Shown here one piece after another: positions 1 through 64,000 of a stretch of DNA of 64,000 nt. Under the pieces are notes generated by a model. The model was given only the letters and a program-made list of their open reading frames with translations. It searched no databases and was not told the DNA's origin. The stretch lies in the NCBI GenBank assembly GCA_944382965.1, contig CALWOA010000015.1:1-64000 (forward strand). The letters are read 5' to 3'. Every line of letters starts with the position of its first letter. The stretch's first letter is position 1. A program made the translations under genes and the position numbers. The stretch is from an uncultured Oscillospiraceae bacterium (GTDB lineage: Bacteria > Bacillota > Clostridia > Oscillospirales > Oscillospiraceae).

Positions 1-137
1 CGAAGATATGCCGCAAATTGTGTTTGGGTCGATGGCTTCAGCGCACTATCTTGGGTGGCGTGAATAATTCAGGTTTAATTTGATTGCCGCTATATTTTCG
101 CATGGTTTCCGTATTCTCTCCTCAAATCTGTGTAATC

Positions 138-920
138 TTATTTGGAAATGGCCCAGATGTTGCGGATCTGACCTTCCAGCTCCTCGTAGCTCCACAGCCG
201 CTGAGAGCGCAGGCGGCTGTTGGGGTCATTGACCCGGAAACTTCCGTCTTCTACTCCGGTAAGTACAATATAGTGACCGGAAGAAGTGAAGTCACCAGGT
301 CCCATGGACAAAATCACCGGGTATCCGGCTTCCAGGGCGTCGGTAATTTTCTTCTTTACCAGGGGCAGTTCCTTGGCCTGTAAGCCCAGTTTTCCGGCGC
401 CCTCGCTGATCAGCGTCCAGGAAGAACCGGCACCGGCTTCGTAGTAGCCTTCCCGCTGGGCAAATTTGGCAATCTGGTCAGGGCTCATGGTGGCGTCCCC
501 CGTGAGATAGTAGCCTGCCATTGCCAGGCATGTGGGACCGCAGCCGGTAATGGCAATGCAGCTGCTGCCATACTTTTCATAACCCCACATGGGGTCCCAC
601 TGCAAAAACAGAGGCACGCCTTTGCTGATATTGTAGCCGCTTAAATCTACTTTCGTTTTTTCTCGGAAGGGGTAGTTCAGAACAAAATCTTTGGTTTCCG
701 GGTTGGTTTCGTAAAGATCGATCATGTACTGGGGGTATTCGCCGTAGGAAATGCCCTTTTCTTCGGCGTAGGCTTTGATTTCCAATTCCGCCTGGCTGTG
801 CTCCATCCAGCCGAAGGACACATCCCGGTACAGGTTGTACAGGGGCTTGGCACCCATCAGCCCAATCAGCAGCACTGCCAGTACGGTCAGCAGGAAAAAC
901 AGACCCTTTTTCTTTTTCAT
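138..920 (-). CDS. C39-like cysteine peptidase family protein, membrane-anchored
   Basis: A 260-residue protein. A basic start and a hydrophobic segment at about residues 5-24 suggest a signal anchor, so the rest should lie outside the cell. The C-terminal half has a papain/C39-like layout: a cysteine in GCGPTCLAMAG, a histidine in GHYIVLTG and a VNDPNS motif. This pattern fits the peptidase C39-like family, which often cleaves or binds peptides at the cell surface; the substrate is unknown. The ATG at 920 is preceded by an AAGGATGGTG-type ribosome binding site, so I prefer it to in-frame starts further upstream. It stands alone on the minus strand, with no partner gene visible at the window edge. 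Confidence 0.8.
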   Translation of the reverse strand: MKKKKGLFFLLTVLAVLLIGLMGAKPLYNLYRDVSFGWMEHSQAELEIKAYAEEKGISYGEYPQYMIDLYETNPETKDFVLNYPFREKTKVDLSGYNISKGVPLFLQWDPMWGYEKYGSSCIAITGCGPTCLAMAGYYLTGDATMSPDQIAKFAQREGYYEAGAGSSWTLISEGAGKLGLQAKELPLVKKKITDALEAGYPVILSMGPGDFTSSGHYIVLTGVEDGSFRVNDPNSRLRSQRLWSYEELEGQIRNIWAISK

Positions 921-1043
921 GGGTATCACCATCCTTTTTGACATTGTATCATAACAATGCTTAGGAAGTCTTTTTGTCAAGTTTAAGATTTGCTTATTTT
1001 TTGTGAAAACAAGGAGGAGAGTTTTCAACTCTCCTCCTGTGGG

Positions 1044-1511
1044 TTATCGGATTTTTTCGCCGTTCAGCACCGCTTCCACCAAGGTGTCCCCCTGATAGCG
1101 CAGGGTCAGCAGGAAGAAAGGCGCGTCCTGCCACAGCAGATCCAGAAAAATCTGATCTCCTTCCCACTTGGGAAGCTGATCCAGAAATTCCCGGCTGACC
1201 CATTGCAGCTGGCCTTCGTCGCAGTCTTTCAGCTGCCCTTCAAAGCCGTCGGCAGTGAACAGATACATGTACTCCCCTTCACAGCAGCTGTTCAGGAAGG
1301 TCACCACACCCCGGCAGCGCCAGGAGGTGAGGGTCAGGCCGGTTTCTTCTTTGGCTTCCCGGAGCAGGCATTGCTCCGGGCTTTCTTCGTTTTCAAACTT
1401 GCCGCCAATGCCGATCCATTTGTCTTTGTTGATGTCGTTTTTCTTTTTAATCCGGTGGAGCATCAAAACCTGATCTCCTTGAGTTACATAACACAGCGTG
1501 GTATTAAGCAT
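1044..1511 (-). CDS. Nudix hydrolase (MutT/8-oxo-dGTP diphosphatase-like)
   Basis: A 155-residue protein with a complete Nudix box at about residues 37-59: G, five residues, E, seven residues, then REAKEETGL. The family hydrolyses nucleoside diphosphates linked to another group. The small size and the box near the N-terminus fit 8-oxo-dGTP or general (d)NTP diphosphatases, but the substrate cannot be read from sequence. The start overlaps the end of the upstream lipid kinase gene by eight bases, so the two are translationally coupled and share a transcript. Confidence 0.87.
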   Translation of the reverse strand: MLNTTLCYVTQGDQVLMLHRIKKKNDINKDKWIGIGGKFENEESPEQCLLREAKEETGLTLTSWRCRGVVTFLNSCCEGEYMYLFTADGFEGQLKDCDEGQLQWVSREFLDQLPKWEGDQIFLDLLWQDAPFFLLTLRYQGDTLVEAVLNGEKIR

Positions 1512-2403
1512 GGCTGTCCTTTCTCTGCATCAGGCGGATGGCGTGGTGAACATTCTCCACTTCAACCATTTCGTGGCCGTCTTCCCGCTCGCCGTCCAAT
1601 GTCCAAGGCATGTCGGGGTTAGCATAGACTGTGACTTTTTTGGCGCTGCGGAAGGTAATCATGGCGCAGTTGTACACCTGGCTCTGCACCGCCCGGATGC
1701 ACTCGGCGATTTCTTCCACGTTCCGGGCAGAACGCACCAGAAGCACTTCAAACAGACCATCCCCCATATCCACCTGCTTTGGGTCTAGGGACAAAATGCC
1801 GCCGATGGAGGTGGAATTGCAGATGGCGCCGAAGAGAAAATCGTCCTCTACCACTTGCCCGTCAATCTCCATCCGGATATGCTCTGTGTGAATCTGGGAG
1901 ATTTCCGAAATGCCGCCCAGCACATAGGCAGCGTGACCCAGGGCATTTTTGATGTTCTGGGGCATGAGATAGCTGGCCTTTGTGAAGGCACCGAAGGAGG
2001 CCACATAGGAAAAGTACCGATCCCCAAACCGGCCCACATCGTAGGTCACCGGCTCCCCTTCCAGAATATCCCGGGCTGCCTGCATAATGTTGCCCGACAG
2101 GTGCAGACTGGAAGCAAAATCGTTGGTGGTGCCGGCGGGGATATAACCAATCGGGGTCTGAAGACCGGAACGCAGCAGTCCGGTGACGGTTTCGCTCATG
2201 GTACCGTCGCCGCCGCAGCATACAATCAGGTCAACCTCCGGGCCCCAGGTTTGCACTGCCTGGGCGGCGCTGCCGGAACCGCTGGTCATAAAGGTGATAA
2301 TTTCATATCCTGCCTGACTGAACAGCAGGAGAATGTCTGATAGGAACTTGTTTGCCTTCTTTTGCCCAGCTACGGGGTTCATGATAAACAGCATTTTTTT
2401 CAT
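1504..2403 (-). CDS. Diacylglycerol/sphingosine kinase family lipid kinase (YegS/DgkB-like)
   Basis: A 299-residue protein with an NPVAG motif at residues 9-13 and the nucleotide-binding GGDGT loop at 64-68, both hallmarks of the DAGK catalytic family. A PAGTTNDFA stretch follows, as expected. The enzyme should phosphorylate a membrane lipid such as diacylglycerol at the cytoplasmic face, recycling lipid left by envelope polymer synthesis. I chose the ATG at 2403 because GAGGCGG lies six bases upstream; a TTG two codons earlier is possible. The Nudix gene follows with an eight-base overlap. Confidence 0.87.
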   Translation of the reverse strand: MKKMLFIMNPVAGQKKANKFLSDILLLFSQAGYEIITFMTSGSGSAAQAVQTWGPEVDLIVCCGGDGTMSETVTGLLRSGLQTPIGYIPAGTTNDFASSLHLSGNIMQAARDILEGEPVTYDVGRFGDRYFSYVASFGAFTKASYLMPQNIKNALGHAAYVLGGISEISQIHTEHIRMEIDGQVVEDDFLFGAICNSTSIGGILSLDPKQVDMGDGLFEVLLVRSARNVEEIAECIRAVQSQVYNCAMITFRSAKKVTVYANPDMPWTLDGEREDGHEMVEVENVHHAIRLMQRKDSHA

Positions 2404-2528
2404 AGCCAACCGCCTCGAAGGTTTAATTTTGATTATTATACCATTCCTTAAAAAAACCGCAACCCGTCAACAGTCCTTTACAGAAGCAATGGAGGAAAAT
2501 TTACGCTTTCTTAACAATCTGGTTTTGC

Positions 2529-2557
2529 TGGACAAGTTTTGTCGGAAATAGTATAAT
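2529..2557 (+). promoter_or_regulatory. Sigma-A-type promoter for the MFS gene
   Basis: TGGACA at 2529-2534 and TATAAT at 2552-2557 with a 17-base spacer, 33 bases before the MFS start codon. Read by eye. Confidence 0.6.
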
Positions 2558-2589
2558 GGTGTCAAATCACGGAAAAGGGAGGCTCCTCC

Positions 2590-3909
2590 ATGAAGCTCGA
2601 CACCCGGCGCACCGTTTTTGTAGGCTTTGCCTTTTTGTCCATCTGCGCGTTCTGGCAGATGTATGACAACCTGATTCCCAAAATCCTGACGGAAACCTTC
2701 GGCATGGGAGAGAGCGTCTCCGGCATGATTATGGCGGCGGACAATGTGCTGGCGCTGTTTTTGCTGCCGCTGTTCGGCTCTCTGTCGGATAAATGCACCA
2801 GCTCCCTGGGCCGCCGCCGACCCTATATTCTCTTTGGCACGCTGGCGGCAGTGGCGGTGATGATGACCCTGCCGGTGCTGACGGACAGCTACCATGCTTC
2901 CCCGGCGACCTGGAAACTGGCCTGCTTTATCGCAGGACTGGGTGTGCTGCTGGTTGCCATGGGTACCTACCGCTCTCCTTCGGTGGCTCTGATGCCGGAC
3001 GTGACCCCCAAGCCTCTGCGCTCCAAGGCCAATGCCATCATCAACCTCATGGGCGCCCTGGGCGGCATCCTGTATTTGATTATTACCACTTTTCTGTATA
3101 AAACGTCGCCGGATGTGTATACCTCTTATTTGCCCCTGTTCGCCATTGTGGGAGTTATTATGTTAACTTCTCTGACGGTGGTAATGTTCCTGGTCAACGA
3201 GCCGAAGCTGGTGCAGCGGCAGCAGGCTTATGAACAGGCCCATCCGGAGGACACCTTGACCCAGGTAACGGACAGCGGCGAAGTATTGCCTTCTGAGGTG
3301 AAGCGGAGCCTTCGCTTCCTGTTGGTATCCATTGCCCTGTGGTTTATCGGCTACAATGGGGTTACCACCTGGTTTTCTGTCTATGCGGCCCGGAGCTGGA
3401 ATATGACCCTGGGCCAGGCCAATACCTGTCTGACCATCGCCACCGCAGGTGCCATCCTTAGCTACATCCCGGTGGGCAGCGTGGCAAGTAAAGTGGGGCG
3501 GCGCAAAACCATCCGCTTTGGAACCCTGCTGCTGTCGGGCAGCTTCTTTGCTGCGTTTTTGTATACCATGGCTTTCTCCGCCTTCTCCCCGGTGCTGTAC
3601 GGACTGTTTGTGCTGGTGGGCATTGCCTGGGCTGCTATCAACGTCAACTCTCTTCCTATGGTTGTAGAGATGTGCAAGGGCAGCGAGGTAGGTAAGTTCA
3701 CCGGACTGTACTATACCTTCTCTATGACTGCCCAGATTGCCACCCCCATTGTGGCGGGCTGGCTGCTGGAGCATGTGGATTACAAAACCCTGTTCCCCTA
3801 TGCGGCAATCTTTGTCTTTGGGTCGTTCCTGACCATGGGCTTTGTCCGTCACGGTGACAACAAGGTACAGGCGAAGAAGGGCCTGGAAGCCTTCGATATC
3901 GACGATTAA
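2590..3909 (+). CDS. MFS transporter (SLC45/GPH sugar-cation symporter-like)
   Basis: A 439-residue polytopic membrane protein with about twelve hydrophobic segments. The loop after the second segment reads GSLSDKCTSSLGRRRPYI, the classic MFS loop 2-3 motif in the form typical of the SLC45/GPH-like branch, and a repeat of it (GSVASKVGRRK) appears in the second half. This branch includes sucrose and glycoside symporters, but the substrate is not visible. GGGAGG sits just before the ATG. The glycerophosphodiesterase gene begins 18 bases downstream, so the two form a short operon ending at the hairpin at 4737. Confidence 0.85.
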   Translation: MKLDTRRTVFVGFAFLSICAFWQMYDNLIPKILTETFGMGESVSGMIMAADNVLALFLLPLFGSLSDKCTSSLGRRRPYILFGTLAAVAVMMTLPVLTDSYHASPATWKLACFIAGLGVLLVAMGTYRSPSVALMPDVTPKPLRSKANAIINLMGALGGILYLIITTFLYKTSPDVYTSYLPLFAIVGVIMLTSLTVVMFLVNEPKLVQRQQAYEQAHPEDTLTQVTDSGEVLPSEVKRSLRFLLVSIALWFIGYNGVTTWFSVYAARSWNMTLGQANTCLTIATAGAILSYIPVGSVASKVGRRKTIRFGTLLLSGSFFAAFLYTMAFSAFSPVLYGLFVLVGIAWAAINVNSLPMVVEMCKGSEVGKFTGLYYTFSMTAQIATPIVAGWLLEHVDYKTLFPYAAIFVFGSFLTMGFVRHGDNKVQAKKGLEAFDIDD

Positions 3910-3927
3910 CCGAAAGGAAGCGTAACC

Positions 3928-4728
3928 ATGATCAATCTGCTGATTCTCTGCGCAGTGCTGTATCTGCTCTCTACCCGCTGCCGCCGGGATCATCCCGGCT
4001 GGAAGGAACTGCTGGGCTGGTCCTATGCCCACCGGGGATTGCACGGTGACGGCGTACCGGAAAACAGTCTGGCAGCATTTCAGGCGGCCCTGGATGGGGG
4101 CTATGGGGTGGAACTGGATGTGCATCTGCTGAAAGATGGCAATCTGGCGGTAATCCACGACTCTCTGCTCAACCGCACTACCGGCCAGCCGGGCCGGGTG
4201 GAGGATCTGACCACCGAGGAACTGAGTCAGTACCATCTGGAGGGCACGGAGCAGACCATTCCCGAATTTATGGACGTGCTGACCCTGTTCAACGGCAAGG
4301 TTCCCATGATTGTAGAGCTGAAGCCGGTGGACGGAAACCACGCTGCCCTGGCGGAAGAGGTTTGTAAGATGCTGGAAAGCTACAAAGGGGTATTCTGCCT
4401 GGAATCCTTCGATCCCCGGTGCATTGCCTGGCTGAAAAAGCACCGCCCGGACATTATCCGGGGCCAGCTGGCGGAGGACTTCCTCAAAACCCGCAACGAT
4501 CTGCCGGAGTATATGCGCTTTGCTCTGACCCACCTGATGGCCAACTTCACCGGGGTGCCGGACTTCATTGCCTACCGATTTGACCACCGGAAAAATACCA
4601 TCAGCCTGGAACTTTGCCGCCGCTTCTGGAAGGCAAAAGGGGTCAGCTGGACGCTGCGCAGCAAGGAAGACTATGATACCGCAGTGCAGGAAGGCTGGAT
4701 TCCCATTTTTGAAGGGTTCCGCCCGTAG
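3928..4728 (+). CDS. Glycerophosphodiester phosphodiesterase
   Basis: A 266-residue protein of the GDPD TIM-barrel family, which cleaves glycerophosphodiesters to glycerol 3-phosphate and an alcohol. The diagnostic residues are present: AHRG at about 34-37, PEN at 44-46, VELDVH at 61-66 and the general-acid histidine in VIHD near 77. The first 15 residues are hydrophobic, suggesting a membrane anchor or uncleaved signal. It is cotranscribed with the MFS gene upstream, which might import glycerophospho-compounds or their products; that link is inference. Confidence 0.88.
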   Translation: MINLLILCAVLYLLSTRCRRDHPGWKELLGWSYAHRGLHGDGVPENSLAAFQAALDGGYGVELDVHLLKDGNLAVIHDSLLNRTTGQPGRVEDLTTEELSQYHLEGTEQTIPEFMDVLTLFNGKVPMIVELKPVDGNHAALAEEVCKMLESYKGVFCLESFDPRCIAWLKKHRPDIIRGQLAEDFLKTRNDLPEYMRFALTHLMANFTGVPDFIAYRFDHRKNTISLELCRRFWKAKGVSWTLRSKEDYDTAVQEGWIPIFEGFRP

Positions 4729-4736
4729 ACGTACAA

Positions 4737-4767
4737 CCGCCTGGAACATTTTGTTCCAGGCGGTTTT
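4737..4767 (+). terminator. Rho-independent terminator after the MFS-GDPD operon
   Basis: An 11-bp perfect stem (CCGCCTGGAAC and its complement) with a five-base loop followed by TTTT. It lies between convergent genes and may serve both. Confidence 0.85.
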
Positions 4768-4776
4768 GAACTGTTT

Positions 4777-5241
4777 TTACAGGTTGGGCTTTTCCACCGG
4801 GTGCTCTTCGATGTACCGGTCCAGAATTCGGGCGGCAGTCATTACCATCCGGGCGCAGGGACGGGTTTTGTAGAATTCCGCAGTCCGAGGGGTGGGGTTG
4901 GGGTCAGAGGGGGGATTTTTCAGAATTTCCCGGCAGACAATGTGGCCGACTTCCTCCCGGAACTGCCCGGCCAGATTCTGCACCAGCTGATAGTGGGCCT
5001 TCTTATTGACATCCTTCTCGCCGGGGTCATCGTAGCCGTAGAGAAGACCTGCCACCATCAGCATACCGCTGACAGCGCCGCAGACCTCCCGCAGCCGGCC
5101 CATGCCGCCGCCGAAAGAGCTGGACATCCGGGCCGCCAGTTCCGGCTCCATGCCGGTAACATCGCAAAAGGCCACCGCAATGGCCTGGGCGCAGTTGCTG
5201 CCGTTTAAAAACAATTCTGCTGCTTGATAGCTGTGATCCAT
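4777..5241 (-). CDS. C_GCAxxG_C_C family redox-type protein
   Basis: A 154-residue protein with the spaced cysteine pattern that names this family: NGSNCAQAI near the N-terminus, then FGGGMGRLREVCGAVSG, a further VCREI and a C-terminal RPCARMV. The family is common in anaerobes and is thought to be redox-related or metal-binding, but its reaction is unknown. The start at 5241 follows AGGAGG with ideal spacing, which excludes the longer reading that begins twelve codons upstream. It stands alone on the minus strand, convergent with the GDPD operon. Confidence 0.85.
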   Translation of the reverse strand: MDHSYQAAELFLNGSNCAQAIAVAFCDVTGMEPELAARMSSSFGGGMGRLREVCGAVSGMLMVAGLLYGYDDPGEKDVNKKAHYQLVQNLAGQFREEVGHIVCREILKNPPSDPNPTPRTAEFYKTRPCARMVMTAARILDRYIEEHPVEKPNL

Positions 5242-5305
5242 AGAATCCTCCTGAAAATTTTCTTTTGATTCTAGCATAGTTTGTCCGATAACGCAACGGG
5301 GCGTT

Positions 5306-5983
5306 TTAAAGCTCCACCGGGACTGGCTGACGCAGCACCATGGTGCTTTCCGTCACCGCGCAGTCCATAGCCAGGATTTCTACCCCGGCAGCGGCAGCTT
5401 CCCGCAATGCTGTACCGAAGTCCGGGTCGGTAGCATCGTTGGGCCGCAGGAAGAGCACATCCTGCATCTGAATGACGAAGAGGACATAGGCGCCAAATCC
5501 TTCCTTGGCAGCCTGGGCCAGCCCCCGCAGGTGCTTGGCGCCCCGCTGGGTGGGGGCGTCGGGAAAGGCGCAGATTCCCTCATTTTCCAAAGTCACGCCT
5601 TTGACTTCCAGAAAACACTGCCTTCCGTCTTTGACAAAGGAAAAATCAAACCGGGACTCCCCATGAACGGTTTCTGCCCGGAGCTGCTCCACCGGCCCCA
5701 GACCGCCGTTTTTCAGCCACTGTCCCACGGCCAGATTGGGAGCCTGGGAGTCCATGTTAATCAGACGGCTGCCTTTTTCCACGGCAATGAGGTCGTATTT
5801 GGTTTTCCGGGCAGGGTTTTGGGAAAGCTGACAGTAAACCCGGACACCGGGGATCAGCAGTTCCCGGCACCGGCCGGTATTTTTTACATGCACTACCTGA
5901 ACCTGTCCCTGGATTTCCACATGAGCGATAAACCGGTTGGGACGGGACAGAAACGTTCCCGGGTACATATTGGCATATTCCAT
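5306..5983 (-). CDS. sfsA: SfsA family protein (sugar fermentation stimulation)
   Basis: A 225-residue protein matching SfsA over its whole length: an N-terminal FLSRPNRFIAHV segment, the HVKNTGRCRELL motif, and a nuclease-like core with DFSF, FLEVKGVTL and FPDAPTQRGAKHL. The family was found through maltose metabolism in Escherichia coli, and its core resembles a PD-(D/E)XK nuclease; its true role is unsettled. I place the start at 5983, seven bases after GAGGTG; the ATG two codons earlier is nearly as good. Transcription is away from the tRNA pair. Confidence 0.92.
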   Translation of the reverse strand: MEYANMYPGTFLSRPNRFIAHVEIQGQVQVVHVKNTGRCRELLIPGVRVYCQLSQNPARKTKYDLIAVEKGSRLINMDSQAPNLAVGQWLKNGGLGPVEQLRAETVHGESRFDFSFVKDGRQCFLEVKGVTLENEGICAFPDAPTQRGAKHLRGLAQAAKEGFGAYVLFVIQMQDVLFLRPNDATDPDFGTALREAAAAGVEILAMDCAVTESTMVLRQPVPVEL

Positions 5984-6058
5984 GAACATTCACCTCTTAC
6001 TGCTTTAGGATACCAGAAATTTCCCGGAAAGCAACGGAAAAATTTCCGGAAATTGGTG

Positions 6059-6086
6059 TTGACTTTCCGGTAAAATGTGGTATAAT
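6059..6086 (+). promoter_or_regulatory. Promoter of the tRNA-Val/tRNA-Gln transcript
   Basis: TTGACT at 6059-6064 and TATAAT at 6081-6086 with a 16-base spacer, ending 17 bases before the first tRNA. Confidence 0.8.
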
Positions 6087-6103
6087 AACACCTGCTCCGA
6101 CAT

Positions 6104-6180
6104 GGAGGCATAGCTCAGCTGGTTAGAGCGCATGCTTCACACGCATGAGGTCACAGGTTCGAGTCCTGTTGTCTCCACCA
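6104..6180 (+). tRNA. tRNA-Val (anticodon CAC)
   Basis: A full cloverleaf can be folded: acceptor GGAGGCA pairing with TGTCTCC, D arm TAGCTCAGC..., anticodon stem CATGC/GCATG with loop TTCACAC, T arm with GGTTCGAGTCC, and an encoded CCA end. The anticodon CAC reads GTG codons. Confidence 0.95.
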
Positions 6181-6254
6181 AGAGGATTAGTGTAACGGTA
6201 GCACACCGGACTCTGACTCCGTTCGCGGGGGTTCGAATCCCTCATCCTCTGCCA
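6181..6254 (+). tRNA. tRNA-Gln (anticodon CTG)
   Basis: It begins on the base after the CCA of tRNA-Val, so the two are processed from one transcript. Acceptor AGAGGAT pairs perfectly with ATCCTCT; the anticodon loop is CTCTGAC; the T arm holds GGTTCGAATCC; CCA is encoded. The top pair of the anticodon stem is a mismatch. It reads CAG codons. A second glutamine isoacceptor lies at 20742. Confidence 0.93.
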
Positions 6255-6257
6255 AGA

Positions 6258-6291
6258 AACACCTGGCTGCATTCGCAGCTGGGTGTTTTTT
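6258..6291 (+). terminator. Terminator of the tRNA-Val/tRNA-Gln transcript
   Basis: A 13-bp stem (AACACCTGGCTGC against GCAGCTGGGTGTT, two G-T pairs) with an ATTC loop and a run of six T. Confidence 0.85.
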
Positions 6292-6300
6292 ACATTGTAG

Positions 6301-6575
6301 AAAGAGGGATTCGAACCCACTCAGATGCAACCCTCCGGGGGAGGGTTGCTGCGCTCCCACCTGGGAGCGCACCTTACAGTTTGCTATGCAAACTGCTATC
6401 GAATCCTTCATCCTCTGCTAAGAAGGCCCAACCACATTCGTGATTAGGCTTTTCTTTTGTATGAAGCATAGGAGGGATTCGTGCCCACGCAAATGAAACC
6501 CTCCGGGGGAGAGGTGCTGTAGAAACTGCTATCGAATCCGGCATCCTCTGTGAGAAGGCTTCAGTCTTACCAGGC
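6301..6575 (+). repeat. Decayed tandem copies of the tRNA-Gln 3' end and its terminator
   Basis: This 310-base stretch before the GNAT gene has no credible gene. The end of tRNA-Gln (TCGAATCCCTCATCCTCTGC) recurs in altered form at about 6399-6418 and 6532-6550. After the second copy there is a weakened copy of the terminator hairpin with the same ATTC loop (about 6425-6457). Each unit starts with an inverted T-arm-like piece (AGAGGGATTCG at about 6303 and GGAGGGATTCG at 6471) and contains the word AACCCTCCGGGGGAG. Several small hairpins lie inside, for example around 6328-6350 and 6352-6371. This looks like a duplicated tRNA end left by an integration site or a small non-coding element. Confidence 0.6.
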
Positions 6576-6601
6576 TGGATGCAATATTTTGGAGGTAACC
6601 T

Positions 6602-7075
6602 ATGGAAATCCGAACCTATACTCCCGCCGACTGCCCGGAACTGGCCCGGCTGTTTTATGATACTGTCCACAGCGTCAACGCCAGAGATTACACCCAGCCC
6701 CAGCTGGATGCCTGGGCCACGGGCCAGGTGGATTTGCAGGGGTGGAACCGGTCATTTTTGGAACACCTGACCCTGATTGCGGTGAAGGATGGGCGCATTG
6801 TTGGCTTTGGGGATATCAGCCGGGAAGGATACCTGGACCGGCTCTATGTGCACAAGGACTACCAGGGCCAGGGAATTGCCACCGCGCTGTGCGATGCGCT
6901 GGAAGCTGCTGTTTCCGGAAACATTACCACCCACGCATCCATCACCGCAAAGCCCTTTTTTGAACACCGGGGCTACCAGGTTTGCCGGGAGCAGACCGTT
7001 TTCCGCTTCGGCATAGGGCTTACCAACTTTGTTATGGAGAAGGTAAGAAAACTTGATTGTAAACCAATAAAATAA
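6602..7075 (+). CDS. GNAT family N-acetyltransferase
   Basis: A 157-residue protein with the GNAT fold signature: LYVHKDYQGQGIATALC at about residues 80-96 carries the acetyl-CoA pyrophosphate-binding motif (QGQGIA), and a C-terminal KPFFEHRGYQV motif is typical of the YafP/PhnO-like branch. It should transfer an acetyl group from acetyl-CoA to an amine of unknown identity. GGAGG lies six bases before the ATG. It follows the tRNA repeat region, with bioY 73 bases downstream under its own promoter. Confidence 0.88.
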   Translation: MEIRTYTPADCPELARLFYDTVHSVNARDYTQPQLDAWATGQVDLQGWNRSFLEHLTLIAVKDGRIVGFGDISREGYLDRLYVHKDYQGQGIATALCDALEAAVSGNITTHASITAKPFFEHRGYQVCREQTVFRFGIGLTNFVMEKVRKLDCKPIK

Positions 7076-7081
7076 AAACAG

Positions 7082-7114
7082 TTGACAATAGGGTGCCGAC
7101 AGTGCTATACTTCT
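7082..7114 (+). promoter_or_regulatory. Promoter of the bioY-birA operon
   Basis: TTGACA at 7082-7087 and TATACT a further 18 bases on, upstream of bioY. Confidence 0.6.
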
Positions 7115-7136
7115 GACAGAATTCATCATTTGTCAG
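7113..7136 (+). promoter_or_regulatory. Inverted repeat at the bioY transcription start
   Basis: CTGACA and TGTCAG form a perfect 6-bp inverted repeat with a 12-base spacer, spanning the expected transcript start and ending at the ribosome binding site. BirA in this operon has a DNA-binding domain, so this could be its operator, but the half-sites do not match the GTTAAC-type BirA sites I know from Bacillota. Confidence 0.3.
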
Positions 7137-7148
7137 GAGGAAGTTTTT

Positions 7149-7709
7149 ATGACCGAAACCGTTGCAGCGTCCAGAACCAAAACCCGGGATATGGCCTACG
7201 TCGCCATGTTTGCGGTGCTGATTTCCATTTGTTCCTGGATTTCCATCCCCAGTGCGGTGCCCTTTACCATGCAGACCTTTGGCATTTTCCTGGCCGTGGC
7301 GGTGCTGGGCGGCAAACGAGGCTCCCTGGCGGTGCTGGTGTACCTGCTGCTGGGACTGGTGGGCGTGCCGGTGTTTGCCGGATTTTCCGGGGGAATCGGA
7401 TGCCTGGCCGGAACCACCGGTGGTTACATTGTGGGCTTTCAGCTGACGGCCCTGGTGATGTGGGCTATGGAAGCGCTGCTGGGGAAAAAGAATTGGGTGC
7501 TGTTCCTTTCCATGGTGCTGGGAACGGCCGCCTGCTATGCTTTCGGTACTGCCTGGTTTATGTATGTCTACGCCAGAACCTCCGGGGCCATTGGCATCGG
7601 AACGGCCTTGGCCTGGTGCGTCATTCCCTACATCATTCCCGATCTTCTGAAAGCGGCTCTGGCCCTTGCTCTGCGGGGACGGCTCTGCCGGGCTATCCGG
7701 ATCGGGTAA
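7149..7709 (+). CDS. bioY: Biotin ECF transporter S component BioY
   Basis: A 186-residue membrane protein with about six hydrophobic helices and BioY hallmarks: VPFTMQTFGIFLAVAVLGG near residues 36-54, LLLGLVGVPVF and the GGIGCLAGTTGGYI loop that lines the biotin site. It binds biotin and imports it with a shared ECF energy-coupling module (not in the window). AGGAGG lies well placed before the ATG. It heads an operon with a DUF1284 gene and birA, so biotin uptake and biotin use are encoded together. No biotin biosynthesis genes are seen here. Confidence 0.93.
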   Translation: MTETVAASRTKTRDMAYVAMFAVLISICSWISIPSAVPFTMQTFGIFLAVAVLGGKRGSLAVLVYLLLGLVGVPVFAGFSGGIGCLAGTTGGYIVGFQLTALVMWAMEALLGKKNWVLFLSMVLGTAACYAFGTAWFMYVYARTSGAIGIGTALAWCVIPYIIPDLLKAALALALRGRLCRAIRIG

Positions 7710-7714
7710 ATCGT

Positions 7715-8107
7715 ATGGAAAAACAAGCCTTTCCCCTGCGGCCTCATCACGGCCTGTGCCTGCGATTTTTCCAGGGCAAGGGGTACAGCGATGACTTTGT
7801 GGCCAATATGGGCATAATTCAGCAGACGCTGGAAAGTAACCCCATGATTCGCTTGGCACCGGAAATGGACAAAATTTGCGGCAGCTGCCCCAATAACCAA
7901 AGCGGCATCTGCACCACCCAGGAAAAAGTCCTTCGTTACGATGCCGGGGTACTCCGCCTCTGCGGCCTGGAACCGGGACAGATTTTGCCCTATCAGAACT
8001 TTGCTCGAATGGTCACCCAGGAAATTCTACAGCCCGGGCGGCGGGAGGAAATCTGCCCCGACTGCCAATGGAGCGGGCTGTGTCAATGGAAACAGGAGGA
8101 ACCATGA
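7715..8107 (+). CDS. DUF1284 family protein
   Basis: A 130-residue protein that starts five bases after bioY ends. It begins with RPHHGLCLRFFQGKGYS, the characteristic DUF1284 opening, and carries two cysteine pairs, ICGSCPNNQSGIC in the middle and CPDCQWSGLC near the end, suggesting a metal or Fe-S site. The function is unknown. Its stop codon overlaps the birA start (ATGA), so translation of the two is coupled. Confidence 0.82.
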   Translation: MEKQAFPLRPHHGLCLRFFQGKGYSDDFVANMGIIQQTLESNPMIRLAPEMDKICGSCPNNQSGICTTQEKVLRYDAGVLRLCGLEPGQILPYQNFARMVTQEILQPGRREEICPDCQWSGLCQWKQEEP

Positions 8108-9078
8108 CCACAAAGGAACGACTGCTGGCGCTGCTGGAAGCCAACAAAGGAACCTATTTTTCCGGCCAGGAGCTGGGAGAAAAGCTGAACCTGTCCCGGG
8201 CGGCGGTGTGGAAAGCCATCGGGCTTCTGCGCCAGGCGGGATACCCCATCCATGCCGCTACCAACCGGGGATACTGTCTTTCGGAGGAAACGGACATTCT
8301 CTCCGTTCCGGGCGTGGAAAAGTACTTGGATGCTCCGGAAACTTTTACATTAGAAGTGGTGCCAAGCACAGTTTCCACCAATGCCCTGGCCCGGCAGCGG
8401 GCCCAGGAGGGGGCGCCGGAGGGGTATGTGGTGATTTCCAATGCCCAGACCGGAGGACGGGGACGCTATGGAAGAACCTTCTATTCCCCGGAAGGAACGG
8501 GAATCTATTTGAGTCTGCTGCTGCGGCCCCGACCGGTTTCTGTACAGCAGAATCTTCCCCTGACTGCGGTGGCGGCGGTGGCGCTGTGCCGTGCCATCGA
8601 ATCGGTTGGCGGCGCAGCTGCCCAGATCAAGTGGGTAAACGATATTTTCCTGAACGGGAAAAAGGTCTGCGGCATCCTGACAGAGGGAGCCTACGACATG
8701 GAAAGCGGCACCCTGGAAACTGCCATTGTGGGAGTGGGAATCAACCTGTATCCACCTCGGGAGGGCTTCCCGGAGGAACTGGCATCCATTGCCGGAGCGA
8801 TTTTTGACGCCCCGGTAAATGACGGAAAAAACCGCCTGGCTGCGGCATTTCTGGAACATTTCTGGAATTGCTACACAGGACGATCTGAGTATCTGGAAGA
8901 ATATCGGGAGCGCAGTCTGGTCCTGGGAAAGATGGTAACGGTTTCCCAGGGGGGGACGGAACAGCAGGCCCTGGCTTTGGGTATCGATGATGCCTGTCAT
9001 CTATTGGTGCGCTATGAAGACGGACGGACCCAGGCCCTTTCCAGCGGCGAGGTGCGCATCACCCTATCCGAAACGTAA
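8104..9078 (+). CDS. birA: Bifunctional biotin-protein ligase / biotin operon repressor BirA
   Basis: A 324-residue protein with an N-terminal winged helix (about residues 1-60, GEKLNLSRAAVWKAIGLLR), a central ligase domain with the biotinyl-AMP loop GGRGRYGR at 117-124 and KWVND at 176-180, and a C-terminal SH3-like domain. It activates biotin with ATP and attaches it to biotin-dependent enzymes; with the DNA-binding domain present it should also repress biotin genes. AGGAGG precedes the ATG. The operon order bioY-DUF1284-birA supports autoregulation by biotin status. Confidence 0.93.
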   Translation: MTTKERLLALLEANKGTYFSGQELGEKLNLSRAAVWKAIGLLRQAGYPIHAATNRGYCLSEETDILSVPGVEKYLDAPETFTLEVVPSTVSTNALARQRAQEGAPEGYVVISNAQTGGRGRYGRTFYSPEGTGIYLSLLLRPRPVSVQQNLPLTAVAAVALCRAIESVGGAAAQIKWVNDIFLNGKKVCGILTEGAYDMESGTLETAIVGVGINLYPPREGFPEELASIAGAIFDAPVNDGKNRLAAAFLEHFWNCYTGRSEYLEEYRERSLVLGKMVTVSQGGTEQQALALGIDDACHLLVRYEDGRTQALSSGEVRITLSET

Positions 9079-9083
9079 AAATT

Positions 9084-9110
9084 GCCCCCGCAAAAAGCGG
9101 GGGCGTTCTT
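9084..9110 (+). terminator. Terminator after birA
   Basis: An 8-bp perfect GC-rich stem (GCCCCCGC) with an A5 loop, followed by a broken T run. It lies at the convergent end with the FliB-like gene, whose stop is at 9110. Confidence 0.75.
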
Positions 9111-10105
9111 TATGCCAGAAGGAGAAACAGCAGCTTGTCATCGGTAAAAGCCGGGTGGGTATAGGCGGCATCCAGGATGGCGTCTAAGTTGTCCGCATCG
9201 TTTTCAATCTCCTTGGAAAACAGCTGAGCGGTGGCGGGAAAGTCCCCACCCAGCTGCCGCAGCAACAGGCAGGCCACGGCAATCCATTTCACCCGGCTGT
9301 AGACATCGTAATCTGAAACTGCCTGAAGCCAGTACCGGTCCACCAGATACCGGGCCAGAGCCAGGGTGCGGCTGTCCCAGGGACCGGGGCAGGGATACTC
9401 CAGCCGCTTCGCCCAGCGCTGGGTCAGAAGCTCCAGAGACTGGAAAAAGTCCAGAATTTCCTCCATGTTTCCAGGTTTGGCCATTTGTACGGCGGTTTCT
9501 ATGGCGGTATCCGGGTCAAACTCCGGGTCTTCCCCACCATCCAGCCAACCCTGCACCTGACAGCCGTAGAGCAGCATCAAAGAAAGAGTCTGCCCAATGG
9601 GGCGGCGGATATCCGCCAAAAGATGCCGTACAGTTTCCCGGGAAGCTTTCAGAATGGACATGGCTTCTTCGTCGTAATCTCCCTCTTGCGCTCCGGGAAG
9701 ATTTTCCGTGAGGAACTCCGGAGTGGGGGATGAGAGAATATACCGGGCTGCCTCCGGGCAGCTCAGTTCCAAGCCAAGTTCCCGGAAATCCCCATAGTCA
9801 TGGGTCAGCCGGGGAAATTCCCGGCAGGTGGTACACAGGGCCTGTTCTCCCAGTTCTGCCTGGATGCGGCACAGCCCGTCCTGACGCCACATGGGACAGC
9901 GGCCATTTTCTATGGTTATCACCGTCTCTTCATCCTGGGTTTGCAGCACCTGCCGCAGCCGATCCCCCAAAGCGCCGGGAAGGCTCCGGTAATATTCCGC
10001 GGCTTCCGGGTCTACCTGGACGGACCACTCTTTGCAGCAGCTGTCGGGACAGGCGGCAGCCAGACAGTGAAATTGGTCAAAATACTCCGGTTTGGTAATT
10101 ACCAT
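9110..10105 (-). CDS. Flagellin lysine-N-methylase (FliB) family protein
   Basis: A 331-residue protein. The N-terminal third carries the cysteine-rich region of this family: CLAAACPDSCCKEW at about 13-26, then CPMWRQDGLC and CTTCREFPRL. Such clusters are thought to bind an Fe-S centre. FliB methylates lysines of flagellin in Salmonella, but many clostridial relatives occur without flagellar genes, and none are in this window, so the substrate here is open. GGGAGG precedes the ATG. It is monocistronic on the minus strand. Confidence 0.82.
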   Translation of the reverse strand: MVITKPEYFDQFHCLAAACPDSCCKEWSVQVDPEAAEYYRSLPGALGDRLRQVLQTQDEETVITIENGRCPMWRQDGLCRIQAELGEQALCTTCREFPRLTHDYGDFRELGLELSCPEAARYILSSPTPEFLTENLPGAQEGDYDEEAMSILKASRETVRHLLADIRRPIGQTLSLMLLYGCQVQGWLDGGEDPEFDPDTAIETAVQMAKPGNMEEILDFFQSLELLTQRWAKRLEYPCPGPWDSRTLALARYLVDRYWLQAVSDYDVYSRVKWIAVACLLLRQLGGDFPATAQLFSKEIENDADNLDAILDAAYTHPAFTDDKLLFLLLA

Positions 10106-10172
10106 AGGTTCCTCCCATCACAAAACAAATCTTCCGCCGGAAAAGGCGGAAGATCCAGAAACAGCGGCTTGG

Positions 10173-10712
10173 TTATTGGTTGGGCCGGATGGCACGCATC
10201 AGGGAGGCAGCGTCCTGCAAAACCTGCTTGCTGCTGCTGACAGCCATCTGCAGCTGGGTCAGCTGGCCTGCAACCCGGTCAGCCATGGCAGTAATATCGG
10301 CGCTGACGTGTTCCACTTTTCCGGTGGCCTCTGCCAGAACCCCATTGGCCTGGTGGTAGATCAGTTCCGCCTGCTCCCGGGCGGTTTTTTCCACATGCTC
10401 TGCCCGACGGTAGGTGTCCAGTTCCGCATTGCCGGAAGGCACTGCCGGTTCCGAAGCCGCCGGCGTTTCTGCCTGGGCTTGCTTTGCCTGTTCCAGCTGC
10501 TGGGTCAGATCTTCAATCTGGGCCTTCAGCTGGTCAATCAGTTCCTGCTGATCCTCCGGCTGGTTGGCCAGACGGGAGCGCAGCTCCTCAGCTTCGGCAG
10601 TGAGTTGATTGATCTGATTCTGGTGACGGGTGTTGAGATATTCCAGATAATGCACCACGTCCTCCCGGTTGAATCCGTTGAATGCGGTGCGGAAATTCTG
10701 AAGCTGTGCCAT
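10173..10712 (-). CDS. Coiled-coil protein with a DivIVA-like N-terminus
   Basis: A 179-residue, probably cytosolic protein. The first 25 residues (FRTAFNGFNREDVVHYLEYL) resemble the membrane-targeting head of DivIVA/GpsB-like proteins. A long charged, glutamine-rich coiled coil follows (about 30-80), then an alanine/proline-rich hinge and a second helical region. No catalytic motif is seen. A role in cell-pole or division scaffolding is inferred only from the head and coiled coil. AGGAGG fixes the start at 10712; the longer reading has no ribosome binding site. Confidence 0.7.
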   Translation of the reverse strand: MAQLQNFRTAFNGFNREDVVHYLEYLNTRHQNQINQLTAEAEELRSRLANQPEDQQELIDQLKAQIEDLTQQLEQAKQAQAETPAASEPAVPSGNAELDTYRRAEHVEKTAREQAELIYHQANGVLAEATGKVEHVSADITAMADRVAGQLTQLQMAVSSSKQVLQDAASLMRAIRPNQ

Positions 10713-10861
10713 AGCGGCTCCTCCTGTAAAGAACAACACATTTTTTGCATTATATCACAGCTTTCCCAGGAAAACAACCATTTTTCGGAAAGTATGACCT
10801 CGTATGGGAAAAATTTCCTGCAAATAAAGCCAATTTTATAAAATTGTTCACAGAATTTGCC

Positions 10862-10890
10862 TTTACAAAGTCCTCTTCAGCAGGTAAAAT
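10862..10890 (+). promoter_or_regulatory. Promoter of the small exporter gene
   Basis: TTTACA at 10862-10867 and TAAAAT at 10885-10890 with a 17-base spacer. Confidence 0.6.
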
Positions 10891-10926
10891 GGTTCTGATA
10901 AAAACGACACAGAAGGAGGGATCCCT

Positions 10927-11427
10927 TTGGCACCCATTGCGTCGCTTTTTTCCGGAGTTTCCGCATCCAAAATTGTGGAAGTATTTGTTGCCTCGGTGCT
11001 GCCCTTTGTGGAAAATAAGGGAGCCATCCTGCTGGCGGCATCCCTGAAACTGAAATGGTATCTTGCCTTTTTGGCATCCTCGGTGGGAGCCTACCTGCCG
11101 GTACCCTTTTTGCTGAAAGCAAAACCGAAAAAACTCACCGCCCATGCCCGCAATGCCGCCCGGATGCTGCCCAGTTCTGTAGCCAAACCCCGGGCATTTG
11201 TCCGCAAGTGCCTGCAAAAGTATGGACATTGGGGGATTTTCCTGGCGGTGTCTGTCCCCTTTACCGGGGTCGGCTGCTGGCTCAGTGCCATTGTGGCAAA
11301 CCTGGCGGGGATAAACAAACGCTACAGCGCCCTGGCCATCTTGCTGGGAACCCTGGTGTCCAGCCTGATTACCACCCTGGCGGTCTATGGACTGATCAGC
11401 GGCGTTGCATATTTGTTCGGGCTGTAA
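10927..11427 (+). CDS. Small multidrug export-like membrane protein (COG2426)
   Basis: A 166-residue protein with four to five hydrophobic segments and the family pattern FVASVLPFVENKGAILLAA near the start and VSVPFTGVGCWLSAIVANL in the second half. The family is annotated as small multidrug exporters, on thin experimental grounds. Translation seems to start at TTG (10927), six bases after GGAGGG; no ATG fits. It is monocistronic, with its own promoter and terminator. Confidence 0.82.
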   Translation: MAPIASLFSGVSASKIVEVFVASVLPFVENKGAILLAASLKLKWYLAFLASSVGAYLPVPFLLKAKPKKLTAHARNAARMLPSSVAKPRAFVRKCLQKYGHWGIFLAVSVPFTGVGCWLSAIVANLAGINKRYSALAILLGTLVSSLITTLAVYGLISGVAYLFGL

Positions 11428-11440
11428 GGATACATAAAGA

Positions 11441-11474
11441 AAGCGCCTGCTTCTATGGAAGCGGGCGCTTTTTC
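11441..11474 (+). terminator. Terminator after the small exporter gene
   Basis: A 13- to 14-bp stem (AAGCGCCTGCTTC with one G-T pair) closed by a TATG loop and followed by TTTTT. A second short hairpin (GGCGGCC/GGCCGCC) follows at about 11485-11503. Confidence 0.85.
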
Positions 11475-11617
11475 GGGAAAAAACGGCGGCCACTTTGGCC
11501 GCCCAACGCTTTTATTATAGCGCAGAGAAAACAAACAGTCAACAATTTTTCTGTAGTAAGTGGAAAAATCTGCGTTTTGCACGGATTTTCCGGAATATTT
11601 TTAGGAAGGATTCCATC

Positions 11618-11646
11618 TTGCAAAATACCGGCCCTAGAGGTAAGAT
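11618..11646 (+). promoter_or_regulatory. Promoter of a possible small RNA
   Basis: TTGCAA at 11618-11623 and TAAGAT at 11641-11646 with exactly 17 bases between. The strong hairpin at 11737 ends the expected transcript about 145 bases downstream. Confidence 0.5.
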
Positions 11647-11652
11647 AAAGGC

Positions 11653-11796
11653 ACAAAAGGAGTGAGTCCAATGTACTAACCAATCTCCCAAATCGTAGAA
11701 AGTGAGGTTACCCAATGATAGAACCCAAGAATAATGGGAAATAACCCTGGATGATCGAAGTGGTGAGTCGATTGTTCCAGGGTTATTTCCTTTTTT
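11653..11796 (+). ncRNA. Candidate stand-alone small RNA with two tiny reading frames
   Basis: The 330-base gap holds a promoter, this stretch and an intrinsic terminator, but no ordinary gene. The terminator has a 14-bp perfect stem (11737-11750 with 11777-11790) and six T; its loop holds a second small stem (ATCGA/TCGAT). Two ribosome-binding-site-plus-start units lie inside: AAAAGGAG before ATG-TAC-TAA at 11671-11679, and GAGG before ATG at 11715-11744, encoding MIEPKNNGK. A competing stem pairs 11706-11714 with 11735-11746 and would block the terminator. This resembles an attenuator leader, but no plus-strand gene follows. Expression is inferred, not shown. Confidence 0.4.
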
Positions 11797-11806
11797 GCGG
11801 AACATA

Positions 11807-12154
11807 CTATTTTGGGTTCAGGATTTTCTCCAGAGGTTTCCCTTTGGCCAGCTCATCCACCAGCTTGTCCAGACAGCGTAGTTCCCACATCAGCGGGTCG
11901 TCAATGGTTTCCAGCCGGACACCGCAGACACTGCCTTTGATTTTCCGGCGGTTTTCGTTGGGATGGGGGGCCTGACGGAGGAAATCTCCATAAGAAACGG
12001 TACTTTGCAGCAGCTGCTCCAACTGCTGCTGGGAATATCCGGTGAGCCAGGTGGTGACAGCGTACACGTCCTGGAGGGTTCTGCCTTTGCGCTGGGCTTT
12101 GGCAATCAGCAGGGGGTAAACCTTGGAAAATGGCATATCAAAGGGGGAAGCCAT
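11807..12154 (-). CDS. DUF2200 family protein
   Basis: A 115-residue cytosolic protein with the DUF2200 pattern: FDMPFSKVYPLLIAKAQRKG at the start, then DVYAVTTWLTGY, and a conserved IKGSVCGVRLE with MWELRCLDKLVDELAKG at the end. Function unknown. AAAGGAG lies eight bases before the chosen ATG, which removes 51 codons of unlikely upstream reading. It lies 56 bases after the DUF5655 gene on the same strand; both belong to a set of small proteins often found near each other as accessory genes. Confidence 0.82.
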   Translation of the reverse strand: MASPFDMPFSKVYPLLIAKAQRKGRTLQDVYAVTTWLTGYSQQQLEQLLQSTVSYGDFLRQAPHPNENRRKIKGSVCGVRLETIDDPLMWELRCLDKLVDELAKGKPLEKILNPK

Positions 12155-12210
12155 GGGAATTGCTCCTTTCTGGTTTGTGTGGGATTCGGGTGGGTGTCCA
12201 TCCGGATTTT

Positions 12211-12588
12211 TTATTTTGCGGCGGAAAAGGCTGCGGCTTCTGCAATCCAGGACAGTAGCTCCTCGTCCACTTCCTCGGGCTTGGAGATCATTACATGATG
12301 GGTCCAACGGTTGGGGTAAGGCTCTGTGGCTGCGTCAATCCGGGCAGATTCCTTCCGGTAGCCCAGGCCGAAGGTTACGGTGAGGTAGACCGGAGGGCGC
12401 TGCTTGACCCTGCGTACCGGCAGAAACGATACGAAGGCAAACCCCTTGGGATTGGCAAAGGTGATCTGGGTCTTTGCGGTTTTGATCCTTACATTGGCAA
12501 TCCGGGACAGAATCTGGTGCTCCAGGATTTCATATAGCTCCAGCGCTTCCGGGCGGTCGGCAAAAAACAGCAAAGTATCTTCCTTCAT
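12211..12588 (-). CDS. DUF5655 domain protein
   Basis: A 125-residue cytosolic protein whose C-terminal part (EPYPNRWTHHVMISKPEEVD) matches the DUF5655 signature. The family is found alone and fused to nucleic-acid or transport domains, but has no known reaction. AAGGAGG lies seven bases before the ATG. It appears cotranscribed with the DUF2200 gene downstream. Confidence 0.75.
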   Translation of the reverse strand: MKEDTLLFFADRPEALELYEILEHQILSRIANVRIKTAKTQITFANPKGFAFVSFLPVRRVKQRPPVYLTVTFGLGYRKESARIDAATEPYPNRWTHHVMISKPEEVDEELLSWIAEAAAFSAAK

Positions 12589-12691
12589 CAGGCTGCCTCC
12601 TTACCAATTTCTTCGCCGCCATTGTACCACGCAATGGGGAACAATGCAATGCTTATGCCTGGGAATGCCCAAGGCCAAATCCAGATTTTTG

Positions 12692-12719
12692 TTGCAAACT
12701 TACAAAAATGTGCTATGAT
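12692..12719 (+). promoter_or_regulatory. Promoter of the BMP-domain operon
   Basis: TTGCAA at 12692-12697 and TATGAT at 12714-12719 with a 16-base spacer, 35 bases before the start codon. Confidence 0.65.
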
Positions 12720-12754
12720 ATATGGGTAAAACACCTTCTTTCGGGAGGCTTCTT

Positions 12755-14734
12755 ATGAGCATACAAACAGCTATGGATGAATACTCCCAGGCGCTGCGTC
12801 TGGGGCAAAAGGAATACCGGGAACTGCTGATGTCCGGAAAAGATCCCCATCCGGCTGTGCTGGATGACCTCCTGCCGGAAAATGCCGGAGATGTGGTGAC
12901 GGATGTGGGCCTGGTGGAGATCCCGGCGGAGCGGATTGTGGGCGTGAAATCCGCTGGACGGATTACGGCGTTTACCGCATCCTTCCGCCCGCTGTTGGAT
13001 CTGAAAACGGAGTTTGCTGCCAAATGGATCAGCTTGTGCGATGCCCATTTGGGAGACACCGGCATCACGGACCCTATTTTCTGCTTCGAGTACCTGGGCA
13101 ATTTTTATGTCCAGGAAGGAAATAAGCGAGTCAGCGTGCTGCGGCATTTTGGTTCCCCCCGGATTCCTGGAAATGTCCGGCGGATTTTGCCGGCGCAGTC
13201 TGACGAACCCAGAATCAAAGCATACTGGGAATTTCTGGAATTTTATAAAGGATCTCAGATCTATTCTGTACAATTCCGCCGCCCCGGAGACTATGCCAAG
13301 CTCCTGGCCCGGCTGGGTAAGGAAAATGGAGAGGTCTGGACGGAAACGGAGCGGCGAACTTTCAATGCCTACTTCCAATATTTCCGGGATGCGTTCCAGA
13401 GCGTCAGCGACAAGGCAGAGGGAGTGCTTCCGGAGGAAGCGCTGCTGCTGTGGCTGGAACTGTATCCCTTTACAGATCTGGGGCGGCTGTCCACCGCGGA
13501 GCTGAAAAAGAGTGTTGGCGCCCTATGGGAAGATATGGTGGCAACCAGCAAGGAAGACTCGGTAAAGGTACAGACCAAGGCCGAGGACGACACCAAGGGA
13601 AATATTGTGTCCCGGCTGTTTGCGGGACTGGAACAGTTGGATGTGGCCTTTGTCCATCAGCTGACCCCAGCCAACAGCACCTGGGCCATGGGGCATGAAG
13701 CCGGACGGACCCATCTGGAGAAGGTATTTGGTGATAAAATCAAGGTGCGCAGTTACTATGATGCCAACACGCCGGAACTGGCGGAGCAGGCCATTGAACA
13801 GGCAGTGCACGATGGCGCCCAGGTAGTCTTTACCACCTCCCCGCCCCTGAGTCGGCCCACGCTGAAGGCGGCGGTGAAATACCCCAAAGTGCGTTTCCTC
13901 AACTGCTCTGTGGACCAGCCTTATACCAGCATCCGCACCTACTACGGACGAATTTATGAAGCCAAGTTTATCACCGGCGCCATCGCCGGTGCCATCGCCG
14001 GAGACGATCGCATCGGGTATATTGCCGGTTCCCCGATTTTCGGTGTGCCGGCGTCTATCAATGCCTTTGCCCTGGGCGCCCAGCTGACCAATCCCCGGGC
14101 CCAGATTGAACTGCGGTGGTCCTGCCTGGAAGGAACGCCCCAGGCGGATTTCTTTGCCGACGGTATTCGGGTAATTTCCAACCGGGATGCCCCCACCCAG
14201 GCGAAAATGTTCCTGGATTTTTGCAGTTACGGCACTTATCTCATGGATGACCGGGGAAATCTGGTTCCCTTGTGCGCGCCCATTTGGCTGTGGGGAAAAT
14301 TCTATGAATTTGTGATCCGGAGCATTCTGGCCGGCGGCTGGAAACGAGAGAAAGGCATTTCCACCGCGCTCAATTACTGGCTGGGTATGGACAGCGGCGT
14401 TATCGGACTGAGCATGTCCAACAAGCTGCCGGAAGGCGTGCGGCAGCTGGCCAACATTTTGCAGGACGGCATGACCAATGGCACCATCGACCCCTTCCAG
14501 CGTCGAATTGTGGCCCAGGACGGCACGGTGAAAAATGACGGAACCCGCCGGTTCCAGCCGGAAGAGCTGCTGCACATGGATTGGCTGTGCGATAATGTTT
14601 TGGGAGAAATTCCCCAATTTGATGATATCCTGCCGATGTCCAAGAACCTTGTTCGGGAACTGGGTATCTATCGGGATCAGATTCCGGCAGAGAAGGAGGT
14701 CAGAAACCATGAAGATACTGAGTGTCTCGGATGA
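12755..14734 (+). CDS. BMP-family protein without signal peptide, fused to a ParB-like N-terminal domain
   Basis: A 659-residue protein in two parts. Residues about 1-290 are hydrophilic and contain EGNKRVSVLRHFG at 121-133, which resembles the ParB/sulfiredoxin-like motif. From about 294 the sequence follows the Bmp/Med family (PnrA-like ABC nucleoside receptors): VAFVHQLTPANSTWAMGHE, the FTTSPPLSRPTLKAA segment, and FITGAIAGAIAGDDRIGYIAG. Those receptors are normally secreted lipoproteins, yet no signal peptide or lipobox exists here, so this copy should be cytosolic and perhaps acts as a ligand sensor. GGGAGG fixes the start at 12755. Its end overlaps the phosphoesterase gene by 26 bases. 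Confidence 0.8.
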   Translation: MSIQTAMDEYSQALRLGQKEYRELLMSGKDPHPAVLDDLLPENAGDVVTDVGLVEIPAERIVGVKSAGRITAFTASFRPLLDLKTEFAAKWISLCDAHLGDTGITDPIFCFEYLGNFYVQEGNKRVSVLRHFGSPRIPGNVRRILPAQSDEPRIKAYWEFLEFYKGSQIYSVQFRRPGDYAKLLARLGKENGEVWTETERRTFNAYFQYFRDAFQSVSDKAEGVLPEEALLLWLELYPFTDLGRLSTAELKKSVGALWEDMVATSKEDSVKVQTKAEDDTKGNIVSRLFAGLEQLDVAFVHQLTPANSTWAMGHEAGRTHLEKVFGDKIKVRSYYDANTPELAEQAIEQAVHDGAQVVFTTSPPLSRPTLKAAVKYPKVRFLNCSVDQPYTSIRTYYGRIYEAKFITGAIAGAIAGDDRIGYIAGSPIFGVPASINAFALGAQLTNPRAQIELRWSCLEGTPQADFFADGIRVISNRDAPTQAKMFLDFCSYGTYLMDDRGNLVPLCAPIWLWGKFYEFVIRSILAGGWKREKGISTALNYWLGMDSGVIGLSMSNKLPEGVRQLANILQDGMTNGTIDPFQRRIVAQDGTVKNDGTRRFQPEELLHMDWLCDNVLGEIPQFDDILPMSKNLVRELGIYRDQIPAEKEVRNHEDTECLG

Positions 14735-15377
14735 GGAATGCCCTGCGTTGTGGGACTACTACCAGCCTGGACGACTGAAAGACTATGATCTGATCCTTTC
14801 CTGCGGGGACCTAAGTTCCCGGTATCTGAGCTTCCTGGTGACAATGGCCCGGTGCCCGGTGCTGTATGTCCATGGTAATCACGACGGGGCTTACCGTCAG
14901 GAGCCTCCGGAGGGCTGCGACTGCATTGATGATCACATTGTGGAGTATAACGGCCTGCGGATTCTGGGGTTGGGCGGCTGCCGGAAATATCACCCTGGCC
15001 CCCACCAGTACACAGACCAGCAGATGCGGATGCGCATTGCCAAGCTGCGCTGGCAGCTGTGGCGCTCTGGCGGAGTGGACATTGTGGTGACCCATGCCGC
15101 ACCGGAAGGACTGGGGGATGCGGATGATCCGGCCCACTGGGGCTTTACCGCCCTGCGGGAACTGCTGGACCGCTATCAGCCGGCCTACCTGGTGCATGGT
15201 CATGTCCACTTGTCCTATGGCCACGACATCCCCCGGGAACTGCACTACAACGGCACCCGGATTATCAATGCCTGTGAGCGCTATGCTTTTGAGGTGCCGG
15301 ACAAGCCCTGCAAGGACAAGCATTTGGGAAAGGTCATCTACAAAACACGCCCGAAAAGTACGGGGTATTGCCCTTGA
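14709..15377 (+). CDS. Metallophosphoesterase family protein
   Basis: A 222-residue calcineurin-like phosphoesterase. Metal-binding motifs in order: LSCGDLSSRYL near 30, VHGNHDGAY near 54, VVTHAAPEGLGD near 127 and VHGHVHLSYG near 163. The usual first DxH motif is replaced by SVSDEECPALW, a form seen in a subgroup with an altered metal site. The substrate is not known. AAGGAGG sits inside the end of the upstream BMP-domain gene, so the two are coupled; a signalling or nucleotide role for the pair is inference. Confidence 0.85.
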   Translation: MKILSVSDEECPALWDYYQPGRLKDYDLILSCGDLSSRYLSFLVTMARCPVLYVHGNHDGAYRQEPPEGCDCIDDHIVEYNGLRILGLGGCRKYHPGPHQYTDQQMRMRIAKLRWQLWRSGGVDIVVTHAAPEGLGDADDPAHWGFTALRELLDRYQPAYLVHGHVHLSYGHDIPRELHYNGTRIINACERYAFEVPDKPCKDKHLGKVIYKTRPKSTGYCP

Positions 15378-15406
15378 TTTGCCGTTGAGAAAACGGAGGT
15401 GATTTC

Positions 15407-16054
15407 ATGTTTACCGGGTTTACACCGGAAACCTTTGACTTTTTATGGGGAATCCGGATGAATAACAACCGGGATTGGTTCCTGGAACACAAAAAACAAT
15501 ATACCCAGGCCTTGTACGAGCCGATGAAGGCCCTGGGGCAGGAGCTGTTTGTTCCCTTTCAGGAAGTTCCGGGCAACGTACTGAAGGTCAGCCGGATTTA
15601 CCGGGATGCCCGGATGCATCCGCCGGAACCGTATAAGGAAAGCCTCTGGATCTGCATTCGCAAGGATGTGCAGTGGTGGGCGGAAAATCCCTGCCTGTTT
15701 TTTGAAATCACGCCGGACGGGGCAAGCTACGGATTTTTCTTCTGGCATCCGCCCACGGCGATGATGGAGGACTTCCGCCGCCACATCAGCGCCAACCCGG
15801 AGCCGTTTCTGAAACTGATTTCCCGGACGGAGCAGGCGGTGGGTATGCCGGTGACGGCGGAATGTTACAAACGTCCCAAACCTACGGACAACCCGGCGCT
15901 CCAGCCTTACTTTGCCTGGAAAGGGCAGATTAGCTGCATCCGGGAGCTGGAACCGGGGCCGGAGGTATTTGATCCGGCACTGAAAGATCAGGTGGGCGAC
16001 TTTTTTGAAAAACTCACGCCGCTGTATGAATATTTCTGCCGGTTTTCTGTCTAA
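15407..16054 (+). CDS. DUF2461 family protein
   Basis: A 215-residue cytosolic protein with the DUF2461 start FLWGIRMNNNRDWFLEHKKQY, internal VSRIYRDARM and the GFFFWHPPTAMMEDFR segment. Its biochemical role is unknown. ACGGAGGTG precedes the ATG. It follows the phosphoesterase by 29 bases and is probably the last gene of that operon. Confidence 0.85.
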   Translation: MFTGFTPETFDFLWGIRMNNNRDWFLEHKKQYTQALYEPMKALGQELFVPFQEVPGNVLKVSRIYRDARMHPPEPYKESLWICIRKDVQWWAENPCLFFEITPDGASYGFFFWHPPTAMMEDFRRHISANPEPFLKLISRTEQAVGMPVTAECYKRPKPTDNPALQPYFAWKGQISCIRELEPGPEVFDPALKDQVGDFFEKLTPLYEYFCRFSV

Positions 16055-16135
16055 AGTAAGGAGCAGAGGAAGTCTTCCGCTGGCTTCCTGAAAACTGCGT
16101 TTGGATACAGACACTCAGCAAAGGAGAGATAACTT

Positions 16136-17023
16136 ATGAAGAACACCATCTTTACCGGAATGGCCACTGCCATTGTCACCCCCATGACCAAAACCGGCAT
16201 TGACTATGATGCTCTGGGACGATTCCTGGAATTCCAGATCGAAAGCGGCATCAATGCCATTGTGGTGATGGGCACCACCGGCGAAAATGCCACCATTGAG
16301 CCGGAGGATCAGAAGGAAGTCATCCGCTATACGGTACAGAAGGTGGCGGGCCGGATTCCTGTGATTGCCGGTACCGGTACAAATAACACCGAGCATGTGC
16401 TGAACAATACCCGCAACGCCTGCGAAGTGGGGGCGGATGCCGTGCTGGTGGTGACCCCTTACTACAACAAGGCCACCCAGAACGGCCTGATTACCCACTT
16501 TACTGCTGTTGCGGACGCTTCTACCGTGCCGGTGATTGTGTACAATGTGCCTGGTCGTACCGGCTGCAATCTGCTGCCCAAGACCCTGGCCAAGCTTGCC
16601 GAACATCCCCGAATTGCGGCGGTGAAGGAAGCCACCGGCAACATGGCCCAAATGGTGGAAATTATGGCCCTGTGCGGCGATAAGATTGATGTTTACTCCG
16701 GAGAGGATGCCCTGACCGTGCCTATGATGGCCATGGGTGCCGCCGGTACCATCAGCGTGCTGAGCAATGTGGTACCCAAGGAAGCAGTGGCCATGACCGA
16801 TGCCTGCAAGGCCGGCGACTACAAGACCGCTGCCCAGTGGCAGTGCAAGCTGCTGGGCCTGACCAATGCCCTGTTCAGCGAAGTCAACCCCATTCCTGCC
16901 AAGGCGGCAGTTTCTGCCATGGGCTTTGGCGAGGAGAATCTGCGTCTGCCCCTGACGCCCATGGAAGAAGAGAATCGGGCCAAGCTGTATGCAGAGATGA
17001 GAAAGCTGGGGGTTAACGTATGA
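16136..17023 (+). CDS. dapA: 4-hydroxy-tetrahydrodipicolinate synthase
   Basis: A 295-residue TIM-barrel aldolase condensing pyruvate with aspartate semialdehyde, the first committed step to diaminopimelate and lysine. Seen: GMATAIVTPM at the start, VVMGTTGENATIE with the substrate-binding threonines, VVTPYYNKATQNGL, the VYNVPGRTGCN motif with the tyrosine and arginine, and the Schiff-base lysine in AAVKEATGN. AAAGGAGAG precedes the ATG. dapB starts on the overlapping ATGA, and dapF follows, giving a dapA-dapB-dapF operon. No lysine riboswitch is visible in the 81 bases upstream. Confidence 0.96.
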   Translation: MKNTIFTGMATAIVTPMTKTGIDYDALGRFLEFQIESGINAIVVMGTTGENATIEPEDQKEVIRYTVQKVAGRIPVIAGTGTNNTEHVLNNTRNACEVGADAVLVVTPYYNKATQNGLITHFTAVADASTVPVIVYNVPGRTGCNLLPKTLAKLAEHPRIAAVKEATGNMAQMVEIMALCGDKIDVYSGEDALTVPMMAMGAAGTISVLSNVVPKEAVAMTDACKAGDYKTAAQWQCKLLGLTNALFSEVNPIPAKAAVSAMGFGEENLRLPLTPMEEENRAKLYAEMRKLGVNV

Positions 17024-17739
17024 AAGCGGTACTTTGCGGCGCCAACGGCGCCATGGGAAAACTGATTGGCGGCATTCTGGGCCAGGACGTGGTGGGCAAG
17101 GTCAGCATCGACGGGGAAAACGGCGTATGCAAGACTTTTGATCAGTTGGGCCCGGTGGAAGCCGATGTGGTCATTGACTTTTCTCACCACACCGCTGTGG
17201 CGGATGTGCTGGCCTATGCCAAGAAAATCGGCGCTGCCGCGGTCATCGGCACCACCGGTCATACAGAAGAAGAAAAAGCCATGATTTATCAGGCCGCCAA
17301 GGAAATTCCCGTATTTTTCAGCGGCAATATGAGCCTTGGCATTGCGGTACTGTGCCGCCTTGCCAAAGAGGCTGCTTCCTATTTCCCGGATGCGGACATT
17401 GAAATTGTGGAAGTCCACCACAACCGGAAGGTGGACGCTCCCAGCGGCACGGCGCTGATGCTGTTCAACGCTGTAAAAGAAGCCCGGCCCCAGGCTGTGG
17501 CCAACTGCGGCCGCTCCGGGGAAGGCAAGCGCACCAAGGAAGAAGTGGGTATTTCTTCCTTACGGATGGGAAATGTGGTGGGCATTCACGAAGTGCATAT
17601 CCACACCGGCACCCAGTGCCTGACGCTGAAACACGAAGCCGTGACCCGGGCTATGCTGGCCGATGGCGCGGTGGATGCCGCCCGGTTTATGGTGGGCAAA
17701 GCCAAGGGCCTGTACAACATGGAAAACATCCTTGGATAA
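17020..17739 (+). CDS. dapB: 4-hydroxy-tetrahydrodipicolinate reductase
   Basis: A 239-residue NAD(P)H enzyme for the second step of the DAP branch. The N-terminus shows a slightly shortened nucleotide loop (LCGANGAMGKLIGG), the middle has VIDFSHH and IGTTGH, and the catalytic region reads IVEVHHNRKVDAPSGTALM. The C-terminal HIHTGTQCLTLKHEA segment is also typical. It overlaps dapA by four bases. Length is near the lower end for the family. Confidence 0.95.
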   Translation: MKAVLCGANGAMGKLIGGILGQDVVGKVSIDGENGVCKTFDQLGPVEADVVIDFSHHTAVADVLAYAKKIGAAAVIGTTGHTEEEKAMIYQAAKEIPVFFSGNMSLGIAVLCRLAKEAASYFPDADIEIVEVHHNRKVDAPSGTALMLFNAVKEARPQAVANCGRSGEGKRTKEEVGISSLRMGNVVGIHEVHIHTGTQCLTLKHEAVTRAMLADGAVDAARFMVGKAKGLYNMENILG

Positions 17740-17758
17740 CCCTTTGGGGAGGAACATA

Positions 17759-18544
17759 ATGCAGGTGTATTATATGAACGGCGCCGGAAATGACTTCATG
17801 GTGCTGGATGCCCGGGGGAAGCAGCCGGATTTTTCCCGCTTGGCGGTAGAATTCTGCCGTATCACCGGTGCCGACGGGTTTATGGCGGTGGATGATTCCG
17901 ACTGCGCAGATTTTCGGCTGCATTTTTACAATTCCGATGGAACCCGGGGAGAAATGTGCGGCAACGGCGCCCGGTGCATCTGCCGGTTTGCCTATGATCT
18001 GGGCATTGCCGGGGCGCATATGGTGGTGCAGACCGATGCGGGACTGGTGCCCGGCTGGCGGCTGGACGAAAATCAATACCGAGTGCAGCTGAACAATCCC
18101 AGTATCCTGGACTTAAACCGGACGGAGGAAGCGGCCTATGTGGAACTGGGCAATCCCGGCGTTCCCCATGCGGTTGCGCCCTATCAGGGAGATCTCTGGG
18201 CAGACCGGGAAGCATTGCGCACCCGGATGGAGACGCTGCGGCATCACCCTGCCTTCCCGAAAGGTGCCAATGTCAACTTCTACCAGACGCTCTCGGAAGG
18301 AGAGGTAAGGATGCTGACCTTTGAGCGGGGAGTGGAAGATTTTACCCTGGCCTGCGGCACTGGATGCGGCTCCACCGCTTGTGTACTGTGGAAACAGGGA
18401 AAGCTTCCCGGCGGTGTGCTCACCGCCCACAACCAGGGCGGAACCCTGAAAGTCACCGTGTCCGGTGAGAACGGCGTGGTTTCTTCCCTGCTGCTGGAAG
18501 GCCCCACTCAGGTGGAGCGGATTCTGGAGCTGGAAGCGGTCTAA
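17759..18544 (+). CDS. dapF: Diaminopimelate epimerase
   Basis: A 261-residue cofactor-independent racemase that converts LL- to meso-diaminopimelate for peptidoglycan and lysine. Both catalytic cysteines are in view: MCGNGARCICRF at about 66-77 and LACGTGCGSTACV near 200. The NGAGNDFMV start is typical. GAGGA lies six bases before the ATG at 17759, which fixes the start after dapB rather than inside it. It is the last gene of the dap operon. Confidence 0.95.
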   Translation: MQVYYMNGAGNDFMVLDARGKQPDFSRLAVEFCRITGADGFMAVDDSDCADFRLHFYNSDGTRGEMCGNGARCICRFAYDLGIAGAHMVVQTDAGLVPGWRLDENQYRVQLNNPSILDLNRTEEAAYVELGNPGVPHAVAPYQGDLWADREALRTRMETLRHHPAFPKGANVNFYQTLSEGEVRMLTFERGVEDFTLACGTGCGSTACVLWKQGKLPGGVLTAHNQGGTLKVTVSGENGVVSSLLLEGPTQVERILELEAV

Positions 18545-18569
18545 ATTTCGACTTTTTCTCCAGCAGCCC

Positions 18570-18597
18570 TTGACACCGGAGGAAAATATGCTATCAT
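18570..18597 (+). promoter_or_regulatory. Promoter of xpt
   Basis: TTGACA at 18570-18575 and TATCAT at 18592-18597 with a 16-base spacer. The leader is only about 20 bases long, too short for a purine riboswitch. Confidence 0.7.
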
Positions 18598-18624
18598 TAT
18601 TTCCATTCTTTAGGAGGTGCGCCC

Positions 18625-19209
18625 ATGAATTTCTTAGAAGAGAGAATTGTACGCGACGGTATCGTTAAAGCAGGAAATGTGCTGAAGGTTGACAGCTTCC
18701 TGAATCATCAGATGGACATTGCCCTGATGGAGCAGATCGGCAAGGAGTTCAAGCGCCGCTTTGCGGACAAGCATGTAACCAAGGTGCTGACCATTGAGGC
18801 GTCCGGCATCGGCATTGCCTGTTTTGTGGCTAAGGAATTCGGGGTGCCCATGGTGTTTGCCAAGAAATCCCAGTCCATCAACATTGAGGGCGAGGTTTAT
18901 GTGGCACAGGTGGAATCCTTTACTCACAAGAATCGCAATCAGGTTATCGTCTCCAAGAAGTTCCTCAGCGCCGAGGATCATGTGCTGATTATCGATGATT
19001 TCCTGGCCAACGGCTGTGCGCTGCAGGGCCTGATTTCCATTACGGAAGCATCCGGCGCCACGGTGGAGGGCCTGGGCATTGTGATTGAAAAAGGATTCCA
19101 GGTTGGCGGCAGAGTGATCCGGAACCTGGGCTACCAGCTGGAATCTCTGGCTATTGTGGACGAAATGGATGCCGAAACCGGCGTTATCACCTTCCGCAGC
19201 CAGGACTGA
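18625..19209 (+). CDS. xpt: Xanthine phosphoribosyltransferase
   Basis: A 194-residue purine salvage enzyme joining xanthine to PRPP. It matches Xpt over its whole length: [12 protein letters not shown] near 22-33, a [16 protein letters not shown] segment, and the PRPP-binding loop [17 protein letters not shown] near 117-133. AGGAGG precedes the ATG. It is monocistronic with its own promoter and a strong terminator, so expression may be constitutive or controlled at initiation. Confidence 0.95.
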
Positions 19210-19223
19210 ATCTACATACAGAA

Positions 19224-19257
19224 CGCCCCCGGTTTCCCAAAGCGGAAACCGGGGGCG
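19224..19257 (+). terminator. Bidirectional terminator between xpt and the phosphatase gene
   Basis: A 14-bp perfect stem (CGCCCCCGGTTTCC) with a six-base loop at the convergent gene ends. The T tract is weak, but the stem is very strong. Confidence 0.75.
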
Positions 19258-19261
19258 ATTG

Positions 19262-20056
19262 TTATGCCAGATGCTTGCGAATTATGCGGTGCAGATCTTC
19301 GTGACAGATGCCGTTGGAGCAGATCACGCCGGTGGGTTTCAGATCGTCGAAGGCAGAAGCGGCTATGGGCTCGATTTTGCCTTGGGCATTTTCCAGAATG
19401 ATCCGCCCGGCACCGTAGTCCCAGGGCTGGAGCATATGCTCGTAGAACGCATCCACCCGACCGCAGGCTAGATCGCACAGATCCAAAGCGGCGCTGCCGC
19501 TTCGGCGGATGTCCCGGGTTTCCAGGAACAGTTCTTTGATGATGCTGAAAATGGTATCCGCCTGGGACTTGTCGTAGGGAGCGGTGCCTACCATTACCAG
19601 CGCTTCGGAAAAGCCGTGGCTGCTGACGTGGATGGGCTTACCGTTGCGCCAGCTGCCCTGCCCCTGGATGCCCACAAAGCATTCGTCCCGATAGGGGTTA
19701 TATACCACACCGATCAGGGGCTGCTTCTGGTAGTACAAAGCTACGGAAATGCAGCTGTGCCGGGCGCCGTAGAGGTAATTGGTGGTGCCGTCGATGGGGT
19801 CAATGACCCAGGTAAAGCCGTCACCGATGTGCTGCTGGCCTTCTTCTTCGGCTAAAAAGCTGCTGCCGGGCAGACATTGTTCACAGGCTTGCATCAGCAG
19901 ATGCTGGGACTTGACATCAACGTCGGTTACCACATTGGCAGCACTTCCCTTTTCGGTGACGGTGTGCACTTCCTGCTGCGCAATAAAATGACCGGCCTCC
20001 TTGGCGATGGAAACCATTTGCTGGGCAAGATGCTGGACGTTTTTTGGTGTAATCAT
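19262..20056 (-). CDS. Inositol monophosphatase family protein
   Basis: A 264-residue lithium-sensitive phosphatase-fold protein. Metal-binding motifs are complete: FLAEEEG (motif with the two glutamates), WVIDPIDGTTNYLYG with the DPIDGT core, and PWDYGAGRIILENA near the C-terminus. Substrates could be inositol phosphate, fructose 1,6-bisphosphate or a nucleotide; the sequence does not decide. AGGAGG fixes the start at 20056 and removes 51 upstream codons. Confidence 0.9.
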   Translation of the reverse strand: MITPKNVQHLAQQMVSIAKEAGHFIAQQEVHTVTEKGSAANVVTDVDVKSQHLLMQACEQCLPGSSFLAEEEGQQHIGDGFTWVIDPIDGTTNYLYGARHSCISVALYYQKQPLIGVVYNPYRDECFVGIQGQGSWRNGKPIHVSSHGFSEALVMVGTAPYDKSQADTIFSIIKELFLETRDIRRSGSAALDLCDLACGRVDAFYEHMLQPWDYGAGRIILENAQGKIEPIAASAFDDLKPTGVICSNGICHEDLHRIIRKHLA

Positions 20057-20145
20057 AGGAAACCTCCTGAGTATAGAAACTTGCATGGGAAAAGCCCGGA
20101 GCGCAACTGGCATCGGGCTTGATTGGACGAAAATATTGAATGCAC

Positions 20146-20490
20146 TCAGCTTAGATTCTTTTTTGCTGTGTTCAGCGAGGATATCAGAAGCTTTTTCAAT
20201 TCGATACATCGCTCTAGAATGGAACGGTCCTCATAGAAGCCGCTCTCAATTAACAATTCCAGCCAGTATTCACTCTCGGAACATTCCTTCAGAGCGATTT
20301 GGAGTTTGGCGATAAAATCGGCTTTTCCGTGGGCATAGAAGGCCTCCCGGATGTTGGCTCCGATGCTGGTGCCGGAGCGAATCAGCTGATTGGTCAGCAC
20401 GGATTCTCGTTTGCAGCTTTTGACGGCGTTGCAGACCTTTATGATTTCCAAGGCAAAGGCTTTTGATTTGTCCAACAGCGGGCTTGGCAT
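20146..20490 (-). CDS. Four-helix bundle protein (S23/bAvd-like)
   Basis: A 114-residue all-helical protein. The pattern LTNQLIRSGTSIGANIREA at about 33-51 with a C-terminal ECSESEYWLELLIESGF is the signature of the four-helix bundle family first found in 23S rRNA intervening sequences and related to Avd of diversity-generating retroelements. No reverse transcriptase or variable repeat is nearby, and the gene is not inside rRNA. GAGGTGA precedes the ATG. Short inverted repeats lie just upstream, suggesting a small transposed unit. Confidence 0.85.
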   Translation of the reverse strand: MPSPLLDKSKAFALEIIKVCNAVKSCKRESVLTNQLIRSGTSIGANIREAFYAHGKADFIAKLQIALKECSESEYWLELLIESGFYEDRSILERCIELKKLLISSLNTAKKNLS

Positions 20491-20543
20491 GGCATATCAC
20501 CTCAACCATGAAAATCAATGCCGCTGTGCGGCATACCATACTT

Positions 20544-20628
20544 ATTCACTATTCCCTATTACCTATTACTTTCCAAAAATCTCGAATGCGTAGTTAGTGA
20601 AAAGTGAATAGTGAAGAGGGAATAGGTA
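20544..20628. repeat. Inverted GTGAATAGTGA / GGGAATAGG repeats
   Basis: The words GTGAATAGTGA and GGGAATAGG occur on the plus strand at about 20604-20625, and their complements at about 20544-20562. They flank a short spacer between the four-helix bundle gene and the tRNA terminator. Low-complexity words of this kind often mark decayed or mobile small repeats. Confidence 0.45.
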
Positions 20629-20658
20629 AAAATCCCGAACGCATTCGCATTCGGGATT
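20626..20658 (-). terminator. Terminator of the tRNA-Gln/tRNA-Lys transcript
   Basis: On the minus strand AATCCCGAA pairs with TTCGGGATT across a ten-base loop, followed by a T run, directly after the CCA of tRNA-Lys. Confidence 0.75.
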
Positions 20659-20660
20659 TT

Positions 20661-20736
20661 TGGTGACCCGCCGGAGATTCGAACTCCGGACCCACTGCTT
20701 AAAAGGCAGTTGCTCTACCGACTGAGCTAGCGGATC
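20661..20736 (-). tRNA. tRNA-Lys (anticodon TTT)
   Basis: Acceptor GATCCGC pairs with GCGGGTC (one T-G pair), anticodon arm ACTGC-CTTTTAA-GCAGT, T arm with GAGTTCGAATCTC, CCA encoded. It reads AAA and AAG. Confidence 0.95.
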
Positions 20737-20741
20737 GTATT

Positions 20742-20816
20742 TGGCTGGGATGGCCGGATTCGAACCAGCGAATGCCAGAGTCAAAGTCTGGTGCCTTACC
20801 GCTTGGCGACATCCCA
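20742..20816 (-). tRNA. tRNA-Gln (anticodon TTG)
   Basis: Acceptor TGGGATG pairs with CATCCCA, anticodon arm CCAGA-CTTTGAC-TCTGG, T arm with TGGTTCGAATCC, CCA encoded. It lies five bases before tRNA-Lys in the same transcript. Confidence 0.95.
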
Positions 20817-20852
20817 ATGTGGAGCGGCGCCCTTTGATCGGACACACTGGGC

Positions 20853-20881
20853 ATTATAGCATAGATATTTTATTTTGGCAA
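20853..20881 (-). promoter_or_regulatory. Promoter of the tRNA-Gln/tRNA-Lys transcript
   Basis: On the minus strand TTGCCA (20881-20876) and TATAAT (20858-20853) with a 17-base spacer. Confidence 0.75.
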
Positions 20882-20975
20882 TCCTTTTTTTCAAAATTCA
20901 GAAAAATTATTCCTGCTTTTCCAAAGGGGGATGGGAAAAATTTGCGTTTTTCTGAGAGAAAAGGGCAAATAGGGC

Positions 20976-21004
20976 TTTACTTTTCCGCAGGTATCCTGTA
21001 TAGT
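20976..21004 (+). promoter_or_regulatory. Promoter of the riboswitch-folT-folC transcript
   Basis: TTTACT at 20976-20981 and TATAGT at 20999-21004 with a 17-base spacer, ending just before the riboswitch. Confidence 0.7.
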
Positions 21005-21011
21005 AGTTCCC

Positions 21012-21112
21012 AACAGAGTAGGAAACCCTGCGTGAAGTGCTGTCAAGATGGGGAGTTGTGTGACAGACGAAGGACCGTTGTCCGCGATGGGGTATCCGCA
21101 CCCGCTGCGTCA
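21012..21112 (+). ncRNA. Tetrahydrofolate (THF-I) riboswitch
   Basis: Conserved THF-I words occur in order and spacing: AGAGTAGG, GCGTGAAGTG, a GTCAAGATGGGGAGTTG segment, GACGAAGG, CCGCGATGGGG, and a closing CCGCACCCGCTGC. The aptamer sits between a promoter and a strong terminator, upstream of the folate transporter gene folT. Known THF riboswitches lower folT and folate gene expression when reduced folate is plentiful. Boundaries are approximate. Confidence 0.85.
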
Positions 21113-21202
21113 TAATGGACTGATCCTCCTTTATGTAGCAACGATACTCGGTGGAGCGAATGGGCTACGCGCATTCTATCCACGGGTTCCTTGACCGCTG
21201 CT

Positions 21203-21236
21203 CCCCTTACGACCAAAGGTCGCAAGGGGTTTTTTC
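21203..21236 (+). terminator. Riboswitch-controlled terminator before folT
   Basis: CCCCTTACGACC pairs with GGTCGCAAGGGG (one A-C mismatch) across an AAA loop, followed by six T. Another hairpin at about 21152-21183 may be the competing antiterminator. Confidence 0.8.
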
Positions 21237-21288
21237 GTGTCCGGGAACCCTCAGCCGGTTCGCTCGAAAAAATGAAGGAGGTTTTCCT

Positions 21289-21858
21289 ATGAACAAACAA
21301 ACAACCATCCCCGTCATGTCCACCCGCAACTTGGCCTATTGCGCCCTGCTGGCAGCCCTGAGTGTGGTGCTGGCTCGCCTGATCATTCCCATGCCCAATG
21401 CCACTACCCGGTTTTCCATCGAGGCAGTGCCCATTGTGCTGGCCGGCATCCTCTTCGGCCCCATGCCGGGAGCGCTGGTGGGATTCTGCGCCGACTTTGT
21501 GGGCACCTTGTTCTCCGGGTTCGGATTTAACCCCCTGTTCAGCCTGCCGCCTATTCTCTATGGCATTTTCGGCGGCGTGTTCCGCTATTATCTGGCGAAA
21601 AAGGTCACCATTCCCGGTCTGACCTTGACCTTCCTGCCTCCGGTGGTGCTGGGCTCCATTTTGTGGCAGAGCGCTGCTCTTTCCTATGTTTACAACAGCA
21701 AGGGCAGCTTCCAGGCCAGCCTGATTTACTTCCTCACCACCCGGTCTGTGCAGTTTGCTGTGACGCTGGTGCTGGATGTTGCGATTTTGTATCTGCTGAT
21801 GCGCACCGGAATTTTCCAGCGGCTGGGAATCTGGCCCCCGGTGAAGAAAGAGAAATAA
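21289..21858 (+). CDS. folT: Folate ECF transporter S component FolT
   Basis: A 189-residue membrane protein with about six helices. The start MSTRNLAYCALLAALSVVLA, the early RFSIEAVPIVLAG segment and a GFGFNPLFSLPPILYGIFGG stretch match FolT-type S components that bind folate and work with the shared ECF module. AAGGAGG precedes the ATG at 21289. The THF riboswitch upstream and folC downstream support folate as the substrate. Confidence 0.92.
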   Translation: MNKQTTIPVMSTRNLAYCALLAALSVVLARLIIPMPNATTRFSIEAVPIVLAGILFGPMPGALVGFCADFVGTLFSGFGFNPLFSLPPILYGIFGGVFRYYLAKKVTIPGLTLTFLPPVVLGSILWQSAALSYVYNSKGSFQASLIYFLTTRSVQFAVTLVLDVAILYLLMRTGIFQRLGIWPPVKKEK

Positions 21859-21886
21859 CCTGATTTTTCGAAAGGACGACCCTTCC

Positions 21887-23164
21887 ATGAACGCAACCGA
21901 AGCCATTGCCTATATCCATTCCGTCTGCTGGAAAGGCAGCATTCCTGGTCTGGGACGAACCCAGACCTTGCTGGCAAAGATGGGCAATCCGGAGAAGAAA
22001 CTGAAATTCGTACACATCGCCGGAACCAACGGAAAAGGCAGCACCGCCGCCATGACCGACTCCATCCTGCGCAAAGCCGGATACCGGACGGGACTGTACA
22101 CCTCTCCCTACATCTACCGCTTCCACGAGCGGATGCAGGTGGATGGGCAGGAGATTTCCGATGAAGAACTGGCAGAGGTGACAGAATTTGTTCGTTCCCT
22201 GGCTCAGTCTATGGAAGAGTCTCCCACAGAATTTGAGCTGGTCAGCTGCATCGCCTTTGAATATTTCCGCCGCAAGCAGTGCGATATTGTGGTGCTGGAA
22301 GTGGGCATGGGCGGTGCCATGGACTCCACCAACGTGATTGAAACCCCGGAAGTGGCGGTGATTACCAACATCGGTTTGGATCACACCGAATATTTGGGAA
22401 ACACCGTGGAAGAAATCGCTCTGACCAAGTCCGGAATCTTTAAAGAAAACGGCCACGCGGTGGTCTACCGCAGCACCCCTTCTGTGGAAGCGGTGTTTGA
22501 GCAGGTTTGCCAGCAGAAGCATGTCAGTCTGAAAAAGGCGGACTTTGCCGGGCTGAAACTGAAGCGCCACACCCTGGAAGGCCAGGTTTTCGACTGCGGC
22601 GAAAGAAAGGATCTGGTGCTGCCTTTGCTTGGGGATCACCAGCTGCATAATGCCGCCGTGGTGCTGGCCATTGCGGATACGCTGATGGAAGAGGGCTGGA
22701 AGATTACCGAGCAGAACATTTACGACGGCATCCGGGACGTGCGCTGGCCCGGTCGGTTTGATGTGGTGGGTAAGAATCCCCTGTTTATCATTGACGGTGG
22801 CCACAACCCCCAGTGCATCGAAGCCCTGGTGAAAAACATCCAGGATTATCTGGAAGGCAAACGGGTGATCGCCCTGACTGGTGTGCTGGCGGATAAGGAC
22901 TATGCAGATATGTATAAGCCTGTGATGCCTCTGGTACAAAAATTCGTCTGCATCACCCCGCCCAATCCCCGGAAGCTGGAAGCTCAGCTGCTGGCCCAGT
23001 ATTTGCAGCAGGCGGGAGCCGACGCCATTGGCTGCGACAGCATCGAGGCCGGCGTGGAGAAAGCCATGGAGCTGGCAGGCAAAGACGGCGTGGTGCTGTG
23101 CTTTGGCTCTCTGTATTCCATCGGCGCCATTCGGGATGCCCTGAACCAGCGGCAAACAAAATAA
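21887..23164 (+). CDS. folC: Folylpolyglutamate synthase / dihydrofolate synthase
   Basis: A 425-residue Mur-ligase-type enzyme that adds glutamate to folates, trapping them in the cell. Seen: the P-loop AGTNGKGSTAAM at about 44-55, the SPYIYRFHERMQVDG omega-loop region, the LEVGMGGAMDSTN motif, NIGLDHTEYLG, and a C-terminal domain with IDGGHNPQ. It starts 28 bases after folT, so import and polyglutamylation are controlled together by the THF riboswitch. Confidence 0.94.
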   Translation: MNATEAIAYIHSVCWKGSIPGLGRTQTLLAKMGNPEKKLKFVHIAGTNGKGSTAAMTDSILRKAGYRTGLYTSPYIYRFHERMQVDGQEISDEELAEVTEFVRSLAQSMEESPTEFELVSCIAFEYFRRKQCDIVVLEVGMGGAMDSTNVIETPEVAVITNIGLDHTEYLGNTVEEIALTKSGIFKENGHAVVYRSTPSVEAVFEQVCQQKHVSLKKADFAGLKLKRHTLEGQVFDCGERKDLVLPLLGDHQLHNAAVVLAIADTLMEEGWKITEQNIYDGIRDVRWPGRFDVVGKNPLFIIDGGHNPQCIEALVKNIQDYLEGKRVIALTGVLADKDYADMYKPVMPLVQKFVCITPPNPRKLEAQLLAQYLQQAGADAIGCDSIEAGVEKAMELAGKDGVVLCFGSLYSIGAIRDALNQRQTK

Positions 23165-23169
23165 AAGGC

Positions 23170-23208
23170 AAGCGCCGCAGCGGAACAAATTCGCTGCGGC
23201 GCTTTTTT
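23170..23208 (+). terminator. Terminator after folC
   Basis: A long GC-rich stem (AAGCGCCGCAGCG and complement) with a short loop and six T. It also faces the convergent psuG. Confidence 0.9.
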
Positions 23209-23214
23209 CATAAC

Positions 23215-24135
23215 TTACAGCTTGCTGAAGGCAACCGCGGTCTGGGCTGCCAGCTTGGCGTTGTTGTATACCAGCCGGATGTTGGATGCCAGGCTGTCGC
23301 CGCCGGTGATTTCTGCCACCCTTTCCAGCAGGAAGGGGGTGGTATCCTTGCCATGGATGCCCTTGGCATTGCACTCGCCGATGGCCTGGTCGATGGCGGC
23401 GTTGATAGTATCCAGAGGCATGGCGTACTGCTCCGGGATGGGGTTGGTGACCAGCATACCGCCCCCCAGTTCCAGGTCTTTGCTGGCCTTGAATGCGGCA
23501 GCCAGTTCCTCGGGGCTGTCCACCCGGTAGTCTACGCCGAAACCGGACTGCCGGGTGTAAAAGGCGGGCAGCTCGTCAGTGCCGTAGCCGATCACCGGTA
23601 CGCCCTTGGTTTCCAGATATTCCAGGGTCAGACCCAGATCCAGAATGGACTTGGCACCGGCGCAGATGACCATCACCGGGGTCTGGCTCAGTTCTTCCAG
23701 GTCGGCGGAGATGTCCATGGTAGTTTCGGCTCCACGGTGGACACCGCCAATGCCGCCGGTGGCGAAAATGGAGATGCCTGCCATATGGGCGATGATCATG
23801 GTGGTGGTGACGGTGGTGGCCCCATCCTCGCCCCGGGCGCACAGCAGCGCCAGATCCCGGCGGGAAGCCTTGTGAATGGCCTGGCCTTTCTTACCGAAGT
23901 ATTCAATTTCTTCCGGCGTCAGACCGGCTTTCAGACGACCGCCGATGATGGCGATGGTGGCGGGAACGGCACCATTTTCCCGGATGATCCGCTCCACATT
24001 CAGGGCAGTTTCCACATTCTGGGGATAGGGCATGCCGTGGGAAATGATGGTGGATTCCAAAGCAACGACGGGCTTGCCTGCAGCAATGGCGGCGGAAACT
24101 TCGGGATTTACGTCCAGATATTTGTTCAGCTTCAT
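23215..24135 (-). CDS. psuG: Pseudouridine-5'-phosphate glycosidase
   Basis: A 306-residue enzyme that cleaves pseudouridine 5'-phosphate to uracil and ribose 5-phosphate. Family motifs: VALESTIISHGMPYPQN at the start, TIAIIGGRLKAGL, the catalytic-lysine region HKASRRDLALL, ATTVTTTMIIAHMAGI and FATGGIGGVHRGAE. I use the ATG at 24135; AAAGGA is eleven bases upstream. A GTG three codons earlier is too close to it. The kinase gene precedes it on the same strand, completing pseudouridine catabolism. Confidence 0.94.
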   Translation of the reverse strand: MKLNKYLDVNPEVSAAIAAGKPVVALESTIISHGMPYPQNVETALNVERIIRENGAVPATIAIIGGRLKAGLTPEEIEYFGKKGQAIHKASRRDLALLCARGEDGATTVTTTMIIAHMAGISIFATGGIGGVHRGAETTMDISADLEELSQTPVMVICAGAKSILDLGLTLEYLETKGVPVIGYGTDELPAFYTRQSGFGVDYRVDSPEELAAAFKASKDLELGGGMLVTNPIPEQYAMPLDTINAAIDQAIGECNAKGIHGKDTTPFLLERVAEITGGDSLASNIRLVYNNAKLAAQTAVAFSKL

Positions 24136-24168
24136 ACAAATCACATTCCTTTGTAAAAATCTGCAAGT

Positions 24169-25248
24169 TCAGTGTGCCATTCGGGCTTTCAGTGCCTGGG
24201 CGGACATGGCGGGATTGATGGTTTCCGCAGACTCCATGGCAATGGCCCCGGCGGCAAGACCGGCCCAGGCAGAGGTTTCCAGGTTGCTGCCTTCTAAGTA
24301 GGCCCAGACCAGGGCTGCCATAAAGGCATCGCCGCAGCCGGTGGTGCTGACCATCCGCCCCGGCAGGATGGGAAGCCACAGCCGTATGCCGCCCATGGCG
24401 GCATAGACACCTTCGGCCCCCAGAGACAGAAATACCCGGTGCACTCCCAGGCGGACCAGCTTGTCCGCTGCCGCTTCCACATCCTCCCGGGTGTGAATGG
24501 GAATGCCGGAAAGGAGCTCCGCTTCCAGCCGATTGGGCTTCAGGGTGTGGATTTTGGAGAGAATAGGCCGCAGCTTTTCTGCCTTGGCAGTGGAAACCGG
24601 GTCGACAAACAGGGGTACATGGACATTCCGGGCCAGATATTGAAGGGATTCGGCGGGAATGTTGGCGTCTGCCACCACCACCTGGGCATTTCGCAGCACC
24701 GCCAGATTGGCTGCCAGATAGGCTGGGGTGATCCTGTCGCAGATGGTCATGTCGGAAACTGCCAGAACCATCTCCCCATCCGGAGCCGCCAGGTACAGAT
24801 AGGTGGAGGTTTTGCCGCCGGGTACATGCAGAGCGTGGCTCAGGTCAATCCCATGCTCAGAGCAGGCGGCGGCTACCTGCTGCCCGTGAAGGTCATCGCC
24901 GTAGGCGGTAAGCAGCCGCACATCCAGGCCCATCAGACTCATGTTGTGGGCGATGTTCCGCCCCACACCTCCCAGGCTCAGGGATACGGTGCCGGGATTG
25001 GAGTCGGCGGGCACCAGGGGCGCAAAGGAGCGGCCGCCGATGTCCACATTCACGCCCCCCACCACCACGGCATAGGTGCCGCTGCGCAGGACATAGCCTT
25101 TTCCGGCAATGCAGCCCTTTTTCATCAGATTGGAGATGTGCACAGCCACGGAAGAACGGGTGATGCCCAACTGATCCGCAATCTGCTGCTGGGAGATCAT
25201 GGGATTGGCTTCAATCAGCTGCAAAACCTGCCGCTCCCGCTGGGTCAT
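24169..25248 (-). CDS. psuK: PfkB-family pseudouridine kinase with N-terminal winged helix
   Basis: A 359-residue protein. Residues about 1-55 form a winged helix (QQIADQLGITRSSVAVHISNL); a PfkB carbohydrate kinase domain follows, with GGVGRNIAHNMSLMG near 90 and the C-terminal ATP/anion-hole motif STTGCGDAFMAALV. With psuG directly downstream, pseudouridine is the likely substrate. The fused DNA-binding domain suggests it may also regulate its own operon, as known for similar HTH-PfkB proteins; that is inference. AGGAGG precedes the ATG. Confidence 0.9.
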   Translation of the reverse strand: MTQRERQVLQLIEANPMISQQQIADQLGITRSSVAVHISNLMKKGCIAGKGYVLRSGTYAVVVGGVNVDIGGRSFAPLVPADSNPGTVSLSLGGVGRNIAHNMSLMGLDVRLLTAYGDDLHGQQVAAACSEHGIDLSHALHVPGGKTSTYLYLAAPDGEMVLAVSDMTICDRITPAYLAANLAVLRNAQVVVADANIPAESLQYLARNVHVPLFVDPVSTAKAEKLRPILSKIHTLKPNRLEAELLSGIPIHTREDVEAAADKLVRLGVHRVFLSLGAEGVYAAMGGIRLWLPILPGRMVSTTGCGDAFMAALVWAYLEGSNLETSAWAGLAAGAIAMESAETINPAMSAQALKARMAH

Positions 25249-25477
25249 GGGAATCGCCTCCTAAACGTTTCTTTATTTTTAAGCACATCTTTATTATAAA
25301 ATGCCGTTTCTGATGGGTCAATGCAGAAAGAATCGCATCCTGGTTTTTCTACAACCGGCACAAATAGCGTGCTTGTGTTTTGGTGAAAAATTCTTTACAA
25401 TCTTTCCAAAAGCGGTGACGCAGCAGGGGGAAATTCCCTCTTTCAAGGTGAAAGAACATAAGACAGGAGGACTGTCC

Positions 25478-26032
25478 ATGGAGGATGAGAAAATTTTGGC
25501 GCTGTATTTTGCCCGGGATGAGGAGGCAATCCGTCAGACCCAGGCCTGCTACGGCGGCAGACTGACGGTGCTGGCGCAAAATATCCTGCGCAGCCGGGAG
25601 GATGCCGAGGAAAGCGTCAACGATACGTATTTGACAGCCTGGCAAACCATTCCACCGAAGAAACCCAATTTTTTCCTTGCCTATTTGTCAAAAATCTGCC
25701 GGAATTTTGCCTTCGGCAAACTGGACTGGCAGCAGGCAGCCAAGCGCCGGGCGGAGGTGGTGACCTTGAGCCAGGAAATGGAGCAGTGTATTCCCGACAA
25801 AGCCCGGGAAGCGGAACTGGAAAGCCGGGAAATTGCCTGGGCGGTCAATGACTTTTTGCGGGGGCTGACCCCGGAAAACCGGGTGCTGTTTCTGCGGCGG
25901 TATTGGTACTGCGATACCATCGAGGAGATTGCCCGGCGCTATAGTATGGGCCAGAGCAAAGTGAAAATGCGGCTCAGGCGCATCCGGCAGCAGCTGGCAG
26001 CGCATCTGGAACAGGAGGGGATTTTTCTATGA
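25478..26032 (+). CDS. ECF-type RNA polymerase sigma factor
   Basis: A 184-residue sigma-70 family protein with region 2 (LAQNILRSREDAEESVNDTYL at about 34-54) and region 4 (YCDTIEEIARRYSMGQSKVK at about 147-166); no region 3 is present, as in ECF factors. It should direct RNA polymerase to a small set of promoters. AGGAGG precedes the ATG at 25478, which excludes the 59-codon upstream extension. It overlaps the next gene by four bases, a typical sigma/anti-sigma pair. Confidence 0.87.
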   Translation: MEDEKILALYFARDEEAIRQTQACYGGRLTVLAQNILRSREDAEESVNDTYLTAWQTIPPKKPNFFLAYLSKICRNFAFGKLDWQQAAKRRAEVVTLSQEMEQCIPDKAREAELESREIAWAVNDFLRGLTPENRVLFLRRYWYCDTIEEIARRYSMGQSKVKMRLRRIRQQLAAHLEQEGIFL

Positions 26033-27054
26033 CAGGCAGAGAGTTGCTTCTTGGACTGACGGAGGTGGAGCCGGAATTTCTGGCGGAAGCAGAAAACGGG
26101 GCAGCCCCACATTGGCATATTTTTCGACGCCCGGTGCTGGCAGCGGCGCTGATTGCCCTGGTGCTGATTTTTGTGGGATGCGCTTATGTGGTGATGTCGG
26201 AAACAGAGTGGTTCCAATCCTTTTTTGCCCAGCGGCAGGAGCAGGGACTCTCGGAAGGACAGGCGGCCTATGTGGAGGAAAACACGAAAAGCATCGGGCA
26301 AAGCGTAAAAAAGGACGGATATACTTTGACGGTGGAATCTGCCATCGCCGATCCTTACCATGCCTATATCAAACTGCGGCTGGATGCGCCCTTCTGGGAA
26401 AAGCTGGATGCTGACCAATATGCAGGGGGTGTATATCAGCAGGAAGACGGAAGTTTTGATCCGCTGTTTCTGGTCTTGGAGACCCAGCAGGAGGTTTGCT
26501 GGAACGCTACATGGGAAAAGTTGGAAGATGGTGACCCCAATGACAATTCGTTCCAGATCATGCTGACATTGGGAAGCGCTGGTACCGCAGAAGCGGAACT
26601 GTTTGAAGCGGGGGTTTCCTACCAGCTGCACGTTCATGGTCTGAGAAAGTTTTATTGGGATGACCGAAAGCCAGATGAGCAGATTACGGATGCGGTGTTT
26701 GACTTTGAGATTGTATTTGACAAAATCAACGCCGATATGCTGGAGATGGTGGATGAGCCCATTACCGTATCCCAGGATGGCATCTCCGTGCGCCTTACCT
26801 CTCTGCGGCTGCACACCATGGGAGCCTACGCCACCTACAAAGGCAGAAACGACGAAAGAGGATTTTTCTGCCTGATGTATGCGGCGGTGGTATTGCGGGA
26901 CGGTACCCAAGTGCCCTTGATTCAGGGGGCCATCACAACGGGAGAATCCAGCTGGCATTTACCCAGTCCCATTGATCTGGATGAGGTGGATTATGTCCTG
27001 CTGCAAAACGGCACAAAAATCCCCGTCCCAGAAACGGAAAAAAGCCCGGGGTAA
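26029..27054 (+). CDS. Membrane-bound partner of the ECF sigma factor (putative anti-sigma factor)
   Basis: A 341-residue protein with a short cytosolic N-terminus, one membrane segment at about residues 35-55 (PVLAAALIALVLIFVGCAYV) and a long extracellular part with beta-rich sequence, resembling DUF4179-type anti-sigma proteins of clostridia. By position and ATGA coupling it is the likely anti-sigma factor that senses an envelope signal. No zinc-binding HxxxCxxC motif of classical ZAS proteins is seen. Confidence 0.65.
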   Translation: MTGRELLLGLTEVEPEFLAEAENGAAPHWHIFRRPVLAAALIALVLIFVGCAYVVMSETEWFQSFFAQRQEQGLSEGQAAYVEENTKSIGQSVKKDGYTLTVESAIADPYHAYIKLRLDAPFWEKLDADQYAGGVYQQEDGSFDPLFLVLETQQEVCWNATWEKLEDGDPNDNSFQIMLTLGSAGTAEAELFEAGVSYQLHVHGLRKFYWDDRKPDEQITDAVFDFEIVFDKINADMLEMVDEPITVSQDGISVRLTSLRLHTMGAYATYKGRNDERGFFCLMYAAVVLRDGTQVPLIQGAITTGESSWHLPSPIDLDEVDYVLLQNGTKIPVPETEKSPG

Positions 27055-27065
27055 CCCGGGCTTTT
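27039..27065. terminator. Bidirectional terminator
   Basis: AAAAGCCCGGG pairs with CCCGGGCTTTT around a short loop; A and T tails suit both strands. It overlaps the stop codon of the anti-sigma gene and serves the convergent ABC operon. Confidence 0.8.
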
Positions 27066-27067
27066 GC

Positions 27068-27874
27068 CTATGTTTGGGGCAAATCCGCACTGAAGAGAAT
27101 CCGGTCGTTTTCCACGCCCTGGCTGTGAAACAGCTTCAGAAGATTCTCCGTGGTCATATTTTTTCGCTCCTGTCCGGCGATTTCCCGGACGATGGTGCCG
27201 TCCTTCATCATAATGGTGCGGTTGCCCAGCTGCAGGGCGGAGGGAATGTTGTGGGTAATCATCAGGCAGGTGATGTGGTTCTCTGCCACGATTTTCTGGG
27301 TCAGATTCAGTACCTTCTGGGCGGTTGCCGGGTCCAGGGCGGCGGTATGTTCGTCCAGAAGCAGCAGTTTGGGGGTCACCAGAGTGGCCATCAGCAATGT
27401 CAGCGCCTGACGCTGACCGCCGGAGAGCAGACCTACCTGGCTCTGCATCCGGTCTTCCAGTCCCAGTTCCAGCTGGGAAAGTTTTTCCCGGAACTCCCGG
27501 CGCTCCTTGGCGGAGATCATGGAGAAGGGAGAATGGGATGCCGATGCCCGCATATAGGCCAGAGCCAGATTTTCCTCAATGGTCATGTGGGGGGCGGTGC
27601 CTTTCAGAGGGTCCTGGAAAAGTCTGCCAATGTACTTGCTGCGCTTGTAGTCCGGCTGGTTGGTAATGTTCACCCCATCTAAGCGGATGGTGCCGTCATC
27701 CACCGGGAAAGACCCGGCAATGGCGTTGAACAGGGTGGATTTTCCCGCACCGTTGGAACCAAGAACCGTGACAAAATCCCCGCTTTCCAGGGAGAGATTC
27801 ACATTGGTCAGGGCTTTCTTTTCATTCACCGTGCCGGGATTGAAGGTTTTGGAAATGTTGGAAAGTTTCAGCAT
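27068..27874 (-). CDS. ABC transporter ATP-binding protein (TrpZ-type, COG1101)
   Basis: A 268-residue ATPase: Walker A GSNGAGKST near 40-48, Q-loop in IGRLFQDPLKG, signature LLSGGQRQAL near 148, Walker B LLLLDEHTAALD near 168. It powers the importer formed with the permease and receptor upstream. GGGAGG precedes the ATG at 27874. Its start overlaps the permease gene by seven bases. This trio of families (COG2984, COG4120, COG1101) is the one named TrpXYZ in some Bacillota. Confidence 0.9.
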   Translation of the reverse strand: MLKLSNISKTFNPGTVNEKKALTNVNLSLESGDFVTVLGSNGAGKSTLFNAIAGSFPVDDGTIRLDGVNITNQPDYKRSKYIGRLFQDPLKGTAPHMTIEENLALAYMRASASHSPFSMISAKERREFREKLSQLELGLEDRMQSQVGLLSGGQRQALTLLMATLVTPKLLLLDEHTAALDPATAQKVLNLTQKIVAENHITCLMITHNIPSALQLGNRTIMMKDGTIVREIAGQERKNMTTENLLKLFHSQGVENDRILFSADLPQT

Positions 27875-28761
27875 TTGCTTTTTCCTCCCTTGGTGGCGGG
27901 CTTCATGGCGCCCCGGATGGCGGGCAGGCCGATGGCAAGGGCCACAATGGTAGCGGAGATCAGCTTCAGGCATTCGCTGGGCAGATCGAGACGCAGAGCG
28001 ATGGCGATGATAAACCGGTAGACAATGGAACCGGCCACAGCTCCCAGGGCCTTCATCCAGAGTTTCCCTTTGGGCAGCAAAGTCTCGCCGATAATCAGGG
28101 AAGCCAGACCGATGATAACCATGCCGGTGCCCAGGTTGATGTCCGCGGTTTTCTGGTACTGGGCCAGCACCGCACCGGACAGGGCGGTCATGGCGTTACT
28201 CATACACAGGCCGATGGTGATGGTGAATCCGGTGTTGATGGAGGAGGCCCGGACCATGTCCGGATTGTCTCCTGTGGCCCGGATGCTCAGGCCCAGCCGG
28301 GTCTTTAAAAATACCACCAGAAGCACCGCAACCACCAGAGTAATCAGCGCCGCAGGAAGCAGCTTATAGACGCTTCCAAGGGCGGGCTGCACCAGGGAAA
28401 ACAGGGTTTTGCTCTTCATCATATTGACGTTGGAGGAAAAGCCCATCACTGCCAGATTTATGGTGTACAGTCCTGTGTTGGTGATGATGCCTGCCAGAAT
28501 GGAAGGGATTTTCAGCTTGGTTTGCAGTAAGGCGGTGATGCTGCCAGCGCAGGCACCCGCAATCATGGCGGCAGGCAGGGCAAGCAGAGGGTGTCCGGCA
28601 ACAGCCAGGGTGGCAGACACGGCACAGCCTAAGGTGAAGGCACCATCGGTGGTCATATCCGCAATGTTCAGAACCCGGAAGCTTAAAAACAGTGCCAGCG
28701 CCACCAGGGCGTAAATGCAGCCCAATTCCAGGGCGCTGAGAATAACGGCGGTGGAAATCAT
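27868..28761 (-). CDS. ABC transporter permease (TrpY-type, COG4120)
   Basis: A 297-residue protein with about eight to nine hydrophobic segments. Family words include LALFLSFRVLNIADMTTDG near 21-39, LRATGDNPDMVRA-like (RATGDNPDMVRASSIN) near 160 and GLASLIIGETLLPKG near 220. It belongs to the BPD_transp_2 permeases related to branched-chain amino acid and simple sugar importers. AAGGAG precedes the ATG. It lies 64 bases after the receptor gene. Confidence 0.9.
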   Translation of the reverse strand: MISTAVILSALELGCIYALVALALFLSFRVLNIADMTTDGAFTLGCAVSATLAVAGHPLLALPAAMIAGACAGSITALLQTKLKIPSILAGIITNTGLYTINLAVMGFSSNVNMMKSKTLFSLVQPALGSVYKLLPAALITLVVAVLLVVFLKTRLGLSIRATGDNPDMVRASSINTGFTITIGLCMSNAMTALSGAVLAQYQKTADINLGTGMVIIGLASLIIGETLLPKGKLWMKALGAVAGSIVYRFIIAIALRLDLPSECLKLISATIVALAIGLPAIRGAMKPATKGGKSKC

Positions 28762-28825
28762 GGATCAGGTCTCCTTACATCAAGTTACGCAGGGTTCCGG
28801 GAGGGGGGACCCTCCCGGAAAAATA

Positions 28826-29800
28826 TTATTCGGCGGTAACCACTTCTTTGACGGTGTTTGCCATGGTGGAGAAGCTGCTGTAATCCAGCCCCAGCACTTC
28901 GGCGGTTTCGGTGTTGACGGTGATGATGCCGCCGTCCATCACGTGGAATTCAGGAATTTCTCCGCCCTGGAGAATCTCCACAGCCATATCCGCGGTTTTG
29001 GTGCCCAGTTCGGTGTAGTTGACGCCACAGGTGGCGAAGGCACCGGAGAGAACGAAGGAGTCAGCACCGGCATAATGGGCAATTCCGGCTCCGTTCAGGA
29101 TTTCTGCCACGGCGCCTTCCGCGCCCATAACCGTGTTGTCAGTGGGAGTAAAAACGGCTTCCACCCGGCCTACCAGAGAGGAGGCGGCGGAGACGATTTC
29201 ATCGGTGGTGTTGCCGGTCTTTTCCAGGTAGGCAATGCCCTTTTCCTCCAGATAGGCCTTGGCCTGGGCGATGGGGGTGGCGGAGTTGGCTTCGGAGTTG
29301 GAATACAGCAGACCCACAGTTTTCACATCCGGCTGAACAGCGAGCATCATGTCCAGGATAAAGGCGGTGTTCAGGGCATCGGAGGTGCCGGTAACGGTAT
29401 CCATTCCGGTCAGACCTACGGACTCGGGATCAGAAATGGCAGCGTAGACAATGGGAATATTGGTGCCGTCGGCGGCGGTGACCATACACTGGGCGGCGGT
29501 GGTGGCAATGGGGATAATCATATCCACACCGTCGGAAACCACCTGGGCGCCGATCTGGTTGAGGACGCTGGAATCGTTCTGACCGTTGTATTCTTCTACG
29601 GTAATGGTGATGCCCTTTTCTTCTGCCAGGGCGTTGAGCTGGGCGACAATGGCGGTGCGGATTTCATCCAGGGAAGAGTGGTCCATCTGCTGGACAACTG
29701 CTACGGTAAAGCCGTCAGAAGAATTGCGGTCGGCGGCGCAGCCGGTAAACACACAGGTCATCAAAACCAGGGAAAGCAAAACAGAAATAACCTTTTTCAT
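28826..29800 (-). CDS. ABC transporter substrate-binding lipoprotein (TrpX-type, COG2984)
   Basis: A 324-residue secreted receptor. The signal peptide ends in a lipobox (TCVFTGC, cysteine near 21). The mature part follows the ABC_sub_bind family: VEEYNGQNDSSVLNQIGAQ near 67, IIPIATTAAQ, PIVYAAISDPESVGL near 117 and VKTVGLLYSNSEANS near 155. In relatives under tryptophan T-boxes the ligand is tryptophan. Here a T-box leader lies directly upstream, so an amino acid is the probable ligand. Confidence 0.9.
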   Translation of the reverse strand: MKKVISVLLSLVLMTCVFTGCAADRNSSDGFTVAVVQQMDHSSLDEIRTAIVAQLNALAEEKGITITVEEYNGQNDSSVLNQIGAQVVSDGVDMIIPIATTAAQCMVTAADGTNIPIVYAAISDPESVGLTGMDTVTGTSDALNTAFILDMMLAVQPDVKTVGLLYSNSEANSATPIAQAKAYLEEKGIAYLEKTGNTTDEIVSAASSLVGRVEAVFTPTDNTVMGAEGAVAEILNGAGIAHYAGADSFVLSGAFATCGVNYTELGTKTADMAVEILQGGEIPEFHVMDGGIITVNTETAEVLGLDYSSFSTMANTVKEVVTAE

Positions 29801-29926
29801 AGTAAAAGCTCCTTTACAGCGTTAATTTGGATTGGTTTTTGGGGCGCTTTGAAAATGGGAAGGGGGTTCACCATCGCTTCCCCGGTAATTTCTTCATCAT
29901 ATGCGTTTCCTCCCTGAGAAAATAAA

Positions 29927-30205
29927 AATGCCCTTGCTCCCCCTAGGGGGAACAAGGACAGAAAAGACAATTTCTGCGGTACCACCTTGTTTGCCGGAAC
30001 ATTCCGACCGCTCTGCCCGATGCCAACACATCGGCTGCCCGTTAACGCTGGCAATGCGTCAGAAGATACTAAGGACAATCCTGTTCTCCCTGCCCTCAGC
30101 GGCCCATTTGCTGCCCCGCTTTTCGCTCCGCTCTCAGCTATGCGGAACTCTCTGTGGATGCGCCTTGCAGCTTTACTCCCGCTTCCATGGTTTCAACTTA
30201 TGTTA
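29927..30205 (-). promoter_or_regulatory. T-box leader controlling the ABC importer operon
   Basis: The minus strand carries the invariant T-box sequence AAGGTGGTACCGC (29986-29974), followed by a terminator hairpin (CCTTGTTCCCCC pairing with GGGGGAGCAAGG) and a T-rich tail near 29930. Upstream are a GGGAGTA word, a CAGAGAGTTCC stem I motif, an AAATGGGCCGCTGAG distal-loop word and a GACGC...GCGTTA stem. T-boxes read uncharged tRNA and allow transcription when the amino acid is short. I could not fix the specifier codon by eye. Confidence 0.9.
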
Positions 30206-30210
30206 TGCCT

Positions 30211-30239
30211 GTTATACACCATCTGTTCCGGTTTGTCAA
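30211..30239 (-). promoter_or_regulatory. Promoter of the T-box/ABC operon
   Basis: On the minus strand TTGACA (30239-30234) and TATAAC (30216-30211) with a 17-base spacer; transcription should begin near 30204. Confidence 0.8.
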
Positions 30240-30293
30240 GCATTATTTTCGCTGAATGACGGACAAGTGTGCGCAGAAAACAAACAGCAGGCG

Positions 30294-30869
30294 TTAATAT
30301 TCCCGTACCACGCCTTTGACGATGCCGATGATTTCTGCGTAAGTGCCGTCGATGGGCTCGTAGCTGTCGTTTTCCGGCATAAGCCAGACCTGACCATTGC
30401 GGCGGCGCAGCCGCTTGACGGTGGCTTCGTCCTCCAGCCGGGCAACCACAATCTGCCCGTCGTCAGCAGTGGACTGGGGACGGACGATGACCTTGTCCCC
30501 GCTTAAAATTCCCGCACCGATCATGCTGTCACCCCGAACCCGCAGAGCGAAGCACCCCGGCTCATGCCAAGGCAGGGTCCCCTCCTGATTTTCCACTGCC
30601 AGAATGGGCATACCGGCGGTGACCACGCCGATGACAGGGATTTGCCCCGGGCGAACGCCGGTGACCAGCGCCCGTTTACGGCCCTTGGCGCCGGGGGACT
30701 GGAGCAGCCCCTGATCCTGCAGCGCCTGGAGGTGGTAGCTGACGGAGGCGGTAGAACGCAGACCCACTGCGGCCCCAATTTCCCGGACAGAGGGAGAATA
30801 GCCGTTCTCCTGGATAAAATCGTTGACATAATCCATAATGAGCTGGGCTTTGTTGCTGGTTCTGGGCAT
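30294..30869 (-). CDS. lexA: LexA repressor
   Basis: A 191-residue SOS repressor. N-terminal winged helix (SVREIGAAVGLRSTASVSYHL), self-cleavage site between Ala85 and Gly86 in VVTAGMP, catalytic Ser115 in VRGDSMIGAGI and Lys152 in ATVKRLRRR. RecA-stimulated cleavage releases repression of DNA repair genes. AAGGAGG precedes the ATG. The gene is followed by the T-box operon promoter on the same strand and is divergent from a small ferritin-like gene. Confidence 0.95.
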   Translation of the reverse strand: MPRTSNKAQLIMDYVNDFIQENGYSPSVREIGAAVGLRSTASVSYHLQALQDQGLLQSPGAKGRKRALVTGVRPGQIPVIGVVTAGMPILAVENQEGTLPWHEPGCFALRVRGDSMIGAGILSGDKVIVRPQSTADDGQIVVARLEDEATVKRLRRRNGQVWLMPENDSYEPIDGTYAEIIGIVKGVVREY

Positions 30870-30998
30870 AGAGGGGTCCTCCTTGTGGGCTTTTTGCCAT
30901 TATAGCACATATGAACGAAAAAGAAAAGCCTTATTCCTATGCTTTTTTCGCAAGCAAATGAAATTTGATACTATACTGGAATAGAAGGAGGGAAGAAA

Positions 30999-31448
30999 AT
31001 GGAAAATATGGACAGCCAAACCCAGAGTCAGATCTGGCAGCGGGTATTTGCACCCATGCAGCAGCCGTCCCGGGAGGATCTGCTTCCCCTGCTGACGCAA
31101 GCGGTGGAAACCATGGGAGCCGGCCGGCTGCTGGCAGGAGTGCTGCCTGCAAGTGTCCGGCAGCTGGCCAATCGGCTCTATGAAAGCCTGCGGGAGAATG
31201 CCCTCTGCATGCGGGGAATCTGCCGCTTGTCCGGCAGAACCGAGGGGAAATTCTGCACAATGCCTAGGGAAAAGGAACCGGCAAAACGGCTGCTGGAAAA
31301 ATGCTATCACCGCTGCCGCCGGGCTATGATGGAATACACCGCCCGGTCGGCGGACCCGGAATTTGGAGCGGTGTACCAGAAAATGGCCCAGCGGGAAGCG
31401 GAGCATTGCTGCCTCATTGCCCAAATCCTGGGGAATCTGGAATCGTGA
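30999..31448 (+). CDS. Small cysteine-containing protein, possibly ferritin-like
   Basis: A 149-residue, largely helical protein of unrecognised family. The C-terminal half has the look of a ferritin-like helix pair: RRAMMEYTARSADPEFGAVY and MAQREAEHCCLIAQIL, with E and H spaced as metal ligands. Central cysteines lie in ALCMRGICRL and CYHRC. The similarity is weak and by eye only. GAAGGAGG lies upstream of the ATG. It is divergent from lexA and 61 bases before the ATC hydrolase gene, possibly in the same transcript. Confidence 0.6.
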   Translation: MENMDSQTQSQIWQRVFAPMQQPSREDLLPLLTQAVETMGAGRLLAGVLPASVRQLANRLYESLRENALCMRGICRLSGRTEGKFCTMPREKEPAKRLLEKCYHRCRRAMMEYTARSADPEFGAVYQKMAQREAEHCCLIAQILGNLES

Positions 31449-31509
31449 ACTTTCTGCTGTACAGCATGGGAAAGACCTGATACAATGAATCTACAAAGGA
31501 GGGAATTTT

Positions 31510-32199
31510 GTGGAATTTTCTGAGGAAACCCAGATTTTTCTGGTGGCAGAATATTATCGGGTGCTGACGGAGGGCTTTGGCAGCCGGGGCGAGGCGGCGT
31601 TTCGGCACTGTGTCCGGAGTTACGGCATCCAGCGGGGCAGCCGAATGGCACAAAGCGCTATCCGGGATGGGCAGCGGCTGGATTATGTAACCTTCTGCCG
31701 TTATGGACAGTGGCGGCCTTCGGAAACGGTGCTGCGGGAAAACCGGTGCAGCCAGACGGCAGTGGTGTCCTGGAATCCGGATTATGTCTACCAGGTAAGC
31801 CGCTGCCCCTGGCAGGAGGCGTTTGCCAAATTCGGGGCAAAAGAAGCGGGGCTGCTGTACTGCGACCTTCTGGACGAGGCTATCAATCAGGGATTTAATC
31901 CCCAGATTCCCTTCCGCACCGTTCAGACTATGCAGCGGGAAGAACGCTGCATCTTCTCCGTGGCGGATGCAGGCATCACGCCGGAAACGGATCTGGCCCG
32001 GATTCCCGGAGCGGTTCGGGACTACGATTACCACAGCGCCGATGTCTTTTACACCTTCGGAAAGGTGTGCCAGGGCATCTTTGCTGAGGAAGGGAAGCAG
32101 GCGGCCCAGCAGGTGATGGAATCCTTTATCGCATATTACGGCAGGGAAATGGGGAAGCGCCTGCAATCCTTTGCTCAGCAGGATTTTTCGGCAAACTAA
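31510..32199 (+). CDS. L-2-amino-thiazoline-4-carboxylic acid hydrolase family protein
   Basis: A 229-residue protein of the ATC hydrolase family. The second half shows the family pattern: a cysteine in RCPWQEAFAKFG, LLYCDLLDEAINQGFNP and later charged residues. In Pseudomonas the namesake opens the thiazoline ring on the way to cysteine; many clostridial members are only loosely related. The start is GTG, six bases after GGAGGG. A terminator follows. Confidence 0.75.
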   Translation: MEFSEETQIFLVAEYYRVLTEGFGSRGEAAFRHCVRSYGIQRGSRMAQSAIRDGQRLDYVTFCRYGQWRPSETVLRENRCSQTAVVSWNPDYVYQVSRCPWQEAFAKFGAKEAGLLYCDLLDEAINQGFNPQIPFRTVQTMQREERCIFSVADAGITPETDLARIPGAVRDYDYHSADVFYTFGKVCQGIFAEEGKQAAQQVMESFIAYYGREMGKRLQSFAQQDFSAN

Positions 32200-32204
32200 A
32201 ACAA

Positions 32205-32237
32205 GGCCCTCCGGCAGCGCCGGAGGGCCTGATCTTT
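32205..32237 (+). terminator. Terminator after the ATC hydrolase gene
   Basis: GGCCCTCCGGC pairs perfectly with its complement around an AGC loop, then a T-containing tail (TGATCTTT). Confidence 0.75.
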
Positions 32238-32240
32238 GGA

Positions 32241-32384
32241 TCAGAACAAAATCTGCTCCATGTAGTTTTCGTTGACCTGGGTGTCCGGAAGCCAAACCTG
32301 GGCATCGCCCCAAATCTCTGCATGACAGGATATCCGGGTACCGGCTTTTTGCCCTGCTTCATTATTATATATATTATATGCCAT
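32241..32384 (-). CDS. Candidate small protein (47 residues)
   Basis: A short reading frame in the gap after the MATE gene, beginning MAYNIYNNEAG and ending NENYMEQILF before TGA. Codon choice in its second half follows the genome's GC-rich third positions (GCC, ACC, CAG, GTC, AAC), and the composition (one cysteine, two tryptophans) looks protein-like. The ribosome binding site is poor (AGAAG). A promoter-like TTGACA and TATAAT overlap its first codons, so the real start could lie further in. No family recognised. Confidence 0.35.
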   Translation of the reverse strand: MAYNIYNNEAGQKAGTRISCHAEIWGDAQVWLPDTQVNENYMEQILF

Positions 32385-32399
32385 CTTCTGAAAGTGTTG

Positions 32400-33710
32400 T
32401 CAAAAATTGCCGGAAGGATGGTTACTGCCGGAGAAACGATGGCGCAGCAGGAAGGTCAGCAGGAACGTGAAGATTTCCGCTGCAGGAAACGCCAGCCACA
32501 CACCGGTGATGCCGAAGGCTTTGGACAGCACAAAAGCAAACACTACAATGGCCCCCACACCCCGGCAGAAGGCAATTGCCGAGGATGCAAGCCCCTTGCC
32601 GATGGAACTGAAAAAACCTGCCTGAATGATATTGACCACAGCACAGAGAAATCCCAGAAAATGCAGCCGGATTCCTGGCCCGGCATAGCGGGCCAACTGG
32701 GAAGAGCCTTCACTGTTGAACAGGTCAACCATACCGTCGCCCCAAATCCATACCGACGCAACCAGCACCAGGGCAATCCCCATGCCGATGCGCAGGGAAT
32801 ACCGGTAGATTTGTCTTTCTCCCTGGGTGTCGGACTTTCCGTGAACCAGACTGGCCAGAGGCTGCAGCCCCTGGGAGATGCCATTAAAGAGAGCTGTGCC
32901 TACCAAGGCAATGTTGGCGACCACGCCATAGGCGGCGACGGCAATGTTGCCCCCCAGGCCCAGCAGCAGGAAGTTAAAGACCATGGTGGTCAGGCCGCTG
33001 GAAATTTCTCCCACAAACGCCACAAATCCCAAAACACAGGAACGAACCAATTTCGTAAAAGAAGGCACCTGCCAGCGGAATTTTACGTTGTTTTTGGGTG
33101 ACAGGTAATGCACCATGCAGATGCTCATGCTGACAATGGGGGAGATGCCGGTGGCCAAGGCGGCGCCTACCATCCCCAGCCCCATGGGGAACATGAAAAT
33201 GTAGTCAAATACAATGTTGAACATACCGCTGATCAAAGTGGCGGTCATGGCAATGTTGGGTGCGTTGTCGTTGCGGACGAAAGCGGTAAAGGTGTAGTTG
33301 AGCATAAAGAAGGGGGCATAGCACAGGGCAATCCGAATGTAAGAGGTGCCGATGGCAACGATGGTATCGTCGGCCCCCATCCACCGCAGAACGGTGTCCG
33401 GAGCGAAAATTCCTGCGGCCACGAAGGGCAGACTCAGCAGCAGCGTCCAGAACAGAGAATTAAAAAAGTAACTCAGCGCTTCTTCCGGGGCAAAGGATTT
33501 GCACAGAGAATACCGGGTGGCAGAGCCAATGCCCACCATGGCACCCAGAGCGAACATCAGTGCGTACAGCGGCAGCGTCAGATTCAGTGCGGTGATGCCA
33601 TCGGCGCCGGCCTGGAGAGAAATGAAAAAGGTATCCGCCAGTACATAGCAGGAAATGCCAACCATTGCCAGAATGTTTGGCAGGATATAACGTCTGAGCT
33701 GTTTTTCCAT
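32400..33710 (-). CDS. MATE family efflux transporter
   Basis: A 436-residue protein with twelve hydrophobic segments arranged in two homologous halves. The opening LRRYILPNILAMVGISCYVLADTFFIS and the mid-protein MFNIVFDYIFMFPMGLGMVGAA are typical of the NorM/DinF-type MATE antiporters, which export cationic compounds with Na+ or H+. AGGAGG precedes the ATG. Its promoter (33823-33851) leaves a leader of about 100 bases with no motif I recognise. Confidence 0.92.
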   Translation of the reverse strand: MEKQLRRYILPNILAMVGISCYVLADTFFISLQAGADGITALNLTLPLYALMFALGAMVGIGSATRYSLCKSFAPEEALSYFFNSLFWTLLLSLPFVAAGIFAPDTVLRWMGADDTIVAIGTSYIRIALCYAPFFMLNYTFTAFVRNDNAPNIAMTATLISGMFNIVFDYIFMFPMGLGMVGAALATGISPIVSMSICMVHYLSPKNNVKFRWQVPSFTKLVRSCVLGFVAFVGEISSGLTTMVFNFLLLGLGGNIAVAAYGVVANIALVGTALFNGISQGLQPLASLVHGKSDTQGERQIYRYSLRIGMGIALVLVASVWIWGDGMVDLFNSEGSSQLARYAGPGIRLHFLGFLCAVVNIIQAGFFSSIGKGLASSAIAFCRGVGAIVVFAFVLSKAFGITGVWLAFPAAEIFTFLLTFLLRHRFSGSNHPSGNF

Positions 33711-33822
33711 ATTGTCCTCCTGTAAAAAAACAGCACCTTTCTTTACGACTGCAATGACCTAACGCCGTAAATTCAGATGCTGCAACCATCTTGCTGCCCG
33801 GTGGCAGTATATTTCTGCAGGG

Positions 33823-33851
33823 ATTGTATCATAATTGAGGTATCAATGCAA
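33823..33851 (-). promoter_or_regulatory. Promoter of the MATE gene
   Basis: On the minus strand TTGCAT (33851-33846) and TACAAT (33828-33823) with a 17-base spacer. Confidence 0.55.
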
Positions 33852-33977
33852 TATTTTTCTTTTTTTATGCAAAATGTCTGCAATATGCGGACAAATGCTT
33901 TTGCGGGAAAGAATTTGCAGGGAAAAGATTTTTTTGCGACAATATTCAATATTTTTTAAGGAAATGCGCCTTACCTC

Positions 33978-34006
33978 TTGATTGTTTCGGTATTTTCTGA
34001 TAAAAT
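33978..34006 (+). promoter_or_regulatory. Promoter of the oligopeptide ABC operon
   Basis: TTGATT at 33978-33983 and TAAAAT at 34001-34006 with a 17-base spacer. The 395-base gap also holds the divergent MATE promoter and an AT-rich stretch between them without visible genes. Confidence 0.65.
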
Positions 34007-34025
34007 ACATTAGATTTCATCGCAT

Positions 34026-34067
34026 GGACACCGGCGTAGTGTTCGGGCGTGTCCGCCCACGGTGTCC
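34026..34067 (+). promoter_or_regulatory. Structured 5' leader of the ABC operon
   Basis: GGACACCG (34026-34033) pairs with CGGTGTCC (34060-34067) and encloses a perfect GGGCG-TGTC-CGCCC hairpin. A CCCCGGGG word follows. The structure lies in the untranslated leader about 13 bases after the expected transcript start and could stabilise the message or bind a regulator. Confidence 0.4.
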
Positions 34068-34105
34068 CCCGGGGAATCAGACAAAAACAAGAAAGGAAGA
34101 AAAAC

Positions 34106-36004
34106 ATGAACATGAGAAAACTGCTGTGCGCTGCTCTGGCTGTTGTGATGGTGTTTGCTCTGGTCGCTTGCGGTCAGCAGAACGTCGTCAGCAACTCCTC
34201 CAGCGAAGGCACTCAGGCAGCTGTGGAAGCTACCGCTGCTCCCGAAGCCGGCAAGCCCACTGAGCCCACCGGCCAGCTGGTCATCGGTACTACTACCGAC
34301 CTGGAGAACGACTTCTATGATACCAGCTTCTCCAACGCTGCCACCAACTACAAGCTGTATGATCTGATCCACGGCTACGGCACTGTCGTTTCCGACAAGG
34401 AAGGCGCCTGGATTTACGATCCCACTGTCGTGGCCAGCCACGAGGAAGTGGAGAATGAGGACGGCACCAAGACCTACACCGTCACCATCAACGACGGCCT
34501 GGTCTGGAGCGACGGCACCCCCATCACCGCTAAGAACTACGTCTTCCAGCTGCTGCTGGAAAGTAGCCCTGAGATGAACCAGGTCGACGGCTATCCCAGC
34601 CAGGCTGGTTACCCTCTGGTGGGCTATGACGAGTTCTTCGCCGGTGAGACCAAGAACTTTGCCGGTGTGCACCTGGTCGACGACATGACCTACTCCGTCA
34701 CCGTCAAGGCTGAGGAGCTGCCCTACCACTACGACATCACCTACGCCCTCGCCAGCCCCCGCCCCATGCACGTCATCGCTCCTGACTGCGATGTTGTGGA
34801 TGCTCCCGAAGGCGCTATGATCACCGGTGACTTCACTGCAGAACTGCTGCAGAAGACCATCAACGATTCCAAGACCGGTTACCGTTACAACCCCAGCGTT
34901 GTGTGCGGTCCTTACCTGTTTGAGTCCTACGACATCGCCAGCCGTCAGGGCACCCTGGTTGTCAACCCCAACTACGCCGGTGACTACCGTGGTGTGAAGC
35001 CCATGATCGAGAAGATCGTTGTCAAGACTGTTAAGAGCGATACCATGATCAACGAGCTGGCTTCCGGCTCCGTGGATCTGCTGTTCCAGAGCAGCGGCGC
35101 TGATACCATCAATGCCGGCCTGGACCTGGTTGACCAGGGCAAGGCTCAGTACAGCACCTTCTTCCGTAACGGTTACGGCAAGGTGCAGTTCGACTGCAGC
35201 CAGTTCCCCACCGACTCCGAGAATGTCCGTAAGGCCATTGCCTACTGCCTGGACCGCAACGAGTTCGCTCGTCAGTACAGCGGCGGCTACGCAGCTGTTG
35301 TCCACGCTTACTACGGCCTGGCTCAGTGGGAGTACCAGGAGTCCAAGGACTGGATCGACCAGAACCTGAACACCTACGAGAAGAACATTGAAGAGGCTAA
35401 GAAGCTGCTGGAGGAGGACGGCTGGAACAAGAACGCCGACGGCTCCGATTACTCCGGCACCGGCACCCGTTACAAGGAAGTGGACGGCCAGCTGAAGCCT
35501 CTGGTTATCGAGTGGGCCAACACCGACGGTAACCCCGTTTCTGAGCTGCTGGCTACCATGCTGCCCGAAGCTATGGCAGAAGCCGGCATGGAGCTGAAGG
35601 CCACCACCATGGACTTCCCCACCCTGCTCAGCGGCATCGACCACACCAGCGATAAGATCTACAACATGTACAACCTGGCTACTGGTTTCGCTCTGGCAAG
35701 CTCTCCCTGGTACTACTACTCCACCGATCCCGTGTGGATGCAGGCCGGTTACAACAGCAACTGGATTGTTGACGAGGAGCTGGCTGCCGCTGCGGAAGTT
35801 CTGAAGCCCATTGCCTACGAGGACGACGAGGCATGGCTGGCTGCATGGCAGAACTTCATCGATGTCTGGAACGACAAGATGCCCGATATCCCCCTGTATT
35901 CCGACGAATATTATGATTTCTACTCCAACAAGCTCCATGGCTGGGAGTCCACCTCCGTTTGGGAGTGGTCCCGTGCTGTCCTGGATGCCTGGGTAGAGGC
36001 CTAA
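34106..36004 (+). CDS. Oligopeptide-type ABC transporter substrate-binding lipoprotein
   Basis: A 632-residue receptor of the SBP_bac_5 family. Signal peptide with lipobox LVAC (cysteine at 22), a low-complexity Ala/Glu/Pro linker, then the family fold with WSDGTPITAKNYVFQLLL near 135, YNPSVVCGPYLFESYD and the FPTDSENVRKAIAYCLDRNEF segment. It captures peptides or related solutes and delivers them to the permeases encoded next. Codon use is strongly biased (CGT, GGT, AAG, CTG), suggesting high expression. A structured spacer separates it from the permease genes, a common way to make receptor in excess. Confidence 0.9.
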   Translation: MNMRKLLCAALAVVMVFALVACGQQNVVSNSSSEGTQAAVEATAAPEAGKPTEPTGQLVIGTTTDLENDFYDTSFSNAATNYKLYDLIHGYGTVVSDKEGAWIYDPTVVASHEEVENEDGTKTYTVTINDGLVWSDGTPITAKNYVFQLLLESSPEMNQVDGYPSQAGYPLVGYDEFFAGETKNFAGVHLVDDMTYSVTVKAEELPYHYDITYALASPRPMHVIAPDCDVVDAPEGAMITGDFTAELLQKTINDSKTGYRYNPSVVCGPYLFESYDIASRQGTLVVNPNYAGDYRGVKPMIEKIVVKTVKSDTMINELASGSVDLLFQSSGADTINAGLDLVDQGKAQYSTFFRNGYGKVQFDCSQFPTDSENVRKAIAYCLDRNEFARQYSGGYAAVVHAYYGLAQWEYQESKDWIDQNLNTYEKNIEEAKKLLEEDGWNKNADGSDYSGTGTRYKEVDGQLKPLVIEWANTDGNPVSELLATMLPEAMAEAGMELKATTMDFPTLLSGIDHTSDKIYNMYNLATGFALASSPWYYYSTDPVWMQAGYNSNWIVDEELAAAAEVLKPIAYEDDEAWLAAWQNFIDVWNDKMPDIPLYSDEYYDFYSNKLHGWESTSVWEWSRAVLDAWVEA

Positions 36005-36012
36005 ACATGTAT

Positions 36013-36056
36013 CCGGCGGAACGCCGCGCCTTGTGCGCGGGTTCCGCCGGCTTTTC
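36013..36056 (+). terminator. Intercistronic hairpin / attenuator after the receptor gene
   Basis: CCGGCGGAAC pairs with GTTCCGCCGG across an inner GC-rich stem, followed by CTTTTCC. It probably reduces read-through or protects the receptor message. Confidence 0.6.
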
Positions 36057-36198
36057 CGGCATAAACCCCGGAAGAGGGGGATGCCGCGGCGCTCGGTCCA
36101 TACCGCATTTCCCCGGATGGACCCATATTGATTGGGCCATGTCCCATGGCAATACAGGAACGATGTGTTCCTACTAATTTGAAACGGAGGAACGGTGA

Positions 36199-37191
36199 AT
36201 GGGAAAAGGAAGATATCTGCTGAAACGGTTCGTATACATCGTTTTTGTGTTTTTTATCATTTCTATTCTGATGTTCGCAATTTACAAATCCATGCCCGGT
36301 GATCCTGTGGATATTATGCTGGGCGACAGCAAGACTTCTATGAAACCCGACGCGTACCAGGCACTGTATGATAAGACAGTGAAGGATCTGGGACTGGACA
36401 AGCCCCTGCCTGTGCAGTACGTGGCCTGGATGGGCAATATGCTCACCGGAGAATTTGGCTATTCCACCCAATATAAGCAGGAAGTCATCAACATCATCAG
36501 CGCACCCATGATCAATACGGTGCTGCTGAACATCCTGACGATGATTGTGGTGTTTATTATTGCGATTCCCCTGGGTATTGTAACCGCAGTGCGAAAAAAC
36601 GGCGCCTTTGATAAGACGGTGCAGGTTGTGACCATTGTGGGATACAGTATACCTACCTTTATTGTGGCACTGCTGGCAATCTTCCTGCTGGCGGTAAAAT
36701 TCCCCATTTTCCCCATCAGCGGCGTCAAGAGCGCCGGACTGAACGCTACCGGCCTGGAGTATGTGCTGGACAGACTCTGGCACATGGCCCTGCCGGTGCT
36801 GGTAATGTCTGTTTCCGGTATCGGCGGCATTACCCGTTATGTCCGGGCAGCCATGATTGATGTGCTGCGGATGGATTACATCAAAACCGCCCGGGCCAAG
36901 GGCCTGCGGGAAAAGACTGTGGTGTATATCCATGCATTCCGCAATGCGCTGATTCCCGTGGTCACCATTACCACCTGGTGGGTTGTGGGCCTGTTCGGCG
37001 GCTCTATTGTGATTGAATCTGTGTTCCTGTGGCCCGGCCTTGGCAAGATGCTGATTGACGGCCTGCTGCAGCGGGACTTTGCGGTGGTCCTGACCATGCA
37101 GATGTTCTACGTTGTGCTGTCTCTGGCGGGCAACGTGATTATGGACATTGCATATACCATCGTTGACCCCCGGGTACGCCTGGAAGACTAA
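36199..37191 (+). CDS. Oligopeptide-type ABC transporter permease, DppB/OppB-like
   Basis: A 330-residue protein with six hydrophobic segments. The N-terminus GRYLLKRFVYIVFVFFIISI and PGDP motif, the GEFGYS segment and the EAA loop (YIKTARAKGLREKTVVYIHAFRNAL, near 230-254) are those of DppB-type permeases. It forms the channel with the next gene product. A ribosome binding site (CGGAGGAACGGTGA) precedes the ATG. The next gene starts 13 bases later. Confidence 0.93.
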   Translation: MGKGRYLLKRFVYIVFVFFIISILMFAIYKSMPGDPVDIMLGDSKTSMKPDAYQALYDKTVKDLGLDKPLPVQYVAWMGNMLTGEFGYSTQYKQEVINIISAPMINTVLLNILTMIVVFIIAIPLGIVTAVRKNGAFDKTVQVVTIVGYSIPTFIVALLAIFLLAVKFPIFPISGVKSAGLNATGLEYVLDRLWHMALPVLVMSVSGIGGITRYVRAAMIDVLRMDYIKTARAKGLREKTVVYIHAFRNALIPVVTITTWWVVGLFGGSIVIESVFLWPGLGKMLIDGLLQRDFAVVLTMQMFYVVLSLAGNVIMDIAYTIVDPRVRLED

Positions 37192-37204
37192 GGGAGGCAA
37201 AAGA

Positions 37205-39016
37205 ATGCGTAACGAAAAGAAAAAATCCCCCCGCCGTTCCACGGCCTCCAAGGCAGCCCAGCAGATGATGATGGGCGGCATGCCCCAGGAGGAAGAAGAA
37301 GTACTCCAGAGCCCCATGCAGATGGTGATCCACGATTTCCTGCGGGATAAGATCGCCATGATCGGCGTGATTCTGTTTACCTTCATTTTCCTGTGCTGCG
37401 TGTTTTTGCCGTACTTCTTCCCCATTGACCTGTACTATCAGGATGTTACCCAGGCAAACGTAGCCCCGGGCTTCGGCATGCTGAATGTGCCTGCCGGTCT
37501 GAAGAACAACGCCCAGGATCTGTCTGTGGGCAGCTCCTTCTCTGTAGGCCTGGATAAGGACGGCAACGTCTATGAATGGGGCACCTTCCCCAACGCCAAG
37601 CTGAAGAACATTCCCAGCGCAAAAGAAACCGGCAAGCTGGTGCAGATTTCCGCTGGCCTTGACCATGTGGTTGCCGTGAATGAGGACGGCCAGGTCTTTA
37701 CCTGGGGCAATGACCGTATGGGCCTGAACTCTATCCCCATGGAGCTGCGCACCGGCGGCAATGACATCAAGCAGATCATGGCCGGTTACCAGATTTCCCT
37801 GGCACTGACCGAAGACGGCGAGATGTACAACTGGGGCAGCCAGTACCTGCTGAGCATCACCTACCCCGAAGGGGTTCAGGGCAACATCGACAAGTTTGCC
37901 GCCAGCACCAACATCGTCATGGTACTGACCAAGGACGGCGAAGTGGTGCCTCTGACCAACAAAACCTCTGCATACACCAACATTCCCGAGGAAATCCAGG
38001 GCGATGTGGTGGATCTGGCCATCACTGACGAAAGCGCCGCCGCGGTGACTTCCGACGGCCGTGTCTATACTTGGGGCAACAACATCAAAAAGACCTTGAA
38101 TGTCCCCGAAGAGATTCAGGGCCAGGTGGCTTCCCTCAGCGCAGGCCGCTATCACTACACTGCCATTTTGAAAGACGGCTCCGTGTTCAGCTGGGGTGAT
38201 AACACCCACGGCCAGGCCAATGCTCCCAAGGATACGGGTATTGCCAGCGTGGATGCCGGCTACTATGCCAACTACGCCATTACGGAAGACGGACAGGTAA
38301 TTGCCTGGGGACTGAAGGGCTACCTGATGGGCACCGATGCCTTTGGCCGTGACCTGTTCCGCCGTCTGCTGGTTGGCGGACGGATGACTATGACCGTGGG
38401 CGCTATCTCCGTCGTAATTTCCACCATCATCGGTATTCTGGTGGGCGGTATTTCCGGTTACAAGGGCGGCAAGGTGGACAACCTGCTGATGCGTCTGACG
38501 GAAATCGTCTCCTCCATTCCCTTCCTGCCATTCTGTATTATTCTATCGTCCATATTGGGCAACAGCATCAGTGAAACCCAGAGGATCATTTTGATTATGT
38601 GTATTCTGGGCTTGCTGTCCTGGCCGGGCATCGCCCGTCTGGTTCGCGGCAGCGTGCTGGCAGAGCGGGAGCAGGAATTCGTTACCGCCGCCAAGGCTCT
38701 GGGCGTAAAGGAAGCCGGAATTATCTTCCGTCACATCCTGCCCAATATCATTACTGTTATCATTGTCAATGCAACCCTGAACTTCGCAACCTGCATGCTG
38801 ACCGAGTCTTCTCTGTCTTTCATCGGCTTCGGCGTCAACGAGCCTAACGCCACCTGGGGCAACATGCTCACCGGCGCCCAGAACGGTCAGGTTATCGCCA
38901 ACTACTGGTGGCGCTGGCTGTTCCCGGCTATGCTGCTGGGTATCTGCACCATCAGCATCAACTGCATCGGCGACGGCCTGCGGGATGCCATTGACCCCAA
39001 ATCGAAAGAGAGGTGA
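37205..39016 (+). CDS. DppC/OppC-type permease with an inserted seven-blade RCC1-like beta-propeller
   Basis: A 603-residue protein, about twice the normal length. Residues 1-49 are cytosolic, 50-72 form the first membrane helix. Residues about 103-371 hold seven repeats of roughly 38-42 residues of RCC1 type, for example VQISAGLDHVVAVNEDGQVF and VASLSAGRYHYTAILKDGSV, most ending in a WG pair. The permease then resumes at the usual MGTDAFGRDLFRRLLVGGRM (375-394) with five helices and a normal EAA loop (EFVTAAKALGVKEAG, 491-505). By topology the propeller faces the outside, next to the receptor. GGGAGG fixes the start. The fourth repeat is degenerate (no WG). Confidence 0.93.
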   Translation: MRNEKKKSPRRSTASKAAQQMMMGGMPQEEEEVLQSPMQMVIHDFLRDKIAMIGVILFTFIFLCCVFLPYFFPIDLYYQDVTQANVAPGFGMLNVPAGLKNNAQDLSVGSSFSVGLDKDGNVYEWGTFPNAKLKNIPSAKETGKLVQISAGLDHVVAVNEDGQVFTWGNDRMGLNSIPMELRTGGNDIKQIMAGYQISLALTEDGEMYNWGSQYLLSITYPEGVQGNIDKFAASTNIVMVLTKDGEVVPLTNKTSAYTNIPEEIQGDVVDLAITDESAAAVTSDGRVYTWGNNIKKTLNVPEEIQGQVASLSAGRYHYTAILKDGSVFSWGDNTHGQANAPKDTGIASVDAGYYANYAITEDGQVIAWGLKGYLMGTDAFGRDLFRRLLVGGRMTMTVGAISVVISTIIGILVGGISGYKGGKVDNLLMRLTEIVSSIPFLPFCIILSSILGNSISETQRIILIMCILGLLSWPGIARLVRGSVLAEREQEFVTAAKALGVKEAGIIFRHILPNIITVIIVNATLNFATCMLTESSLSFIGFGVNEPNATWGNMLTGAQNGQVIANYWWRWLFPAMLLGICTISINCIGDGLRDAIDPKSKER

Positions 39017-39022
39017 GCCGGA

Positions 39023-40018
39023 ATGCATTTGCTTGAAGTCAAAAACCTGCACACATATTTCACTACCAAGAAAGGCATTGTCAAGGCTGTCAACGACGTG
39101 ACCTACAGCCTGGATGCCGGCAAGACCCTGGGTATCGTGGGTGAGTCCGGCTCCGGCAAGAGCGTTTCCGCCATGAGCATTATCCGCCTTTTGGACGGCA
39201 ACGGCTATATCGAAAGCGGCAGTGTCACTTTCGACGGCAAGGACATCCTGAATGCTTCCGACAAGGACCTGCACCACATCCGGGGCAATGAGATCTCCGT
39301 GATCTTCCAGGAGCCTATGACCTCCTTGAACCCGGTGTTCACCATAGAGCGCCAGATCGGCGAAGTGCTGCGGCTGCACCAGAAGCTGGACAAGAAACAG
39401 GCCTATCAAAAGGCAGTTTCTCTGCTGTCTGACGTAAAAATCCCCAACCCCGAACGGGTGGCAAAGCAGTATCCCTTCCAGCTCTCCGGCGGTATGCGCC
39501 AGCGCGTGATGATCGCTATGGCTCTGGCCTGCCGGCCTAAGCTGCTGATTGCCGACGAGCCCACCACGGCTCTGGACGTGACCATTCAGGCCCAGATTCT
39601 GAAGCTGATGAACGAGCTGAAGCATCAGATGGGTACCTCCATTTTGTTCATCACCCATGACCTGGGTGTTATCCACGAGATGGCAGATGAAGTGGCAGTT
39701 ATGTACTGCGGCCAGATTGTGGAGAAGGCCGACGCCCAGACCATTTTCCATGGCGGCGTTCACTCCCATCCTTACACCGAGGGCCTGATGACCTCCATTC
39801 CCCGGCTCAATACCCCCAAGGGTAAGCGGCTGGAGGCAATTCCCGGCGCGGTTCCCAACCCGCTGTACCTGCCCCAGGGCTGCAAGTTTGCTCCCCGGTG
39901 CAAGTACTGCACCGAGAAGTGCCTGGCCGCGGAGCCGGAGCTGCAGGAAGTCGCTCCCAACCATTTAATCCGGTGTTTCTATCCAGAGAAGGCGGTGAGA
40001 AAAGAACATGCAGAATGA
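39023..40018 (+). CDS. Oligopeptide ABC transporter ATP-binding protein, DppD/OppD-like
   Basis: A 331-residue ATPase with Walker A GESGSGKS near 38-45, signature [10 protein letters not shown] near 156, Walker [13 protein letters not shown], and the C-terminal oligopeptide-transporter extension with cysteines ([14 protein letters not shown]). It starts six bases after the permease and overlaps the second ATPase gene by eleven bases. The two ATPases form the heterodimeric motor of the importer. Confidence 0.95.
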
Positions 40019-41021
40019 GAACCGTAAGGTGCTGCTGACCATCAAGGATGTAAAGCAGTACTTCCCTGTAAAAAAGACCAAGCTGCGGGAAAAGCAGCGC
40101 TATGTTCGTGCCAATGACGGCATTTCTCTGGAGATTTACGAAGGCGAAACCCTGGGCCTGGTAGGCGAGTCCGGCTGCGGTAAGTCCACCTTCGGACGGA
40201 CCCTGCTGCAGCTGTATCCCCAGACCCACGGCGATGTGATTTACCACAAGGACGGTAAGGACATCGACCTGAAGAAGCTGAGCAAGGAGGAGATGCGGGT
40301 GCTGCGCAAGGACCTGCAGCTGATCTTCCAGGACCCCTATTCCTCCCTGAACCCCCGTATGACGGTGGGCCAGATCATCGGTGAGGGCCTGGTGTCCCAT
40401 GGCATCTTCAAAAAGGGCGATCCTGCCATGCAGGAGTATATCTTCCAGGTGATGGAAAACTGCGGCCTGGCGAACTACATGTTCGGTCGGTATCCTCACC
40501 AGTTCTCCGGCGGTCAGCGCCAGAGAATCGGCATTGCCCGAAGCCTGGCTCTGAACCCTGCCTTCGTGGTCTGTGACGAGGCGGTTTCTGCACTGGACGT
40601 GTCCATTCAGTCCCAGATTCTGAACCTGCTGTCGGAACTGAAGGAAAAGCAGAACCTGACCTACCTGTTCATTACCCACGACCTGAGCGTTGTCAAGTAC
40701 ATCAGCGACCGCATCGGCGTTATGTATCTGGGCAATATGGTGGAGCTGGCTCCCACGGAGGAGCTGTTCGCCAACACCTTGCACCCCTACACCGAGGCAC
40801 TGTTGTCTGCGATTCCTGTGGTGGATGAGGAGGACAAGCGGGAGCGGATTTTGCTGGAAGGCGATATCCCCAGCCCGGTGAATCCTCCCTCCGGCTGCAA
40901 GTTCCACACCCGCTGCCGCTACTGCCAGGAAAAGTGCAAGAAGGAGGTCCCGGAGTGGACCAACGTGGGCAATGACCACTATGTGGCATGCCACTTCCCT
41001 CTGCACAAACAGGAAGGGTAA
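40008..41021 (+). CDS. Oligopeptide ABC transporter ATP-binding protein, DppF/OppF-like
   Basis: A 337-residue ATPase with Walker A GESGCGKSTFG near 56, signature FSGGQRQRIGIA, Walker B FVVCDEAVSALD and the C-terminal CKFHTRCRYCQEKC extension. It pairs with the preceding ATPase. Overlapping starts imply coupled translation and equal amounts. Confidence 0.95.
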   Translation: MQNENRKVLLTIKDVKQYFPVKKTKLREKQRYVRANDGISLEIYEGETLGLVGESGCGKSTFGRTLLQLYPQTHGDVIYHKDGKDIDLKKLSKEEMRVLRKDLQLIFQDPYSSLNPRMTVGQIIGEGLVSHGIFKKGDPAMQEYIFQVMENCGLANYMFGRYPHQFSGGQRQRIGIARSLALNPAFVVCDEAVSALDVSIQSQILNLLSELKEKQNLTYLFITHDLSVVKYISDRIGVMYLGNMVELAPTEELFANTLHPYTEALLSAIPVVDEEDKRERILLEGDIPSPVNPPSGCKFHTRCRYCQEKCKKEVPEWTNVGNDHYVACHFPLHKQEG

Positions 41022-41027
41022 GAGACC

Positions 41028-41234
41028 ATGCTGTTTGGCAAAAAAATTAACCGCGTCCTGAATATCCGCAAGGCGGAGGAGCGGTTTGAGAAAGAGCGGG
41101 AAGAGTTCCCTCTGGAAAAGAATGACCGACTGGCAATGATTTTGGCAGCGCTTGCAGTATTTGTGCCGGTGCTGATCGTTGTGATTTTGGTGTTCTTGCT
41201 GGTGCTGTACCTGTTTTTCTTCCGTTTTATGTAA
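41028..41234 (+). CDS. Small membrane protein at the end of the ABC operon
   Basis: A 68-residue protein: a charged amphipathic N-terminal half (RKAEERFEKEREEFPLEK) and one strongly hydrophobic C-terminal helix (about 36-66). It starts six bases after the second ATPase gene and is followed by the operon terminator, so it belongs to the transporter. It could be an accessory or assembly subunit; no family recognised. Confidence 0.72.
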   Translation: MLFGKKINRVLNIRKAEERFEKEREEFPLEKNDRLAMILAALAVFVPVLIVVILVFLLVLYLFFFRFM

Positions 41235-41239
41235 AATTA

Positions 41240-41272
41240 GTGCCGGGATTCTATTGAATCCCGGCACTTTCC
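41240..41272 (+). terminator. Terminator of the oligopeptide ABC operon
   Basis: AGTGCCGGGATTC pairs perfectly with its complement around TATT, followed by TT and a T-rich tail. It faces the convergent GH31 gene. Confidence 0.85.
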
Positions 41273-41277
41273 TATAT

Positions 41278-43254
41278 TCAGCATTTTTTAAATACAGGAA
41301 TCCATTCCAAGGGACAGGGGACGTCTGCCCATTGTCCGCCTGGGTAGTCCTGTTTCGTATGAATGTCCTGCCAAGTGCAGCCAGCGGGTAAATAGACCCG
41401 CCGGGAACGCTGACCGGGGTAGAGAACCGGGGCTACCAAGTAGTCCGGACCAAACAGATAACTGTCCTCCACTTCCCAGCAAAGCGGATCATCAGGAAAT
41501 TCCAGGAACAGCGCCCGCATAACCGGCGTACCATCCTGATGGGCCTGATCCATTATCTGACGGATATAAGGACGAAGCTTCTCCCGCAAATTTAGGTGAT
41601 CTTTGCAGATTTCATAAACCTGCAGTCCATAGCTCCAAACTTCATTGTCCGCGCCGGAGCAGCAGGAAGCCCCACCTGTGGTCCCGATAGGAGGCTGCTT
41701 TGGTTCCCGGTCGCCATGCAGCCGCATGACGGGGCAGAAGGTACCCCACTGGAACCAGCGGACAAACAGTTCCCGGTAATCTTCCTTCCGGGGGTCGCCG
41801 CCGTGGAAGCCGCCGATGTCTGTTGTCCACCAGGGGATGCCGGCAATGCCCATATTCAGTCCCGCAGCCAGCTGGTTGCGCAGGCTTTCGTAACTGGAAG
41901 CAATGTCGCCTGACCACACCAAGGCGCCGTATTTCTGACTACCGGCCCAGGCGCAGCGAATCAGATTGACAATATCCTTCTGTCCCTGCTGTGACATGCC
42001 CTCATAGAAAGTACGGGCATACTCCACAGGGTACAGATTGCCGATTTGCAGGTGCGGTCCCCGGTAATAGCGGTAGTTGTCAAAGCTGTAGACGGAGTAT
42101 TCCGGCTCCGCTTCATCCAGCCAGAAAATGTGAATGCCCTTCTGGTAATAGTTCTGGTTCACCTTCTCCCAGACAAATTTCCGGGCCGAAGGATTGGTGG
42201 CATCAAAATGAATGGTGTCTCCCATGAAACTCAGACCGGTTTGCACGCCCCGGTCGCAGCGGGTCAGGTAACCCAACTCCTGCATTTGAGGGAAGTTTTC
42301 CGAATCCTTGTCCACGGTGGGCCAGACGGAGACCATCAGGGAAATGCCCATCTGATTCAATTCTTCCACCATTGCTTCCGGATCCGGCCAATATACCGGG
42401 TCAAATTTCCATTCTCCCTGTTTGGGCCAGTGGAAAAAGTCGATGACAATGACATCAATGGGAAGATTCCGCCGTTTATACTCTCTGGCGATGTTCAGAA
42501 GTTCCTCCTGAGTCTGGTAACGCAGCTTGCACTGCCAGAATCCAAGACCGTATTTCGGCATCCTGGGAGCCGTACCGGTAACGGAAGCGTAGCCGGAAAT
42601 TAGTTTCTTGGGAGTATCTCCCGCAACTACCCAATAATCCAGGGCCTGGGTTGCGTAGGCTTCAAAGGTGGTGATGTTCTTGCCGAATACCGCCCGGCCT
42701 ACCGCTGGGTTGTTTCACAAAAGACCGTAGCCCCGGGAGGAAATCAGGAAAGGCACGCTGGCCTGGGAATTGCGGTGGGCCAGTTCCAGATCCGCGCCTT
42801 TCAGATTAAGAAAGTCCTGTTGATACTGCCCCATGCCGTACAATTTTTCCTGGGGGTCCAGGGATTCAAACCGGGCGGTGAGGTAATAATCCCCGCCTAA
42901 GATCGGCTCAAATTCCCGGGCTTCCACCTCGATGGCGCTGCATTTGGGGTCCAGGAGATCCCGCCGGTTGCGGCAGTATTCTTCCAAAAGGGCGGTTCCG
43001 TGCTGGTTGTAAATGGTGATTTTCCCTCGTTTGGTCAGATGCAGCCGGATTTTGCCGTTGACCAGGTCGGCCCCGTTGTCATCCATGGTAATTTGGGCCT
43101 GGGCACTGTGGGGCAGAGTCAGTGCCCAATCCTCCTGGGGCAAATGGGCCTGCTTGGTGGCACGAATCCGCAGAGCATTGTCACCCCAGGGTTCGACCAA
43201 GAGGGTTTCGTGGTTATAAGTATAGAGCAGCTGATTACCGCGAATTTCCATCAT
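41278..43254 (-). pseudogene. Glycoside hydrolase family 31 gene interrupted by an in-frame TGA
   Basis: Two same-frame stretches, 43254-42715 and 42714-41278, together encode one GH31 protein of about 657 codons. The N-terminal beta-sandwich part ends at SRGYGLL; then comes TGA (42717-42715); then NNPAVGRAVFGKN and the catalytic barrel continue with VIDFFHWPKQGEW, the nucleophile region FWLDEAEPEY and WWTTDIGGFHGG. GH31 proteins normally read GLLWNNP here, so TGG has become TGA by one base. Family members are alpha-xylosidases or alpha-glucosidases. Unless read through, only a useless fragment is made. The gene follows the GH51 gene by 27 bases in the LacI-controlled operon. Confidence 0.88.
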
Positions 43255-43281
43255 ATGGCATCCTCCTGTGAATTGGACAGC

Positions 43282-44802
43282 TTATTTCTCACCGACGGAC
43301 AGGCGCAGGACGTTCCAGGAAACAGGAGGCAGAGCAGCGGTGGCGGTTTTGCCTTCCACCACAGCTCCGGAAACCTTCCGGGGACGGATATTGTCGGCTC
43401 CGGGGCCGTTGACGATCTGAAGATCCGGGTGGTTCAGGGTGATGTGCTCTATCAAATTCACCTGGGAGAAGCCTTCCAGAGTGGTGCTGAGCACCAATTC
43501 CGAATCGGTGGAACGGTTCACTGCAAAGATCGTAACCTCTCCCTTTTCCTGATTGTAAATGCTGACACTTTCCAGGTAGGGAACGTCAGTGAAGGTCTTG
43601 CTGTCATACCGGGGGGAGTCAGCGGCGGTGTGCAGCACGGTACCCCGGCCATAGAGGCTGGCATGGAGGAAGGGCCAGTAAATGCTCTGAATCCAGGCCT
43701 GGCCGCCCTTGGGCTGGGTCATAATGGGGGCAATTACATTCACTAATTGGGCAAGGCAGGCGATCTTGATCCGGTCAGCGTGCCGCAAAATGGTGATCAG
43801 CATGGTACCAAATACCGCAGCGTCGGCCATGGTATAGATATCCTCTACCAGGCTGGGAGCATACTGCCAGGGGGTGGCTTTGCGGTAGGCTTCGTCGCTG
43901 CCTACCGAGTGATACCACAGGTTCCATTCGTCGAAGCTGAGCATCATCTGCTTGTGGGAGCGCTTTCTGGCCCTGACATAATCACAGGTGGCCAGAACAT
44001 TCTGAATGAAGCTCTCTGTGGTCAGGGACTTCGCCAAAAAGTCTTTCAGATCCTGGGTGGTGTCTCCCAGGTACTGGTGGATGGACAGGTAGTCCACATC
44101 CTCGTATACATGATCCAGAACGGTGGCTTCCCATTGGGGGAAGGTGGGCATTTCCGGGTAGGAGCTGCCGGAAGCTACCAACTGAATGCTGTCGTCAATT
44201 TTCCGCATGGCACGGGCGGTTTCCACCGCCAGACGGCCATATTCTTCCGCTGTTTTGTGACCGACCTGCCAGGGACCATCCATTTCGTTGCCCAAGCACC
44301 AGGTTTTGATGTTGTAGGGCTGAACAGCGCCGTGGGAAATTCGAAGGTTGCTGTACAGGGTGCCGGAAGGATGATTGCAGTATTCCAGCAGGTTGCTGGC
44401 GTCGTCAACGCCTCGAGTACCCAGATTTACTGCCATCATAATATCCGCACCGATTTCCCGGCACCAACCGGCGAATTCCTGGACGCCCACTTGATTTGTT
44501 TCCAGGGTGCACCAGGCCCGATCCAGCCGGACGGGGCGCTGCTCCTTTGGGCCGACACCGTCTTCCCACCGGTAACCGGATACGAAGTTGCCGCCGGGAT
44601 AGCGAATCAGGGGGATGTTCAGCGGTCGAATCAGTTCCAGAAGATCCTGCCGGAAACCCGCAGCGTTGGCGCTGGGATGCTCCGGACAATAGATGCCGTC
44701 GTATACCGCTCTGCCCAGATGCTCGATAAAGGAGCTGAACAGCCGGTTGTCAACGTCGGCTACGGTAAAATGGGGGTCGATGTGAAGGTTTGCCTGCAAC
44801 AT
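43282..44802 (-). CDS. Alpha-L-arabinofuranosidase, GH51
   Basis: A 506-residue intracellular enzyme that removes terminal L-arabinofuranose from arabinan or arabinoxylan oligosaccharides. GH51 motifs: SSFIEHLGRAVYDGIY at the start, IRYPGGNFVSGYRWEDGVGP near 66, the acid/base glutamate in WCLGNEMDGPW near 173, and the nucleophile glutamate in LSFDEWNLWY near 293. GAGGTG fixes the ATG at 44802. No signal peptide. It lies downstream of lacI with an operator-like site between them. Confidence 0.95.
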   Translation of the reverse strand: MLQANLHIDPHFTVADVDNRLFSSFIEHLGRAVYDGIYCPEHPSANAAGFRQDLLELIRPLNIPLIRYPGGNFVSGYRWEDGVGPKEQRPVRLDRAWCTLETNQVGVQEFAGWCREIGADIMMAVNLGTRGVDDASNLLEYCNHPSGTLYSNLRISHGAVQPYNIKTWCLGNEMDGPWQVGHKTAEEYGRLAVETARAMRKIDDSIQLVASGSSYPEMPTFPQWEATVLDHVYEDVDYLSIHQYLGDTTQDLKDFLAKSLTTESFIQNVLATCDYVRARKRSHKQMMLSFDEWNLWYHSVGSDEAYRKATPWQYAPSLVEDIYTMADAAVFGTMLITILRHADRIKIACLAQLVNVIAPIMTQPKGGQAWIQSIYWPFLHASLYGRGTVLHTAADSPRYDSKTFTDVPYLESVSIYNQEKGEVTIFAVNRSTDSELVLSTTLEGFSQVNLIEHITLNHPDLQIVNGPGADNIRPRKVSGAVVEGKTATAALPPVSWNVLRLSVGEK

Positions 44803-44844
44803 TGTGATCACCTCATAAGCAAATTAAGATGGATAATTACGGAA

Positions 44845-44862
44845 AGTTAAACGATTAGGTTG
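44845..44862 (+). promoter_or_regulatory. LacI operator candidate before the GH51 gene
   Basis: AAGTTAAACGATTAGGTT, an exact 18-base match to the site at 46263-46280 before the GH127 gene. The core TAAACGATTA is an imperfect CG-centred palindrome, as bound by LacI-family regulators. Confidence 0.65.
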
Positions 44863-44867
44863 TGATT

Positions 44868-44901
44868 TTTTATACGAAGCAATTTCTTGCTTCGTATAAA
44901 A
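44868..44901. repeat. Perfect 15-bp inverted repeat between lacI and the GH51 gene
   Basis: TTTTATACGAAGCAA and its exact complement with a TTTC spacer. It lacks a proper T run in the direction of transcription, so it is not a clear terminator. It may set message stability between regulator and enzyme genes. Confidence 0.55.
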
Positions 44902-44907
44902 GAAAGT

Positions 44908-44918
44908 AAAACGTTTAA
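44908..44918 (+). promoter_or_regulatory. Second operator-like site near the lacI stop codon
   Basis: AAAACGTTTA fits the AAnCGnTTA pattern and contains the perfect palindrome AAACGTTT. It overlaps the stop codon of the LacI gene, about 46 bases from the first site. Confidence 0.4.
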
Positions 44919-45946
44919 ATTCTGACAACCGAATCCCGCAGATGCACACTGCAGGGTAGCAGAAGTTGTTCATTGATGAACGTACTGGTCTGAATTTGCT
45001 GCAAGACCAGTTCTGCACTTTTTCTTCCGATTTCGTTCAGGGGAGGCGCTACGCTGGAAATGGCGGGAGAGTAGAGATTCACAATTTCCCGGTTGTCATA
45101 ACCGAACAGAGAAATATCCTTGCCCACGGCAATATTGTGTTCCAGGCAGTAGGTGTATACACCGCTGGCCATCAGGTCGTTCATGGCAAAAATGGCCGTA
45201 ATGTCCATGGACAGGAGCTTTTGGGCGATTTCATAGCCGCTGTTGCGGCTCCAGTCCCCCCAGAAGGTGGTTTCCGGGTTGTACAGAATCTGATTTTCCA
45301 GCAGTGCCCGCTGAAAACCGCATAGACGGGACTGGGCGTGGATACTTGTGACTGGCCCGACGATTACGCCGATTTTCCGGTGTCCGCAACGGATCAGCGT
45401 TTGCCCCACATGGTATCCGGCTTGTTCGTCGTCGGGATAGACGCTGGAAAAACCGCCGCCTTTTGGAAAACAATAGGCATAAACAAAGGGAATATCCCCG
45501 AAAGTCGGCAAAAAAGAAATTTCCCGGCAGTGGTATCCCACATACACGATCCCTTCTACCTGCTTGGAAACCAGCGTAGACAGGGCGTTCTCAAAATAGC
45601 GGGAATGTTGCGGGGTATCGGTAAAATCGTTTTTGTAGCGTTTGAACAGACGTATGTTGTCCAGGATGATCTCATAGCCGTGTTCTTCGCAGTAGGATTC
45701 GATGCCATCAACGATTTCCGGTGTGTTGAAAACCGTCAGATCTTCCGTAATGATGCCAATGCTGTTGGAACGACGGAGCTTCAGATTTTTGGCAAAGCTG
45801 TTGGGACGATAGTGCAGCTCCTGGGCAATGGTAAAAATCTCCTGGGCTTTGCTGTCGCTGGCGGCGCCGGGTTTGCCGTTAAGTACATTGGAAACTGTGG
45901 CAACGGATACACCGGTGCGTTGGGCAATGTCTTTCATGGTTGCCAT
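44915..45946 (-). CDS. LacI family transcriptional regulator of the arabinan locus
   Basis: A 343-residue regulator with an N-terminal HTH and hinge (MKDIAQRTGVSVATVSNVLN, then YRPNSFAKNLK) and a periplasmic-binding-like sensor domain (FGYDNREIVNLYSPAISSV near the end). It most likely represses the glycosidase and transport genes on both sides until an arabinose-containing sugar binds. The first ATG at 45946 is eight bases after GAGGT. It is divergent from the GH127 gene, whose promoter carries an operator-like site. Confidence 0.93.
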   Translation of the reverse strand: MATMKDIAQRTGVSVATVSNVLNGKPGAASDSKAQEIFTIAQELHYRPNSFAKNLKLRRSNSIGIITEDLTVFNTPEIVDGIESYCEEHGYEIILDNIRLFKRYKNDFTDTPQHSRYFENALSTLVSKQVEGIVYVGYHCREISFLPTFGDIPFVYAYCFPKGGGFSSVYPDDEQAGYHVGQTLIRCGHRKIGVIVGPVTSIHAQSRLCGFQRALLENQILYNPETTFWGDWSRNSGYEIAQKLLSMDITAIFAMNDLMASGVYTYCLEHNIAVGKDISLFGYDNREIVNLYSPAISSVAPPLNEIGRKSAELVLQQIQTSTFINEQLLLPCSVHLRDSVVRI

Positions 45947-46112
45947 TTGCTGATACCTCTATCCGGAAGTACTGAGAAAGGGGGACAAGGGTCCTTTTGG
46001 CTATTTTATACCATATGTACCGGAAAAGCAAGGGGGAAAATCGACAGTTTGTGTATTCTCCGGGAGAGCAAAGTGATGGCATGCGGTGGATGCCCTCCAA
46101 ACGGGAAATAGC

Positions 46113-46124
46113 TCAATCGATTAA
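46113..46124 (+). promoter_or_regulatory. Third operator-like site, in the lacI/GH127 gap
   Basis: TCAATCGATTAA fits AAnCGnTTA and lies in the 390-base gap between the divergent lacI and GH127 genes. The rest of this gap is AT-rich and holds the GH127 promoter and a TATAAA-type box for lacI near 46005. Confidence 0.45.
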
Positions 46125-46226
46125 GGGAAAAAGGAACAAAAAAATGAAAATATTATGAACATGCACAAAAGTGCTTTTCCGCTTTTGTAATAGTAACCAA
46201 AATATGCTAATTTTGCGAAAAAGGAA

Positions 46227-46254
46227 TTTACAATCTGCACAACAGTACTATAAT
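46227..46254 (+). promoter_or_regulatory. Promoter of the GH127 gene
   Basis: TTTACA at 46227-46232 and TATAAT at 46249-46254 with a 16-base spacer. Confidence 0.75.
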
Positions 46255-46262
46255 AACAGCGT

Positions 46263-46280
46263 AAGTTAAACGATTAGGTT
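46263..46280 (+). promoter_or_regulatory. LacI operator candidate at the GH127 transcription start
   Basis: AAGTTAAACGATTAGGTT, identical to 44845-44862, starting nine bases after the -10 box. A repressor bound here would block transcription start. Confidence 0.7.
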
Positions 46281-46336
46281 AATTCCTGACATGAAAATCC
46301 GAATGTATCAATGTATACGAATGGAGCCAGATACAT

Positions 46337-48274
46337 ATGAGAACTTCAATTGTACCGACAAGCGTCGGCAAAACCAAAATTACAGATCCTCTGTTTGGCG
46401 CCTATGTCCAGATGGTAGCCCATCAGGTAATTCCTTACCAGTGGGAGGCTATCAACGACCGGGTTCCGGATGCGGAGAAGGCATACTGCATTGAAAACTT
46501 CCGTGTGGCAGCGGGACTGCAGCAGGGCGTCCACAGAGGGGCCATTTTCCAGGACACGGACCTGTACAAGTGGCTGGAAGCGGTAGCCTTCTGCATCGCC
46601 TACGGAGAAGGGGAGGATTTCCGGCCCATTGCCGACGAAGTCATCGACCTGATTGCCCAGGCCCAGGAACCGGATGGTTACCTGAATACCTACTTCACCA
46701 TTGAGTGCCCCGAGAAAAAGTGGACAAACCTGACTGAAGGCCACGAGCTGTATGGCTGCGGACATCTGATTGAAGCAGCGGTTGCCTACTATCAGGCCAC
46801 CGGCACCAGAAAATTGCTGGACGTGGCCTGCAAGTTTGCCGATCTGGTGGACCGGACCTTCGGCGCAGAAGATGGCAAGTGCCACGGCTATCCTGGACAT
46901 CAGGAAATTGAATTGGCACTGGTAAAACTTTACCGGGTCACCGGAGAAAAGCGTTACCTGTCCCTGGCTAACTATTTCATCCGCCAGCGGGGCGGCAAGC
47001 CCAATTATCTGCTGGAGGAAATGGCGGGCAGAAAGGGCAATAACGTATTTCCTGAATTTGCCGAGTATGACGATAAATATGCCCAAACCCATTGTCATCC
47101 GGTGGATCAAACTACGGCAGTGGGTCATGCGGTCCGGGCGGTGTACATGTACAGCGCCATGGCGGATTTGGCCATGGAATATGAAGATGCCGATATGCAG
47201 AAAGCCTGTGAAACCCTGTACCGCAACATCGTGGACAAGCGGATGTATCTCACCGGCGGCATTGGCTCTTCTGGAAAGCTGGAGCGCTTTACCACGGATT
47301 ATGACCTGCCCAACGACCGGATGTACTGCGAAAGCTGCGCTTCTGTGGGTCTGATGATGTTCAGCCAGAGAATGGCATCCCTCACCGGAAACGCTGGCTA
47401 TTACGATACAGTAGAGCGGGCGCTGTGCAATACGGTGATGGCGGGGATCTCCAAGGATGCGGACCGGTACTTTTATGTAAACCCCTTGGAGGTTTGGCCA
47501 GATAACTGCCTGCCTTCTACCTCTATGTCCCACGTCAAGCCGGTGCGGCAGAAGTGGTTTGCCTGTGCCTGCTGTCCGCCTAACATTGCCAGAACCCTGG
47601 CATCCCTGGGCCAATATATCTACGCTCAGAGCGATACGGCGCTGTATGTGAACATGTTCATCTCTTCCCAGTGGAATACCACCATCAACGGCACTGAGGT
47701 AAAGCTGGATATGAAGGCGGAGCACATGACCGGCGGCAAAGTAACGCTGACACTGGAAACCGAAGCTCCGGTGGAACTGAGAATCCGGCTGCCTTGGTAT
47801 CTGCGCAGCCCTTCACTGAGCCGGGACGGCGGGGAAGAAACCCTGAACGTAGAAAACGGCTACGCCGTGGTTTCGGTTTGCGGCAAGACAAAGCTGGAAA
47901 TCGGAGGCAGCGTGGAAGCAAAATTTGTGGCGGCAAACCGCAATGTCCGGGCGGATGTGGGCAAGGTTGCCCTGATGAAAGGACCCTATGTCTACTGCCT
48001 GGAGCAGGTGGACAACGGGGAAAACCTGGCAAGCATCTTTGTTTCCCCGGCGGCTCCCATTGAGGAGCTGGCGCCTCAGCAGGATTTGCCCGGTACCCTG
48101 CCAACCTTGCAGGTATCCGGACGGAGGCTGGTGCAGACCATTGCACAGCAGGATGATCTGTACGGCGATCCTTCCTTTGACGTTCAGGATGTAACCCTGA
48201 AAGCCATTCCTTATGCCCTGTGGTGCAACCGCCAGAGCGGTGAAATGCTGGTCTGGATGCACGCCCAGGTCTGA
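46337..48274 (+). CDS. Beta-L-arabinofuranosidase, GH127
   Basis: A 645-residue enzyme of the former DUF1680 family, which removes beta-linked L-arabinofuranose, as in hydroxyproline-rich plant glycoproteins. The zinc/catalytic cysteines can be seen: YCESCASVGLMMFSQ in the middle and FACACCPPNIARTLAS near 410, with the catalytic cysteine in the CC pair. It has no signal peptide, so it acts on imported oligosaccharides. GGAG lies ten bases before the ATG. It is the first gene of the rightward arabinan operon. Confidence 0.95.
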   Translation: MRTSIVPTSVGKTKITDPLFGAYVQMVAHQVIPYQWEAINDRVPDAEKAYCIENFRVAAGLQQGVHRGAIFQDTDLYKWLEAVAFCIAYGEGEDFRPIADEVIDLIAQAQEPDGYLNTYFTIECPEKKWTNLTEGHELYGCGHLIEAAVAYYQATGTRKLLDVACKFADLVDRTFGAEDGKCHGYPGHQEIELALVKLYRVTGEKRYLSLANYFIRQRGGKPNYLLEEMAGRKGNNVFPEFAEYDDKYAQTHCHPVDQTTAVGHAVRAVYMYSAMADLAMEYEDADMQKACETLYRNIVDKRMYLTGGIGSSGKLERFTTDYDLPNDRMYCESCASVGLMMFSQRMASLTGNAGYYDTVERALCNTVMAGISKDADRYFYVNPLEVWPDNCLPSTSMSHVKPVRQKWFACACCPPNIARTLASLGQYIYAQSDTALYVNMFISSQWNTTINGTEVKLDMKAEHMTGGKVTLTLETEAPVELRIRLPWYLRSPSLSRDGGEETLNVENGYAVVSVCGKTKLEIGGSVEAKFVAANRNVRADVGKVALMKGPYVYCLEQVDNGENLASIFVSPAAPIEELAPQQDLPGTLPTLQVSGRRLVQTIAQQDDLYGDPSFDVQDVTLKAIPYALWCNRQSGEMLVWMHAQV

Positions 48275-48283
48275 AACCGTTTA
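48274..48283 (+). promoter_or_regulatory. Fourth-type operator site before the sugar receptor gene
   Basis: AAACCGTTTA fits AAnCGnTTA and overlaps a possible -35 (TTATTT, 48281-48286) that pairs with TATGAT at 48304-48309. The receptor gene may thus have its own LacI-controlled promoter. Confidence 0.4.
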
Positions 48284-48342
48284 TTTTAGCAGCGCAGAGT
48301 CTGCTATGATAAAACATAACTGATTAGAAAGGAACGAAAACG

Positions 48343-49747
48343 ATGAAAAAGACGCTGAAAAAATGCTTGGCACTGCTGCTGTGCCTGGCAAGCGTGTTCA
48401 CCTTCGCAGCCTGTGGTCAGAGTGCTCCCGCCGCAACGGAAGCTCCTGCCGCGGAAGGCACTCAGGCTCCCGCTGCTGAGGGCCAGACGGAAAAGGTTGA
48501 GATTACCTATTCCTTCTGGGGCAGTGAGGAAGAAGCTGTCAATACCCAGAAGGTTCTGAACATCTTCAACGAATCTCAGGACCGGATCCATGTAACCTGC
48601 ATGCCCATCCCCTGGGAAACCTACATGGAAAAGCTGAACACCATGGCAACCGGCGGCAACCTGCCTGACTGCGGCCTGATGAGCGAGGCTGGCGTTCTGC
48701 AGTGGGCAGAGCAGGGCATGCTGGCAGATGTCAGCGAAATGTACGGCGAAGACGAGGCCAAGCCTCTGGCCAGCGCTTACTTACACCTACGACGGTGCTA
48801 CCGTAGCTTACGCCACCGCCAACAACTCCCTGGTGCTGTACTACAACAAGGATATGTTCGACGCTGCTGGCCTGGCCTATCCTCCTGCCAACGCTGAGGA
48901 TGCCTGGACTTGGGACGAGTTCGTGGAAGTTGCCAAGCAGCTGACTCTGGATGCCAACGGCAAGAATGCTGCTGACCCCAGCTTTGACCCCAACAACATC
49001 GTGCAGTACGGCTGCATGATCGAGAACCTGCCCTGGCAGCTGGAAGTTTGGTGCCGTTCCAACGGCAGCGGCTTCTACAATGAGGATGGCACCGAAGTTA
49101 CCATCAACGATCCCGCCGCAATCGAAGCTCTGCAGAACATTGCTGACCTGTACCTGGTACATCATGTTGCTCCTCTGTCCTCCGGCCTGACTGACGACGG
49201 TGTACAGCGCTCCCTGATCGCCGGCACCTGCGCTATGACCACCAACGGCGCATGGAACATTGGTACCTGCCTGTCCGCAGCCCGGGAAGAGGGCCTGAAC
49301 TACGGCATCGGCGTCCTGCCCTACATGAAGGAGAAGGTTACCATCTCCACCGGCGGCCCCAACGTTGTGTTCTCTCAGACCGAGCATCCCGAAGAAGCCA
49401 TGGAGTTCATCAAGTGGTATTCCAGAGAAGAAAACAGCTGGGATTCTCTGATCGCTGCCGGTATCTGGATGCCCACCACCAGCGGCTACTATGAGGATGA
49501 AGAACTGACCACCAAGTGGCTGGATAACCCCGCATACCCCGCTATGGAGGAAGCAAAGCCTGTCCTGTGTGATTACGTCCGTGATTATGCCAAGCCCACC
49601 TCCTGGTATTACACCAACAATACCGTGGACTTCAACAACCTGCTGGGCGCAGCCCTGGGTGATGTGTGGACCGGCAATATGACGGCTGAGCAGGCAATCA
49701 ACGATAACTATGATGCCCTGGTCATGGCACATGACGGCATGGGCTAA
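48343..49747 (+). pseudogene. Sugar ABC transporter substrate-binding lipoprotein gene, frameshifted
   Basis: An SBP_bac_1 (CUT1) receptor gene split by a frameshift. The first part has a lipoprotein signal (TFAACGQ) and runs in frame to EDEAKPLASAY at about 48780, after which it reads nonsense and stops at 48897. The second part, in the next frame from about 48781, continues as YTYDGATVAYATANNSLVLY to the normal end. The cause is visible: TTAC is repeated at 48777-48784; one copy gives ASAYTYDGA in one frame. It should bind arabino-oligosaccharides for the permeases downstream. A functional receptor cannot be made from this sequence. Confidence 0.9.
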
Positions 49748-49781
49748 GCCGAAACAGTTTTGACTTTCAAATCGAGGCGCC

Positions 49782-49813
49782 TGTCCATGTCGATGGGCAG
49801 GCGCCTGTCCTTA
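49782..49813 (+). terminator. Intercistronic hairpin between receptor and permease genes
   Basis: GGCGCCTGTCCAT pairs with ATGGGCAGGCGCC with one mismatch. No T run follows, so it probably protects the receptor message rather than ends it. Confidence 0.5.
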
Positions 49814-49825
49814 CGAGGTGTTTGT

Positions 49826-50740
49826 ATGCAACGATCAACAAAAAGACGCCTTTCGCAGCGGGGAAGGCAGGAACAGCGGACGGCCTACCTGTGTCTGATC
49901 CCGACCTTTGTGGGACTGATTTTTCTGACATATCTCCCGCTGGTAGCTGTGTTTGGCATTAGCTTTTTCAACTGGAAGGGACTTTCCACCCCTACCTTCT
50001 GCGGCATTGAAAACTATATCCGCCTGTTTACCACAGACCCCTATTTCAAGGAATCCATCAAGGTTACCGTGGTGTTTTCCATTTTGTCCGTGTTTGGCGG
50101 CATGATCTACTCTCTGGTGGTCGCCATGCTGCTCAACCGCAAGATTCCTGCCCGTGGATTCTTCCGGGCGCTGTTTTACCTGCCTTATGTGCTGCCCGCA
50201 GCTGCTGTGTACATCGGCTGGTCGTGGCTGTACGAGACGAATTTTGGCCTGTTTAACTATATCCTGAAGTCCATCGGTATTGACAATGTGCTGTTTCTCA
50301 ATGACTCCAAGTATGTCATTCCTTCTCTTGCTCTGATTTCTGTCTGGCTCAGCGGCAATTTGATTGTCATTTTCCTGGCCGGATTGCAGAATGTGCCCCG
50401 TGTCTATCACGAGGCGGCGGAATTCGATGGCGCCAATGGGTTCCAGCGTTTTCTGCATGTTACTTTGCCCAGTATGACCCCCATTATTTTCTACAACCTT
50501 CTCATGAGCCTGATCACGAACATGCAGGTTGTTACCCCTGCCCTGTCTCTTACCAATGGCGGCCCGGGTAAATCCTCCATGTTTATTACATATCTGATGT
50601 ACCGGTACGCTTTCAAGAGCAACCAGATCGGTTATGCCTGCGCCATTTCCTTCATCTTCTTTATCCTGATTGCCATTTTTACCGGAATTGTGTTCTCGAC
50701 CAGCAAGACCTGGGTTTATTATGAAGGAGGCGAAGAGTAA
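49826..50740 (+). CDS. Sugar ABC transporter permease, MalF-like (CUT1)
   Basis: A 304-residue protein with six hydrophobic helices. TAYLCLIPTFVGLIFLTYLP opens the first helix; the EAA loop is EAAEFDGANGFQRFLHVTLP near 197-216. It should form half of the channel of a multiple-sugar importer, powered by a shared MsmX-type ATPase that is not in this window. GAGGTG precedes the ATG at 49826. It overlaps the next gene by one base. Confidence 0.9.
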   Translation: MQRSTKRRLSQRGRQEQRTAYLCLIPTFVGLIFLTYLPLVAVFGISFFNWKGLSTPTFCGIENYIRLFTTDPYFKESIKVTVVFSILSVFGGMIYSLVVAMLLNRKIPARGFFRALFYLPYVLPAAAVYIGWSWLYETNFGLFNYILKSIGIDNVLFLNDSKYVIPSLALISVWLSGNLIVIFLAGLQNVPRVYHEAAEFDGANGFQRFLHVTLPSMTPIIFYNLLMSLITNMQVVTPALSLTNGGPGKSSMFITYLMYRYAFKSNQIGYACAISFIFFILIAIFTGIVFSTSKTWVYYEGGEE

Positions 50741-51099
50741 TGGGCCATCTCCCGAATGCCAAAACACTGCTTTCCAGCAGAAGACGCCGGGAAAAAATTG
50801 CCGATACGGCATCGTTTTTGATCCTGCTGATTATGGCAGCCGGTGCCATGCTGCCCATCTGGTGGATTTTCCGGTCCAGCTTGATGTCCAATGCGGAGCT
50901 GTACTCCTATCCGCCGAAGTTCTTTCCCAGCAAGTGGCTGTTTTCCAACTATGTGGAAACCCTCCAGGCCTATGATTTCGGCCGGTATCTGATCAACACC
51001 ATGACCATTATCGTGCCTTCTGTGTTTGGCGTTATCATTTACCTGTGCGGACAGAAATATTTTGTCGAAGGTATTGTGATGACCGGCATGAAAAACTGA
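50740..51099 (+). CDS. Second sugar ABC permease (MalG-like) with a large internal deletion
   Basis: Only 119 residues, against about 275-300 for the family. The N-terminal part through the first membrane helix and FSNYVETLQAYDFGRYLINT is normal. It then jumps from VPSVFGVI straight to IYLCGQKYFVEGIVMTGMKN, the canonical C-terminus. Roughly 160 residues, with most membrane helices and the EAA loop, are absent, yet the frame is kept. The product cannot form a channel half. Lesion and position suggest locus decay; an assembly collapse is the alternative. Confidence 0.85.
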   Translation: MGHLPNAKTLLSSRRRREKIADTASFLILLIMAAGAMLPIWWIFRSSLMSNAELYSYPPKFFPSKWLFSNYVETLQAYDFGRYLINTMTIIVPSVFGVIIYLCGQKYFVEGIVMTGMKN

Positions 51100-51194
51100 T
51101 TTGGATTGTCTCAATATCCGGACTGGATTTTTTGAAAAAATGTGGTAGGATGGTCTGGAAGCCGTCGGTGGCACCCAGGAAGGGGAAGAAAAGA

Positions 51195-53327
51195 ATGTCT
51201 GTAATCGTACATACCTGCGTCCAACTGGGTGACATGCAGGCACAATACCTGCTGGATGAGCAGACCCTTCAGCTGGGACTGCGGCTGATTCCTGCGGGGA
51301 TGGAACCGCTTCCCTGGGATGCCAAACGGCATAGGGTAGATTCTTGTGTCCAGGCCCATGTTACCGGGGATGTTTTCTCCAACGGCTACGCAGGGGGAAA
51401 GACGCTGCGGCAAAGTGGAACCACCCGGGCGCTGCAGCTGGAGCGGATTCAAATTCAGCCTTTGGATGGCGGGAAACGGGTGGAAGCCTTCCTGCGCCAT
51501 CCGGTTTACGGACAGTTCTGCCACCGCCTGGACTGGCGCGGCGGCAGCTGGATGGAAAGCCATACTACCTACCACAATGACACTTCCCGCCCGGTATGCC
51601 TGGAAGCCCTGTCATCGGTATCTCTGTTTGATATGACACCCTTGTCCCCGGCGGATGCGCCGGGGGATTTGGTGATTCATCGGCTGGAAAGCGCCTGGAG
51701 CATGGAAGGAAGGCTGTTATCCCAGGGGGCAGAATCGCTGAACCTGGAACCATCCTGGGCAAAATTCGGGGTGCGTACCCTTCGATTTGGACAGGTAGGC
51801 TCCATGCCGGTAAACGGCTGGTTCCCCTGGCTGATGGTGGAGGACCGCCGCAGCCGGGTGTTCTGGGGATGTCAAATTGCCCATAATGCCTCTTGGCAGA
51901 TGGAATTGTACCGGGCGGACGATGGCTTATCCTTCAGCGGCGGCTTGGCGGATTACCAGTTCGGTCACTGGCGGAAAACGATCCAGCCAGGGGAAACCTT
52001 CCGGACGCCGGAGGCAATTCTGACCGTTTGCCGGGGAGAAACTATCCTGGACGCGGCCCAGAGAATGACCGCCGCCCTGATGCCGGAAAATCCGGTGGAG
52101 GAAGAGCGGGAGTTACCCATTGTGTTTAATGAGTACTGCACCAGTTGGGGATGTCCTTCTGGGGAAGGAATTGCCAAGATTCTGGAAACTTTACGGGGAA
52201 AATCCATCCGCTATTTTGTCATTGACGCCGGATGGTACAAGCCGGAAGACAAGCCCTGGGATCAGGCTCTGGGAGACTGGAAGGTGTCCAAAGAGCTGTT
52301 CCCCCAGGGGCTGGACCAGACGGTAAGCGCTATCCGCCAGGCGGGAATGATACCCGGAATCTGGTTTGAGCCGGAAACGGTGGGGCCGGATGCGCAAGCC
52401 TACCACCGGGAAGAACATCTGCTGAAACGGGACGGTTTCCCCATTACTACCATGACCCGGCGGTTCTGGGACTTCCGGGATTCCTGGGTCAGGGAATATG
52501 TGAAAACCCACATTGTGGATTTTCTGAAAAACTATGGGTTTGGCTACGTGAAGCTGGACTACAACGACACCATTGGCCTGGGCTGTGACGGAGCGGAAAG
52601 CCTGGGCGAAGGGCTGCGCCAGCACATGGAGCAGGTGGCGGCGTTTCATTGGCAGCTGCGCCAAACGCTGCCGGAGCTGGTGGTGGAAAGCTGTGCCTCC
52701 GGCGGACACTGGCTGGAGCCATCCTGTCTGCGAAGCACCGCCATGTCCTCCTTTTCGGATGCCCATGAATGCGTTGCTATCCCCATTATTGCGGCCAATC
52801 TGCACTATGTGCTGCTGCCCCGGCAAAGCCAGATTTGGGCGGTCCTGCGTCAGGGGGATTCTCCAAGGCGGATTGTCTACACCATGGCTGCTGCCTTCCT
52901 GGGACGGATGTGCCTGTCCGGAGATGTAACCCAGCTTTCCGGGCAGCAGTGGCAGCTGGTAGACGCAGGCATTGCTTTCTATCGCCGGATTGCGCCGGTG
53001 ATTGCCCAGGGACACAGCCAGCGTTTTGGCCCGGAGATTACCGCATATAACACCCCAGTGGGGTGGCAAGGAGTGCTCCGTATGGCTGCGGACGGGCAGT
53101 CTTTTGTGGTGCTGCATCAATTCGGCGGCGAAGTGCCAAAAGAGATTACCATCTCTCTGCCGGCTGGGTATCGGTGGAGCGTTCACAGTGTTTACGGAAA
53201 TGGAATAGCCTTGGAAGAAGATGTTCTTCGCTGGCATCCGGAGGGAACCTTCTGCGCAGCAGCTGCTGCGCTGGTGGGGGAGAAACCCTTGCAGGAGCGT
53301 ACCAATCAAATGGGAGAAACAATATGA
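51195..53327 (+). CDS. GH36-type alpha-galactosidase family protein
   Basis: A 710-residue intracellular glycosidase of the GH-D clan. After an N-terminal beta domain, the barrel shows YFVIDAGWYKPED near 338, GIWFEPETVG near 388, the nucleophile aspartate in GYVKLDYNDTIG near 450, and VESCASGGHW with SSFSDAHE near 500-520 for the acid/base. Members release alpha-galactose, and related clan members release beta-L-arabinopyranose, which would suit this locus. AAGGGGAAG precedes the ATG at 51195. It overlaps the DUF624 gene by four bases. Confidence 0.87.
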   Translation: MSVIVHTCVQLGDMQAQYLLDEQTLQLGLRLIPAGMEPLPWDAKRHRVDSCVQAHVTGDVFSNGYAGGKTLRQSGTTRALQLERIQIQPLDGGKRVEAFLRHPVYGQFCHRLDWRGGSWMESHTTYHNDTSRPVCLEALSSVSLFDMTPLSPADAPGDLVIHRLESAWSMEGRLLSQGAESLNLEPSWAKFGVRTLRFGQVGSMPVNGWFPWLMVEDRRSRVFWGCQIAHNASWQMELYRADDGLSFSGGLADYQFGHWRKTIQPGETFRTPEAILTVCRGETILDAAQRMTAALMPENPVEEERELPIVFNEYCTSWGCPSGEGIAKILETLRGKSIRYFVIDAGWYKPEDKPWDQALGDWKVSKELFPQGLDQTVSAIRQAGMIPGIWFEPETVGPDAQAYHREEHLLKRDGFPITTMTRRFWDFRDSWVREYVKTHIVDFLKNYGFGYVKLDYNDTIGLGCDGAESLGEGLRQHMEQVAAFHWQLRQTLPELVVESCASGGHWLEPSCLRSTAMSSFSDAHECVAIPIIAANLHYVLLPRQSQIWAVLRQGDSPRRIVYTMAAAFLGRMCLSGDVTQLSGQQWQLVDAGIAFYRRIAPVIAQGHSQRFGPEITAYNTPVGWQGVLRMAADGQSFVVLHQFGGEVPKEITISLPAGYRWSVHSVYGNGIALEEDVLRWHPEGTFCAAAAALVGEKPLQERTNQMGETI

Positions 53328-54028
53328 AAAACCGCATTTTTTCCGGGGAAGCACCGGAATCTGCCGGGACGCAAACCGGAAATAATCGGGGATTTTTGGA
53401 CTACATACGCATTTTCTGGACCCATTTCTGGCAGCTGGCGTTTCTGAACATCGTATTCTGCCTGGCCTGCCTGCCGGTGGTAACCATTCCCGCGGCGCTG
53501 GCGGCAATGAACCGGGCCTGCATCAAGCTGGTTCAGGAGGGGTACGTTCTGGTCTGGCTGGAATTTCGGGATGCCTTCAGGAAGGAGTTTGGCAAGAGTC
53601 TGGGATTGGGTATCCTGTTCGGCGGGCTGTTGGCGGGGAGCTATTACCTGCTGAGTTTGGGACTGAGCAACAGCGCAAATCCCTATGGTCTGCTGTTCTC
53701 CGGCGGGGGACTGTGTCTGCTGGCCATCACTGTGCTGTGGGGGCAGTATAGCTTTGTTTTGCTGCCGTCTTTGGACTTGCCTCTGGGGGCAATTTTGCGT
53801 AACGGTTGGGCCTTAACTTTTTTAGGAGCGCCCAGCAGTCTGGGGATTTTGGCACTGGAAGTGGCAGGAGGGCTTTTTCTGGTACTGCTGTCGCCGATAT
53901 CCTTGGGAGTTGCTTTGTTTTTTGGTGTGGCATTTGTGCAGTACACCGCCTGCTGGCTGGTCAATCTTCCTCTTCAGAAGTGGATTCTGGAGCCTTACCG
54001 CCATGCTCAGCAGGAAAGTCAAAATTGA
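53324..54028 (+). CDS. DUF624 (YesL-like) membrane protein
   Basis: A 234-residue protein with about five hydrophobic segments and the DUF624 pattern: FWTHFWQLAFLNIVFCLACLPVVTIPAAL near 28-56, then an internal KEFGKSLGLG. YesL-like proteins accompany CUT1 sugar importers and glycosidase genes in Bacillota; their role is unknown. It starts on the ATGA shared with the GH36 gene and ends the operon before a terminator. Confidence 0.88.
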   Translation: MKNRIFSGEAPESAGTQTGNNRGFLDYIRIFWTHFWQLAFLNIVFCLACLPVVTIPAALAAMNRACIKLVQEGYVLVWLEFRDAFRKEFGKSLGLGILFGGLLAGSYYLLSLGLSNSANPYGLLFSGGGLCLLAITVLWGQYSFVLLPSLDLPLGAILRNGWALTFLGAPSSLGILALEVAGGLFLVLLSPISLGVALFFGVAFVQYTACWLVNLPLQKWILEPYRHAQQESQN

Positions 54029-54043
54029 ACGGAACATGTAAAA

Positions 54044-54077
54044 CGCTCTGGTATCTTGCATACCAGAGCGCTTTTTG
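54044..54077 (+). terminator. Terminator of the arabinan operon
   Basis: CGCTCTGGTAT pairs perfectly with its complement around CTTGC, followed by CTTTTTGTT. It faces the convergent Crp/Fnr gene. Confidence 0.88.
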
Positions 54078-54752
54078 TTATAGCGACGCAAATTCTCCCG
54101 GAGACTTCAGCAGAAATTCATTGCGTTGATAGCAGATCAGCCCGTCACGCTGCATCTTGGACAGCTCGCTGCTCATGGCGCTGCGATCCACCCCCAAATA
54201 GTCGGCCAGCTGCTGCCGGTTGTAAGGAATCTGGAAGCGGTGGCTGCCGGATGCCTTGGCACATTCGGAAAAATAGGACATAAGCCGCCCGCGGATGGAC
54301 TTGGAACTGGTATGGGCAATCCGCTGGGAGAGCTGGAAGCTTTTCCGGGCGCAGACGGTCAGAAGATTTCGGACCAGCCGGGTATGGAAAGGGCAGGCGT
54401 TGGTGCAGGTGGAAAGAACCCTGCTGACGTTCAGAAACAAAACCGTGGTATCCTCCGCTGCATCTACACTGATACGCAAAGGTTCCCCGGGAATACAGGC
54501 GTAGACTTCCGCGAACACTTCCCCAGGGGCCACGTTTCCCAGAATGCTGTGGTTGCCCCAGGCGTCGCAGAAGGAAATCAGCGCCATGCCGGACAGCACG
54601 ATGCCCAGACTTTCGGTGACGCTGCCTTCGGCGAAAATGACATCACCTTTGCGGTAGTTTCGTTTTTGCGCTGCCAGACAGTTCAGCAGAGCGGAAATCT
54701 CCGACTCCTGGATTCCCTGAAACAACGAAGTGCTGGATAATAAAAGTTCCAT
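54078..54752 (-). CDS. Crp/Fnr family transcriptional regulator
   Basis: A 224-residue regulator: N-terminal cyclic-nucleotide-binding-like beta barrel (KGDVIFAEGSVTESLGIVLSG near 36-56) and C-terminal HTH (NRQQLADYLGVDRSAMSSEL near 180-199). A cluster of cysteines in the middle (STCTNACPF near 114-122) could bind an Fe-S cluster or sense redox, though the spacing is not that of classical FNR. Divergent hcp genes suggest a nitrosative or redox stress regulator of HcpR type. GGGAG precedes the ATG. Confidence 0.9.
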   Translation of the reverse strand: MELLLSSTSLFQGIQESEISALLNCLAAQKRNYRKGDVIFAEGSVTESLGIVLSGMALISFCDAWGNHSILGNVAPGEVFAEVYACIPGEPLRISVDAAEDTTVLFLNVSRVLSTCTNACPFHTRLVRNLLTVCARKSFQLSQRIAHTSSKSIRGRLMSYFSECAKASGSHRFQIPYNRQQLADYLGVDRSAMSSELSKMQRDGLICYQRNEFLLKSPGEFASL

Positions 54753-54767
54753 AAAAAATTCTCCCTG

Positions 54768-54783
54768 TGTTGTTCAAACAACA
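54768..54783 (+). promoter_or_regulatory. Crp/Fnr-type operator upstream of the ferredoxin-hcp operon
   Basis: TGTTGTTCAAACAACA, a palindrome with only the central pair unmatched. Its centre (54775.5) lies about 41.5 bases before the transcript start expected from TATACT at 54805-54810, the standard position for class II activation. Confidence 0.65.
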
Positions 54784-54847
54784 GACAATTTACCTTCATT
54801 ATAGTATACTGCCCTTGTCAGTTCAAGAGAAACCAAAGGAGAAACCC

Positions 54848-55543
54848 ATGATTCGAAGAATTATTCAAATAGACCAGGAAAAATGCAACGGCTGCGGTGC
54901 CTGCGCCGAAGCCTGCCACGAAGGCGCCATTGGCATGGTGGACGGAAAGGCCCAGCTGCTGCGGGACGATTACTGTGACGGCCTGGGCGACTGTCTGCCC
55001 ACCTGCCCTACGGGAGCCATTACCTTTGTGGAGAGGGAAGCGGCGGCCTATGACGAAGCAGCTGTGAAGGCAAATATGGAGCAAAAAAAGCAGGCACACC
55101 ATTCCGGCTGCCCCGGACATCAGATGCGCCGCTTTGACCGGAGTCAGGAGGTTCCCACCCGGCAGGAGGACATTCCCTCCCAGCTGGCCCAGTGGCCCTG
55201 CCAGATCAAGCTGGTGCCGGTGAATGCTCCCTATTTCCAGGATGCCAAGCTGCTGATTGCCGCTGACTGCACCGCTTTTGCCTATGCAAATCTGCACCGG
55301 GAGTTCATGCAGGGAAAAATCACCCTGGTGGGCTGCCCGAAACTGGACAGCGTGGATTACAGCGAAAAGCTGACCCAAATTCTTCAGAACAACGACATCC
55401 GCAGCCTGACCATTGTGCGCATGGAAGTACCCTGCTGCGGCGGTCTGGAAATGGCAGCCAAGAAGGCCCTGCAAAACAGCGGAAAGTTCATCCCCTGGCA
55501 GGTTGTGACCATTTCTGTGGATGGCAGAATTTTAGACCGCTGA
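54848..55543 (+). CDS. 4Fe-4S ferredoxin-like protein, partner of Hcp
   Basis: A 231-residue iron-sulfur protein. The N-terminal ferredoxin domain has CNGCGACAEACHEGAI near 15-30 and a second CDGLGDCLPTCPTGAI. A linker with HHSGCPGHQM follows, then an alpha/beta part with VPCCGGLEMA near the end. Such proteins are found beside hcp and probably supply electrons to it. AAAGGAG precedes the ATG at 54848. hcp begins 28 bases after its stop. Confidence 0.9.
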   Translation: MIRRIIQIDQEKCNGCGACAEACHEGAIGMVDGKAQLLRDDYCDGLGDCLPTCPTGAITFVEREAAAYDEAAVKANMEQKKQAHHSGCPGHQMRRFDRSQEVPTRQEDIPSQLAQWPCQIKLVPVNAPYFQDAKLLIAADCTAFAYANLHREFMQGKITLVGCPKLDSVDYSEKLTQILQNNDIRSLTIVRMEVPCCGGLEMAAKKALQNSGKFIPWQVVTISVDGRILDR

Positions 55544-55571
55544 GAAAACCGACATGAAGGAGAAATTCAAG

Positions 55572-57167
55572 ATGGAACACAAGATGTTTTGCTTTCAGTG
55601 TGAACAGACAGCTGGCTGCAGCGGCTGCACCGGTAAGGCCGGTGTCTGCGGAAAAAGCGCGGATGTTGCCAATCTGCAGGACCGACTTACCGGCGCTCTG
55701 ATTGGTCTGGCCCGGGCCATCGACAATGCTGTCCAGATTCCTGGCCAGGTGTGGAATCTGATGATTGAGGGCCTGTTTGCCACAGTCACCAATGTAAATT
55801 TCAACGCCCAGACCCTTCAGGAGCTGATTGACCAGGTTCATCGGGAAAAGGCTGCTTTGCTGCCCGGCTGCTCCGGCTGCGGCGATCCCTGCGGCAGAAA
55901 TGACGATTACGATATGAAGCGCCTTTGGACGGCTGACCCGGACATCCGCAGCCTGAAATCTCTGATTCTCTTCGGCATCCGGGGTATGGCGGCTTATGCC
56001 TACCATGCCATGGTACTGGGCTACACCGATGAGGAACTGAATCGCTTTCTTGCCAAGGCCCTGTTTGCCGTAGGCGAGGACTGGGACATGGAGCAGCTGC
56101 TGCCAGTGGTGATGGAAGTGGGCAAATATAACCTGGGCTGCATGGAACTTCTGGACAAGGCCAACACCGAAACCTTCGGTACACCGGCGCCCACCACTGT
56201 GCCGCTGAAGGTGGAAAAAGGCCCCTTCATTGTGATTTCCGGTCACGATCTGCTGGATCTGAAGCTGCTGCTGGAACAGACCCAGGGCAAGGGCATCAAC
56301 ATCTACACTCACGGAGAAATGCTGCCTGCTCATGCCTATCCGGAGCTGAAGAAGTATCCCCACCTGAAGGGCAACTTCGGCACCGCCTGGCAGAATCAGC
56401 AGAAGGAATTTGCCAATTTGCCTGCTCCCATTCTGTTTACCACCAACTGCCTGATGCCTCCCAAGGCCGGCTATGCCGACCGGGTGTTTACCACGGAAGT
56501 GGTTTCCTATCCGGAAATGGTTCATATTGGAAAGGAAAAGGACTTTACCCCTGTGATTGAAAAGGCTCTGGCCCTGGGCGGGTTTGGGGAAGATCAGACC
56601 TTTACCGGTATCAATGGCGGCGAAACCGTGATGACCGGATTTGCTCGGGGGACCGTGCTGAGTGTAGCGGACAAAGTAGTGGAAGCTGTGAAATCCGGTG
56701 CCATCCGGCATTTCTTCCTGGTAGGCGGCTGTGACGGTGCCCGCCCCGGCAGAAATTATTACACGGAATTTGTCAAGCAGGCCCCGGCAGACACGGTGGT
56801 GCTGACCCTGGCCTGCGGCAAATATCGATTCAACGATCTGGATCTGGGCACCATCGGCGGTCTGCCCCGGCTGATGGATATTGGACAGTGCAACGATGCC
56901 TACAGCGCCGTCCAGATTGCGCTGGCTCTGGCCAACGCCTTTGGCTGCGGCGTCAACGATCTGCCCCTTTCCATGGTCCTGTCCTGGTACGAGCAGAAGG
57001 CGGTGTGTATTCTGCTGACGCTGCTTTATCTGGGAATCCGGAACATCCGCTTAGGCCCCACTTTGCCGGCATTCCTTTCGGAAAATGTCCTGAATTACCT
57101 GGTAGAGACCTACCATATCGCCTCCATCACCACCCCGGAAGCGGATTTGGAAGCTCTGCTGCAATAA
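55572..57167 (+). CDS. hcp: Hydroxylamine reductase (hybrid cluster protein)
   Basis: A 531-residue Hcp matching the family over its whole length. N-terminal cysteines for the FeS cluster (FCFQCEQTAGCSGC, then GVCG), and hybrid-cluster ligands in GHDL, THGEM, TTNCLMPP, GCDGARPGR and later a C-terminal cysteine/lysine region. It reduces hydroxylamine in vitro and acts on nitric oxide in cells. AAGGAG lies nine bases before ATG 55572; an ATG six codons earlier overlaps that site and is unlikely. It is the last gene of the Crp/Fnr-linked operon. Confidence 0.95.
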   Translation: MEHKMFCFQCEQTAGCSGCTGKAGVCGKSADVANLQDRLTGALIGLARAIDNAVQIPGQVWNLMIEGLFATVTNVNFNAQTLQELIDQVHREKAALLPGCSGCGDPCGRNDDYDMKRLWTADPDIRSLKSLILFGIRGMAAYAYHAMVLGYTDEELNRFLAKALFAVGEDWDMEQLLPVVMEVGKYNLGCMELLDKANTETFGTPAPTTVPLKVEKGPFIVISGHDLLDLKLLLEQTQGKGINIYTHGEMLPAHAYPELKKYPHLKGNFGTAWQNQQKEFANLPAPILFTTNCLMPPKAGYADRVFTTEVVSYPEMVHIGKEKDFTPVIEKALALGGFGEDQTFTGINGGETVMTGFARGTVLSVADKVVEAVKSGAIRHFFLVGGCDGARPGRNYYTEFVKQAPADTVVLTLACGKYRFNDLDLGTIGGLPRLMDIGQCNDAYSAVQIALALANAFGCGVNDLPLSMVLSWYEQKAVCILLTLLYLGIRNIRLGPTLPAFLSENVLNYLVETYHIASITTPEADLEALLQ

Positions 57168-57184
57168 GATTGCGATAGATACAG

Positions 57185-57217
57185 AAACAGGCTTGCCCAG
57201 ATAAGGCAAGCCTGTTT
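57185..57217 (+). terminator. Terminator after hcp
   Basis: AAACAGGCTTGCC pairs with GGCAAGCCTGTTT around a short loop, with a T run at the end. Confidence 0.85.
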
Positions 57218-57247
57218 TGCATAAGGCAGCAAAGTTAGGGGAAGGGA

Positions 57248-58681
57248 TTATACTCCGGATCCTTCCCGGCGTTGGTGATACCAGGTATTCAGATATCCCA
57301 GGCATGTAAAGAAAAAGAAATCCAGAAAATGATAGGAAATATCTGCACTGAACAGGAACGGTTCCAGAGCGCCGGCAACCATTACACACAGCATAAGCAA
57401 GCTGACGCTCTTCTTCCACATGTCTGTTCTGGAATCAAAGATCAAAGTAATGGCAGAACGCAGTCCAATCCAGGTGAAACCCAGAGCCATAAGCAAACCG
57501 AGCAAACCCATTCGGAAGGTGATTTCCACCCAGCTGTTGTGACCATGAACCACTGGGAAGGCGTTATAATAGGAAATGCTGGTACCTACATATTCGGTAC
57601 CGAACAGTAAAATCCGTTTGTTGTCCCGCAATGCATTCAGCGCTGCCTGCCAGATGGCGGTGCGTCCGTTGAGAGTTTTCAGATCATTCAAAAGAGAACC
57701 TTGACCGCTGACAGTCTGCAGAGTTACTTCCCCAGTTTGAGGATCTATTTCGACTGGAACGGTTTCGCTGTCGGACGGATCTGAAGCTGTGGAAGATTGT
57801 GCTTCAGGCGTGTTTTCCAGCTGAGTGGTGTAGTGTTCGATCAGTGCTGTTTCATTGGATTTATACAGGGTGTTGGATATCAGAAAAAGTCCCAACATAA
57901 TGGATAGGGAAATCAACGCGCACACAACAGAACGCAGCCATCCGCCCCGATACACGGCAAAGAAGAAAATACCGCCGATCAATGCACAGGTCATCAGTAT
58001 GGAGGTACGGCAATTCGTCAGGGAAAGAAAAATAAACTGAATGCCGCAGGCCAGGAGCAACGCCGCTTTGGCATACGGCTTTTTGCTCTGAAAGAACAAG
58101 CCCAGACACAACGCAATACCGATCATAAACAGGCATGCGCAAATATTGGGATGCCACAGAGCCTGCAGTCGGGCACCATCCCAGCACACTTCATTCTGAA
58201 ACCAACTCGGAATCAGACCAAAGTACAGCATAGTACCATAGGCGGACAAAACAAGGGGGACGGCGATATAGATGGCGGATATCCATTTTAATCCCCTCTG
58301 CCGCACACCGTCTTCGGTGACGGAAGAATAGGGAAATGCCAGAAGGTATGTACAGACAAACATACCAATTACTTTAGCTTCCATTGTTTGGAATCTATGG
58401 ACAGTCTGTGTAATGATAAACCATGCAACCATAGCCAAACTTAGAAAAAGTGATTTGCGAGCATAGGAAGGCGCCTTCGTTACCAGGGAAAGAGCAAAGA
58501 ATCCGGCACAGGGAATAATTAAATAATTTTCCACAAAATAGTAAGCAATATAGTGAAATAAACTGCCAAGAATCAGGAACAGCAGCTCCAGAACACCAAC
58601 TGCTACCAGACAATAGAATTGAAGGTTATTGATGGCAGCCCGGGAAAAAGAGCCGGGAATCGGATCAGAATGTGTCATCAT
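57248..58681 (-). CDS. O-antigen ligase-like polymer ligase/polymerase
   Basis: A membrane protein of about 477 residues with ten or more hydrophobic helices and one long outside loop (about 280-370) rich in Glu, Ser and Thr. The HGHNSWVEITFRMGLLGLL motif near the C-terminal third is the Wzy_C/O-antigen ligase signature. It probably ligates or polymerises a surface glycan. AGGTG is close to two adjacent ATG codons (58681 and 58678); either could be the start. It shares the strand with the next large membrane protein gene upstream. Confidence 0.8.
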   Translation of the reverse strand: MMTHSDPIPGSFSRAAINNLQFYCLVAVGVLELLFLILGSLFHYIAYYFVENYLIIPCAGFFALSLVTKAPSYARKSLFLSLAMVAWFIITQTVHRFQTMEAKVIGMFVCTYLLAFPYSSVTEDGVRQRGLKWISAIYIAVPLVLSAYGTMLYFGLIPSWFQNEVCWDGARLQALWHPNICACLFMIGIALCLGLFFQSKKPYAKAALLLACGIQFIFLSLTNCRTSILMTCALIGGIFFFAVYRGGWLRSVVCALISLSIMLGLFLISNTLYKSNETALIEHYTTQLENTPEAQSSTASDPSDSETVPVEIDPQTGEVTLQTVSGQGSLLNDLKTLNGRTAIWQAALNALRDNKRILLFGTEYVGTSISYYNAFPVVHGHNSWVEITFRMGLLGLLMALGFTWIGLRSAITLIFDSRTDMWKKSVSLLMLCVMVAGALEPFLFSADISYHFLDFFFFTCLGYLNTWYHQRREGSGV

Positions 58682-58825
58682 AAGCACCTGCCGCTTTCAT
58701 AATAGATAATTGAGATATGTTTAGTATAACATAATAGAAAGGGGGTTTCAATAGGATTGCCGCTTAATGAAACTGCCCTTCGGGAATGCCAAAGGGCGGC
58801 TCGGAATCATAACGGGAAAACCGTG

Positions 58826-60325
58826 TTATGGAATAGGAAGATGGTAGTACGCATTGAAGTCAGCTGAGGGGACACCATGAAGCTCGATTGGATATGTGAT
58901 CAGCCCATGCTCGTACAGTGCGGCAGAAATTCTTGGCACCAGCACCAGTGAGTAGGGCCAGTTATCCATGGTTTCCGGATCAGATACATAGAGGGGAAGA
59001 TACAAGGTCATTTCTTCTAATCCTTGCTGATCAGCCTCAAGAATTTGATTTAAAATTCCTCTGCTGATTTCGGCACATACCTTCCCGGAGTAATTGGACA
59101 TGTTGGGTTCACGGAATGTTTTGCCACGGGTATTGACTTGGGAAACGAGAAGCAGCAAAATCAGCGGGAGGACAGCCGAAAGTCGAGGGAACTGGTTGAG
59201 CAGGTAACCAAATCCCAGACAAACCAGCAGAAGATAGAAAAAGAATGGGGCAAACAGGTATTCGCTGCGGAAAATGTAGCTTGGGGCAACCGCGGCGCAC
59301 AGCAGCAAAGTGTATATACTTTGGGCAGCGGCGGCGATCAGACACAGGAAAAAGGAAAGCAAAAACTTTGGCGGCTGGGGAGACTTCTTCCTGGCCCAGA
59401 AAAAGCGAACCAAAGACCCTATGCAAATGACAGCCACACAAACCCAGAAGATTCTGTTGCAGCGGAACAAAATTTGAAACAGAGAAACCAGCGCGTAGCG
59501 CAGCGAACTGGGAAGTGATCCACCTGCGGCGCTGCCAGCGCGTCCCCCACTGAGCTCAAATATGGCGCTGATGAACCATGCAAGAAGGACTCCTAGAGAA
59601 AAACTGTTTTGCTTGAGAAGAGAAGTTAGGCGTAGGTGGCTGCGATTTTCCCACAGGCTGATCACCACACAGCTGCCTGCATAGGCAGCCAGGATTCCGC
59701 TGTCAGTGAGATTGGAAAAAATCGTCAAATAGAGCATCAAGAAGAAGATTCCTTGCCACCAGGGGGACTTGCTCTGCAGATGAGCCTGGAACGGATGGTT
59801 AGCCAGCAGATACATCACCAAGGAGGCATTAATCAGTCCAGGAATCACATAGTTGTAGTAGCAATTCAAATCAACGCTGCTGAACAGGTAAGAATTGTTG
59901 TATTCCTGAGTGCGGAACACCAAAAAATGAAATATGGCAAACAAAATGGTTGCCAGACCGGCGGGGACGGAAGAAAGAGAGAAAATCCGCTTGAGCAAAT
60001 AAGCGAAGCAGCCAAAATACAATGTGACAAATCCACTGACCACCAGCGCATGGGTAATGGTAAGGGCTGTGATATAATCTCCCACCAAGGGATAAATCAG
60101 ATACCTGCCCAGTGTCGAGAAAAACGGCATCATCACTTCCGGGAAAACCTTTGCCGGATTCCAGTCTCCCCATACTGGAGTCGCAGATCGAACATATGCC
60201 AGATATGTCCAGTCGTCCATATCATACACCACCAGCGGATGTATCTGAGAAAACCAGATGTAAAAGAATAAAAATATGACTGTATACCACAGGAATCTTC
60301 CCAATGTTTTCTGATTTATTTTCAT
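58826..60325 (-). CDS. Large polytopic membrane protein, GT-C glycosyltransferase-like
   Basis: A 499-residue protein with about eleven hydrophobic helices. The first outside loop has VVYDMDDWTYL near 32-42, the D-rich motif typical of GT-C enzymes and DUF6056-type proteins. The function is probably transfer of a sugar from a lipid carrier to a surface polymer, inferred from motif and neighbours. The start is uncertain: no strong ribosome binding site precedes any of three ATG codons near 60325-60367. The neighbouring genes are an O-antigen-ligase-like gene and a GtrB-like gene. Confidence 0.65.
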   Translation of the reverse strand: MKINQKTLGRFLWYTVIFLFFYIWFSQIHPLVVYDMDDWTYLAYVRSATPVWGDWNPAKVFPEVMMPFFSTLGRYLIYPLVGDYITALTITHALVVSGFVTLYFGCFAYLLKRIFSLSSVPAGLATILFAIFHFLVFRTQEYNNSYLFSSVDLNCYYNYVIPGLINASLVMYLLANHPFQAHLQSKSPWWQGIFFLMLYLTIFSNLTDSGILAAYAGSCVVISLWENRSHLRLTSLLKQNSFSLGVLLAWFISAIFELSGGRAGSAAGGSLPSSLRYALVSLFQILFRCNRIFWVCVAVICIGSLVRFFWARKKSPQPPKFLLSFFLCLIAAAAQSIYTLLLCAAVAPSYIFRSEYLFAPFFFYLLLVCLGFGYLLNQFPRLSAVLPLILLLLVSQVNTRGKTFREPNMSNYSGKVCAEISRGILNQILEADQQGLEEMTLYLPLYVSDPETMDNWPYSLVLVPRISAALYEHGLITYPIELHGVPSADFNAYYHLPIP

Positions 60326-60416
60326 ATCGTATCCCATCTTTATCAAAATCTGTCTGCATTCAATCATACCCTATCAGACAAAAGCTGTCAAGCTTTCCAA
60401 TTATAATATTTATGTC

Positions 60417-60444
60417 TTGCTTAAAGTGCAATAATTTGTATAAT
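60417..60444 (+). promoter_or_regulatory. Promoter of the GT2 gene
   Basis: TTGCTT at 60417-60422 and TATAAT at 60439-60444 with a 16-base spacer. Confidence 0.65.
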
Positions 60445-60493
60445 AAAGGCATAACGACAGCACAGGGCTGTGTAAAATAGAGAGGGATACCGT

Positions 60494-61465
60494 ATGGAAA
60501 AGATAACTGTAGTTGTTCCCTGCTATAATGAAGAAGCAGCATTGGGGGCGTTTTATCAGGAGATTTCTGCGCTGGCGAGAAAAATGCCGCAGGTGCTGTT
60601 TGAGTTTCTCTTTATTAATGATGGATCCAGAGATAAGACATTGGAAAAAATCAAATTCTTTGCCCAGCAAGATGAAAGAGTAAAATACATTTCTTTTTCA
60701 CGTAATTTTGGAAAAGAAGCGGGAATCTACGCTGGACTGGAAAATGCCACAGGGGATTATGTGGTGGTTATGGATGCGGATCTGCAGGATCCGCCGGCAC
60801 TGCTGCCGGAAATGTATCGCTACATCAAGGAAGAAGGATACGATTGCGTAGGTTCTCGTCGTGTGGATCGAAAAGGGGAGCCGCCAATACGGTCGTTTTT
60901 TGCCAGAACCTTTTACAGACTGATTAATCGCATCTCAGACGCAAACGTTGTGGATGGCGCTCGGGATTTTCAGATGATGAATCGGGATGTAGTACAGGCT
61001 ATTTTGTCGATGAAAGAATACAACCGGTTTTCCAAGGGTATTTTCGGTTGGATAGGTTTTCGCAAAAAGTGGCTGGAATATGAAAATATTGCCCGGGTTG
61101 CCGGAGAAACCAAATGGAGTTTCTGGAAGCTGTTTCTGTATGCACTGGAAGGAATCTTGGCTTTTTCCACGGCACCGCTGGTGATTTCTTCGGTTGTGGG
61201 GCTGGTCTGCTGCATTTTGGCCTTTGTCATGATCTTTGTCATTATTTTCCGGACACTTTATTTCGGAGATCCCACGGCGGGATGGCCGTCACTGGTGTGT
61301 ATTATTTTGCTGTTGAGCGGGATTCAGATGTTGGGAATCGGTATTCTGGGCCAATACCTGGCAAAGACCTATCTGGAAACCAAAAGAAGGCCTATCTATT
61401 TGGTCAGAGAAAGTAATGTAAAAAAGCTTCCCTGCCATAGCAGGGAAGCTCAGATCAGCTGCTGA
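60494..61465 (+). CDS. Family 2 glycosyltransferase, GtrB/DPM1-like
   Basis: A 323-residue enzyme. Residues 1-220 form a GT-A domain: VVPCYNEEAALG at the start, FINDGSRDKT near 40, the DxD-containing VVMDADLQDPPALL near 92 and a GARDFQMMNR segment. Two C-terminal membrane helices follow (about 230-300). Such enzymes load a sugar onto undecaprenyl phosphate on the cytoplasmic face; the product is then used by GT-C enzymes like the divergent neighbour. GAGGGA precedes the ATG. Confidence 0.92.
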   Translation: MEKITVVVPCYNEEAALGAFYQEISALARKMPQVLFEFLFINDGSRDKTLEKIKFFAQQDERVKYISFSRNFGKEAGIYAGLENATGDYVVVMDADLQDPPALLPEMYRYIKEEGYDCVGSRRVDRKGEPPIRSFFARTFYRLINRISDANVVDGARDFQMMNRDVVQAILSMKEYNRFSKGIFGWIGFRKKWLEYENIARVAGETKWSFWKLFLYALEGILAFSTAPLVISSVVGLVCCILAFVMIFVIIFRTLYFGDPTAGWPSLVCIILLLSGIQMLGIGILGQYLAKTYLETKRRPIYLVRESNVKKLPCHSREAQISC

Positions 61466-61489
61466 CATCCCAAGGTAAAAGATAAAAGA

Positions 61490-61528
61490 TGCAGCGTTTG
61501 GAAGAATCGACTTCCAACGCTGCATTTT
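61490..61528 (+). terminator. Terminator after the GT2 gene
   Basis: ATGCAGCGTTTGGAAG pairs with CTTCCAACGCTGCAT with one bulge, followed by TTTTGT. A smaller hairpin (AGCTTCCCTGC, about 61424-61450) lies inside the coding end. Confidence 0.8.
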
Positions 61529-61625
61529 GTCATACATCCGATATTGGTGCTTGGACGAAATAACGGTCTTGCTTCCCCATCATAACCGTACGGCGAGTTT
61601 TCGTTTTCAGGATGAGAGGACAAGA

Positions 61626-62201
61626 CTACAGCCTGGGAGGGGGCGCCTCTTTGCGGCACAGCAAGCGTCCCTGCTCCTGCCGCAGGACCATACCGCTGAC
61701 AGCACCGGCCTGGGTCAAAATGGAGGCGGCGTCGACCCGCTCCATAACCGTTACATTGGGGTAGCCGGCCAGAATAGAGCGTGCATTGGCACGGATTTTC
61801 GCCCAGTCTGTCCAGGAAAACAGCGCATGGGGATGCTTGGCAAAACAGGCAAGTTTTGGCTCTGGGAGCGCCTGGTAATCCACCCCCATCTGGGGAAATT
61901 CCCGGATTCTGTCGTTAATATGATCCACATAATAACGATTCATATAGGGATCATTCATTCCCTGGCTGGCATTTTCAATATCCGCTAAAAAGACAGCCTT
62001 GTCTTCCTGGCTGAGGACACCTTGACAGTGCAGGGTATCCATCTGGGTATAAAAGCTGGAGCCGGAGCAAAGGGTAGTCTTGGTGCACAGCAGAACCTTC
62101 CGCCCATGCTGCGCGGCTGTAATCGTTGCCCGCAATCCTGCCAGTCCGGCACCGACGACGATGATGTCATAGCTGCTGCCCGGAATGAATGTTGGTGCCA
62201 T
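61626..62201 (-). pseudogene. Truncated FAD-dependent oxidoreductase (fumarate reductase flavoprotein-like)
   Basis: Only 191 residues of a family that is usually above 450. The start is sound: YDIIVVGAGLAGLRATITAAQ is the FAD-binding Rossmann loop, and the SGSSFYTQMDTLHCQG segment matches the SdhA/FrdA/aspartate-oxidase group. It stops after RLLCRKEAPPPRL, before the rest of the FAD domain and the catalytic and C-terminal domains. The next frame reads CAAKR after LLC-equivalent codons, suggesting a frameshift near 61650 followed by loss of the remainder. It directly follows a FadR-type regulator gene. Confidence 0.75.
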
Positions 62202-62207
62202 GCTGGA

Positions 62208-62930
62208 TTACTCCTTTTCGTAGAATACGCCGAAATGGTAATCCATTGCGGCCAGAAAAGCGGTTAAATCGCGATCCTTCAGCGCGTTGTAAATGCGGCG
62301 ATGTTTGTCCACAATGAGCTCATAGGATTCCCGGGGAAGCTGCACCTGATAGTACCGATCAAACACCCAGAATAGATCCAAGGTAGAAAACAGCATGGAA
62401 TTGTCTACCCGGGAAAACAGAAGCGCATGGAAGCGGGCATCTGCGGCAGCAAAATCAACACCCAGGGCGCAAGGGTCCTTACTTTGAACGCCCCGGCTTT
62501 CCATAATGGCAAGCTGCTCACGCATTGCCTCTATTTCGGTATCGGTGATGGAGCGATACGCAACTTCAGCAAAACCCATTTCCAACACATGCCGCATCTG
62601 TTCCACTTCCCGACGAATCTGATCTTCGGAGCTGTTGCGGTTCATCTGCGCGACCAGCGTGGAAAGGTAAAAATCACTGCCTGGTCTGCGGATGGTGATG
62701 CCAACACCGGGTTTTGAGGATACCACACCGCTGATCTCCAGTGCCTTGATGGCTTCCCGCAGAACATTTCGACTCACGCCAAGACGGGCAGTCATCTCCA
62801 TTTCTGTGGGAAGTTTATCTCCCGGCTGCAAATTATTTGCACGGATATAGTTGCACAACTCGTCGTAAACCTGCAGATACAGTTTCTTGGATTTCAGGTT
62901 CTTCATATCTCCCGTCGAGGAGGCACTCAC
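62208..62930 (-). CDS. FadR/GntR family transcriptional regulator
   Basis: A 240-residue regulator: GntR winged helix (LQPGDKLPTEMEMTARLGVS, then REAIKALEISGVVSSKPGVG near 55-75) and an all-helical FCD ligand domain with DFAAADARFHALLFSR and HRRIYNALKDRD. FadR-type proteins of this group sense organic acids or sugar acids. I choose GTG at 62930 (GAGGGTG six bases upstream); the ATG at 62906 is an alternative. Longer readings would begin before the predicted transcript start. It is followed by the truncated flavoprotein. Confidence 0.87.
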   Translation of the reverse strand: MSASSTGDMKNLKSKKLYLQVYDELCNYIRANNLQPGDKLPTEMEMTARLGVSRNVLREAIKALEISGVVSSKPGVGITIRRPGSDFYLSTLVAQMNRNSSEDQIRREVEQMRHVLEMGFAEVAYRSITDTEIEAMREQLAIMESRGVQSKDPCALGVDFAAADARFHALLFSRVDNSMLFSTLDLFWVFDRYYQVQLPRESYELIVDKHRRIYNALKDRDLTAFLAAMDYHFGVFYEKE

Positions 62931-62967
62931 ATATGTCACCCTCTTTATCGTTTTATCTATATATGTC

Positions 62968-62996
62968 ATTATAACCGGGCAAAGTGATGTTGTCAA
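62968..62996 (-). promoter_or_regulatory. Promoter of the FadR-type regulator gene
   Basis: On the minus strand TTGACA (62996-62991) and TATAAT (62973-62968) with exactly 17 bases between. Confidence 0.85.
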
Positions 62997-63027
62997 TAAG
63001 ACATTGTTAATAATAATAAATATGACG

Positions 63028-63059
63028 TGATTATAAATGGAAAATATGTTGATTATAAA
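63028..63059 (+). repeat. Direct repeat TGATTATAAA in the divergent promoter region
   Basis: TGATTATAAA occurs at 63028-63037 and 63050-63059, a 22-base period (two helical turns), in the AT-rich gap between the regulator and the receptor gene. It may be a regulator binding site. Confidence 0.35.
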
Positions 63060-63092
63060 CAAAAATAAATATTTTATTGTCAAATCCGTGAA

Positions 63093-63121
63093 TTGACTTG
63101 CTGAGCGGATTTATGTAAGAT
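63093..63121 (+). promoter_or_regulatory. Promoter of the last receptor gene
   Basis: TTGACT at 63093-63098 and TAAGAT at 63116-63121 with a 17-base spacer. Confidence 0.7.
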
Positions 63122-63192
63122 AATTATAATTTTGTTTTTCAAGATTAGTTTATACTACAAAGTACAAATTACAAGCGAAAGGAAGGAAACAC

Positions 63193-64000
63193 ATGAGGAA
63201 ACTGCTTTTACGATCGGTCACAATGATTTTGATCAGCGCAATGCTCTTGGGAATGCTGGCAGGCTGCGGCAGCAATCCGGCACCAAAAGAGACGACACCC
63301 CCACAAACCGCTGCTGAGGCTTCCGCAGAAAATGCAGCTCCCCCGTGCACCGAGCTGGGCACCCCCCTGGCCGATGTCCGTGTACGCCGTGCTCTGGCCT
63401 ATGCCATTGACATGGATGCAATTGTAGATACCCTGTTCAACGGTATGGCACAGAAGGCAATCAGCTTTACCTCCCCTGGTGACTGGCTGAATACAGACAT
63501 TGCTACATATGAGTATAATCCGGAAAAGGCAAAGGCTCTGCTGCAGGAAGCAGGCTGGCCCAGCGACTATGTCCTGGATGTGGTTTACTACTACGATGAC
63601 CAGCAGACGGTTGACCTGATGACCATCATCACCCAGTACTGGGCACAGGTTGGCGTAAAAGCGACCTTCCGCAAACTGGAAGGCGATCTTCCTTCCCAGC
63701 TGTGGGTTCCCCCTGCGAATCCTGAAACCGATGATTCCGCTGTTTCTTGGGACATTGCTTACGCCGCAGTGGCTGCATTGTCCGAATCGGAATTCTACAA
63801 CCGCATGGCTTCCAACGCCTCTAACAACTCCTCGATTCCTCCTCAGGAAGGAATGGACGAACTCCTGGCAGCGGTGAACTCCACCATGGATACGGAGGAG
63901 CAGAAGGAACTGTACGGCCAGATTCAGGCAATGGTTGCGGAGAATGTCCTGGCCCTGCCCCTGTATCATCAGGTTTGTTTCGTGTACACCAGTGACCACA
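63193..64000 (+). CDS. Oligopeptide-type ABC substrate-binding lipoprotein lacking its N-terminal lobe (partial, runs off the window)
   Basis: An open frame of 269 codons to the window end. It has a lipoprotein signal (LAGCGSN, cysteine near 25) and a short Pro/Ala/Glu linker, then jumps at about residue 58 to TPLADVRVRRALAYAIDMDA, a segment that in SBP_bac_5 proteins lies some 270 residues in. The later YNPEKAKALLQEAGWP and VALPLY-like end are normal. The first lobe, with much of the ligand site, is missing although the frame is kept. AAAGGAAGG precedes the ATG. Confidence 0.82.
   Translation, partial: MRKLLLRSVTMILISAMLLGMLAGCGSNPAPKETTPPQTAAEASAENAAPPCTELGTPLADVRVRRALAYAIDMDAIVDTLFNGMAQKAISFTSPGDWLNTDIATYEYNPEKAKALLQEAGWPSDYVLDVVYYYDDQQTVDLMTIITQYWAQVGVKATFRKLEGDLPSQLWVPPANPETDDSAVSWDIAYAAVAALSESEFYNRMASNASNNSSIPPQEGMDELLAAVNSTMDTEEQKELYGQIQAMVAENVLALPLYHQVCFVYTSDH

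Follow-up and report, generated by a model that had tools for sequence, protein, structure and literature searches.

A seven-blade beta-propeller inserted in the OppC permease of a peptide importer: a widespread subfamily in Clostridia with members in Spirochaetes

Background

Peptide importers are among the best-known ABC transporters. One widespread branch of them, found in Clostridia and also in some Spirochaetes, has a large domain that probably lies outside the membrane. The OppC/DppC subunits solved from E. coli and M. tuberculosis (8z21, 8z1v, 8j5q, 8wd9) share one permease fold with OppC_N, a GTDxxGRD motif and an EAA loop, and belong to systems of a receptor, two permeases and ATPases; their whole chains comprise 282-302 residues. 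The receptor of E. coli DppABCDF caps both permeases, and a scoop motif after TM1 of DppB (two short helices and a loop) contacts the receptor by entering the DppA cleft (PMC12136057); in the maltose importer, also of type I, MalF-P2 (MalF residues 91-271), a large folded domain on the periplasmic side of one permease, contacts MalE (PMC3150292); and BLIP-II, a secreted soluble inhibitor, binds TEM-1 with picomolar Ki (PMC6121496).

No description of an OppC with an RCC1-type or other propeller was found in the literature searched, subscription papers lying mostly outside its reach. Domain databases can be expected to list such fused proteins. The propeller and the OppC halves each belong to a known family; within the literature searched, what appears to be new is their combination, its spread, the single clade and the link to oligoendopeptidase F (PepF).

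Operon

The window, i.e. the whole stretch of 64,000 nucleotides analysed here (uncultured Oscillospiraceae bacterium, GCA_944382965.1, contig CALWOA010000015.1), contains a five-gene operon on the + strand at 34106-41021, in the order SBP (receptor), OppB, propeller-OppC, OppD, OppF; as the OppC/DppC class requires, the permease gene is accompanied by a receptor, an OppB and two ATPases, as in the solved systems.

34106..36004, + strand: SBP_bac_5 oligopeptide receptor (OppA-like lipoprotein, 632 aa; Pfam SBP_bac_5 3e-43, AF2 model)
36199..37191, + strand: OppB/DppB permease, 330 aa (Pfam BPD_transp_1 4e-40 and BPD_transp_1_N)
37205..39016, + strand: OppC/DppC permease with seven-blade propeller insert, 603 aa, ATG at 37205
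39023..40018, + strand: OppD ATPase (Pfam ABC_tran, oligo_HPY)
40008..41021, + strand: OppF ATPase, overlapping OppD (Pfam ABC_tran, oligo_HPY)

The same operon was found in relatives: among the window and 77 further loci (from the best 80 of 403 matching stretches, see below), an SBP was present in 73 of 78, OppB in all 78, OppD in 74 and OppF in 72, with ORFs chosen by codon score and some contigs ending early. The same contig bears a second, propeller-less OppC gene about 27 kb further downstream (L293; C15:65958-66866), and the genome thus contains both kinds of OppC.

Architecture of the propeller-OppC

The features of the protein are listed below.

37349..37417, + strand: TM1, residues 49-71 (AF2 helix, hydropathy)
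37421..37501, + strand: linker from TM1 to propeller, residues 73-99 (conservation profile)
37511..37582, + strand: blade 1, residues 103-126 (AF2 model)
37637..37708, + strand: blade 2, residues 145-168 (AF2 model)
37766..37837, + strand: blade 3, residues 188-211 (AF2 model)
37886..37951, + strand: blade 4, residues 228-249, least conserved and without WG (AF2 model, conservation)
38006..38077, + strand: blade 5, residues 268-291 (AF2 model)
38126..38197, + strand: blade 6, residues 308-331 (AF2 model)
38240..38311, + strand: blade 7, residues 346-369, six residues ahead of the GTD motif (AF2 model)
38330..39004, + strand: GTDxxGRD motif, permease core TM2-TM6 and EAA loop (Pfam BPD_transp_1 7e-34; 8z21_B)

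An earlier, sequence-only reading of this DNA had described seven RCC1-like repeats inside OppC, between TM1 and the GTD motif, as a functional-looking insertion with intact permease motifs on the outer side, and had proposed an RCC1-profile search and a structure prediction as checks. The repeats were recovered as Pfam RCC1_2 with 152.1 bits (cut-off 22; E 1.8e-45), as required for the RCC1/BLIP-II superfamily, and the AF2 model of the window's OppC gives a closed seven-blade propeller between TM1 and the GTD motif, nearest to BLIP-II (1jtd, 3qi0). The permease is likewise complete: both domains that the class requires were found (OppC_N, residues 36-88, 45.1 bits, cut-off 23.9; BPD_transp_1, residues 410-600, 117.5 bits, cut-off 26.4), and the permease part matches the fold of the solved OppC 8z21_B over its whole length. 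The nearest NCBIfam model, the equivalog Opp4C, scored 319.8 bits, below its curated cut-off of 350. A PF00415 search of the genome yielded no match, nor did its 14 controls, and hence does not discriminate. The outer position agrees with OppC topology, from which an extracytoplasmic propeller is probable. In contrast to BLIP-II, the propeller is part of a membrane protein, and nothing here indicates a beta-lactamase.

The insert comprises 276-328 residues, against 282-302 for whole solved chains, and none of the 70 full-length members lacks any of the seven blades. Conservation averages 2.45 bits over the linker (residues 73-99) and 2.01 bits over the propeller. Within the propeller, the A-B loops fall into a more conserved group (blades 2, 3, 6 and 7) and a less conserved one (blades 1, 4 and 5; 70 sequences, effective number 26.5); since many of the most conserved positions are structural residues of the repeat (Gly, His, Trp), we assign no binding face.

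The propeller stands directly ahead of TM2, and the six-residue exit from blade 7 (ending at 369) to the GTD motif (starting at 376) is well conserved (2.8-3.0 bits versus a propeller mean of about 2.0). Such an exit would suit a gate or brake, i.e. a propeller that would govern the opening of the translocation path in response to the receptor or the envelope. We consider this quite unlikely, for no link between propeller and movement was found, the exit conservation may merely reflect the joining to a permease motif, and the pore cap in solved Dpp is the receptor and not a permease.

Spread and phylogeny

The propeller-OppC is a widespread subfamily and not a one-off, and its permease halves form one clade. 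With the genome of the window counted each time, it was found in 20 of 101 genomes of the same genus (E 1e-80 or better; including one, G020, whose match is cut by the contig start), in 30 of 394 genomes and 17 of 168 genera of the order, and in 14 of 398 genomes and 7 of 267 genera of the phylum. In a scan of named genomes with a 111-residue query (last blades and junction; E 1e-3), 403 of 419 stretches matched, a threshold that plain OppC might partly reach, and the best 80 were kept; 77 of these contain the full fused ORF, and in the other three (L056, L123, L129) the match begins at most 150 bases from the contig start. The homologue search for this insertion site that the sequence-only reading had suggested thus succeeded, and an assembly chimera, the event by which that reading would have fallen, is excluded for all practical purposes by the recurrence of the junction in genus, order, phylum and named genomes.

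By record title, the best 80 loci include Candidatus Faecousia (the nearest, 99%), Gemmiger, Lachnospiraceae, Roseburia and Tissierellia, and seven belong to Spirochaetales/Sphaerochaeta; the propeller-OppC occurs in two phyla. None of 3334 matching plasmid records had one place covering 80% of the propeller-OppC.

In the tree of the permease half (insert omitted), all 33 propeller rows, i.e. those left of 74 after thinning and omission of one short row (L088), fall into one clade (support 100/97), with no plain OppC inside it among the rows sampled; the positions of long-branch rows (L003, L172, L167, L168, L002 and others) are unsure, and L006, L007 and L018 are absent from set A1. Given this single clade, the seven blades kept in every full-length member and the insert length of 276-328 residues, one ancient insertion of the propeller is the simplest reading. 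A neutral passenger domain without function is a very improbable explanation: we know of no phenotype for the propeller, as such a passenger would have it, but the blade number is constant and the clade, unmixed with plain rows in the sample, extends over two phyla.

A further, shorter insert ahead of the GTD motif was observed in a 415-aa OppC on another branch of the tree (L170, 1492-2736, - strand).

Receptors

The receptor of the window has the lipobox LVAC, read directly, and its AF2 model (pLDDT 89.4) is that of an ordinary SBP of the peptide/nickel class; 518 of 559 residues align with lactococcal OppA, among the longest alignments obtained. In Spirochaetales/Sphaerochaeta the lipobox is absent from all six receptors called (L113, L119, L120, L122, L124, L130). 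These begin with an apparent signal peptide and so seem to be soluble, whereas the receptors of most Clostridia are lipoproteins.

The spirochaetal loci bear on a reading in which the propeller anchors the importer to glycans of the host or to peptidoglycan. Propeller domains are generally capable of glycan binding, and many of the best 80 loci appear, by record title, to come from gut bacteria. However, no carbohydrate-binding Pfam domain was found in the protein, and the seven spirochaetal loci, six of them with a called receptor that lacks a lipobox, place the system also in two-membrane cells; anchoring is hence distinctly improbable.

The median receptor ORF rises from 563 aa in controls lacking a large insert (match in 36 of 42 loci) to 638 aa at propeller loci (75 of 77 with a match, from the best 80) and 767 aa (range 750-786; 9 of 14 with a match) at loci of a second enlarged OppC type treated below, a comparison that rests on few insert origins.

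PepF neighbourhood and cargo

By profile search, PepF was found near 42 of 77 propeller loci (from the best 80 of 403), but near none of 22 OppC loci without large insert from the same order (eight of these have a somewhat longer loop, 'midins', with the permease starting at residue 113-129, and two an N-terminally short ORF) and near none of 20 plain OppC loci of the wider phylum, drawn from 30. Fisher's test of propeller loci against same-order controls gives p 8e-7, which is only a guide, since the loci are related and the counts not independent. PepF was not seen in the other 35 of the 77 loci, some of which end early, and in the genome of the window it is unlinked to the operon and sits elsewhere (C4).

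Of the 65 loci (from the best 80) with at least 2.3 kb of upstream sequence, 37 have PepF as the gene directly preceding the SBP. The neighbour gene of about 600 aa, found in 41 loci from the same set, was assigned through its representative L058 (TIGR00181, E 2e-195; Pfam Peptidase_M3). Clustering of the neighbours of 78 loci revealed, beyond the transporter genes, only PepF in more than ten; the next commonest occurs in six.

With PepF often beside the operon in relatives and an OppA-like receptor, the cargo is probably oligopeptides. A sugar substrate, suggested by glycosidase genes downstream of the operon, was rejected: the GH31 and arabinofuranosidase genes have the opposite orientation, and it is PepF that recurs beside the operon in relatives.

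Proposed role of the propeller

Our first-ranked reading, held tentatively, is that the propeller may serve, outside the membrane, as a module on which the peptide receptor docks. A BLIP-II-like seven-blade propeller would have been inserted into the TM1-TM2 loop of an ancestral OppC, between the N.AP and GTD..GRD motifs. On the outer side it would correspond by pseudo-symmetry to the scoop loop of OppB/DppB and lie close to the site where the receptor caps both permeases. As a protein-binding side wall it could hold and orient the peptide-loaded receptor from the OppC side, in the manner of MalF-P2 with MalE. This orientation might support the handover of long or bulky peptides, which PepF would then cut in the cytosol.

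The proposal that the receptor is held from the OppC side draws on the capping and scoop arrangement of Dpp and on the MalF-P2 precedent. Like MalF-P2, the propeller would be a large folded domain on one permease that touches the receptor, a contact only proposed in this case. MalF-P2 is not a propeller, and is located in a different loop. The DppB scoop likewise follows TM1 and contacts the receptor (PMC12136057), but is small and belongs to the partner permease; the OppB of the window retains its own TM1-TM2 (scoop) region, without a large insert, in full-length alignment with E. coli DppB. A lid over the channel, considered in the sequence-only reading, is less likely, because the receptor itself caps both permeases in solved Dpp (PMC12136057).

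Mean distances over 66 loci are 0.68 for the propeller, 0.71 for the receptor and 0.27 for the permease half; a propeller that appears to diverge as fast as the receptor is in line with a partner-facing surface. Docking also draws support from the receptor gene kept beside the propeller-OppC in relatives, from the PepF link common to both enlarged OppC types and from the rise in receptor length. Several results speak against it. Partial correlations of the propeller distances are similar for SBP (0.25), OppB (0.26) and OppF (0.30) and do not point to the receptor in particular. Both propeller and receptor are acidic (median charges -15 and -58), so that there is no obvious charge match. The receptor model is ordinary, and PepF is missing from part of the propeller loci and from the operon's surroundings in the window's genome.

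Fast divergence would also suit a propeller that binds some other outside partner (long peptides, a secreted protease or a surface protein) and so gathers or makes peptides at the mouth of the importer. The PepF linkage, the ordinary look of the receptor model and the protein binding of BLIP-II, of the same fold class, fit with this as well; we nevertheless regard it as rather unlikely, as there is no recurrent third partner among the neighbours. If the propeller, as in the docking reading, does grip the receptor, it would represent a second solution to receptor docking and a compact test system; propeller-OppC may also be of use in predicting the uptake of longer peptides by particular gut bacteria.

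A second enlarged OppC type

Other OppCs of 516-685 aa (L153, L155, L160, L207-L209, L213, L214, L216) are likewise enlarged in the TM1-TM2 loop, by roughly 200-370 residues of a different insert. Like the propeller-OppCs they are linked to PepF (9 of 14 loci with large insert; 1 of 4 with small insert), but they belong to a separate clade, and for three of them the insert was searched and gave no Pfam domain (L153, L155, L160; with L157 the only rows run against Pfam, of 35 labelled or searched as second type or middle). No domain common to the two kinds of insert was detected.

Together with four small-insert rows, the second type forms a clade of 13 (100/98) among plain OppCs, to which it is joined by a branch with support of 96/88; a tree constrained to unite it with the propeller-OppCs, and with it a single origin of loop enlargement, is not formally rejected (p-AU 0.066). 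It is possible, but doubtful, that the TM1-TM2 loop of OppC serves generally as a docking port, into which unrelated folded domains (the propeller and at least one domain of no known family) were inserted separately in PepF-coupled oligopeptide importers. These would then form a new type I subclass, with the receptor gripped from both sides (OppB scoop and OppC side wall).

Other genes

The GH31 glycosidase gene downstream of the operon (41278-43254, - strand) appears as two ORFs, of 427 and 179 aa; a near relative (L055) has a single 573-aa ORF at this place, and the split represents either a broken gene or a sequence error. Beside it (43282-45946, - strand) are an arabinofuranosidase gene (Alpha-L-AF_C match) and, by eye, a LacI-like regulator gene; these genes likely make up a small cluster for sugar use, distinct from the peptide operon. 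Elsewhere in the genome (L004; C11:61553-62329), a separate protein of about 370 aa, probably secreted, combines RCC1 repeats with an N-terminal part rich in Pro and Glu; it is encoded next to a polysaccharide-deacetylase-like gene (by eye).
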